Part shown: in pieces, positions 1-32,844 of the stretch
Position numbering within the stretch: position 1 is the first letter of the stretch
How the letters are laid out: the number at the start of each line of letters is the position of its first letter
NCBI GenBank assembly: GCA_017433125.1
Contig: JAFRHT010000121.1
Location: 1-32,844 of the forward strand
Direction: 5' to 3'
DNA from: Solobacterium sp.
Lineage (GTDB): Bacteria > Bacillota_I > Bacilli_A > Erysipelotrichales > Erysipelotrichaceae
DNA length: 32,844 nt
Program-made: the position numbers and the translations under genes
Notes under the pieces: generated by a model
Database searches by the model: none
What the model saw: the letters and a program-made list of their open reading frames with translations, nothing else
What the model was told of the DNA's origin: nothing

Positions 1-53
1 AAGTGGTTTATGCTATAGATATAATCAGCCATGCTCTGCAGGAGGAAACCATC

Positions 54-1088
54 ATGAAATTCACAAAAACGCATCTTGACGATATCGTCAGATGCTATTG
101 CACAAGTCATATGGAGATCGGTGACAACGTGTATGCTTTTTTTGCGTCGGAAAATCCGGACAGCCAGTGTTATTCCTATACGGGGGAATACTTTGCGAAG
201 AAGGAAACAGTCTGGGAGGGTGACCGCGGCGGCTGTATGTCGATCATCCCGTTCCAGACCCGGACCGGGGAGTTCCTTGCGGTCAATGAATTCTATCTGA
301 AAGTCAGCCCGTCTGCCGCAAAGCTTGTCTGGGGCCGGAAGACAGAAAACGGCTGGCAGGTCAGGAACCTGTTTAACCTGCCGTATCTGCACCGCTTTGA
401 TATCTATCATGTCGATGATAAGGATTATGTCATCTGCGCGGTTATCGCCCGTGACAAGCGGGACAAGGAAGACTGGACCCGTCCGGGCCAGATTTATGTC
501 GGGGAAATTCCGGCCGATCTGGAAAACGAAAATGTCGTCCTGCGCCAGCTTGGTGACGGGTATTACCGGAACCACGGTTATTCCCGCGGCAGCTTTGAAG
601 GCCGGGTGTGCGGTTATTTCGGTTCGGACTACGGTGTGGTCAGGGTTACCCCGCCGCATGACGGGGAAGACTGGAAAGTCACCCGGATCCTGGAAGGAAA
701 TATCTCGGAGATCGCCCTGGCCGATATCGACGGCGACGGTGCAGAAGAGATCATGACCATTGAACCGTTCCATGGGAATACAATCAATGTCTATAAACTG
801 AAAGACGGTAAGTACGAAGTGGATTATACCTATCCGAACAGGATTGACTTTGCCCATGCACTGGTCGGCACAACACTCTGCGGCCGGCCGTGCTTCGTTG
901 CCGGTATCCGGCGGATTGACTGCGAATGCTTCGTGCTGACCTGGGAGGACGGTGCCTATAAGGTCCATACAGTTGACCGGGGCGGCGGTCCGGCAAACCT
1001 GGATGTCATCCATCACCATGGCAAAGAGTACATTCTGGCAGCCAACCACACCCGCAATGAAGCAGCTTTCTATGAAGTGACCGAATAA
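54..1088 (+). CDS. FG-GAP/VCBS-like repeat protein of sugar-acid operon
   Basis: A 344-residue protein of unknown function. I chose the ATG at 54 because a strong GGAGG lies 9 bases upstream; an in-frame upstream start has no such site. There is no signal peptide or membrane segment, so it should be cytoplasmic. The clearest motif is [11 protein letters not shown] at about residue 223-233, a calcium-loop-like FG-GAP/VCBS signature. The rest is rich in aromatic residues and beta-strand-like segments, which suggests a beta-propeller. It ends 11 bases before the 4-epimerase gene and is probably co-transcribed with it and the 3-epimerase. A role as a sugar-acid binding protein, lactonase or mutarotase is only inference from position. 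Confidence 0.75.
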
Positions 1089-1099
1089 GGAGAAACGAG

Positions 1100-1795
1100 A
1101 TGCTGGAAAAACTGAAAGAAGAAGTATGCCGGGCCAACCTGCTGCTGCCGAAGTACCACATGGTGACCTTTACCTGGGGCAATGTCAGCGCGATTGACCG
1201 GGAGAGCGGGCTGTTTGTCATCAAACCCTCCGGGGTAGAATATGACGGCATGAAGCCGGAAGACATGGTTGTTGTTGATCTTGAGGGCAACGTTGTCGAA
1301 GGCCGCTGCAAGCCGAGCAGCGATACGGAGACCCACCGGGCCCTCTATCTTAACTTCCCGAACATCGGCGGGGTTGTCCATACCCACAGCACCTTCGCGG
1401 TCGGCTGGGCCCAGGCCGGCAGGGATATCCCGGCCCTCGGCACTACGCACGGTGACTACTTCTACGGGGCAATTCCCTGCACCCGCCGGATGACACCGGA
1501 AGAAATCGCCGGTGAATATGAACTCGAGACCGGCAATGTCATCGTGGAAGAATTCAGGCAGCGCGGCCTCAGCCCTGACCAGGTCCCGGGTGTCCTGGTG
1601 CATTCACACGGTCCTTTCGCCTGGGGTTCAGATGCCGAAAATGCCGTACATAATGCCGTCGTCATGGAAGAAGTTGCCAAGATGGCATTCCTGTCAACGA
1701 TGATCAATCCGGATGTCCCGCCGTTGCAGCAGGAACTTCTGGACAGACACTACCTCCGCAAACACGGACCGGGTGCGTACTATGGACAGAAATAG
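1100..1795 (+). CDS. araD: L-ribulose-5-phosphate 4-epimerase, AraD/UlaF/SgbE type
   Basis: Class II aldolase-fold epimerase, 231 residues, the usual family length. It should convert L-ribulose-5-phosphate to D-xylulose-5-phosphate in the cytoplasm. Visible residues are the zinc ligands H94 and H96 (HTHS) and H170 (VHSHG), the catalytic acid D119 in THGDYFYG and Y228 near the C-terminus. KPSSDT carries D75. All sit one residue before the E. coli AraD positions as I recall them. The stretch ETGNVIVE is typical of AraD/UlaF rather than of fuculose-phosphate aldolase. GGAG lies before the ATG. It overlaps the next gene by 14 bases. UlaF is an equally good name given the neighbouring UlaE and UlaG homologues. 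Confidence 0.93.
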
Positions 1796-2648
1796 ACCCT
1801 ACCTGCTCGGCATGTACGAAAAGGCCATGCCGGCAGACCTGACCTGGAAGGAAAAACTGGAAGCCTGCAAAGCCGGCGGCTTTGACTGGATGGAGATTTC
1901 AATTGACGAAACAGATGAAAAGATCAACCGCTTATACTGGTCGGCACAGGAAAAAAACGAACTGGTAAAGACAATCAAGGAGACCGGTACGCCAATCTAT
2001 ACCATGTGCTTCAGCGCCCAGCGCAGGTATTCCCTCGGCTCCCTGGGGCAGGAAAAGCATACCAAGGCAATGGAAATCATGGAGAAGGCTGTTGATTTCG
2101 CGGCTGATATCGGCATCAGGATTATCCAGCTGGCCGGGTATGACTGCTACTATGAAGAAGCCGGTGAGGATACCAGAGAAGAGTTTATCCGGAATCTGAA
2201 GATTGCTGCTGAAATCGCGGCCCGCCGGGGCGTGCTTCTCGGTTTTGAAACAATGATGGACCGCAGCTTCATCGATACCGTGGAAAAGGGCATGGCTTAT
2301 GTCAACATGGTCAACAGCCCGTACCTCGGCATGTACCCGGATATCGGGAACCTGGCCGGGGCGCGGCATGATTTCGGCTATGAAAAAAGCGTCAATGATG
2401 ACCTGATGACCGGGGCGGGGCATATCTTTGCCTGCCACCTGAAAGAGACAAACCCGAAAACGGACCGCAGCGTCCCGTGGGGCACAGGCCTGACAGACTA
2501 TGAAGCAAATCTCCGGGTGCTGAAACAACTGGGCGTCAGGATGTTCAACGGGGAATTCTGGAATGATCATCCGGAAGCCTGGGAGGAGAATTTGAAGTAT
2601 TCCAGCACGTTCCTCAGGGAATATCTGGACCGTGTCTTTGCGGAATAA
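1782..2648 (+). CDS. ulaE: L-ribulose-5-phosphate 3-epimerase, UlaE/SgbU type
   Basis: TIM-barrel epimerase of 288 residues (E. coli UlaE is 284). It interconverts L-xylulose-5-phosphate and L-ribulose-5-phosphate, feeding the 4-epimerase upstream. The N-terminal [10 protein letters not shown] and the stretch [16 protein letters not shown] closely resemble UlaE. Likely metal ligands are the acid in GFETMMD, the Asp in MYPDIGNL, the His in CHLKET and the Glu in NGEFW. I chose the ATG at 1782, inside the 3' end of the 4-epimerase gene, because it restores the conserved N-terminus. The ribosome site is weak, so translation is probably coupled. The gene ends the + strand operon at a terminator. 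Confidence 0.93.
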
Positions 2649-2656
2649 CTGAAAAG

Positions 2657-2684
2657 CGGACCGGCAATTGCCGGCCCGTTTTTA
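2657..2684 (+). terminator. Intrinsic terminator after ulaE
   Basis: A GC-rich stem (2657-2665 with 2670-2678, one A-C mismatch, loop AATT) is followed by GTTTTTA. It lies between convergent genes. On the - strand the run after the stem is only CTTTTC, so it may stop - strand transcripts less well. Confidence 0.85.
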
Positions 2685-3329
2685 TTTTTTGATCTGGCTC
2701 GGATATTTCCATTTCTGGAAATCTTCCGGGGTGAACAGTTTGCAGTCCTGGCCGTTGTTCAAGGTCAGGATCGTGTAGTAGATCTTTGCCAGTTCTTCAA
2801 TGTAATCGGCATTTTCATATGCCTCATTCAGGTCACCGCCGAGGGCAATTGTCCCATGCCGTTCCATCAGCGCCAGGTCGGAGCGTTTGACGGTTTCCGC
2901 CACATTGCGGGCCAGGTCCATCGTTCCCGGCAGGGCATACGGAGCAACCGGGATCACCCCGTTATCGAGATGGAAAATAAACAGTTCGAAAATGAAGGAC
3001 GGGATCGGCCGGTTCAGGCAGGCAAAGGCACTGGCCATGGCTGAATGTGTATGGACGATGGCCCGGATATCAGGCCGTTCCTTATAGCATTCGATATGCA
3101 TCAGGGTTTCGCTGGATGGTTTGCCGCCTTCGAGGCAGTTCAGGTCAAAGTCAACCACACAGATCTGGTCCGGGGTCAGATAGTCACGGTCAACCCCGGA
3201 AGGCGTGATGCAGACATAGCCTGTTTCGGGATCCCGGGCGGAAACGTTTCCTGACTTGTGCTTGCACAGGCCGTTATTCTGCGCTTTTTTGGCAATAAGG
3301 ACAACTTCGGATTTCAATTCTTCAAGCAT
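2682..3329 (-). CDS. Class II aldolase, L-fuculose-1-phosphate aldolase-like
   Basis: Zinc-dependent class II aldolase/adducin family protein of 215 residues, the size of FucA. Visible residues are the catalytic acid E74 in KPSSETLMH and the zinc ligands H93 and H95 (HTHS) and H158 (MERHG). IPVAPYALPGT matches the FucA core. Such enzymes cleave L-fuculose-1-phosphate or related ketose-1-phosphates to DHAP and an aldehyde. The true substrate here is not determined. It is the last gene of a kinase-regulator-aldolase operon. AAGGAGG precedes its ATG, and the regulator's stop overlaps its start by one base (TAATG). It is distinct from the AraD-like gene nearby, which has AraD-specific residues. 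Confidence 0.88.
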   Translation of the reverse strand: MLEELKSEVVLIAKKAQNNGLCKHKSGNVSARDPETGYVCITPSGVDRDYLTPDQICVVDFDLNCLEGGKPSSETLMHIECYKERPDIRAIVHTHSAMASAFACLNRPIPSFIFELFIFHLDNGVIPVAPYALPGTMDLARNVAETVKRSDLALMERHGTIALGGDLNEAYENADYIEELAKIYYTILTLNNGQDCKLFTPEDFQKWKYPSQIKK

Positions 3330-4363
3330 TACTGAGCCTCCTTGTTCAACTCTTCATTCTTCATGAGAACTTTTGTGGCGGTGGTGACATCGGTGATCAG
3401 GACATTGGGAATGCCGCCCCGCAGGGCCCCGAGGATCGAAGACACTTTGTAGTCCCCGACCGCCACGGCCACTGTCATGGGATTCTTTTTGACATCCTCC
3501 AGCGGCATGCTGATGCATTTTTCGTTCCATTCGCAGTCGACATAATTCCCGTTGATATCATAGTAGAGCATGCAGACGCAGCCGACTGCACCTTTTGCCT
3601 GCAGTTCCTTTGCCTGTGCCTCCGTCTGGTATTCACGGATCATTTCCGCGGTTTTCAGCCGGCTGACATCGATGCCGCCCAGCCCGGTTATGATCAGGTC
3701 GCACCTGGTCATCAGTTCCGTCACTTTCCGGACATTCGGGTCATTCAGGAGCTGGCTGCGGGCAAAGGCGTTGTCCATGTAGATCGGCGTGTTCAGGTAA
3801 TAGCCGGTCCCGTGGAAAGTGGATGCCAGGTTGTTGATGATCTCGCGGGATTCGATGGCCTGCCGGGAGTTTGATATGGTGCCGATCAACTGGACGACAT
3901 CAAGCTGACAGCTGTGGATCGGCCGGATTTTCCGGTTGGTCCGGTCTGCCGCATTGCCGCTGGCAACCCCGATGCGCATATGTCCTTTCAGCAGGTTGGA
4001 AACATAGATCGATGCGAAGTCCGTGGCGGCGTCCAGTGTCTGGTCATATGTATCACCTTCGAAATTGGTGAAAATGATCGCGTCCTTCAGGCCAAAGCTT
4101 TCACGGAAGACTTTTTCCACGGAAGGAACACGGTCCCGGACATGCTTGACCCTGATGTCGACGATGCCGATCTCTCTTGCCCGGGTAAGCAGTCTTGAAA
4201 CCTTCGAACGTGAGAAGTACAGCCGGCGGGCAATCTCAGCCTGCATCATGTTCTGGTTGTAGTACATGTCGGCGATCTGGGACAGGAACGCGTATTCCTG
4301 CAGCTCCTTCTCATTTTCTGAAAGGGCCGCGGATTCAATGTTATCCAGTTTGTTATCAGCCAT
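3329..4363 (-). CDS. SorC/DeoR-type sugar-responsive transcriptional regulator
   Basis: A 344-residue regulator. Residues of about 25-75 form a helix-turn-helix (QAEIARRLYFSRSKVSRLLT). The remainder matches the SorC sugar-phosphate-binding domain, with features such as IRPIHSCQLDVVQLIG and GLGGIDVS and a length usual for the family. These proteins bind a phosphorylated sugar and control the adjoining catabolic operon. It overlaps the kinase by 8 bases and the aldolase by 1, so the three genes are translationally coupled. It probably regulates its own operon and perhaps the ulaG and transketolase promoters. The inducer is unknown. Confidence 0.9.
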   Translation of the reverse strand: MADNKLDNIESAALSENEKELQEYAFLSQIADMYYNQNMMQAEIARRLYFSRSKVSRLLTRAREIGIVDIRVKHVRDRVPSVEKVFRESFGLKDAIIFTNFEGDTYDQTLDAATDFASIYVSNLLKGHMRIGVASGNAADRTNRKIRPIHSCQLDVVQLIGTISNSRQAIESREIINNLASTFHGTGYYLNTPIYMDNAFARSQLLNDPNVRKVTELMTRCDLIITGLGGIDVSRLKTAEMIREYQTEAQAKELQAKGAVGCVCMLYYDINGNYVDCEWNEKCISMPLEDVKKNPMTVAVAVGDYKVSSILGALRGGIPNVLITDVTTATKVLMKNEELNKEAQ

Positions 4364-5822
4364 TTTTCAGTGCCTCATAAACTGCTTCAGTATCCTTCAC
4401 CACATCCTGGTAAAGACTGAAATTCTGTATATCAGGAGTATAGGTATAGACTTTGGCCCCGGACCGGGCAGCTGAGAACGCCGACCGGTAATCAGGGTAG
4501 AGGCCAAGGGTGACGGAAGCAGAAATGAAGGACCCGATGGCGGTAGCCTGGGCGTCATCATAGCGGATCAGCGTTTTGCCCAGCATGTCAGCCAGGATCT
4601 GATCAAACAGTTCACACTTGGTCAGACCACCGCCGATGCAGATCTGTGCTGCATTCCGGGATTGCGCCGGCAGTGCCTTGACGCTTCTGACGATTTCCGC
4701 GGCAATCCCTTCAAGCATGGCCCGGCCGAGGTCAGCCCTGGTGCTGCCAAGGGAGAGGTGTGTGAAGGAGGCTCTGGCATTCGGGTTCCAGTCGCGTGAA
4801 CCGCAGCCCTGGAACAGCGGGACAATCCGAACCCCGTTGGCGCCGGGGGCGGAGGTGCCGGCGATCTCGTGAAAACGGCCGAAATCAGGATGGCCGTCCT
4901 GCCACAGTTCCGGGAATATTTCTTTCAGGAGCCAGTTCAGGGCGGCTGCAGAAGCCAGCACATTGGCTTCCAGCACATATTTGCCCGGGATGGCTGAAGT
5001 GTTGCAGATGATCGCGGGATTATCGAGATATGGCTGATCTGCCAGGGAAATAATGAAAGATCCGGTCCCGCAGTTGATGACCAGGGATGAATGATCCAGT
5101 TCCCCGAGGCCAAGGGCGGAATTCTGCTGGTCCCCGCCGGTTGTAATAACCGGGATGCCGGCCCGGACACCGGTTGTTTCCGCAAAGGCGGCAGTTGTCA
5201 TACCGGCGATGGAACCTGTTTCCCGCAGTTCCGGCAGCTTTTCCGGGTCAAGATCATAGAGACGGAGCATCTTTTCGTCATACTGCAGTGTATGGATATT
5301 CATGACGCCAGTGCGGCTGCCGTATGTTGTTTCGCTGGTAAACGCGCCGGTCATGACATTGATCAGATAATCCGGCACGACCAGGGCCTTGCAGGCTTTC
5401 CGGTAGGCATCCGCAAGGTGTTCCTTGAACCAGGAGATCTTGGCGGCAGTGAAGACGGTGTTGACCCTGGCCCCGACGGTCTGATGGATTTCCGGGTTCA
5501 TGGGCTCGAGCCGTTCACAGATTTCCTTGTTGCGGGTGTCCTGCCACATGATGAAATTGCTCAGCGGCCTGCCGTCTTTGTCAATCAGGGCAGGGGCAGA
5601 GCGGAAGGCGGTGACGGATATGGCGTCAACGGTAAAGGAAGCGGCTGTTTCCCTGACAATCTCAGTCAGCCTGTCTTTCAGGACAAGCGGATCCTGTTCG
5701 ATGTAATTGTCAATGAAGATCAGCGGTGTCAGGCGGCTGACCTGGCAGAGTTCATTTCCATCCTGATCATACAGGATGCCGCGCATGCTGGTGGTGCCGA
5801 TATCGAGTACGAGAATGTTCAT
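4356..5822 (-). CDS. FGGY-family carbohydrate kinase
   Basis: A 488-residue sugar kinase. The N-terminal LVLDIGTTSMRG is the first phosphate-binding motif. TTGGDQQNSALGLG and NCGTGSFI mark the second domain, and GGGLTKC is the C-terminal nucleotide-binding part. Length fits xylulokinase or L-xylulose/ribulose kinase relatives. It phosphorylates a sugar with ATP, but the substrate cannot be read from sequence. The context of pentose-phosphate epimerases and a class II aldolase suggests a ketopentose or deoxy-ketohexose. I chose the ATG at 5822, with GAGG upstream, over an in-frame start nine codons earlier because LVLDIG then lies at the expected place. It is first in the kinase-regulator-aldolase operon. 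Confidence 0.9.
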   Translation of the reverse strand: MNILVLDIGTTSMRGILYDQDGNELCQVSRLTPLIFIDNYIEQDPLVLKDRLTEIVRETAASFTVDAISVTAFRSAPALIDKDGRPLSNFIMWQDTRNKEICERLEPMNPEIHQTVGARVNTVFTAAKISWFKEHLADAYRKACKALVVPDYLINVMTGAFTSETTYGSRTGVMNIHTLQYDEKMLRLYDLDPEKLPELRETGSIAGMTTAAFAETTGVRAGIPVITTGGDQQNSALGLGELDHSSLVINCGTGSFIISLADQPYLDNPAIICNTSAIPGKYVLEANVLASAAALNWLLKEIFPELWQDGHPDFGRFHEIAGTSAPGANGVRIVPLFQGCGSRDWNPNARASFTHLSLGSTRADLGRAMLEGIAAEIVRSVKALPAQSRNAAQICIGGGLTKCELFDQILADMLGKTLIRYDDAQATAIGSFISASVTLGLYPDYRSAFSAARSGAKVYTYTPDIQNFSLYQDVVKDTEAVYEALKNG

Positions 5823-5849
5823 TGTCCTGACCTCTATACTGTTATTCAA

Positions 5850-5878
5850 ATCATACCGTAATTGCTTTGGCAGATGAA
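5850..5878 (-). promoter_or_regulatory. Candidate promoter for kinase operon
   Basis: TATGAT at 5850-5855 read on the - strand is a good -10. The -35 (TTCATC at 5873-5878, 17-base spacer) is poor, so regulated or activator-dependent expression is likely. The TSS would lie about 20 bases before the chosen start codon. Confidence 0.45.
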
Positions 5879-5967
5879 TAAAATTTCAGGAAAATCACGC
5901 GATTATCAGTGCAATCAGGCAAAAATGGCGGAATATTCTGAACATATGTGCAGGATTCGGAAAAGCG

Positions 5968-5995
5968 TTGACCCGGCAAAGCCAATTCATATAGT
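5968..5995 (+). promoter_or_regulatory. Promoter for ulaG
   Basis: TTGACC at 5968-5973, a 16-base spacer and TATAGT at 5990-5995. The leader of about 65 bases contains an imperfect inverted repeat GGTATAAGCGTATCC that could be an operator. AGAGGAGG precedes the ulaG start. Confidence 0.65.
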
Positions 5996-6065
5996 ATGAA
6001 GCCAGATACAGGTATAAGCGTATCCAGGAAATATACAATCCTATCTGACAAGAGGAGGAACAGGC

Positions 6066-7172
6066 ATGAGTTTAATTGATGATATTACGAGAGAAACGTG
6101 GATTAAAAAGACATTCCCGGAATGGGGGACCTGGCTGGTCGAGGAAATCGAGGAAAAGGAAGTGCCGGCCGGAAACGTGTCCATGTGGTGGCTTGGCTGT
6201 GTCGGGATCTGGATGAAGACCCCTGCCGGCACGAACATCACGATTGACCTGTGGACCGGCAACGGCAAGCGCACGCACGGCAACGGCAAGATGGCTGTCG
6301 GTCATCAGATGGCCAATATGAGCGGCGCAAGAAAGATGCAGCCGAACCTTCGGAATGTTCCGTTTGTGTTCGACCCGTTTGCCTTCAAGCACGTTGACGC
6401 AGTCCTTGCGACGCATTATCACCATGACCACATGAGTGAGGAATGGGCAGCCCATGTCATCAAATCCGGCATGATGACAACCGATGAGAACGGCAAGGTA
6501 ATTCCGGTTCCGTTCATCGGCCCGTATAAGTCCTGTGAATTATGGCAGAAGTGGGGTGTGCCGGCAGACCGCTGCGTTGTTGTCAAGCCGGGCGATGTCA
6601 TCAGGTTCAAGGATCTTGAAATCGTCTGCCTGGAAGCCTTTGACCGTACCTGCCTGGTCACAACCGACTCCACCGGACCGGACCGTGAGGAACTGGCCGG
6701 GAAGAACCTGCTGACCGACATGGATGAAAAAGCTGTCAATTACCTGATCAAGACCCCGGGCGGCAATATCTATCATTCCGGTGATTCACACTTCTCCATC
6801 GGTTTTGCCAAGCACGGCAAGGAACATGACATTGACGTCGCATTCGGGGCCTTCGGCGAAAACCCGGTCGGCATCCAGGACAAGATGACATCCGTCGATA
6901 TCCTGAGAATGGCGGAGAGCCTGCGCTGCAAGGTTGTCATCCCGATCCACCATGATATCTGGAGCAATTTCCAGGCGGATACCGAAGAAATCCGGCTTCT
7001 GTATGACTTCAAGAAGCCGAGAAACAACTATCAGTTCCATCCGTTCTTCTGGCAGGTCGGCGGGCAGTACACCTATCCGCAGGATAAGGACATCATTTAC
7101 TACCACCATCCGCGGGGCTTTGAGGATCATTTTGAAAATCCCCGGAACGTACCGTTTGATTCCATTCTGTAG
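6066..7172 (+). CDS. ulaG: L-ascorbate-6-phosphate lactonase UlaG
   Basis: Metallo-beta-lactamase-fold lactonase, 368 residues (E. coli UlaG 354). It opens L-ascorbate-6-phosphate to 3-keto-L-gulonate-6-phosphate in the cytoplasm. The resemblance runs end to end: [51 protein letters not shown], and near the C-terminus [14 protein letters not shown]. The metal motif is HYHHDH at H117-H122. Later metal-site segments are HSGDSHFS and the histidines of IPIHHDIW. It is monocistronic between its own promoter and a terminator. No UlaABC PTS or UlaD decarboxylase is seen, so either they lie elsewhere or the lactone substrate differs here. Confidence 0.95.
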
Positions 7173-7182
7173 GAGTGGCTGC

Positions 7183-7208
7183 GGCATCTGCCTTTACAGG
7201 CAGATGCC
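7183..7208. repeat. Perfect 10-bp hairpin in ulaG 3' region
   Basis: GGCATCTGCC (7183-7192) and GGCAGATGCC (7199-7208) around a 6-base loop, just after the ulaG stop. No T-run follows on either strand, so it is more likely a message-stabilising hairpin or attenuating partner than a terminator by itself. Confidence 0.7.
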
Positions 7209-7239
7209 GGCTTCATGTACGGAAACAGGATGATAAAAA

Positions 7240-7266
7240 GGGCAATTCAGTGAACTGCCCTTTTTT
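7240..7266. terminator. Bidirectional terminator between ulaG and transketolase
   Basis: Stem GGGCA-A-TTC / GAA-C-TGCCC with AAAA before and TTTTTT after. The A-C mismatch on the + strand is a G-T wobble on the - strand, so it should serve both convergent units. Confidence 0.85.
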
Positions 7267-7281
7267 CGTTATTCGCCGGAT

Positions 7282-8202
7282 TTACCTGCTTTTGACAACT
7301 TCAACAATATGCTCCGCACAGAGACCATATTTCTTCAGGACTTCTGCAGCCTTGCCGCTTTCACCGAACGTATCTTCGACACCGATCGGATAGACCGGGG
7401 TGCCCGGCTCCTGTGCTGCCGTTTCGGCAACAGCGGAGAACAGGCCGCCGATCACACTGTGCTCTTCCAGGCAGAAGGCCTTCCTGTGGTTTCTGAGCTG
7501 GGCCAGAATGCCTTCCTTGTCCAGCGGCTTCAGGCAGGTCACGTTGACCACACTGACGGAAATGCCGTCCTTTTCAAGCTCTTCAGCTGCCTTGAGCGCT
7601 TCCTGAACCATCAGGCCCATCGCAAACAGGACAACGTCAGTGCCATGCTTCAGCACTCTGATTTTCGTGAAATCAAAGACCGTGTTTTCGTCAAAGACAT
7701 CTTCGACTTTGCCTCTGCCGAGCCTGACATAGCACGGGCCCTTGAGGTCAGCGACATAATCGATCACTGCTTTTGTCTCATAGTAATCGCAGGGGACAAA
7801 GACAGACATGTTCGGCAGGGACCGCATGATGGCCACATCTTCAATGGATTGATGGGAGGCACCGTCTTCACCGACGGAAAGCCCGGCGTGAGTGGCGCAG
7901 ACCTTGACGTTGAGATTCGGATAGCAGACCGAATTGCGGATGATTTCAAAAGCCCTTCCGGCCGCGAAGACCGCAAAGCTGCTGGCGAAGACGGTTTTTC
8001 CCGAAGCGGCGAGACCGGCCGCCATGCCCATCATGTTCGCTTCCGCGATGCCGGCATTGAAATGCCGTTCCGGGCAGACTTTTTTTGCTTCGGCGGTTTT
8101 TGTTGATCTTGTCAGGTCGGCGTCAAGAACAACGATATCTTCACGGACACTGATCAGTCTGGCCAGTTCCTGACCGTAAGCAGTTCTTGTTTCCTGTGCC
8201 AT
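7282..8202 (-). CDS. Transketolase, C-terminal subunit
   Basis: A 306-residue pyrimidine-binding plus C-terminal half of a split transketolase. The start TAYGQELARLISVREDIVVL and the stretches HFNAGIAEANMMGMAAGLA, FASSFAVFAAGRAFE and GEDGASHQSIEDVAIMR match the family; the Glu in GIAEANM is the conserved ThDP-activating acid. With the N-terminal subunit it transfers two-carbon units between pentose and aldose phosphates. Its ATG follows directly after the stop of the N-subunit gene (TAAATG), with GAAGGAGG upstream, so the two are translationally coupled. It consumes the D-xylulose-5-phosphate made by the epimerases nearby. Confidence 0.94.
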   Translation of the reverse strand: MAQETRTAYGQELARLISVREDIVVLDADLTRSTKTAEAKKVCPERHFNAGIAEANMMGMAAGLAASGKTVFASSFAVFAAGRAFEIIRNSVCYPNLNVKVCATHAGLSVGEDGASHQSIEDVAIMRSLPNMSVFVPCDYYETKAVIDYVADLKGPCYVRLGRGKVEDVFDENTVFDFTKIRVLKHGTDVVLFAMGLMVQEALKAAEELEKDGISVSVVNVTCLKPLDKEGILAQLRNHRKAFCLEEHSVIGGLFSAVAETAAQEPGTPVYPIGVEDTFGESGKAAEVLKKYGLCAEHIVEVVKSR

Positions 8203-9018
8203 TTAACCTTCCTCCTTCAGATCCTTCATGGCCTGTTCAAACTGCTCCGCGTTCGGGGCAGACCCATGCCATGCGAAGTTGTTTTCCATAAAGGAAACAC
8301 CTTTTCCCTTGACCGTATGAGCGATGATGGCAGTCGGCTTTCCCTTTGTTTCACGGGCTTCCCTGAAAGCGGCTTTCAGGGCAGTAAAGTCATGGCCGTC
8401 GCATTCAACGGCATGCAGGCCGAAGGCCTCGGCTTTTTCCTTCAGGGGCAGCGGGCCGATGACATCCTGGACATTGCCGTCAATCTGCAGGCCGTTCTGG
8501 TCAAAGATCACACATAAGTTGTCAAGGTTGTAGTGGGCGGCAGCCATTATGGCTTCCCAGACAATCCCTTCTTCGCTTTCGCCGTCACCGACCAGCACAT
8601 AGACACGGCAGGGGACCTGGTCAAGTTTGTTGGCAATGGCCATGCCGACCGCGGCTGACACACCCTGGCCCAATGACCCGGTTGACATGTCAACACCCGG
8701 CACATCATGCATGTTCGGATGACCCTGCAGTTTGGAATTCAGCTGCCGGAACGTTTTCAGGTCTTCCTTCAGCAGGCCTTTTTCATCCAGTACGGCATAT
8801 AAAGCCGGTGAAGTGTGGCCTTTTGACAGGACAAAACGATCACGTTTTGTGGAATTCAGGTTCTCTTCGCTGATATCCATCTCATCAAAATACAGGGTTG
8901 TCAGGATATCCGCAGCCCCCAGGGAACCGCCGGGGTGTCCGGATTGGGCATCAAAGACCATCTGCACGATTTTCCGTCTGACATTTGATGCATAAGCATA
9001 AAGTTTAGTATTGTCCAT
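8203..9018 (-). CDS. Transketolase, N-terminal subunit
   Basis: A 271-residue ThDP-binding half of a split transketolase. Motifs include AQSGHPGGSLGAADIL, LSKGHTSPALY, GSLGQGVSAAVGMA, and the ThDP-magnesium motif VGDGESEEGIVWEA ending in DQNGLQIDG. I chose the ATG at 9018: a TTG and an ATG slightly upstream leave too little room for the GGAG ribosome site. First gene of a two-gene - strand operon that ends at the bidirectional terminator. A leader of about 110 bases precedes it. Split transketolases of this kind are common in catabolic clusters and may be additional to a housekeeping copy. Confidence 0.93.
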   Translation of the reverse strand: MDNTKLYAYASNVRRKIVQMVFDAQSGHPGGSLGAADILTTLYFDEMDISEENLNSTKRDRFVLSKGHTSPALYAVLDEKGLLKEDLKTFRQLNSKLQGHPNMHDVPGVDMSTGSLGQGVSAAVGMAIANKLDQVPCRVYVLVGDGESEEGIVWEAIMAAAHYNLDNLCVIFDQNGLQIDGNVQDVIGPLPLKEKAEAFGLHAVECDGHDFTALKAAFREARETKGKPTAIIAHTVKGKGVSFMENNFAWHGSAPNAEQFEQAMKDLKEEG

Positions 9019-9135
9019 AAGCATCTCCAATTTGCTTTCCGTAAATACAGATCAGGATAAATGAGGATTCTTCCTGAATACACAGGCAGTGTACGTAATC
9101 CTTCGCAGATTCATTTACCTTGGACCTGTACTGTA

Positions 9136-9163
9136 ATTATAACAAAGTCCTTTTGCCTGTTCA
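9136..9163 (-). promoter_or_regulatory. Promoter for transketolase operon
   Basis: On the - strand an extended -10 TGTTATAAT covers 9136-9144, with a modest -35 (TGAACA, 9158-9163). The leader of about 110 bases holds an inverted repeat TCAGGA...TCCTGA (9052-9077). Confidence 0.6.
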
Positions 9164-9184
9164 TTGTACAGACGTGCCAAAGAC

Positions 9185-9227
9185 GCAAAACATGTGCGGA
9201 TATCCGCCATGATCATGCATGTTTTGC
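9185..9227. repeat. Nested palindromes, possible operator or cruciform
   Basis: Outer perfect 10-bp arms GCAAAACATG (9185-9194) and CATGTTTTGC (9218-9227) enclose two perfect palindromes back to back, GCGGATATCCGC (9196-9207) and CATGATCATG (9208-9217). It lies between the divergent transketolase and transporter promoters. No T-run follows, so it is not a terminator. The rest of this 359-base gap (9019-9377) holds only the two promoters and leaders. Confidence 0.8.
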
Positions 9228-9299
9228 CTTTAGCATCGGTTTGTTTCAGCCGGATAAACGGTTCTGTATATGGAATTTTATCCATCCGGGTTTTTTTCG

Positions 9300-9328
9300 T
9301 TGAAAAAACAGAAGAAAAGAAGTACACT
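9300..9328 (+). promoter_or_regulatory. Promoter for DUF401-like transporter
   Basis: TTGAAA at 9300-9305, a 17-base spacer, TACACT at 9323-9328. GAAGGAG stands before the ATG at 9378. Confidence 0.6.
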
Positions 9329-9377
9329 ATCATGGTTCTTATAGATTATATTAAATATATTTGGGAAGGAGTATTCA

Positions 9378-10589
9378 ATGGAGATTATCAAACTGGTGAT
9401 CGTATTTGCGGTCATGATTGCCCTGATCGTATTGAAGCAGCCGCTGGCCATTGCCGCACCGGCAGCCGGCATTGTCTGCTGGATCATGTACAGAGTACCG
9501 TTCGCAACCGGCGCCCAGGCGATCATTCACGATCTGACAGCTTTCAACACGCTGCAGCTGATCCTGATGATGTACCTGATCACATTCATGCAGAGCATGA
9601 TCAAGGCAAGAGGGGGCATTGACCAGTCTCAGAAGGCCCTGACAAGACTGTTCCACAACAACTGGATCACCTGCACGGTGGCACCGTTCATTATCGGCCT
9701 GCTGCCGGCAGCTCCGGCGGTATTCATTTCCGGTGATGTTATCAGCGAAGCCGTCGGTGACCGTCTGACCAATGAGGAAAAGGCCACGGCTGCTTCCTTC
9801 TTCCGGCATGTGTCCGAAGCGTTCATGCCGACCTACGCGGCGATCCTGACCGCGCTGGCCCTGACCGGTGTATCGGCCGGCGGGTTCGTCCTCGGCATGC
9901 TTCCGCTGATGATCATTCTGGTCCTGATCGGCTGCTTCTTTCTGTACCGGGGCAAGGTTCCGGTCAAGGCGGAAGGGGCTGCCTCTGACAACAAGGGCCG
10001 TGATTTCAAGGAATTTGTCGGCGGTATCTGGCCGATTCTCGCAGCCATCATCCTGATTGTCGGATTCGGCATGAATGTTGCCCTGACCATCCTGATTGTC
10101 ACGGTGGCGTACTTCTTTGTCGGCAAGTTCAGCTTTGATGAAATCAAGCCGTACTTCGTCTCTTCGCTCCAGCCACGGATTATCATGAACACCCTGGCTG
10201 TTTACTCATTCAAGGCCATCCTGACGTCCACGAACGTTATTTCCGCGCTGCCGGGCTTCTTTGAAAAACTGCCGATCCCGACCTTCCTGGTCTTCGTGCT
10301 GATCTGCTTCTTCGGTTCGATCGTTGCCGGTTCCCTGACCATGACAACGACAATGGTGCCGGTTGCCTTCGCAGCCATTCCGAATTCCGGTCTGCCGCTG
10401 CTGTGCCTGCTGATGTGCTCGGTCTATGCGGCCATGCAGGTATCGCCGACCCATGTCTGCCTGACGCTGTCCTGCGAACACTTCAATGTTTCCCTTGGCG
10501 CATTGATCAGGAAGACCATTCCGATTGTCGTGACATTCCTGATTGTCGCTGTCCTGTACTATCTCGGCTTCTCGGCAATCATGGCCTGA
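9378..10589 (+). CDS. DUF401-type integral membrane transporter
   Basis: A 403-residue membrane protein with about ten hydrophobic segments. It resembles DUF401 proteins of the ion transporter superfamily: the segment GLLPAAPAVFISGDVISEAV followed by EEKATAASFFRHVSEAFMPTY matches that family's proline-rich re-entrant region and RHxxE motif as I recall them. Substrate unknown; related families move organic anions. AAGGAG precedes the start. Alone between its promoter and a bidirectional terminator. The neighbourhood suggests uptake of an organic or sugar acid, but that is inference. Confidence 0.82.
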   Translation: MEIIKLVIVFAVMIALIVLKQPLAIAAPAAGIVCWIMYRVPFATGAQAIIHDLTAFNTLQLILMMYLITFMQSMIKARGGIDQSQKALTRLFHNNWITCTVAPFIIGLLPAAPAVFISGDVISEAVGDRLTNEEKATAASFFRHVSEAFMPTYAAILTALALTGVSAGGFVLGMLPLMIILVLIGCFFLYRGKVPVKAEGAASDNKGRDFKEFVGGIWPILAAIILIVGFGMNVALTILIVTVAYFFVGKFSFDEIKPYFVSSLQPRIIMNTLAVYSFKAILTSTNVISALPGFFEKLPIPTFLVFVLICFFGSIVAGSLTMTTTMVPVAFAAIPNSGLPLLCLLMCSVYAAMQVSPTHVCLTLSCEHFNVSLGALIRKTIPIVVTFLIVAVLYYLGFSAIMA

Positions 10590-10593
10590 AACT

Positions 10594-10624
10594 GAAAAAA
10601 CTCCCGCTGCGGCGGGAGTTTTTT
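10594..10624. terminator. Bidirectional terminator
   Basis: Perfect stem ACTCCCGC / GCGGGAGT (10600-10607, 10612-10619) with a TGCG loop, flanked by AAAAAA and TTTTTT. Serves the transporter and the convergent amidohydrolase-fold operon. Confidence 0.93.
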
Positions 10625-10629
10625 AATTA

Positions 10630-11574
10630 TCAGCGGTAGAAATCAGCCGCATTGTCATAGAGGATCCGGTCAATGGTATCCGGTTTCAGCGGCAGGTCTT
10701 CCACCTGTTTCACCAGATCATCCACGGAAATGGACTGGGTGGTCCAGTTGCTGGCGAAGCAGAGGCGGTTCTTCAGCTGGGTTTCGGCATAGAAGAGATA
10801 CGGTTCATAGCCGGAACCCCGCATGTTCATCTTGCGCGGTTCATGGGTTTCAAAGTTCAGGTAGACATTCTGATGCCGGTATGCCAGGGCAATGAAATCA
10901 AGCACCCACGGCCAGCCGCTGACGCCGGCCATGATCTTCAGTTCCGGGAAATCCCGGGCAACTTCATCGATATAGCGCGGGTGACCGAGATCATAGGGCA
11001 CTTCCTTGGACAGGTTCAGGCTGCTGTAGATATGCACCGGGATGCCCAGCTCACAGGCCTTGGCATACAGCGGATAATTTTTCTTGTCATTGGCCGCAAG
11101 GTGGGTGCGGAAGGCGGTCAGGTACAGGGCGTGCAGGCCATATTCCTTAACGCCTTTTTCGAGTTCCCTGACGGCTTCCATGCCTTTGTTGGGATCAACG
11201 AAGATAAAGCCCTTGAAGCGGTCCGGGAAAGCGTGGACGATTTCCGCGGTTTTCGCATTGTCGTGCGTGCTGTCACAGGTAATGCCCCATTCCACGTTGA
11301 TGCTGTCGAGGTACTCCACGAACTTTGCCGGAGTGACAGCATTTTTTTCGGCCCCGGCCCGGACGGTTTCAATCCAGGCTTCCTCGCCTTTTTCTTCCAG
11401 GATCCTGTCCAGTTCGGCAATATCCAGGCCGGCCTGGGCAGCGATGCCCGGCGCATAGGCCGTCTTATAGCCGCGGAAACTGGGATCCAGACACATGTGG
11501 GACAGGGTGGCGATCATTTCGTGTGCCTGCATCGGCATATCGAGGCAGAGATCAATTACTTTTCTTTCCCGCAT
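10630..11574 (-). CDS. Amidohydrolase-2-fold protein with altered metal site
   Basis: A 314-residue TIM-barrel protein of the amidohydrolase-2 family (PF04909), which usually contains metal-dependent hydrolases and decarboxylases. Fold features are GHPRYIDEVARDFPELKIM (residues 198-215) and HQNVYLNF. The usual metal ligands are missing: the N-terminal DxHxH is D8-L-C10-L-D12, the AHxG histidine is V218 (GVSGWPW), and the late SD(Y/W) aspartate is N276 (FASNWT). H181 remains. It may be a non-metal enzyme, use a different site, or be a pseudoenzyme. It follows a crotonase-fold gene by 2 bases. Its ribosome site is weak, so it probably depends on translational coupling. Confidence 0.85.
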   Translation of the reverse strand: MRERKVIDLCLDMPMQAHEMIATLSHMCLDPSFRGYKTAYAPGIAAQAGLDIAELDRILEEKGEEAWIETVRAGAEKNAVTPAKFVEYLDSINVEWGITCDSTHDNAKTAEIVHAFPDRFKGFIFVDPNKGMEAVRELEKGVKEYGLHALYLTAFRTHLAANDKKNYPLYAKACELGIPVHIYSSLNLSKEVPYDLGHPRYIDEVARDFPELKIMAGVSGWPWVLDFIALAYRHQNVYLNFETHEPRKMNMRGSGYEPYLFYAETQLKNRLCFASNWTTQSISVDDLVKQVEDLPLKPDTIDRILYDNAADFYR

Positions 11575-11576
11575 GA

Positions 11577-12371
11577 TTATTTACCTGTAAATTCGGCCTG
11601 TTTGCCTTCAATGACAGCCAGAAGGCCGTTCTTGCTGTCTTCGGTAGCGCCGACGATTTCGGCAGCCTGCAGCTCGAATTTCCGGGCTTCTTCCAGGTTG
11701 GCGTAGACGGACTTGCGTACGCATTCCTTGAAGTAGCGGACAGCCAGCGGGGCAGCCGTGGACATCTTGCGGGCAATCTTCATGCTTTCCTCATCCAGGT
11801 CAGCATCCGGGAACACCCGGGATACCAGGCCGAGTTCGAAAGCCTGCTGGGCGGTGAAATCATCGTTCAGGAACATGTAATCCATGATTTTGTTGCGGCC
11901 GATCCAGATCGGCAGGCGCAGGCTGCTCATGCCCCAGGAACCGACGGTGCCGTAATAAATATCACCGTCATGAATGCTGAAGGTATCACTGACGACGCGG
12001 ATGTCAAAGGCATTGAAGACGGCAGTGGAACCGCCGACACACAGCCCTCTGGCCGCGACGATGGTGCCTTTCGGATAATTGTCGATCAGTTCGACCAGCC
12101 GGCCGCCCAGCACGGAGAACGATTCCGTGATGCTGTTATCACCGCCGCCGGCAAAAGCTTTTCTGATGTCATCGGCATCAGCCCCGGCAGAGAAATTCTT
12201 CCCGGTGCTGTTCATCAGGACGGTGCGGATGCTGTCGTCCGCCTCAAATTCGCGGAATGCTTCATAGGCCTCCAGGAGCATGCGCTTGCTGAACGAATTG
12301 CGCGGCGGAACACAGAGTGTGATGATGCCGACCATACCTTCACGGCTGAGTTTAATTGTTGTATATTCCAT
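11577..12371 (-). CDS. Enoyl-CoA hydratase/isomerase family protein
   Basis: Crotonase-fold protein, 264 residues, normal length. The oxyanion-hole segments are KNFSAGADADDIR and ARGLCVGGSTAVFNAFDIRV. FTAQQAFELGLVSRVFP is the usual C-terminal crotonase helix. In place of the hydratase PE(I/L)xxGTIPGAGG it reads HDGDIYYGTVGSWG, so the normal hydratase glutamate is absent and the reaction may be isomerisation, hydrolysis or decarboxylation of an acyl-CoA. I chose the ATG at 12371, with AGGAGG 9 bases upstream, over longer forms. First of a two-gene operon with the amidohydrolase-2-fold protein. Confidence 0.88.
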   Translation of the reverse strand: MEYTTIKLSREGMVGIITLCVPPRNSFSKRMLLEAYEAFREFEADDSIRTVLMNSTGKNFSAGADADDIRKAFAGGGDNSITESFSVLGGRLVELIDNYPKGTIVAARGLCVGGSTAVFNAFDIRVVSDTFSIHDGDIYYGTVGSWGMSSLRLPIWIGRNKIMDYMFLNDDFTAQQAFELGLVSRVFPDADLDEESMKIARKMSTAAPLAVRYFKECVRKSVYANLEEARKFELQAAEIVGATEDSKNGLLAVIEGKQAEFTGK

Positions 12372-12402
12372 GGTGATCAACCTCCTGCATTTATTGTAAC
12401 TG

Positions 12403-12408
12403 ATTATA
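12403..12408 (-). promoter_or_regulatory. Candidate -10 for crotonase operon
   Basis: TATAAT read on the - strand, about 32 bases before the start codon; no convincing -35 is visible. The surrounding stretch is AT-rich and lies between divergent genes. Confidence 0.45.
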
Positions 12409-12479
12409 TATTTAAAGAAACATATGAAATAGTGCCCAGTGTTCGTGCATTCTTTGCGGAATCGTGTTATGTATTTGGC

Positions 12480-12635
12480 ATGGAAAACAGAACATATATT
12501 CCGAGCCACTGCAACGGCTGCCCGAACCACTGCCCGCTGGCCCGGCCGAGCTGCGTCATCGGCATGCAGCGGCGGGACGAAGTCGGTTACCGGGATGAAC
12601 CGGAAGCACAGGAAGAAGATAAAAAACAGCGGTGA
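12480..12635 (+). CDS. Small cysteine-rich protein, 51 residues
   Basis: Reading from ATG 12480 gives a 51-residue protein with HCNGCPNHCPL and a fourth cysteine at residue 25 (C11, C14, C18, C25), then a charged tail ending in EEDKKQR. The cysteine pattern and CPL...C spacing look like short proteins seen in gut Firmicutes and could bind zinc or an Fe-S cluster; no function is known to me. There is no clear ribosome site, but a TGTTATGTA -10-like element ends 6 bases before the ATG, so the message may be leaderless. A longer frame runs upstream but lies antisense to the crotonase gene and is not believed. Confidence 0.6.
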   Translation: MENRTYIPSHCNGCPNHCPLARPSCVIGMQRRDEVGYRDEPEAQEEDKKQR

Positions 12636-12644
12636 AGCACCGCT
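12621..12644 (-). terminator. Terminator for CARF-nuclease gene
   Basis: Stem AGCGGTG / CACCGCT (12628-12634, 12638-12644), followed on the - strand by GTTTTTT. It overlaps the stop codon of the CARF gene and the 3' end of the small + strand gene. Confidence 0.75.
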
Positions 12645-13797
12645 ATTTGATGGCTGACAGGAAGAGGTTTTTCGCGTTCCTGGTTTTGAAGTCCTTGACT
12701 TCGATCAGGCCGATGCTCAGCCGGATAAACTTATTGTAAACCCGGTATCTGAGATCGGAGTCTTCCCGGATCCGGCTGGTTGTGACAATGACCGGATGCG
12801 CTTCAATGCCGCGCAGATGCCGGGCCAGATAACCGACCTCATTGAGATCCTGAGTGGATGGCTCCGTCATCTTGCAGGAGATGAAACAGGGTTCTGATTT
12901 AAAGACAGCGAATACATCGATTTCATTGTCGAGGGTGTCGTTGCTGTCGTTGCTGGTCCAGTCGATCTTATAGCCGAGGCGGACATCGCTGAAGACGCCC
13001 TTGGCCTTGATGTACGTATACAGTTCCAGCCACTCCCCATAGGTTGTCATGTATTCCTTGTACCGCGCTGACGGATAGGAATACTTGCGGTCATGTTCAT
13101 TCAGGAAATGGTAGCTGCGGAAGCGGTTGACCATTTTTTCAACATCGTATGACTTGTTGTTGTAGTCAAGCATTTTCGGAATGCTGAACCATTCACCGGG
13201 CTGGGTGGAGGCATATCTGGCCGCCAGATAATTGCACAGGGCATGCCATGTCTTCAGATGATCAAAGATATACTCGCTCATCTCGCAGATGATGTCATAT
13301 TCTTCCTCCAGGGGCAGGGAACGGGAATTGCCGACGTTCTTGGCTCCCAGCGCGATGGTGTATGTGTCGATATCGATATGCTTGATATCGGCCATCTTGG
13401 CATTGCCGTGCTGGACATCCCGGATGGTCATGGCCCGCCGGTCAATATAGATCGGGAAGACATGGTCATGTTCCAGGCCGGCGCTGTAGCCGGCAATGGT
13501 CATGATTTCCGTGGACTTGGAGAGATTCAGATAGATCATCGCGTCCCGGCGGATATCGATGACATATTCCAGTTTGGCCTTGATATCCTCAAGACTTGAG
13601 TCATCAATCTGCACAAAGGAAAACCTGACCGGGTTGTCACGCGGATAGAGGGAGCGGATCGCTTCCTCGAGGAATGACGGGGCGGTTGTATTCAGATCCC
13701 GGGGTGAAATCATCATGAAAATTTCTTCCGGCAGGAAGGTGTTGACTGGGATCAGTGTGCTGACAATATTGGATGCGAAAAAATCGATCAGTATCAT
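12643..13797 (-). CDS. Stand-alone CARF-nuclease, Card1/DUF1887-like
   Basis: A 384-residue protein whose architecture matches the DUF1887/Card1 family. An N-terminal Rossmann-like CARF domain (about 1-150) has ILIDFFASNIVSTLIPV and the ligand loop YLNLSKSTEIM (89-99, usually LNLTGGTKxM). A middle winged-helix-like region follows. The C-terminal restriction-endonuclease fold has GEWLEL (254-259), NEIDVFAV (291-298) with D294, and FISCK (305-309), where the usual ECK has become SCK. Card1 is a type III CRISPR accessory nuclease activated by cyclic oligoadenylate; no cas genes or repeats are present here. The ATG at 13797 gives the canonical N-terminus. It has no ribosome site and lies 7 bases after TATAAT, suggesting a leaderless message. 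Confidence 0.82.
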   Translation of the reverse strand: MILIDFFASNIVSTLIPVNTFLPEEIFMMISPRDLNTTAPSFLEEAIRSLYPRDNPVRFSFVQIDDSSLEDIKAKLEYVIDIRRDAMIYLNLSKSTEIMTIAGYSAGLEHDHVFPIYIDRRAMTIRDVQHGNAKMADIKHIDIDTYTIALGAKNVGNSRSLPLEEEYDIICEMSEYIFDHLKTWHALCNYLAARYASTQPGEWFSIPKMLDYNNKSYDVEKMVNRFRSYHFLNEHDRKYSYPSARYKEYMTTYGEWLELYTYIKAKGVFSDVRLGYKIDWTSNDSNDTLDNEIDVFAVFKSEPCFISCKMTEPSTQDLNEVGYLARHLRGIEAHPVIVTTSRIREDSDLRYRVYNKFIRLSIGLIEVKDFKTRNAKNLFLSAIK

Positions 13798-13803
13798 GAT
13801 TTC

Positions 13804-13809
13804 ATTATA
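13804..13809 (-). promoter_or_regulatory. -10 element of CARF gene, leaderless arrangement
   Basis: TATAAT on the - strand ends 6 bases before the ATG, placing the predicted TSS on the A of the start codon. The -35 is poor. It lies next to the riboswitch promoter on the opposite strand. Confidence 0.55.
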
Positions 13810-13832
13810 CAGGAATTTGTTAAGAACAGTTA

Positions 13833-13861
13833 TTGACAGTCTGATATCTACCATTCATAAT
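13833..13861 (+). promoter_or_regulatory. Strong promoter for lysine riboswitch transcript
   Basis: Consensus TTGACA (13833-13838), 17-base spacer, CATAAT (13856-13861, one mismatch). The predicted TSS near 13868 begins just before the aptamer P1 helix. Confidence 0.85.
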
Positions 13862-13872
13862 CGAATCAGGTC

Positions 13873-14037
13873 GACAACAGAGGCGCGTTGATTAAGAGTA
13901 ACTGTCATGAGGCGGCATGGCCCGGGAAAGACAGCGAAAGGATGAGACGCCGAAATCACCGGTCCCATGCCCGGACCGGGGAATTGGTACTTGGCCGAAC
14001 AGGTCCTGTACTCCCACGCTGTGGAGGAGCTATTGTC
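13873..14037 (+). ncRNA. Lysine riboswitch (L box) aptamer
   Basis: The conserved core is in order: AGAGGCGCG (13879-13887), AGTA, GCGAAAGG (13934-13941), GCCGAA (13949-13954) and CTGTGGAGGAGCT (14019-14031). Pairings: P1 GACAA/TTGTC (13873-13877, 14033-14037); P2 GCGTT/GACGC (13885-13889, 13946-13950); P2a CTGTC/GACAG (13902-13906, 13930-13934); P3 CCGGTCC/GGACCGG (13959-13965, 13973-13979); P5 CCAC/GTGG. The characteristic L2-L3 kissing contact is present as GGCATGG (13914-13920) with CCATGCC (13965-13971). Known lysine riboswitches lower expression when lysine binds. It leads into a terminator and a YtcJ-type amidohydrolase gene. Confidence 0.93.
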
Positions 14038-14053
14038 ACATCCGGAACGGGAA

Positions 14054-14082
14054 GGCGATGCTCTGTTGACATTGCCTTTTTT
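14054..14082 (+). terminator. Riboswitch expression-platform terminator
   Basis: Stem GGCGATG / CATTGCC (14054-14060, 14070-14076) followed by TTTTTT. TGACA (14067-14071) in the loop and 3' arm can instead pair with TGTCA (14034-14038) of P1, a plausible short antiterminator, which fits an OFF switch. Confidence 0.85.
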
Positions 14083-14105
14083 GTCAGCCGGAAGAGTGAG
14101 GACGA

Positions 14106-15722
14106 ATGATGAAAACAATTTACTTTAACGGAAAAATCTACACCGGTGAACTGCCGCTTGTCGAAGCATTTGCAGTGGAAGGCAATGAATTTGTTGCGGC
14201 CGGCACCAATGAGGAAATCTGCGCCCTGAAGGCTGAAGGTGATGAAACAGTTGATCTGGAAGGGGCGTTTGTATGCAGCGGTTTCAATGACAGCCACATG
14301 CATCTGACCGGCTTCGGCAACGCGCTCAAAACAGCCAACCTGGCAGTTCATACCGGCTCGCTGGAAGACCTGCTGGGTGAACTGAAGCGGTTTGCGGATG
14401 AACATCCGATCGCCGAGGGCGGCTGGCTGCAGGGCCGGGGCTGGAACCAGGACTATTTCTGTGACGCAGACCGGATGCCGAACCGGTATGATCTGGACAA
14501 GGTTTCCACAGACTATCCGATCGTCATTACAAGAGCCTGCGGGCACGCATCAGTGGTCAACTCCAAGGCTCTGGAAATTGCCGGTGTCACAGCTGACACA
14601 AAGGCTCCGGACGGGGGCCGCATCGGCATTGAAAACGGTGAGCCGGACGGCCGGTTCTTCGACAATGCCATGCCGATCATTTCGTCTCTGATCCCGGTTC
14701 CGACCAAGGAAGACATCAAGGAAATGATCCGCCTGGCCAGCAAGGCAGCAAACAGTTTTGGTGTGACCAGCGTTCAGTCCGATGACCTGGATACCTTCAA
14801 GGGTGTATCCTGGCGGGTCATCAAGGAAGCCTTCCAGGAAGTTGAAGCGGAAGGAGGCCTGACCGTACGTGTCTATGAACAGAGCCGGTTCCCGACCTTT
14901 GCCGGCTTCAAGGAATTCGTTGATGAAGGCAATGTGACCGGCGTCGGCACAGAAAACTTCAAGATCGGCCCGCTGAAGATGCTCGGTGACGGTGCCCTGG
15001 GGGCCAGAACCGCTTTCCTGAGCCGGCCGTACGCGGATGATCCGAATGCCACCGGCCTGGCGATCTACAGCGTGGAAGAAATGAATGCCATGGTTGAATA
15101 CGCCAATGACCACAACATGCACGTGGCCATCCACGCGATCGGCGATGCCTGCCTTGACCGGGTGCTGAATGCCGTTGAACTGGCACTGAAGAAGAACCCG
15201 CGTGAAGACCACCGTCATGGTGTTGTCCACTGCCAGATTTCCCGGCCGGAACAGCTGCAGCGGATCGCTGACCTGAAGATGCATGTCTATGCCCAGAGCA
15301 TCTTCCTGGATTATGATACAAAGATTGTTGAAGCCCGGGTCGGCAAGGAACTCGCTTCCACCAGCTATAGCTGGAAGACCCTGATGGATAAGGGCGTGTC
15401 CGTATCCAACGGTTCTGACTGCCCGGTTGAACTGCCGTTTGCCCTGGGCGGTATCCAGTGCGCGGTTACCCGGAAGTCCTTGCACGGCGGTGAAGTCTAC
15501 CTGCCGGAACAGGCCTTCACGGTGCAGGAAGCGATTGATAGCTTCACCATCCGTTCTGCCGAAGCCAGCTTCGAAGAGAACCGGAAAGGCCGGATCGCTG
15601 CCGGTATGCTCGCTGACTTTGTTGTCCTGAGTGAAAACCCGTTCGAAGTTTCGGCGGACACCATCAAGGATATCAAGATCCTCGGCACATACATGGACGG
15701 CCGGAAGGTTTACGCCGGCTGA
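14106..15722 (+). CDS. YtcJ-type metal-dependent amidohydrolase
   Basis: A 538-residue amidohydrolase-3 family protein, full length. Metal-site features are DSHMH (H64, H66), GDGALG (carrying the usual acidic segment), VAIHAIGD, VHCQIS and SNGSDCPVE with D438. Members hydrolyse C-N bonds of amides or formamides; the substrate is unknown. It has no signal peptide. GTGAGG precedes two adjacent ATGs (14106 and 14109). It is the only gene between the lysine riboswitch and a terminator, so its expression should fall when lysine is high. That suggests a role in supplying lysine or a precursor, perhaps by deacylating an N-acyl compound, which is inference. Confidence 0.92.
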   Translation: MMKTIYFNGKIYTGELPLVEAFAVEGNEFVAAGTNEEICALKAEGDETVDLEGAFVCSGFNDSHMHLTGFGNALKTANLAVHTGSLEDLLGELKRFADEHPIAEGGWLQGRGWNQDYFCDADRMPNRYDLDKVSTDYPIVITRACGHASVVNSKALEIAGVTADTKAPDGGRIGIENGEPDGRFFDNAMPIISSLIPVPTKEDIKEMIRLASKAANSFGVTSVQSDDLDTFKGVSWRVIKEAFQEVEAEGGLTVRVYEQSRFPTFAGFKEFVDEGNVTGVGTENFKIGPLKMLGDGALGARTAFLSRPYADDPNATGLAIYSVEEMNAMVEYANDHNMHVAIHAIGDACLDRVLNAVELALKKNPREDHRHGVVHCQISRPEQLQRIADLKMHVYAQSIFLDYDTKIVEARVGKELASTSYSWKTLMDKGVSVSNGSDCPVELPFALGGIQCAVTRKSLHGGEVYLPEQAFTVQEAIDSFTIRSAEASFEENRKGRIAAGMLADFVVLSENPFEVSADTIKDIKILGTYMDGRKVYAG

Positions 15723-15732
15723 AACCAGACAT

Positions 15733-15772
15733 AAAAAAACCGGTGTATGGGCGACCATATACCGGTTTTTTT
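15733..15772. terminator. Bidirectional terminator
   Basis: A 12-bp stem (15739-15750 with 15755-15766, loop GCGA, one G-T pair) has A7 before and T7 after. Serves the amidohydrolase and the convergent YbjN-like gene. Confidence 0.93.
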
Positions 15773-16254
15773 CAGTTCATTCTGCGGGCTTTGTCGGTCT
15801 GCAGCACATTGACGGCTGCCTCGGCGCTCATCCGTCCCTGACGCACATCGGCAATCAGGTCGGCGTAGTGTGAAACAGCACAGATCGGGGCCAGCAGGCT
15901 TTTGCGTACCGTGTCGGTGTCGAGCTGTTCCTGCCAGAGGAAAACCGTAGCCCGGTAGCGGACATCATTTTCCTCCGTTACCTCAAAATGACCGAACAGC
16001 AGGTCGTTGTTGATGCGATTCAGTACTTTCCGCATATCATCCAGGGTTTCGTCCGGCACCGGATGCACCAGGGAAGCGGAAACCTGGTAATGGGAATCAC
16101 TGACGCTGATCACCATTTTGGTCCTGCAGGTTCTTCCCGAAAGGCTGATATTCAGATAGAAACAGCCGTACTGTTCATCGAACGCATATTTCCATTCCTG
16201 ACTGTCGAGATACGACCGGATGGAATCTTTAATTTCTGCCGAATAGGAATTCAT
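15772..16254 (-). CDS. YbjN-domain-like protein
   Basis: A 160-residue cytoplasmic protein. The pattern YLDSQEWKYAFDE...GCFYLNISLSG, with alternating strands (TKMVISVSDSHYQVSASL) and a C-terminal helical pair, resembles YbjN/type III chaperone-like domains. No catalytic motif; function unknown. The ATG has no ribosome site and stands exactly 6 bases after TATAAT, so its message may be leaderless. Confidence 0.75.
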   Translation of the reverse strand: MNSYSAEIKDSIRSYLDSQEWKYAFDEQYGCFYLNISLSGRTCRTKMVISVSDSHYQVSASLVHPVPDETLDDMRKVLNRINNDLLFGHFEVTEENDVRYRATVFLWQEQLDTDTVRKSLLAPICAVSHYADLIADVRQGRMSAEAAVNVLQTDKARRMN

Positions 16255-16260
16255 ACATGT

Positions 16261-16266
16261 ATTATA
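16261..16266 (-). promoter_or_regulatory. -10 element, leaderless arrangement for YbjN-like gene
   Basis: TATAAT on the - strand followed by six bases and then ATG, the same spacing as for the CARF gene. No good -35 is visible. Confidence 0.5.
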
Positions 16267-16299
16267 ACCGAAACCGGATCATGACAGGGTTAAGGTGCT

Positions 16300-16335
16300 C
16301 AGAAGAAAACCCCGGCTCACAACATGGCGCCGAGG
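16300..16335 (-). terminator. Terminator with stop codon in its loop
   Basis: On the - strand CCTCGGC / GCCGGGG (16329-16335, 16310-16316, one T-G pair) is followed by TTTTCTTCT. The stop codon of the upstream gene (16317-16319) falls in the loop. Confidence 0.6.
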
Positions 16336-16784
16336 CTGTTCTCTACTTCACGGGCTTCTTCCAGGGTTAATCCCGAAAGGGTACCGTCCGGATTCTGTTT
16401 CATGACAATGGCCGTGCCGCGGGCCTGCGGGTCCTGTCCGGTCAGCAGGTCCAGCAGATTGTTTTCCTTGAAGGAGCCGGCCGCGTTGAGGTTGTAAACC
16501 AGCCGGTACGGGTCACTCAGCAGGACATATGACCGGACTGCCAGATTCCGGTTTTCGCTGTACTCCTCCAGGTTCTGCATGCGCAGGACCTTGTTTACTT
16601 CGTAATACAGGTTATCGGCCAGATAATCGGAAGTTTTCTTCGGGTCAATGTCGGTTAATTCCCTGTCGCGGTAGTACCGCTTCATGGTCAGGTGACCGCC
16701 GAACAGGTAAGGGCCGCGGCTGCCGTAGACAGCGACGGTATAGATCCGGGAAGAAACATACTTATAATTCATGCCACTGTTCAT
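16317..16784 (-). CDS. Hypothetical protein, 155 residues
   Basis: Not recognised. It is a soluble-looking 155-residue protein with a strand-rich N-terminus (SRIYTVAVYGSRGPYLFGG), a helical middle (DYLADNLYYEVNKVLRMQNL) and an acidic C-terminal helix (LTLEEAREVENSLGAML). The ATG at 16784 has AGGAG five bases upstream. A TATGAT -10 (16811-16816, - strand) precedes it, so it appears to be transcribed alone. Confidence 0.75.
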   Translation of the reverse strand: MNSGMNYKYVSSRIYTVAVYGSRGPYLFGGHLTMKRYYRDRELTDIDPKKTSDYLADNLYYEVNKVLRMQNLEEYSENRNLAVRSYVLLSDPYRLVYNLNAAGSFKENNLLDLLTGQDPQARGTAIVMKQNPDGTLSGLTLEEAREVENSLGAML

Positions 16785-16835
16785 AAAAACTCCTGTTATT
16801 TACTGGAATTATCATAGCACGCGAAAGCCCCCGGG

Positions 16836-16861
16836 AAAAAGAAAACAGAGCCGAAGCTCTG
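16836..16861 (-). terminator. Terminator for cyclophilin operon
   Basis: On the - strand CAGAGC-TTCG-GCTCTG, a stable UUCG tetraloop hairpin (16846-16861), followed by TTTTCTTTTT. Confidence 0.88.
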
Positions 16862-16873
16862 CAATCCGTAATA

Positions 16874-17347
16874 TTATTCCTCAACGGTAATCGTTTTGAT
16901 GACAACCGGGCTGAGCGGCTTGTCGCGGAAATCCGTCGGCACATCCGCAATGGCGTCAACCACATCCATGCCTTCAACAACATGACCGAAGGCAGCGTAC
17001 TGGCCGTCGAGATGCGGGGCGTCCTTGTGCATGATGAAGAACTGGCTGGAAGCGGAATCCGGATTCATGGCCCGGGCCATGGAGATGACGCCGCGGACAT
17101 GCTTGATCGGGTTCGGATGGCCGTTGGCAGCGAATTCACCGACAATGTTTTTGCCGGAGCCGCCGGTGCCGGTGCCCAGCGGGCACCCGCCCTGAATCAT
17201 GAAGCCGGAGATGACCCGGTGGAAGGTCAGCCCGTCGTAGAAGCCTTTGGCGGCCAGTTCCTTGAAGTTTGCGGCTGTGACCGGAGCACTCTTTTCGTCC
17301 AGTTCGATCTTGATGATGCCGCCGTTTTCCATTTCAATGACAATCAT
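16874..17347 (-). CDS. Cyclophilin-type peptidyl-prolyl cis-trans isomerase
   Basis: A 157-residue cytoplasmic cyclophilin of normal single-domain length. Signature stretches are LTFHRVISGFMIQGGCPLG (catalytic Arg in FHRV), NPDSASSQFFIM and DGQYAAFGHVVEGMDVVDAI. It catalyses prolyl isomerisation in protein folding. I chose the ATG at 17347, with AAGGAG upstream. It lies 19 bases after a small membrane protein gene and is probably co-transcribed with it. Confidence 0.95.
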   Translation of the reverse strand: MIVIEMENGGIIKIELDEKSAPVTAANFKELAAKGFYDGLTFHRVISGFMIQGGCPLGTGTGGSGKNIVGEFAANGHPNPIKHVRGVISMARAMNPDSASSQFFIMHKDAPHLDGQYAAFGHVVEGMDVVDAIADVPTDFRDKPLSPVVIKTITVEE

Positions 17348-17366
17348 GTCTGTATTCTCCTTTTTC

Positions 17367-17762
17367 TTATTGCCGGGATGTCTGACTGAGTTCTTCCTGC
17401 TGTTTCTGCAGCAGTTCCTGAAGCTCTTCCTCCTCTTCCTCGAGGTTGCGGCTGTTGATCGGCTTCTGCGCCTTTGAGGCACTGCGCCGGGCTGCCACCC
17501 GGGTCTTCTGGTCCCACCGCTGGCGGTCCAGGTGCATGGATTCGTTCTCCGCCTTCAGGGAGTCGCCGATGCGGATCTTCCGGCCCAATTCCCTGATATA
17601 GTCAAAGGTCAGAAACGCGTCCACTCCCAGGAATGCCAGCAGGAACAGGTAAATCCCGATATCCTGCATCTCCTCAAACATGATGAAAGCGAAGATAAGC
17701 ATCAGGAAGAAGTCGCCGATGACCATGATTGTGGCCAGGGCCTGCTTTGCTTTAGGACTCAT
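17367..17762 (-). CDS. Small two-helix membrane protein with acidic tail
   Basis: A 131-residue protein with two membrane helices (about residues 8-29 and 35-56), then a basic stretch and a glutamate/glutamine-rich coiled-coil tail (LEEEEEELQELLQKQQEE). Function unknown. AAGGATGA precedes the ATG. It may share a message with the cyclophilin gene. An extended -10 TGCTAGAAT (17796-17804, - strand) about 35 bases upstream is its likely promoter. Confidence 0.8.
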   Translation of the reverse strand: MSPKAKQALATIMVIGDFFLMLIFAFIMFEEMQDIGIYLFLLAFLGVDAFLTFDYIRELGRKIRIGDSLKAENESMHLDRQRWDQKTRVAARRSASKAQKPINSRNLEEEEEELQELLQKQQEELSQTSRQ

Positions 17763-17811
17763 AAATCAGTCATCCTTTCTGTTGGGTCGAAATCTATTCT
17801 AGCATAACTGC

Positions 17812-18249
17812 CTATTCCAGGGCATCCAGATGTACGGAATGCACCTGGTTCAGATCTTTCAGGACTTCGATCAGGGTATCGATTGTTCCATGCAGGTTGG
17901 TGATATCCAGGACCATCATGACTGAAGCGCGCAGGGCCACCGGGGTAGACTGGGAAATCGTGATGATGCTGGCGTTGGCCCGGCTGATGGATCCCAGCAC
18001 CGCGGACAGAGCCCCGGCTTCGTGGGCCAGCACCATGGAAAGGGAAGCCCGGCGCTGGTTATTGGTTTCTTCGGGCTGAAAGACATAATCCTTGTATTTG
18101 TAATATGTATTCCGGGAAATCCCGACCCTCTGGACTGCCTCGGTGATGGTCAGCACCTCACAGGACATGAGCAGGTGCCGGGCTTCGATGACCTTGTCGA
18201 GATAATCCGGCAGGATCTTTTTGTTTACAATCAGATACTTTTCCGCCAT
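17812..18249 (-). CDS. UPF0735 ACT-domain protein
   Basis: A 145-residue protein of the UPF0735/PheB-like family. The N-terminus has a helix-turn-helix-like segment (TITEAVQRVGISRNTYYKYKD) and the C-terminus an ACT domain (SMVLAHEAGALSAVLGSISR), which in general binds amino acids. It overlaps thrB by 19 bases and closes the thrC-thrB operon, so a regulatory or sensing role in threonine synthesis is plausible. No enzymatic motif is visible. Confidence 0.9.
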   Translation of the reverse strand: MAEKYLIVNKKILPDYLDKVIEARHLLMSCEVLTITEAVQRVGISRNTYYKYKDYVFQPEETNNQRRASLSMVLAHEAGALSAVLGSISRANASIITISQSTPVALRASVMMVLDITNLHGTIDTLIEVLKDLNQVHSVHLDALE

Positions 18250-19127
18250 ACGCCGTTTTCCTTTATTTCGATGCCGCCGCGGGCAATGTTGGTTTCAACG
18301 ATCTGCCAGCCGTCCGGCAGTTCCATGATCTGCCTGACCGCGTTCTGGGCCAGGGACTCATGGCTGATGAAGAAGCAGGTGGAGCCGCTGCCGCTGATCA
18401 GGAACGCGCCTTCCGTATTGTCCAGCACGATTTTCCGGACGGTGCTGTAGTTGGGGATCAGCTGGCTGCGGTAGGGTTCATGAAGCTGGTCAACGGCTGC
18501 TTCCTTAAGCAGTTCCAGACTGCCGGTGCGCAGGGCTTCCACCATCATGACCGCGTGGGCACCGTTGCCGGCGGCGATACTGAGGGGATAGGACTTCGGC
18601 AGGATAGCCCGGGCCTGTTCGGTCGGCACTTCGCTGTCCGGCACCAGGATGGTATAGCGGAAGCGGTCGGAGATATCAAGCCTGTGCACCAGAACAGTAT
18701 TGTCATCCCGCTTCAGGCAGGCAGTGGCGCCGCCCAGGATGCACGGGGCCGCATTATCCGGATGATGCTCGAGTTCGCTGGCCAGATTGACGCACTGTTC
18801 GGCATCCGGCTGAATGCCGTTGACCAGATTGGCCGCAATAATCCCGCCGGCATACATGGCCGCACTGGACCCCAACCCCCGGCAGATCGGCACATCGCAG
18901 GCAAAATCAACATGGATACCCGTGGTTTTTCCCAGGATGGCGGATTCCGTCATGAACGCCCGCAGGAACATGTTTTCATCATTGTCAAAACGGGGATCAA
19001 CGTTATACATTTCAAAGTCATCTGCCGGTTCGAAGATAAACCGGTTGTATATGGCCAGCGCCATGCCCAGACAGTCAAAGCCGGGGCCGAGATTGGCTGA
19101 GGTGGCAGGGACACGGATTTCAATCAT
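18231..19127 (-). CDS. thrB: Homoserine kinase
   Basis: GHMP-family kinase of 298 residues, normal length. It phosphorylates homoserine with ATP, giving O-phosphohomoserine for threonine synthase. Visible motifs: N-terminal VPATSANLGPGFDCLGMAL, the phosphate loop PICRGLGSSAAMYAGG and the C-terminal LISGSGSTCFF. It overlaps thrC by 8 bases and the ACT gene by 19, indicating tight coupling in one operon. Confidence 0.96.
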   Translation of the reverse strand: MIEIRVPATSANLGPGFDCLGMALAIYNRFIFEPADDFEMYNVDPRFDNDENMFLRAFMTESAILGKTTGIHVDFACDVPICRGLGSSAAMYAGGIIAANLVNGIQPDAEQCVNLASELEHHPDNAAPCILGGATACLKRDDNTVLVHRLDISDRFRYTILVPDSEVPTEQARAILPKSYPLSIAAGNGAHAVMMVEALRTGSLELLKEAAVDQLHEPYRSQLIPNYSTVRKIVLDNTEGAFLISGSGSTCFFISHESLAQNAVRQIMELPDGWQIVETNIARGGIEIKENGVWRKSI

Positions 19128-20601
19128 GGGACAGTTCCTCCATTCGTTTCATGATCACGGCTTTGCCTTCCGACCGGTCAATGACTTCCCGGAAACGGAC
19201 CGGCAGGGTTTCCAGTTCGGCCAGCCCCGTCGGGACCTTCAGACCGCTCAGGGCAGCCAGGTTCCGCATGGCTTCGAACTCATCTTCCGGCAGCGGCTGA
19301 TCCAGGCAGGCCAGCACACTGCGGGAGAACTTGAAGGGGGAGGCGGTGGACAGGACTACACAGGGGACATCACTGTGCAGTTTCCGGTATTCATGCATGG
19401 CATGCATGGCAACCGCGGTATGCGGGTCGATCAGCACCTGTTCCTGCCGGTACAGATTCGCGATTTCCCGGCGGCAGGCCTCTTCCGGGGCATAGTAACC
19501 GAGGAAGATCTCCTGCAGCGCGGTCAGCAGTTCGGCAGGGATGGTATAGGCGCCGGTATCCCACAGGGATTTCATGCAGGAGCGCACCATTGCGTCATTG
19601 CCGCCGGAAGCGAAGAACAGCAGCCGTTCCAGGTTGCTGGAAATCAGGATATCCATTGAAGGGGACATGGTCATGTGGAACGGACGGCGGGCATCATAGG
19701 TGCCGGTATGCAGGAAGTCGGTCAGCACATTGTTTTCATTCGAAGCACAGAGCAGATGCCGGATGGGCAGGCCGCTCCGTCTGGCCATATAACCGGCCAG
19801 GATATCCCCGAAGTTGCCGGTCGGAACAGCAAAGCTGACTTCCTCACCGGCATGAATGGCACCTGTTTTGACCAGGGCTGCATAGGCGGCATAGTAGTAG
19901 ACCATCTGCGGCAGCAGCCGGCCGATATTGATCGAATTGGCGCTGGAAATCGTCACATGTTTTCCGGCGGCGCGCACTTCCGGATCGGTGGTGCATTCCT
20001 TGACCATGCGCTGGCAGTCATCGAAATTGCCGCGGACCGCAATCACTGAAACATTATTGCCGCGGCTGGTCTGCATCTGCCGCTTCTGGACCGGCGAGAC
20101 ACCGTCTTCCGGGAAGAAGACGGTAATGGCTGTGTTCGGCACATCCGCAAACCCGGCCAGGGCTGCCTTGCCGGTATCCCCGCTGGTCGCGGTCAGGATG
20201 GCTACCGTGTCGTCCCGGCCTTCTTTCGCATAGGCTGTAGTGAGCATGTGCGGCATGATGGTCAGGGCCAGATCCTTGAAAGCGGCGGTCGGGCCATGCC
20301 AGAGCTCCAGCAGCCAGCTGTCACTGAGCCTGCGGAGCGGGGCAATGTCAGCGGTATCATATTTGTCATCATAGGCCAGCCGGATACACGCCTGCAGTTC
20401 CTCATCGGTGAAATCTTCGAGGAACGGACGCATGACGGCAAAGGCCAGATCCTGATAGGAAACGTTTTTATAATCCGGTTCCGGGATGTGCACATCCAGG
20501 TTATCAGGTACGAAAAGACCGCCGTCTTCTGCCAGGCCGCGGATCATTGCCTGACCGGCAGATATAGTGATATCTTTATTACGGGTACTGTAGAATTTCA
20601 T
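19120..20601 (-). CDS. thrC: Threonine synthase
   Basis: PLP-dependent enzyme, 493 residues, matching the longer E. coli/yeast-type threonine synthases. It converts O-phosphohomoserine to threonine. The PLP lysine is in WHGPTAAFKDLA. Other family stretches are LTATSGDTGKAALAGF, SSANSINIGRLLPQ and AVPTGNFGDILAGY. I chose the ATG at 20601, preceded by AGGAGGAG, which gives the usual start MKFYSTRN. First gene of the thrC-thrB-ACT operon, divergent from hom. Confidence 0.96.
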   Translation of the reverse strand: MKFYSTRNKDITISAGQAMIRGLAEDGGLFVPDNLDVHIPEPDYKNVSYQDLAFAVMRPFLEDFTDEELQACIRLAYDDKYDTADIAPLRRLSDSWLLELWHGPTAAFKDLALTIMPHMLTTAYAKEGRDDTVAILTATSGDTGKAALAGFADVPNTAITVFFPEDGVSPVQKRQMQTSRGNNVSVIAVRGNFDDCQRMVKECTTDPEVRAAGKHVTISSANSINIGRLLPQMVYYYAAYAALVKTGAIHAGEEVSFAVPTGNFGDILAGYMARRSGLPIRHLLCASNENNVLTDFLHTGTYDARRPFHMTMSPSMDILISSNLERLLFFASGGNDAMVRSCMKSLWDTGAYTIPAELLTALQEIFLGYYAPEEACRREIANLYRQEQVLIDPHTAVAMHAMHEYRKLHSDVPCVVLSTASPFKFSRSVLACLDQPLPEDEFEAMRNLAALSGLKVPTGLAELETLPVRFREVIDRSEGKAVIMKRMEELSHD

Positions 20602-20632
20602 TGTCACTCCTCCTGTAAAGGCCGATGTAACA

Positions 20633-20661
20633 ATGATACTATGTCTGCAGAGCGAAGACAA
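20633..20661 (-). promoter_or_regulatory. thrC operon promoter with palindrome at -35
   Basis: On the - strand TTGTCT (20656-20661), 17-base spacer, TATCAT (20633-20638). A perfect palindrome AAGACA-AC-TGTCTT (20655-20668) covers the -35. On the + strand an extended -10 TGATACTAT (20634-20642) could serve hom, so the two promoters overlap. Confidence 0.65.
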
Positions 20662-20701
20662 CTGTCTTTGATTAAGATACAGCAATGAAGGAGAAAAAAT
20701 C

Positions 20702-21841
20702 ATGAAGGTAGCATTACTGGGTTTCGGAACGGTCGGCAAGGGCGTTGCCGAGATCATCGATCAGGGCAAGGACAAGGATACTGCCGGGCTGGAGATTGTC
20801 CGGATTCTGAAGCGAACACCGGCCGGGGATCCCCGCATTACACTTGATTACCGGGATATCGAAGCGTGCGATGCCGAACTAGTGGCGGAGTGCATGGGCG
20901 GCCTGGAACCGGCGCATACCTATGTGCGCAGGGCACTGGAAGCGGGCCGGCATGTCGTGACAGCCAACAAGAAGATGCTGGCAGAACACTACACTGAACT
21001 GGCCGGCCTGGCGAAGGAAAAGGGTGTCCGGCTGCTGTTTGAGGCGACTGCCGGCGGCGGCATCCCCTGGATGGCGGCCCTGCGGCGGCTGCGGCGGATC
21101 GACGATGTGCAGTCATTCCGCGGCATCCTGAACGGCACGACCAACTACATCCTGTCGGCGATGACGGATGCCGGCCTGGACTTCGGGGAGATGCTGAAGA
21201 AAGCCCAGGAACTCGGGTATGCCGAAGCGGATCCGACAGATGACATCGACGGCTATGATGTCCGCTACAAAGCGGTGCTGTCGGCCATTGCGGCCTTTGA
21301 TGCCGCCGTCCTGCCGGAAACAGTGCCGGCCCTGGGCATCCGCCATATCAGCGCGGCCGATATCGCCTGGGGCAGGGAGCACGGCAGAATCGTCAAGCTG
21401 ATTGCGGCCGGTGAGAAGAACGACAGCCGGCTGTCCCTGTATGTCATGCCGCAGTTCCTGCCGGCTTCGGATGTACTTGCCCGCATCGGCAAGAATTTCA
21501 ACGGGGTGGAGGCTGTCAGCACAACCCTCGGCCCGAGCACTTACATCGGCCAGGGTGCCGGCAGACTGCCGACCGGCCATGCCATGGTGCAGGATATGCT
21601 CACCATTGCCAAGGGCGAAGAACTGACTGCCTGTGAAGCGGCTGCGGCAGAAGTGGATAATGCCAAAGTTGAAAAGAGATTCTATGTCCGGACTGCCCGG
21701 CCGGAAGTCTTTGCCGGCGTCAGGGCGGAAACGGCCGGAACAGATGCGTTTGTTACGGCGCGCCTGCCGCTGGATGACCTGCTGGCGCTGATCGGGAAGG
21801 CTGATGATCCGGAACTGTTCGCCGCAGTAGTCGCAGACTGA
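20702..21841 (+). CDS. hom: Homoserine dehydrogenase, short C-terminus
   Basis: NAD(P)-dependent reductase converting aspartate semialdehyde to homoserine, 379 residues. The N-terminal GFGTVGKGV is the dinucleotide motif. ILNGTTNYIL and GYAEADPTDDIDGYDVRYK form the catalytic region, the latter with the conserved acids and Lys. Gram-positive homologues usually have about 430 residues with a C-terminal ACT domain. Here only about 55 residues follow the catalytic part, so the regulatory domain looks shortened or lost. GAAGGAG stands before the ATG. Divergent from thrC. Confidence 0.95.
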   Translation: MKVALLGFGTVGKGVAEIIDQGKDKDTAGLEIVRILKRTPAGDPRITLDYRDIEACDAELVAECMGGLEPAHTYVRRALEAGRHVVTANKKMLAEHYTELAGLAKEKGVRLLFEATAGGGIPWMAALRRLRRIDDVQSFRGILNGTTNYILSAMTDAGLDFGEMLKKAQELGYAEADPTDDIDGYDVRYKAVLSAIAAFDAAVLPETVPALGIRHISAADIAWGREHGRIVKLIAAGEKNDSRLSLYVMPQFLPASDVLARIGKNFNGVEAVSTTLGPSTYIGQGAGRLPTGHAMVQDMLTIAKGEELTACEAAAAEVDNAKVEKRFYVRTARPEVFAGVRAETAGTDAFVTARLPLDDLLALIGKADDPELFAAVVAD

Positions 21842-21908
21842 TTGTACAGGCTATACTTTTTTCGCGGCAATCATGATAGAATTCAATAGGAAGTGAGGAT
21901 CATAGCAT

Positions 21909-22442
21909 ATGTTACGTAAAACAATTATCGCGTCCCTAGTGACAGCCGGTGCCGTGGCCACGGCCATCGTAGTCAGAAGCCTGCTGAATGACACCCTGAA
22001 AAAGGCTGAAGAAGAGGACGAAGAAATCAATTTCATCTCCATTTCAGAAGAAACACCGGATGACAGCGAGGATGAGGAAGAACTCCCGAAGGCTGAGGAA
22101 GTTGCCCCGGAGATCAAGGAAATCGCAGCGCTGTATCCGTATCTGAAGCCGGAATTCATCTCTGAGCAGTTCGGCCGCAATGATGTCTTCAACCGGGAAT
22201 ATCCGGAAGATACCCTGATTACGATCTCCCATAAGGCAAAGTTCGCCGCCGAGGATGTCATGAAGGAATTCGGCGGGATTGCCGAGGAAAACGGCTACAG
22301 CTGTGACGTGATCGGCGCTGCTGAATGCATCATTACAAAGAAGATGTTCACCGAGAACGGCAGTATTCTGAGTGATATCTACAATGTGGCCAACCAGGTC
22401 GCCTGCCTGAACGGAACTTACGAAGGATACCGCATCGACTGA
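21909..22442 (+). CDS. Membrane-anchored acidic protein of unknown function
   Basis: A 177-residue protein with one N-terminal membrane helix (about 5-23, IIASLVTAGAVATAIVV), a very acidic linker (EEEDEE... to about residue 65) and a C-terminal soluble domain containing FGRNDVFNREYPEDTLITI and GYSCDVIGAAECIITKKMF. Not recognised. It has a GAAGTGAGG site, an extended -10 TGATAGAAT nearby and its own terminator, so it is probably transcribed alone or with hom. Confidence 0.75.
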   Translation: MLRKTIIASLVTAGAVATAIVVRSLLNDTLKKAEEEDEEINFISISEETPDDSEDEEELPKAEEVAPEIKEIAALYPYLKPEFISEQFGRNDVFNREYPEDTLITISHKAKFAAEDVMKEFGGIAEENGYSCDVIGAAECIITKKMFTENGSILSDIYNVANQVACLNGTYEGYRID

Positions 22443-22450
22443 GGAAACAC

Positions 22451-22480
22451 GCCTGATCTTATATGATCAGGCTTTTTTTT
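22451..22480 (+). terminator. Intrinsic terminator
   Basis: Perfect stem GCCTGATC / GATCAGGC (22451-22458, 22465-22472) and eight T residues. Confidence 0.93.
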
Positions 22481-22508
22481 CGGCAATCGGACTTATTTGT
22501 TATATAAT
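22480..22508 (+). promoter_or_regulatory. Promoter for ecf-truA operon
   Basis: TCGGCA (22480-22485), 17-base spacer, perfect TATAAT (22503-22508). The -35 begins at the end of the preceding terminator's T-run. Confidence 0.65.
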
Positions 22509-22531
22509 GTCAAGCGTTGAGGAAAACGGAC

Positions 22532-23359
22532 ATGGCATTGATTGAAGTTAAAGACCTCTGTTTTGCATACGAAGGAGACACTCTGGCAGTTGATCACGTC
22601 TCTTTTTCTGTGCCGGAGGGACAGTATGTGACCATCATCGGACACAACGGTTCCGGCAAGAGCACCGTGGCCAAGCTGCTGGCCGGCCTGCTGGAGAAAA
22701 AGAGCGGGTCGATTGTCATTGACGGTCTTGAACTGAATCAGAAGAATCTCCACCAGCTGCGCAGCCGGATCGGGATCGTCTTCCAGAATCCGGATAATCA
22801 GTTTATCGGTTCCACGGTCCGTGATGATATTGCCTTCGGACTGGAGAACCACTGTGTACCGCAGGAACAGATGGATGACATTATCAGCGAGTTTTCAAGC
22901 CGGGTAGGCATGAGTGAATTCCTGGACAAGGAACCGACGCATCTGTCGGGCGGCCAGAAACAGCGGGTTGCCATTGCCGGCGTCCTGGCCATGGCCCCGA
23001 AAATCCTGATCTTTGACGAAGCGACCTCCATGCTGGATCCGCAGGGCAAGGATGAAATCAAAAGAGTCATCATGGATCTGCACCGCAAAAGCGGCCTGAC
23101 CATTCTCTCGATTACCCATGATATTGATGAGGTTACCTCCAGTGACAGCGTGCTGGTGCTGGCAGAGGGCAAAGTAGCCCTGACCGGCACCCCGGCTGAA
23201 GTCTTCAGCCAGGAAAAGATGCTGAAGAAAATCCGCCTCGACATACCGTTCAGTCTGAAACTGGCGGATGAGCTGAACAAACGCGGCGTCAGCGTGAACA
23301 AGGAACTGACGATGGAAGGACTGGTGAAGGAACTGTGCCGATTGCATTCGAACATGTAA
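22532..23359 (+). CDS. ecfA1: ECF transporter ATPase A1
   Basis: ABC ATPase of the energy-coupling factor module, 275 residues, located on the cytoplasmic face. Walker A GHNGSGKST, Q-loop FQNPDNQF (typical of EcfA), signature LSGGQKQR, Walker B ILIFDEAT and H-loop SITHD are all intact. With EcfA2 and EcfT it powers vitamin uptake through interchangeable S components. The ATG at 22532 is preceded by GAGG. Its 3' end overlaps ecfA2 by 25 bases. Confidence 0.96.
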   Translation: MALIEVKDLCFAYEGDTLAVDHVSFSVPEGQYVTIIGHNGSGKSTVAKLLAGLLEKKSGSIVIDGLELNQKNLHQLRSRIGIVFQNPDNQFIGSTVRDDIAFGLENHCVPQEQMDDIISEFSSRVGMSEFLDKEPTHLSGGQKQRVAIAGVLAMAPKILIFDEATSMLDPQGKDEIKRVIMDLHRKSGLTILSITHDIDEVTSSDSVLVLAEGKVALTGTPAEVFSQEKMLKKIRLDIPFSLKLADELNKRGVSVNKELTMEGLVKELCRLHSNM

Positions 23360-24195
23360 GCCATATATACAATGACGGAACGCCATACCGGCACGTGGCC
23401 CTGGAAGATGTCAGCCTGGAACTGGCGGAAGGAAAAATCACCGCCATTATCGGCCAGACCGGTTCCGGCAAGAGCACGCTTGTGCAGCATCTCAACGCCC
23501 TGCTGCTGCCGTCGGCCGGCAAGGTGCTGATTCTGGACCGGACCATCGAAGCGGGCACACAGCCGAAACAGCTGAAGAGTCTGCGCGGCCGGGTAGGCCT
23601 GGTTTTCCAGTTTCCGGAATACCAGCTGTTTGAGGAAACCGTGCTGAAGGATATCGCGTTCGGCCCGAAGAACTTCGGGGTCAGCGAAGAAGACGCCGCG
23701 AAGAAAGCCCGTACGGCCATGAACATGGTCGGCCTGGGCAAGGAGTTTGAGGAGCGCTCCCCGCTGGAACTGTCCGGCGGCCAGAAGCGCCGGGTAGCCA
23801 TTGCCGGAATTCTGGCCATGGATCCTGCCGTGCTGGTGCTGGATGAGCCGACCGCCGGCCTGGATCCGCAGGGCACCGAACAGATGATGAACCTGTTCCA
23901 CCGGCTGAACCGGGAGTCGGGAAAGACGATCCTGATTGTCACTCACGATATGGAACAGGTGTACCGGTACTGTGACGAGGTTGTCGTCATGGAGCAGGGA
24001 AAGCCAAAGCTGCGGACGGATGTGCAGACATTCTTCCATGATTCCTCGCTCTGCCGGGAGATGAATATTCTGCCGCCGGCCCTGATCCGCATGAAGGACA
24101 TGCTCAGGGAGAACGGCTTTACGGTCAGCGATGAGATCAGTGATGTGAACGGGCTGGCAAAGGAACTGGCAAGGCAGGTGAAGCACCATGGGTAA
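23335..24195 (+). CDS. ecfA2: ECF transporter ATPase A2
   Basis: Second ECF ATPase, 286 residues. It starts at GTG 23335 with AAGGA just upstream, inside ecfA1, giving MPIAFEHVSHIYNDGTPY. Motifs: Walker A GQTGSGKST, Q-loop FQFPEYQLFEET (the EcfA2 type), signature LSGGQKRR, Walker B LVLDEPT and H-loop VTHDM. It pairs with EcfA1. An 8-base overlap with ecfT indicates coupling. Confidence 0.96.
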   Translation: MPIAFEHVSHIYNDGTPYRHVALEDVSLELAEGKITAIIGQTGSGKSTLVQHLNALLLPSAGKVLILDRTIEAGTQPKQLKSLRGRVGLVFQFPEYQLFEETVLKDIAFGPKNFGVSEEDAAKKARTAMNMVGLGKEFEERSPLELSGGQKRRVAIAGILAMDPAVLVLDEPTAGLDPQGTEQMMNLFHRLNRESGKTILIVTHDMEQVYRYCDEVVVMEQGKPKLRTDVQTFFHDSSLCREMNILPPALIRMKDMLRENGFTVSDEISDVNGLAKELARQVKHHG

Positions 24196-24988
24196 TTTTA
24201 CACTGGGCCGGTATCTGCCGCTTGACTCACCGATTCACCGCATGGATCCCCGGGCCAAGATCATGGGGATGCTGCTGATGCTCATAGCGATTTTCATTCC
24301 GTCCGGATGGATCGGCTACGGAATCATTTTCGTGTGTGCTGCCGGGACAATCCTGCTGGCCAGGCTGCAGTTCGGGTTTATACTCAAGTCCATGCGGCCG
24401 ATGATGATTATGATGATCTTCCTGTTTATCATCAACTGCCTGGTTATTCATACCGGGGAGCCGCTGTTTGTCATCGGTCCGGTAATTATCTACAGGGATG
24501 CCATATTCCAGACCCTGTATATTGTTGTCAGACTGCTGCTGATGATCATGATCACCACCTGCCTGACGGCCACAACCAAGCCGCTGGATATGACCCTGGG
24601 CATTGAGGACCTGCTCAAGCCGTTTGAAAAGATTCATGTGCCGGCCCACGAAATCGCGATGCTGATCAGCATTGCCCTGCGCTTTATCCCTGATCTGATC
24701 GAAGAGACACAGCGCATCATCAAGGCGCAGGAAAGCCGCGGTGTGGATATGAAGGAAGGGAAGATGCAGGAGCGGATCATGGCGATCCTTTCCCTGATTG
24801 TGCCGCTGTTTGTATCAGCGTTCCAGCGGGCGGAAGACCTGGCCAATGCCATGGAAGCCAGAGGTTATGCGCCGGGTGAAAAGCGGACCCGCTACAAGGT
24901 GCTCAAAATGGCCGGGCGGGACTATACACTGCTGGTGTGCTGCACGGCGATGCTGGCCGGGATGATCTGGCTTTCGAGGATGTCATGA
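24188..24988 (+). CDS. ecfT: ECF transporter transmembrane subunit EcfT
   Basis: A 266-residue integral membrane scaffold with about five to six helices. It contains the two coupling-helix Ala/Ser-Arg-Gly motifs, KAQESRGVDM and AMEARGY, which dock on the two ATPases. N-terminal LGRYLPLDSPIHRMDPRAKI is typical of EcfT. Overlaps ecfA2 by 8 bases and truA by 4 (ATGA). Confidence 0.96.
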   Translation: MGNFTLGRYLPLDSPIHRMDPRAKIMGMLLMLIAIFIPSGWIGYGIIFVCAAGTILLARLQFGFILKSMRPMMIMMIFLFIINCLVIHTGEPLFVIGPVIIYRDAIFQTLYIVVRLLLMIMITTCLTATTKPLDMTLGIEDLLKPFEKIHVPAHEIAMLISIALRFIPDLIEETQRIIKAQESRGVDMKEGKMQERIMAILSLIVPLFVSAFQRAEDLANAMEARGYAPGEKRTRYKVLKMAGRDYTLLVCCTAMLAGMIWLSRMS

Positions 24989-25989
24989 GCCGCTGGAAAT
25001 GTACGGTTGCCTATGATGGCTCGGCTTATGAAGGCTGGCAGTCACAGACACGGGATACCAGTATTCAGGAACAGATTGAAAAGGCCCTTTACCGCCTTAC
25101 CGGGGTAAAGACCTCTGCGGTGGCGTCCGGGCGGACTGATGCCGGGGTGAATGCCCGCGGTCAGGTATTCCACTTTGACAGTGACCGCGAAATGAGTGAA
25201 AGAAAATGGCAGGGAGCAATCAACGCACTCCTGCCGGATGATATCCATATCATGAAGGTTGAGAAGAAAGACCGCCGTTTTCATGCGCGGTTTTCCGTTC
25301 TTTCCAAGCAGTATGACTATCGGATCCATTTCGGGGAATTCGATGTCTTCACACGCACCAGTGCCTATCAGTGCCCGTACCGGGTAGACCTGGAGAAGAT
25401 GAAGCAGGCAGCCGGACTGCTGGTGGGTACCCATGATTTCACTTCGTTCTGCTCGAATCCGCTCAGCGAGACGCCGGACCAGGTCCGGACCCTGGAAGCA
25501 GTGGACTTCCGGATGGAAAATGATATGCTGACCATCTCGTACCGGGGCCGCGGGTTTCTGCGCTATATGGTGCGGATGATGACAGGGGCACTGCTGGAAG
25601 TCGGCCGGGGCCGGATCGAACCCGAACATATTCGATATATGCTGGAACATCCTTCGAAGACGGCTGTCCGCAAGAATGCCCATCCGGAAGGGCTCACCCT
25701 GATGCATGTCAGTTACTTCGAGGTGCTGGCGGAAAACCATGAGGTCATGCTGCGGCAGATTCTGCCGGAGGATGTCATTGCCCCGGATTACCTTTCGGCG
25801 GCAGCGGACAATTACGCATTCGTTCAGAAAAAAACCCAGCAGGTGCTGGGTGTGCTGCAGAGGCGGGACGACACGGCTGTGTGGACGGTGCATGGGGAAG
25901 CGTTGCCGGCGGCACAGGAACTTCTGCCGGTGCTGCAGTCCTATGAACCGCAGCTGAATGTACAGATAACTGTCAGAGAACATGCCTGA
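24985..25989 (+). CDS. truA: tRNA pseudouridine synthase TruA with C-terminal extension
   Basis: Makes pseudouridine at positions 38-40 of tRNA anticodon arms. Catalytic D52 lies in SGRTDAGVNARGQV, and the family stretches YRGRGFLRYMVRMMTGALL and HPEGLTLMHVSYFE are present. Canonical TruA ends near that last motif at about 245 residues, but this protein has 334. The additional 85-90 residues (from EVLAENHEVM on) look like an alpha/beta domain and are unfamiliar. Last gene of the ecf operon. Its stop codon directly abuts the stop of the convergent XRE gene, with no terminator between them. Confidence 0.94.
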   Translation: MSRWKCTVAYDGSAYEGWQSQTRDTSIQEQIEKALYRLTGVKTSAVASGRTDAGVNARGQVFHFDSDREMSERKWQGAINALLPDDIHIMKVEKKDRRFHARFSVLSKQYDYRIHFGEFDVFTRTSAYQCPYRVDLEKMKQAAGLLVGTHDFTSFCSNPLSETPDQVRTLEAVDFRMENDMLTISYRGRGFLRYMVRMMTGALLEVGRGRIEPEHIRYMLEHPSKTAVRKNAHPEGLTLMHVSYFEVLAENHEVMLRQILPEDVIAPDYLSAAADNYAFVQKKTQQVLGVLQRRDDTAVWTVHGEALPAAQELLPVLQSYEPQLNVQITVREHA

Positions 25990-26709
25990 TCAGAATTCAT
26001 TCGTGATCGTCAGCATGTTCATTTTTTTCATCTGGGCAATTTCTTTCTTGGAGAAAGTCAGGCGTTCCTTCAGCTGTTCATCATGCGGCAGCGGGGTGGG
26101 GCTGACGATGCATTTGAAGGCACAGGGCACCAGGTCAGTGGAGGAGATGCCGCACAGCAGGCCATGCGTGCCGTTGCGGTACTCGAGCGGGTTGAAGATG
26201 TACAGCAGGTCTTCTTCCAGGGCATTGTACTGGTTCTGCATGGAGAAGCGGATCAGCATATCGCTGTAGGTAACCGTGCCGGTGTAGTAGATTTCCGAGG
26301 TGAAGCCGCGGCTGGTCTTGATGAAAATCGTGAAGTCAGCGGGACAGACTGCCTTGCCGGATTCATTGTCTATATTGATGATGCCGTCCTTGATGTCCGC
26401 GAAGCGGCCGTCAATGTAATAGAAGTACAGTTTTCTGGCCTTAAAGAACGGGCTGGTGCCGCGCAGGCTGCCGGCCGGTTCCGGTTCTTTGCTGCGGCGG
26501 TAATCAATCAGCCGTTCAGCCGGCACTTCCAGCACATCGGAAATTTCAAAGAGGGTTGGAATATCGATGGTGATCTCACCTTTTTCGTATTTGGATACGC
26601 AGGCTTTTGACTTGGATATGGCATCAGCGAGCTGCTGGATGCTCATGTTCTTGCTCCGGCGGACCGACCGGATCCGGCTGCCGACATAGGCATTGATTTC
26701 CTGATTCAT
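25990..26709 (-). CDS. XRE-family transcriptional regulator with C-terminal sensor region
   Basis: A 239-residue regulator. Residues of about 10-68 form a Cro/C1-type helix-turn-helix (SIQQLADAISKSKACVSKYEKGE). The rest, about 160 residues, is an unassigned strand-rich domain (KLYFYYIDGRFADIKDG, TFIKTSRGFTSEIYYTG) with a helical tail. GGGAGG lies before the ATG. It is divergent from an amidohydrolase gene, which it may control; the shared 216-base gap carries AATTGAC/GTCAATT inverted half-sites. Confidence 0.9.
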   Translation of the reverse strand: MNQEINAYVGSRIRSVRRSKNMSIQQLADAISKSKACVSKYEKGEITIDIPTLFEISDVLEVPAERLIDYRRSKEPEPAGSLRGTSPFFKARKLYFYYIDGRFADIKDGIINIDNESGKAVCPADFTIFIKTSRGFTSEIYYTGTVTYSDMLIRFSMQNQYNALEEDLLYIFNPLEYRNGTHGLLCGISSTDLVPCAFKCIVSPTPLPHDEQLKERLTFSKKEIAQMKKMNMLTITNEF

Positions 26710-26925
26710 AATACCTCCCGGTGTTTCATATGAATTGACAAATTAATAAAGAAAACACCTGTTTTTTCATGATTTATGTACAATGTATAAAAGAACGTAC
26801 AAAAAGTCAATTTATAATGTCATATAATATGAAAAAGTTTCTTTAAAGTGGAATCCCGTCTGTTTGATGACGCTTTCGAATCTTGCTAGAATAACGTGGT
26901 ATTTCAATTTCAGGAGGAAAAGCAT
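26710..26925. promoter_or_regulatory. AT-rich divergent control region with half-sites
   Basis: AATTGAC (26733-26739) and its inverse GTCAATT (26806-26812) lie about 70 bases apart in an AT-rich stretch that also contains TGTAC...GTACA. The - strand has TTGACT-N17-TACATT as a possible XRE promoter. Confidence 0.5.
26864..26892 (+). promoter_or_regulatory. Promoter for amidohydrolase gene
   Basis: TTGATG (26864-26869), 17-base spacer, extended -10 TGC-TAGAAT (26887-26892). CAGGAGG stands before the ATG at 26926. Confidence 0.75.
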
Positions 26926-28092
26926 ATGTCAGTCAAGGTATTCATCAACGGCAAGATCATGGATGTCATCAACAGCAAGATTGTTGAAGCATCGATTCTC
27001 ACAGAAGACGGCATCATCAAGGAGATCGGCGACATCGAGATTCCGGAAGGGGCAGAGGTTGTCGATTTCAAGGGTAATTATGTCAGCCCGGGTCTGTTCA
27101 ACTGCCATGTCCATACAGTTCTGGATACAGGCAAGGCTGCCGACGGCCGGCCGCTGATCACTGCCGCTACTATCGAGGGTATTGAAAATCTGCAGAAGTA
27201 TCTGCGTTCCGGTGTTACCTATGTCAGAGACGTAGGCGGCTCCAACTTTATTGATATTGACCTGCGTGACGCGGTCAAGGCAGGCCAGGTTGACGGTCCG
27301 GAAATGGTCGTCTCCGGCAAGTGCATCTGTATGACCGGCGGACACGGCTGGACCGGCGGCCGTGAAGCAGACGGACCGGATGATGCCAGAAAGGCAGCCC
27401 GTGAACAGCTCAGGGCCGGCGCAGACTGGATCAAGGTCATGGCCACCGGCGGTGTTATGACCAAGGGTGTTGAACCGGGTTCCCCCCAGCTCACCGAAGA
27501 CGAACTGCGCGCCGCGATCGAAGAAGCCCACAAGGTCAACGCCAAGGCGGCAACACATGCCCAGGGCATGATCGGCATCAAGAACGCGCTGCGGGCCGGT
27601 GTTGACTCCATCGAGCACGGCTTCTACATGGATGACTGGTGCTTCGACTGGATGAAGGAGCACGGCACCGTCTATGTTCCGACCCTGGCTGCCATGTACT
27701 GGATTTACGTCAACCCGGACAAGGTTTCCGACTTTGTCATCCGCAAGGTCCGCGGGGCTTTCGAAGCACATAAGAAGACCTTCTACAATGCCTACAAGGC
27801 AGGCGTCAAGATCGCGCTGGGCACCGATGCCGGCACACCGTTCAACCCCCACGACATGACCGCTTACGAAATGATTCTGATGAAGGAAGCCGGCATGGAA
27901 CCGTGGGACTGCATCCGAACCGGGACAATCAACGCGGCGGAACTGTGCGAAGTGGCGGCAGACCACGGCACCATCGAAGTCGGCAAGAAGGCCAACTTCA
28001 CCGTCTACGGCGGCAACCCGATTGACGACATGCAGGCCGTTATGGACTGCCGGATGACCGTCATCGGCGGCGCTGTCAAATTCGCCAAGTAA
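26926..28092 (+). CDS. Metal-dependent amidohydrolase, prolidase/imidazolonepropionase-like
   Basis: A 388-residue cytoplasmic amidohydrolase-1 family enzyme. Metal-site features: CHVHT (H61, H63), DWIKVMATGG with K170, the usual carboxylated lysine, THAQG, SIEHG and LGTDAGTP with D301. This arrangement fits binuclear enzymes such as the Xaa-Pro-dipeptidase-like group; the substrate is unknown. I chose the ATG at 26926 because of its perfect AGGAGG. It interrupts the usual truA-rplM neighbourhood together with the XRE gene, and has its own promoter and terminator. Confidence 0.93.
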   Translation: MSVKVFINGKIMDVINSKIVEASILTEDGIIKEIGDIEIPEGAEVVDFKGNYVSPGLFNCHVHTVLDTGKAADGRPLITAATIEGIENLQKYLRSGVTYVRDVGGSNFIDIDLRDAVKAGQVDGPEMVVSGKCICMTGGHGWTGGREADGPDDARKAAREQLRAGADWIKVMATGGVMTKGVEPGSPQLTEDELRAAIEEAHKVNAKAATHAQGMIGIKNALRAGVDSIEHGFYMDDWCFDWMKEHGTVYVPTLAAMYWIYVNPDKVSDFVIRKVRGAFEAHKKTFYNAYKAGVKIALGTDAGTPFNPHDMTAYEMILMKEAGMEPWDCIRTGTINAAELCEVAADHGTIEVGKKANFTVYGGNPIDDMQAVMDCRMTVIGGAVKFAK

Positions 28093-28114
28093 CCCGGGCA
28101 GACAGACAATTCCG

Positions 28115-28139
28115 AAAGGGCTGAAATATGCCCTTTTTT
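28115..28139 (+). terminator. Intrinsic terminator
   Basis: Stem AAAGGGC / GCCCTTT with an 8-base loop, followed by a T-run. Confidence 0.88.
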
Positions 28140-28163
28140 CACTGAAATAGAGAAAAAAATCTG

Positions 28164-28192
28164 TTGACTTGAAGGGCAAAGAACAATAGAAT
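28164..28192 (+). promoter_or_regulatory. rplM-rpsI promoter
   Basis: TTGACT (28164-28169), 17-base spacer, TAGAAT (28187-28192). Confidence 0.85.
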
Positions 28193-28243
28193 GATAGACG
28201 GCTATCTATGCCAAATGTAGCCCCGGAAACTACATATGGAGGA
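28193..28243 (+). ncRNA. Probable L13 ribosomal leader
   Basis: Two hairpins lie between the promoter and rplM: GATAG-acgg-CTATC (28193-28206) and ATGTAG-ccccggaaa-CTACAT (28215-28235). GGCTA (28200-28204) can alternatively pair with TAGCC (28218-28222). Position and shape fit the L13-leader autoregulatory element of Firmicutes, in which L13 protein controls its own operon. Confidence 0.65.
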
Positions 28244-28251
28244 TTGTAAAA

Positions 28252-28689
28252 ATGCGTCAGACAACAATGATCAAGCCCAGCGAAGTCGTGCATCAGTGGT
28301 ATATCGTTGATGCGGAAGGCTGCACACTGGGCCGGCTCGCATCCCAGGTCGCCACGGTCCTGAGAGGCAAGCACAAGCCAAGCTACACACCGCACGTAGA
28401 CTGCGGCGACTATGTCATCGTCATCAATGCCGACAAGGTGCAGATCACCGGTGACCAGGATGAGAAGAAGTTCTACTTCAGCCATTCCATGTATCCAGGC
28501 GGACTCCGCGTACGTTCCACCAAGGAAATGCGTCAGAAGTACACTGTGGAATGGGTTGAAAAGGCCATCAAAGGCATGCTTCCGCACAACAAGCTGGGTG
28601 ATGCCCAGCGCCGGCACCTGTTCGTTTACGAAGGTGCAGAACACCCGCATGCAGCTCAGAAGCCTGTTGAGCTGAAGATCAAGGACTAG
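28252..28689 (+). CDS. rplM: 50S ribosomal protein L13 (uL13)
   Basis: 145 residues, normal length. Recognised by WYIVDAEGCTLGRLASQVA, TPHVDCGDYVIVINADK and MLPHNKLGDAQRRHLFVYEG. A component of the large ribosomal subunit. GGAGG lies upstream of the ATG. Followed 14 bases later by rpsI in the usual two-gene operon. Confidence 0.98.
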   Translation: MRQTTMIKPSEVVHQWYIVDAEGCTLGRLASQVATVLRGKHKPSYTPHVDCGDYVIVINADKVQITGDQDEKKFYFSHSMYPGGLRVRSTKEMRQKYTVEWVEKAIKGMLPHNKLGDAQRRHLFVYEGAEHPHAAQKPVELKIKD

Positions 28690-28703
28690 GAGAGTAAAGA
28701 CAT

Positions 28704-29111
28704 ATGGCAACTAAGAAGAAAGCAACAGTAACCTATAATGGTACAGGACGCCGCAAGAAGTCCACTGCCCGTGTCTTCCTGACTCCGGGTACCGGCGTCA
28801 TCACAGTCAACGGCAAGTCTCTGGAAGAATACCTTCCGCAGGCCACTCTGCGTATGATTGTCAACTCCCCGCTGGTTCTGACAGAAACAGCCGGTCAGTT
28901 CGACATCAAGATCAATGTCGCAGGCGGCGGCTATACCGGTCAGGCCGGTGCCATGCGGCACGGCATTGCCCGCGCTCTGCTTGAAGCAAGCGCAGACTAT
29001 CGGCCGGTCCTGAAGAAGGCCGGATATCTGACCCGTGATTCCCGTGAAAAGGAACGGAAGAAGTACGGTCTCAAGGGCGCCCGCCGGGCACCGCAGTATT
29101 CCAAGCGTTAA
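28704..29111 (+). CDS. rpsI: 30S ribosomal protein S9 (uS9)
   Basis: 135 residues with the usual [14 protein letters not shown] near the start and the basic C-terminal tail ending PQYSKR, which reaches the ribosomal P site. AGGAGAG is the ribosome site. Ends the rplM-rpsI operon at a terminator. Confidence 0.98.
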
Positions 29112-29120
29112 TCAGCTGGT

Positions 29121-29155
29121 GAAAAAAGCATTCCGAGCAATCGGGATGTTTTTTT
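29121..29155 (+). terminator. rplM-rpsI terminator
   Basis: Stem CATTCCGA / TCGGGATG (29129-29136, 29141-29148, one T-G pair), GCAA tetraloop, A6 before and T7 after. Confidence 0.92.
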
Positions 29156-29218
29156 ATGCCAGGAAACCGGCAATCTGCCCTGTACATGCGAATAACATTG
29201 GCAGGGGGGATCACGGCG

Positions 29219-30136
29219 ATGAAACACGAACTGACATTTCTGCAGAAGCAGCAGGTTGAACTGGCCAGGCTGCATGGCCTGGAAGATGAACAGATCAGGC
29301 AGCTTGCGGATTATCACTACAACTACAGGCAGATGGAGCAGCTGCGCCTGGCCATGGAGGAAGACACAGACCCGCACATCCTGGCGGTGATGATGCACCC
29401 GTGGGTTCGTGCCCGGGACATGGAGGATATCCGCTACCGGGCTTCTGCCGGCCAGCCGATTGATCATTACCGGCGGCCCGTGCCGTGGCGGCGCCTCGGC
29501 ATCTGTGCTTTCGGGCTTCTGGCAGCCGGCTGCGGCCTGGTGCTGGTCCATGGCACGAAGAGGGAAAAACCGGTCCTGCTGGAACTGCGGGCGGCAGAGA
29601 TCACGCTGGCCTGCGGGCAGTCATTCCGTCCGGAAGATTATATCCGTCAGCCGGAAGACCTTTCCGCGGTGCAGCTGCCGGAAGCGTTTGAAGCGTATGA
29701 ACCCGGAAATTATCTGGCTGAGTATGTCCTGCGCAAAGATCCGTCTGTACATGCGTATCTGCGCATTCGGGTGGCGGATGAAGCCGCACCGTCAATTGTC
29801 CTGAACGCGGAGCAGGCGGTCATGGCGGTATCAGGAGAGCCTGAATGCCGGCAGTACCTGGCAGAAGTCAGTGACAACGTGGATGGAGACCTTCTGCGGC
29901 AGACGGCCTGTTCCTATGACGCGGAGAAGCAGGAAATCGTGTTCAGGGTGAAAGACCGGGCCGGTAATACGGCTGAAGCTGTCCTGCCCGTCCGTGCGGC
30001 CGAAGAAACTGAAGCGCCGGTCATGACGGAAGAACAGACGTCCGGAACACCGGATGCTGTCCTGCACACCGGACCGCTGACCGGGCATGGTACAATTGCC
30101 GACGGGTATGACTTTGTGGTTGAACAGGTACAATAA
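29219..30136 (+). CDS. Single-pass membrane protein with Ig-like ectodomain
   Basis: A 305-residue protein. An N-terminal cytoplasmic helical part (about 1-88) has repeated Gln/Leu/Glu residues. One membrane helix follows (about 91-108, GICAFGLLAAGCGLVLV), then two strand-rich extracellular units. The second resembles HYR/DUF5011-type Ig folds: VSDNVDGDLLRQTACSYD...FRVKDRAGNTAEA. A Glu/Thr-rich tail follows. Such domains usually serve in cell-surface adhesion; the cytoplasmic part suggests a sensing or anti-sigma-like layout, but no sigma factor is near. ATG 29219 has AGGGGGG upstream; an earlier ATG at 29186 is also possible. Confidence 0.78.
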   Translation: MKHELTFLQKQQVELARLHGLEDEQIRQLADYHYNYRQMEQLRLAMEEDTDPHILAVMMHPWVRARDMEDIRYRASAGQPIDHYRRPVPWRRLGICAFGLLAAGCGLVLVHGTKREKPVLLELRAAEITLACGQSFRPEDYIRQPEDLSAVQLPEAFEAYEPGNYLAEYVLRKDPSVHAYLRIRVADEAAPSIVLNAEQAVMAVSGEPECRQYLAEVSDNVDGDLLRQTACSYDAEKQEIVFRVKDRAGNTAEAVLPVRAAEETEAPVMTEEQTSGTPDAVLHTGPLTGHGTIADGYDFVVEQVQ

Positions 30137-30156
30137 AAAAAGAAGCTTCCGCTTCT
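30134..30156 (-). terminator. Terminator for multidrug-export family gene
   Basis: On the - strand AGAAGC-GGAA-GCTTCT followed by T7. Overlaps the stop codon at 30155-30157. Confidence 0.88.
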
Positions 30157-30649
30157 ATAAGGCAATGCCGAGCAGGCCGTAGGAGAAGGTGGTCATGATC
30201 ACCGCGGCCAGGAAGACACCGATCAGGATGGATATGGAGGCTTTCTTCAGGTCCATATCGAATACTGCGGCAACCAGGCTGCCGGTCCAGGCACCGGTGC
30301 CCGGCAGCGGAATGCCGACGAACAGCGTCAGACCCCAGAAGCCGTATTTGTCAATCTTCGGTTTATTCTTAACCGCTTTGTCAGTCAGCCATTCGGCAAT
30401 CCTGGACATATGATGATCCGACATCCAGTGGATGATCTTTTTGATCAGGAGCAGAATGAACGGGATCGGAATAATGTTGCCGATGACACAGATCACAACT
30501 GCCCTCCACATCGGGATCTGCAGCAGCCGTGCCAGCACCAGTCCGCCTCTTTCCTCAATCAGCGGCAGCATGCTTACAAGAAAAACCGACAGTTCGGAAG
30601 AAATATACCTGCCGATTGTATTCATAAACCATTCAAGAAATCCGTTCAT
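30155..30649 (-). CDS. Small multidrug-export family membrane protein (COG2426)
   Basis: A 164-residue membrane protein of the Sm_multidrug_ex family (PF06695), with about four hydrophobic segments. Typical features are SMLPLIEERGGLVLARLL (the usual P(I/L)xExRGG-like motif), GNIIPIPFILL and FVGIPLPGTGAWTG. The family name implies export, but the transported substrate is not established; it is distantly related to DedA-type proteins. I chose the ATG at 30649. Transcribed alone. Confidence 0.88.
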   Translation of the reverse strand: MNGFLEWFMNTIGRYISSELSVFLVSMLPLIEERGGLVLARLLQIPMWRAVVICVIGNIIPIPFILLLIKKIIHWMSDHHMSRIAEWLTDKAVKNKPKIDKYGFWGLTLFVGIPLPGTGAWTGSLVAAVFDMDLKKASISILIGVFLAAVIMTTFSYGLLGIAL

Positions 30650-30713
30650 ATATATGTAATCCTCTCGCCAGAACACTCTATCATAAATTCATGGAAATTG
30701 CTGAAAAAAGTTA

Positions 30714-30742
30714 TTGACTTTGTATTTTTGGTTTGGTATATT
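30714..30742 (+). promoter_or_regulatory. tRNA promoter
   Basis: TTGACT (30714-30719), 17-base spacer, TATATT (30737-30742), 22 bases before tRNA-Ile. Confidence 0.85.
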
Positions 30743-30764
30743 GATTAGGCATTCGATGGAAGAT

Positions 30765-30841
<77 letters not shown>

Positions 30842-30866
30842 TCTTCTTCATCGGATTGATATACAC

Positions 30867-30942
30867 GGGGTTTTAGCTCAGCTGGGAGAGCACCTGCTTT
30901 GCAAGCAGGGGGTCAGGAGTTCGATCCTCCTAAGCTCCACCA
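30867..30942 (+). tRNA. tRNA-Ala (TGC)
   Basis: A 76-base gene with encoded CCA. Anticodon loop TTTGCAA has TGC. The acceptor stem GGGGTTT/AAGCTCC includes two G-T pairs. The TTCGATC loop is normal. Confidence 0.98.
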
Positions 30943-30952
30943 TAGAAGATTC

Positions 30953-30978
30953 AGTCCTCAAATCCGGAGGGCTTTTTT
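30953..30978 (+). terminator. Terminator after tRNA pair
   Basis: AGTCCTC / GAGGGCT (30953-30959, 30967-30973, one T-G pair) followed by T6. Confidence 0.88.
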
Positions 30979-31037
30979 GATGTCCGGGTGAATTGTCCGG
31001 CCCGGTATGCCATAATAGATGCAGGCAGGTAAACAAG

Positions 31038-31958
31038 ATGAACTATTATCAGATCAAGGATGTATTGACCGAAAGTGATGAAAGTGCCGTACAGGACAGG
31101 AAGTACCCGTATGTAGCGCTGCTGAATGTGGAAGAATACCGGCAGGTCAGGGATATTTTCGGCATGGAAATCGATATCGAACAGGATTTCAGCCGGACGC
31201 TGAATACGAAGGTGGTTGTCAACTATGACTGCCTGACAGGGAGTATTGACATCCCCCGGATGCCCAACCGGCTTCCCGTAAACCGGCATCTGGCCTTTGC
31301 CCTGGACGGGCACGGCATCGTATTTATCGATAATGATGATTATACGCTGAATATCCTGAACCGGATCCAGGAAAGCCGCAGGTGGCGGTTTCCTTCCCTG
31401 GAGCGGTTTATTTACGATTTCCTGGAAGAGACCATTGCCCCGGACCTGGATTATCTGAATGGTCTGGAAAATGAACTGGAAAAGATCGAAGAACGGATCA
31501 TGAACGGGGAGATCGAAGAATACCCGCCGCGTTTTAATACGATCCGGTCTGGACTGCTTGAGATGCATACTCACTACATGCATCTGATGGATCTGGCCAA
31601 GGAACTGGAAGAAAACGAAAACGAATATTTTTCAGACGAGAACCTGCGCTTTTTCCGGCTATTCGGGGAACGGACAGCACGCCTGCAGGATTCGGTGACG
31701 GAACTGCGGGAATATATCGTTCAGCTCCGGGATCTGGTGTCGGAACAGCTGGGTATCCGGCAGAACCATATCATGACGCTGCTTACCGTTATTACGACCA
31801 TCTTCATGCCGCTGACGCTGATCGTCGGGTGGTACGGCATGAATTTCGTCAATATGCCGGAACTGTATTCCCCGTGGGGCTATCCGGTTGTCATCATTGT
31901 CAGTGTTGTGATTGTGGTCATCAGCCTGTTCTGGTTCCGCCGGAAGCGCTGGCTGTAA
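31038..31958 (+). CDS. CorA-type divalent cation transporter
   Basis: A 306-residue CorA/MIT family protein. A cytoplasmic alpha/beta and long-helix N-terminal part is followed by two C-terminal membrane helices. The selectivity motif YGMNF is between them, at about residue 270, followed by the acidic-loop segment VNMPELYSPWGYP, then a basic end RRKRWL. It carries magnesium or another divalent ion inward. I chose the ATG at 31038, with GGCAGGT upstream. It lies 12 bases before the Sir2 gene, likely an operon. A TTGTCC / ATAAT promoter-like pair is seen about 30 bases upstream. Confidence 0.93.
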   Translation: MNYYQIKDVLTESDESAVQDRKYPYVALLNVEEYRQVRDIFGMEIDIEQDFSRTLNTKVVVNYDCLTGSIDIPRMPNRLPVNRHLAFALDGHGIVFIDNDDYTLNILNRIQESRRWRFPSLERFIYDFLEETIAPDLDYLNGLENELEKIEERIMNGEIEEYPPRFNTIRSGLLEMHTHYMHLMDLAKELEENENEYFSDENLRFFRLFGERTARLQDSVTELREYIVQLRDLVSEQLGIRQNHIMTLLTVITTIFMPLTLIVGWYGMNFVNMPELYSPWGYPVVIIVSVVIVVISLFWFRRKRWL

Positions 31959-31970
31959 TCGGGAGGAAAG

Positions 31971-32699
31971 ATGAACAGGGAAATCGAGGCGCTGCAGAAG
32001 ATCATAGACCGTTCCCTGCGTCTTGTTTTCTTCGGCGGGGCCGGGGTATCTACGGCCAGCGGGATTCCTGATTTCCGCTCGGCTGACGGGCTTTATACGA
32101 AAGAATACGGCGGGCTGTCACCGGAGGAGATTCTCAGCAATATCTACTATCTGGTGCATATGAAGGAGTTCTACGACTTCTACCGGAAATACATGGTCTA
32201 TCCGGAAGCGCAGCCCAACGCCGCCCACCGCAAGTTATATGAACTGGAAAAGGCAGATAAACTGCGGGGCATCGTGACCCAGAACATCGACGGCCTGCAC
32301 CGCATGGCCGGCAACCGTCGGGTGTACGAGATCCACGGCAGTGTGCACGAAAACTACTGTCTGGAATGTGATACATCCTATCCGCTGGAAACAATCATGA
32401 ATTCCACCGGGATTCCGCGGTGTGAAAAATGCGGCGGGATCATCAAACCTTATGTCGTGCTGTATGGGGAAGCCCCGGACAGATATACGATGATCGGGGC
32501 CAGGCGGGAGATATCCAACGCCGATACACTGATCGTAGCCGGCACCAGTCTTTCCGTGGAACCGGCCGCATCCTTCCTCGATGACTTCCATGGCCGCAGC
32601 CTGGTGGTGATCAACCGGGAACCAACCCCGGCGGATGAGCGGGCGGACCTGATCATCCGGGATGATGTGGCGGCAGTCATGGCACAAATAAAAGTCTGA
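31971..32699 (+). CDS. NAD-dependent protein deacylase, Sir2 family
   Basis: A 242-residue sirtuin of normal bacterial length. The NAD-binding GAGVSTASGIPDFRSADG and TQNIDGLHRMAG, the catalytic His in EIHGSVHENYC, and a zinc-binding CLEC...CEKC pair are intact. It removes acyl groups from lysines, producing nicotinamide and O-acyl-ADP-ribose. GGGAGGAAAG precedes the ATG. Probably co-transcribed with the CorA gene. The IS3-type element begins 11 bases after its stop. Confidence 0.96.
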   Translation: MNREIEALQKIIDRSLRLVFFGGAGVSTASGIPDFRSADGLYTKEYGGLSPEEILSNIYYLVHMKEFYDFYRKYMVYPEAQPNAAHRKLYELEKADKLRGIVTQNIDGLHRMAGNRRVYEIHGSVHENYCLECDTSYPLETIMNSTGIPRCEKCGGIIKPYVVLYGEAPDRYTMIGARREISNADTLIVAGTSLSVEPAASFLDDFHGRSLVVINREPTPADERADLIIRDDVAAVMAQIKV

Positions 32700-32711
32700 T
32701 TCTTGAAGTGC

Positions 32712-32750
32712 TCCCCAAAAGTTGAACAAAACTTTTGGGGAGTATTTTTA
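32712..32750 (+). terminator. Terminator-like hairpin in IS end
   Basis: A perfect 13-bp stem CTCCCCAAAAGTT / AACTTTTGGGGAG (32712-32724, 32731-32743) with loop GAACAA and then TATTTTT. It should stop read-through from the Sir2 gene, and could sequester the start of transposase translation. Confidence 0.85.
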
Positions 32751-32844
32751 TGAAACTTAGTTATGAAGATAAGATAGAAATCTACAACGAGTGGAAGATA
32801 GGGCATAAGAGCCCGGAAAGAATAGCCAGGGAGCGAAACCTTGC
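32751..32844 (+). CDS. IS3-family transposase OrfA, 5' part
   Basis: Only the first 31 codons lie in the window. MKLSYEDKIEIYNEWKIG followed by SPERIARERN is the usual start of the helix-turn-helix of IS3/IS150-group OrfA proteins. There is no ribosome site in front, apart from the hairpin. AGA, AGG and ATA codons are frequent, unlike the host genes, which suggests transfer. Confidence 0.8.

What the first reader, a model, noticed from the sequence alone, without database searches (positions are those of the whole stretch)
13833..14105. Lysine riboswitch controls a YtcJ-type amidohydrolase
A near-consensus promoter leads straight into an L-box aptamer with all core motifs and the L2-L3 kissing contact, then a terminator. 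Lysine riboswitches normally sit before lysC, lysA, dap or lysine transporter genes. Here the only downstream gene is an amidohydrolase of unknown substrate. An OFF switch implies the enzyme is wanted when lysine is scarce, for example to free lysine or a precursor from an N-acyl or peptide form.
Basis: partly seen in the sequence, partly recalled or inferred. Interest (0 to 1): 0.78.

Follow-up and report, generated by a model that had tools for sequence, protein, structure and literature searches.

The report
Lysine riboswitch on a lysine-scavenging hydrolase
A bacterium that seems to have lost the ability to make lysine uses an ordinary lysine-sensing RNA switch to turn on a metal-dependent hydrolase when lysine runs short, most likely to cut lysine out of a modified form; several related species share the arrangement, which I did not find described.

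Summary
Window 13870-14040 is a lysine riboswitch (RF00168, 73.1 bits, E 1.8e-17). It has a promoter 11/12 to consensus, all core motifs, an L2-L3 kissing contact that covaries among relatives, and a terminator/antiterminator that fits an OFF switch. The only gene behind it is a cytoplasmic-looking YtcJ-type amidohydrolase (PF07969). The pairing is not a one-off: in 10 of 70 genomes of this genus, and one of a sister genus, a lysine riboswitch precedes this enzyme, directly (7) or through an AGCS amino-acid symporter (4). The genome's second lysine riboswitch precedes a YfcC-like carrier and M20 amidohydrolases. All 12 genus genomes with riboswitch-linked hydrolases lack a lysA+dapA pair; 30 of 58 others have both. 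Best reading: a lysine-salvage regulon in lysine auxotrophs, in which the enzyme frees lysine from an imported lysine amide. N-epsilon-acyl-lysine is my leading substrate: characterised epsilon-lysine acylases are distant YtcJ-like relatives, but the window enzyme is not their ortholog. Substrate and ligand response are untested. Lysine riboswitches over YfcC plus an M20D amidohydrolase are already reported (C. difficile); I found no report for YtcJ or AGCS genes. New variant of a known kind.

The parts
13833..13861 (+). sigma-70-type promoter, TTGACA-17-CATAAT
   Evidence: 11 of 12 consensus matches; a similar element stands before the aptamer in relatives
13870..14040 (+). lysine riboswitch aptamer (RF00168)
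   Evidence: 73.1 bits, E 1.8e-17; all 27 columns conserved at 95% or more match
13873..13880 (+). P1 5' strand GACAACAG
   Evidence: pairs with 14030-14037 (7 of 8 standard pairs)
13914..13919 (+). L2 kissing loop GGCAUG
   Evidence: perfect complement of L3; covaries in relatives, e.g. GGUACA/UGUACC in G026 (sequences)
13966..13971 (+). L3 kissing loop CAUGCC
   Evidence: as above
14026..14064 (+). predicted antiterminator: P1 3' strand (14026-14037) paired with the terminator 5' arm (14054-14064)
   Evidence: ViennaRNA fold; mutually exclusive with P1 and with the terminator
14050..14082 (+). intrinsic terminator hairpin with T6 run
   Evidence: -14.9 kcal/mol folded alone; hairpins at the like place in relatives
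14096..14102 (+). likely ribosome-binding site GTGAGGA
   Evidence: sequence, (position and letters only)
14106..15722 (+). YtcJ-type metal-dependent amidohydrolase (PF07969), 538 aa, no evident signal peptide
   Evidence: 347 bits; metal ligands H64, H66, K291, H343, H375, D438 and H147
15733..15771 (.). inverted repeat with T runs on both sides after the gene, terminator-like in both directions
   Evidence: sequence

Best explanation
This is a transcription-terminating lysine riboswitch (OFF switch) that governs a monocistronic, cytoplasmic zinc-type amidohydrolase used for lysine salvage. With lysine bound, P1 holds the strand that would form the antiterminator, the terminator folds and transcription stops. 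When lysine is scarce, the antiterminator forms and the enzyme is made. The bacterium appears to be a lysine auxotroph, so the enzyme most likely hydrolyses an imported lysine amide to free lysine. N-epsilon-acyl-lysine is the leading candidate substrate (about 0.4). Shown by sequence: the RNA family, the platform layout, the conservation of the pairing, the gene family and its metal site, and the absence of lysA, dapA and dapB matches over cut-off. Inferred: that the RNA binds lysine, the direction of control, auxotrophy as a phenotype, and the substrate.
For: Aptamer. Platform. Recurrence: riboswitch to YtcJ enzyme directly in G000, G006, G019, G026, G029, G302, G305; riboswitch to AGCS symporter to YtcJ enzyme in G013, G024, G034 and in G202 of a sister genus. 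The direct ones form one supported clade; the AGCS ones fall elsewhere in the tree. Co-regulated salvage: riboswitch to YfcC-like carrier in six genus genomes including this one, with M20 amidohydrolase homologs read behind it in five of them, and riboswitch to an OppA-like peptide-binding protein in G301. Auxotrophy: no lysA, dapA or dapB over cut-off in G000; the lysA-like gene of G000 scores higher against TIGR03099 than against lysA. None of 12 genomes with riboswitch-linked hydrolases has both lysA and dapA, against 30 of 58 others (Fisher p 0.0007; 0.003 among genomes at least 90% complete). Enzyme chemistry: SgELA, a characterised epsilon-lysine acylase, aligns over most of the protein (28% identity) and shares the five metal ligands and an active-site histidine (PMC10699109).
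Against: No experimental data. The enzyme is only a distant relative of epsilon-lysine acylases, which lack the carboxylated lysine that this enzyme has (K291). Nine genus genomes have the enzyme at 55% identity or more without a linked riboswitch, so lysine control is not its universal partner. The AGCS carrier is absent from this genome. G006 has a good lysA match, though no dapA or dapB over cut-off and 7% estimated contamination. Fisher's test ignores relatedness. The alpha-aminoadipate route, dapF and dapL were not searched.
Confidence: 0.62

Rival explanations
1. The enzyme is a dipeptidase or carboxypeptidase that frees lysine from Xaa-Lys or Lys-Xaa peptides rather than from acyl-lysines. 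The regulatory logic is the same.
For: Amidohydrolase-superfamily prolidases and carboxypeptidases exist (Sgx9260b/c are compared with SgELA in PMC10699109). A lysine riboswitch stands before an OppA-like peptide-binding protein in G301.
Against: The linked carrier in four genomes is AGCS, an amino-acid symporter family, not a peptide carrier. PDB prolidase hits are weak (2qs8, E 7e-5), whereas the full-length hits are the uncharacterised 3igh and 3icj.
Confidence: 0.22
2. The enzyme frees lysine from an N-alpha-conjugate, such as lysine-conjugated bile acids or other microbially made lysine amides.
For: Metal-dependent bile salt hydrolases belong to PF07969 (preprint PMC13081902).
Against: The described metalloBSHs carry an extra C-terminal domain; this protein is 538 aa and its Pfam match runs to residue 536. 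Habitat is not known from the tools. No direct link found.
Confidence: 0.1
3. The riboswitch was captured by chance and the enzyme has nothing to do with lysine.
For: Nine genus genomes carry the ortholog without a linked riboswitch; the enzyme family is broad.
Against: The pairing is kept in several lineages, at 50 to 98% protein identity and across two genera, with compensatory change in the kissing loops, and it occurs in genomes without a lysA+dapA pair.
Confidence: 0.1

Closest known systems
Lysine riboswitch (L-box, RF00168) of lysC/lysA/dap operons and lysine transporters
   Same: Aptamer, core motifs, kissing loops, terminator-type platform
   Different: The target is a YtcJ-type amidohydrolase, alone or with an AGCS symporter
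C. difficile CD3100-3099: lysine riboswitch, yfcC, M20D amidohydrolase (PMC11477304)
   Same: A lysine riboswitch over a hydrolase; the window genome's second lysine riboswitch (C101) has the same layout
   Different: M20D peptidase-fold hydrolase rather than amidohydrolase-superfamily PF07969; C. difficile also has lysine biosynthesis operons under lysine riboswitches
Epsilon-lysine acylase, EC 3.5.1.17 (Streptomyces SmELA, SgELA, ScELA)
   Same: YtcJ-like amidohydrolase; same five metal ligands and an active-site histidine; SgELA releases lysine from N-epsilon-acetyl-lysine
   Different: 28% identity, not an ortholog (very long branch); ELAs lack the carboxylated lysine that this enzyme has
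Thermotogales lysine operons ending in an 'amidohydrolase' (PMC5584792)
   Same: Hydrolase gene in a lysine-riboswitch operon
   Different: Sits within dap/lys biosynthesis operons (by my own knowledge probably the N-acetyl-diaminopimelate deacetylase step)

Membership tests
Lysine riboswitch RF00168 | covariance-model score over the gathering threshold | tested here: met
   73.1 bits against 30
Lysine riboswitch RF00168 | conserved core residues | tested here: met
   no deviation in 27 columns conserved at 95% or more among 55 related aptamers
Lysine riboswitch RF00168 | L2-L3 kissing interaction | tested here: met
   6-base perfect complement, with covariation read by eye from the alignment
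Lysine riboswitch RF00168 | terminator/antiterminator platform coupled to P1 | tested here: met
   predicted folds; hairpins at the like place in relatives
Lysine riboswitch RF00168 | binds L-lysine and lowers expression | not testable with these tools
   needs in-line probing or a reporter
YtcJ-like amidohydrolase (PF07969) | full-length profile match and metal site | tested here: met
   347 bits over 47-536; H64, H66, H343, H375, D438 invariant and K291 nearly so in 25 homologs
Epsilon-lysine acylase (EC 3.5.1.17) | five conserved metal ligands | tested here: met
   aligned with SgELA taken from S. griseus by the published primer
Epsilon-lysine acylase (EC 3.5.1.17) | oxyanion-hole histidine (H177 of SgELA in the paper's numbering) | tested here: inconclusive
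   H147 of the window enzyme aligns with a histidine of SgELA (DVHSAVV) that is not residue 177 of the fetched sequence, so which histidine is meant was not settled
Epsilon-lysine acylase (EC 3.5.1.17) | no carboxylated lysine (PMC11511702) | tested here: not met
   K291 is present in the window enzyme
Epsilon-lysine acylase (EC 3.5.1.17) | groups with the known ELAs (about 76-94% mutual identity) | tested here: not met
   28% identity; SgELA lies on a very long branch
Epsilon-lysine acylase (EC 3.5.1.17) | hydrolyses N-epsilon-acyl-L-lysine | not testable with these tools
   needs an enzyme assay
Lysine auxotroph | lacks lysA, dapA and dapB | tested here: met
   no match over curated cut-off in G000, 96.8% complete
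Lysine auxotroph | lacks other lysine routes (alpha-aminoadipate) | not tested
   not searched

The most novel reading that the evidence does not exclude
In this genus a dedicated salvage route for N-epsilon-acyl-lysine, with uptake by an AGCS symporter in some species and deacylation by a YtcJ-family enzyme, has replaced lysine biosynthesis under the same riboswitch. A parallel carrier-plus-M20 route would handle N-alpha-acyl-lysine.
Probability: 0.33. Interest if true: 0.66.

Novelty: new variant of a known kind. Interest (0 to 1): 0.52.

Why it matters
The riboswitch gives a ligand-based handle on the function of a large, mostly uncharacterised amidohydrolase family: it predicts a lysine-yielding substrate that can be assayed directly. 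It also points to a way for lysine auxotrophs to use modified lysine, and it would extend the lysine-riboswitch regulon from synthesis and transport to salvage hydrolases of a second fold.

Tried and rejected
(1) Epsilon-lysine acylase ortholog: rejected as membership (K291 present, 28% identity, very long branch), kept as functional analogy. (2) Acyl-diaminopimelate hydrolase: disfavoured, as G000 has no lysA match over cut-off to use the product. (3) The lysA-like and dapA-like genes of G000: both below the curated cut-offs; the first scores higher against TIGR03099. (4) Riboswitch next to homologs in other families of the class: none in 20 fetched loci, but those loci hold only 1.5 kb upstream; G202, among them, turned positive once more DNA was fetched, so this negative is weak. 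(5) Non-riboswitch orthologs in G301, G326, G312, G005, G003, G015: no lysine riboswitch near them at E 0.01. (6) Structure prediction was not run: the fold is clear from 3igh/3icj and would not settle the substrate.

Full report
Observation. A scan of the whole window against Rfam gives three matches: the lysine riboswitch at 13870-14040 (73.1 bits, E 1.8e-17, model 1-182 complete) and two tRNAs. A promoter of 11/12 matches lies at 13833-13861. Against 55 related aptamers the window agrees in all 27 columns conserved at 95% or more. L2 GGCAUG and L3 CAUGCC are exact complements. In relatives the two loops change together (G026 GGUACA/UGUACC; G013 UGUGC/GCACA; G024 UGUCA/UGACA; read by eye).

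Expression platform. The 3' strand of P1 (GGAGC-U-AUUGUC, 14026-14037) can pair either with the 5' strand of P1 or with GGCGAUGCUCU (14054-14064), which is the 5' arm of a terminator hairpin with a T6 run. The predicted order of events is: lysine bound, P1 kept, terminator formed, gene off; no lysine, antiterminator formed, gene on. A T-run-backed hairpin stands behind the aptamer in all the relatives examined except G013, where the hairpin sequence is present (GGGCAGTGTT...AACACTGCCC) but the T run is weak. The direction of control is inferred from structure prediction, not measured.

The gene. The only gene behind the switch is 14106-15722, a 538-aa PF07969 protein, followed by an inverted repeat with T runs on both sides. 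Closest solved structures are 3igh and 3icj, both uncharacterised hydrolases. H64, H66, H343, H375, D438 and H147 are invariant in 25 homologs; K291 is present in all but SgELA. The sequence starts MMKTIYFNGKIYTG with no evident signal peptide, so the enzyme is presumably cytoplasmic.

Recurrence. In 70 genomes of the genus, a lysine riboswitch precedes this enzyme directly in seven (G000, G006, G019, G026, G029, G302, G305) and through an AGCS symporter gene in three (G013, G024, G034). G202, of another genus in the family, has riboswitch, AGCS, YtcJ. In a protein tree the seven direct cases form one clade (support 100/99); G024 and G034 group with G202, and G013 groups with G301 (support 90/93), whose copy has no linked riboswitch. 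Nine genus genomes carry an ortholog (55% identity or more) without a linked riboswitch, and by coordinates none of the more distant paralogs (47% or less) sits next to one.

The rest of the regulon. Lysine riboswitches in this genus otherwise precede lysA-dapA-dapB operons, a lysine/arginine-type ABC transporter, a NhaC-type carrier, an OppA-like peptide-binding protein (G301), or a YfcC-like carrier. The YfcC arrangement is in six genomes, including the window's own genome (contig C101); M20 amidohydrolase homologs follow in five, and in G302 the fetched stretch ends before one could be seen. The same arrangement is described for C. difficile (PMC11477304). So two different hydrolase families sit under lysine riboswitches in this genome.

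Auxotrophy. G000 has no match over the curated cut-off for lysA, dapA or dapB. Its lysA-like gene scores higher against TIGR03099 than against lysA. Across the genus, 0 of 12 genomes with riboswitch-linked hydrolases have both lysA and dapA, against 30 of 58 others (Fisher p 0.0007; 0.003 at 90% completeness or more). The test ignores relatedness. G006 has a lysA match and G030 a dapA match over cut-off, but neither has both. The threonine branch seems kept: thrC and hom lie in the window at 19120-21841, with a GHMP kinase (likely thrB) at 18231-19127.

Substrate. A literature search showed that Streptomyces epsilon-lysine acylases are YtcJ-like amidohydrolases and that SgELA cleaves N-epsilon-acetyl-lysine only among the substrates tested (PMC10699109). 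I fetched SgELA from S. griseus through its published primer and aligned it: 28% identity, same five metal ligands, a shared histidine at the place of H147, but no counterpart of K291, as reported for ELAs (PMC11511702). The window enzyme is therefore not an ELA by descent, but its superfamily can do this chemistry. AGCS carriers are amino-acid symporters; as a further inference, a blocked epsilon-amine would make lysine resemble a neutral amino acid. This favours N-epsilon-acyl-lysine over N-alpha-acyl-lysine, weakly.

Verdict. What I add is the recurrence, the co-regulated carriers and hydrolases, the apparent loss of lysine biosynthesis, and the epsilon-lysine-acylase analogy. My literature searches (open-access papers only) found no report of a lysine riboswitch over a YtcJ-type or AGCS gene; for I read titles and abstracts only.

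Noticed in passing
window 12643-13854 (-): A CARF-PDDEXK nuclease-like gene (Card1_endonuc PF09002, 33 bits; PADLOC CARF4 models up to 161 bits) is divergent from the riboswitch. The direct-repeat listing for the window showed nothing like a CRISPR array.
   Followed up: partly
window 18231-21841: Homoserine dehydrogenase, threonine synthase and a GHMP kinase (likely thrB) lie together: the threonine branch of the aspartate pathway is kept while the lysine branch appears lost.
   Followed up: partly
window 30765-30939: Two tRNA genes stand close together (anticodons read as GAT for Ile and TGC for Ala from the alignments), a pair typical of ribosomal RNA operon spacers, yet Rfam finds no rRNA in this contig.
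   Followed up: no
L230 5221-5427: A T-box-like leader (85.7 bits, under its gathering score of 93) stands before a 357-aa ORF that looks like a tryptophanyl-tRNA synthetase by its first residues (ORF; not searched).
   Followed up: no
L074 1671-1842 (G034:C71): A third lysine riboswitch in G034 stands before a short ORF with no recognised family; possibly a contig-end or pseudogene case.
   Followed up: no
L214 (G298:C1:1371193-1371361): A lysine riboswitch in G298 has no recognised gene in the 4 kb behind it, while G298 has neither lysA nor dapA over cut-off.
   Followed up: no
L121-L137, several genomes: A paralogous YtcJ family (about 38-47% identity to the window enzyme) often sits beside an HflX GTPase and a GNAT acetyltransferase in this genus, without riboswitches.
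   Followed up: partly
window 31971-32699 (+): A Sir2-family deacylase is encoded in the same contig; any link to lysine acylation is only a thought.
   Followed up: no
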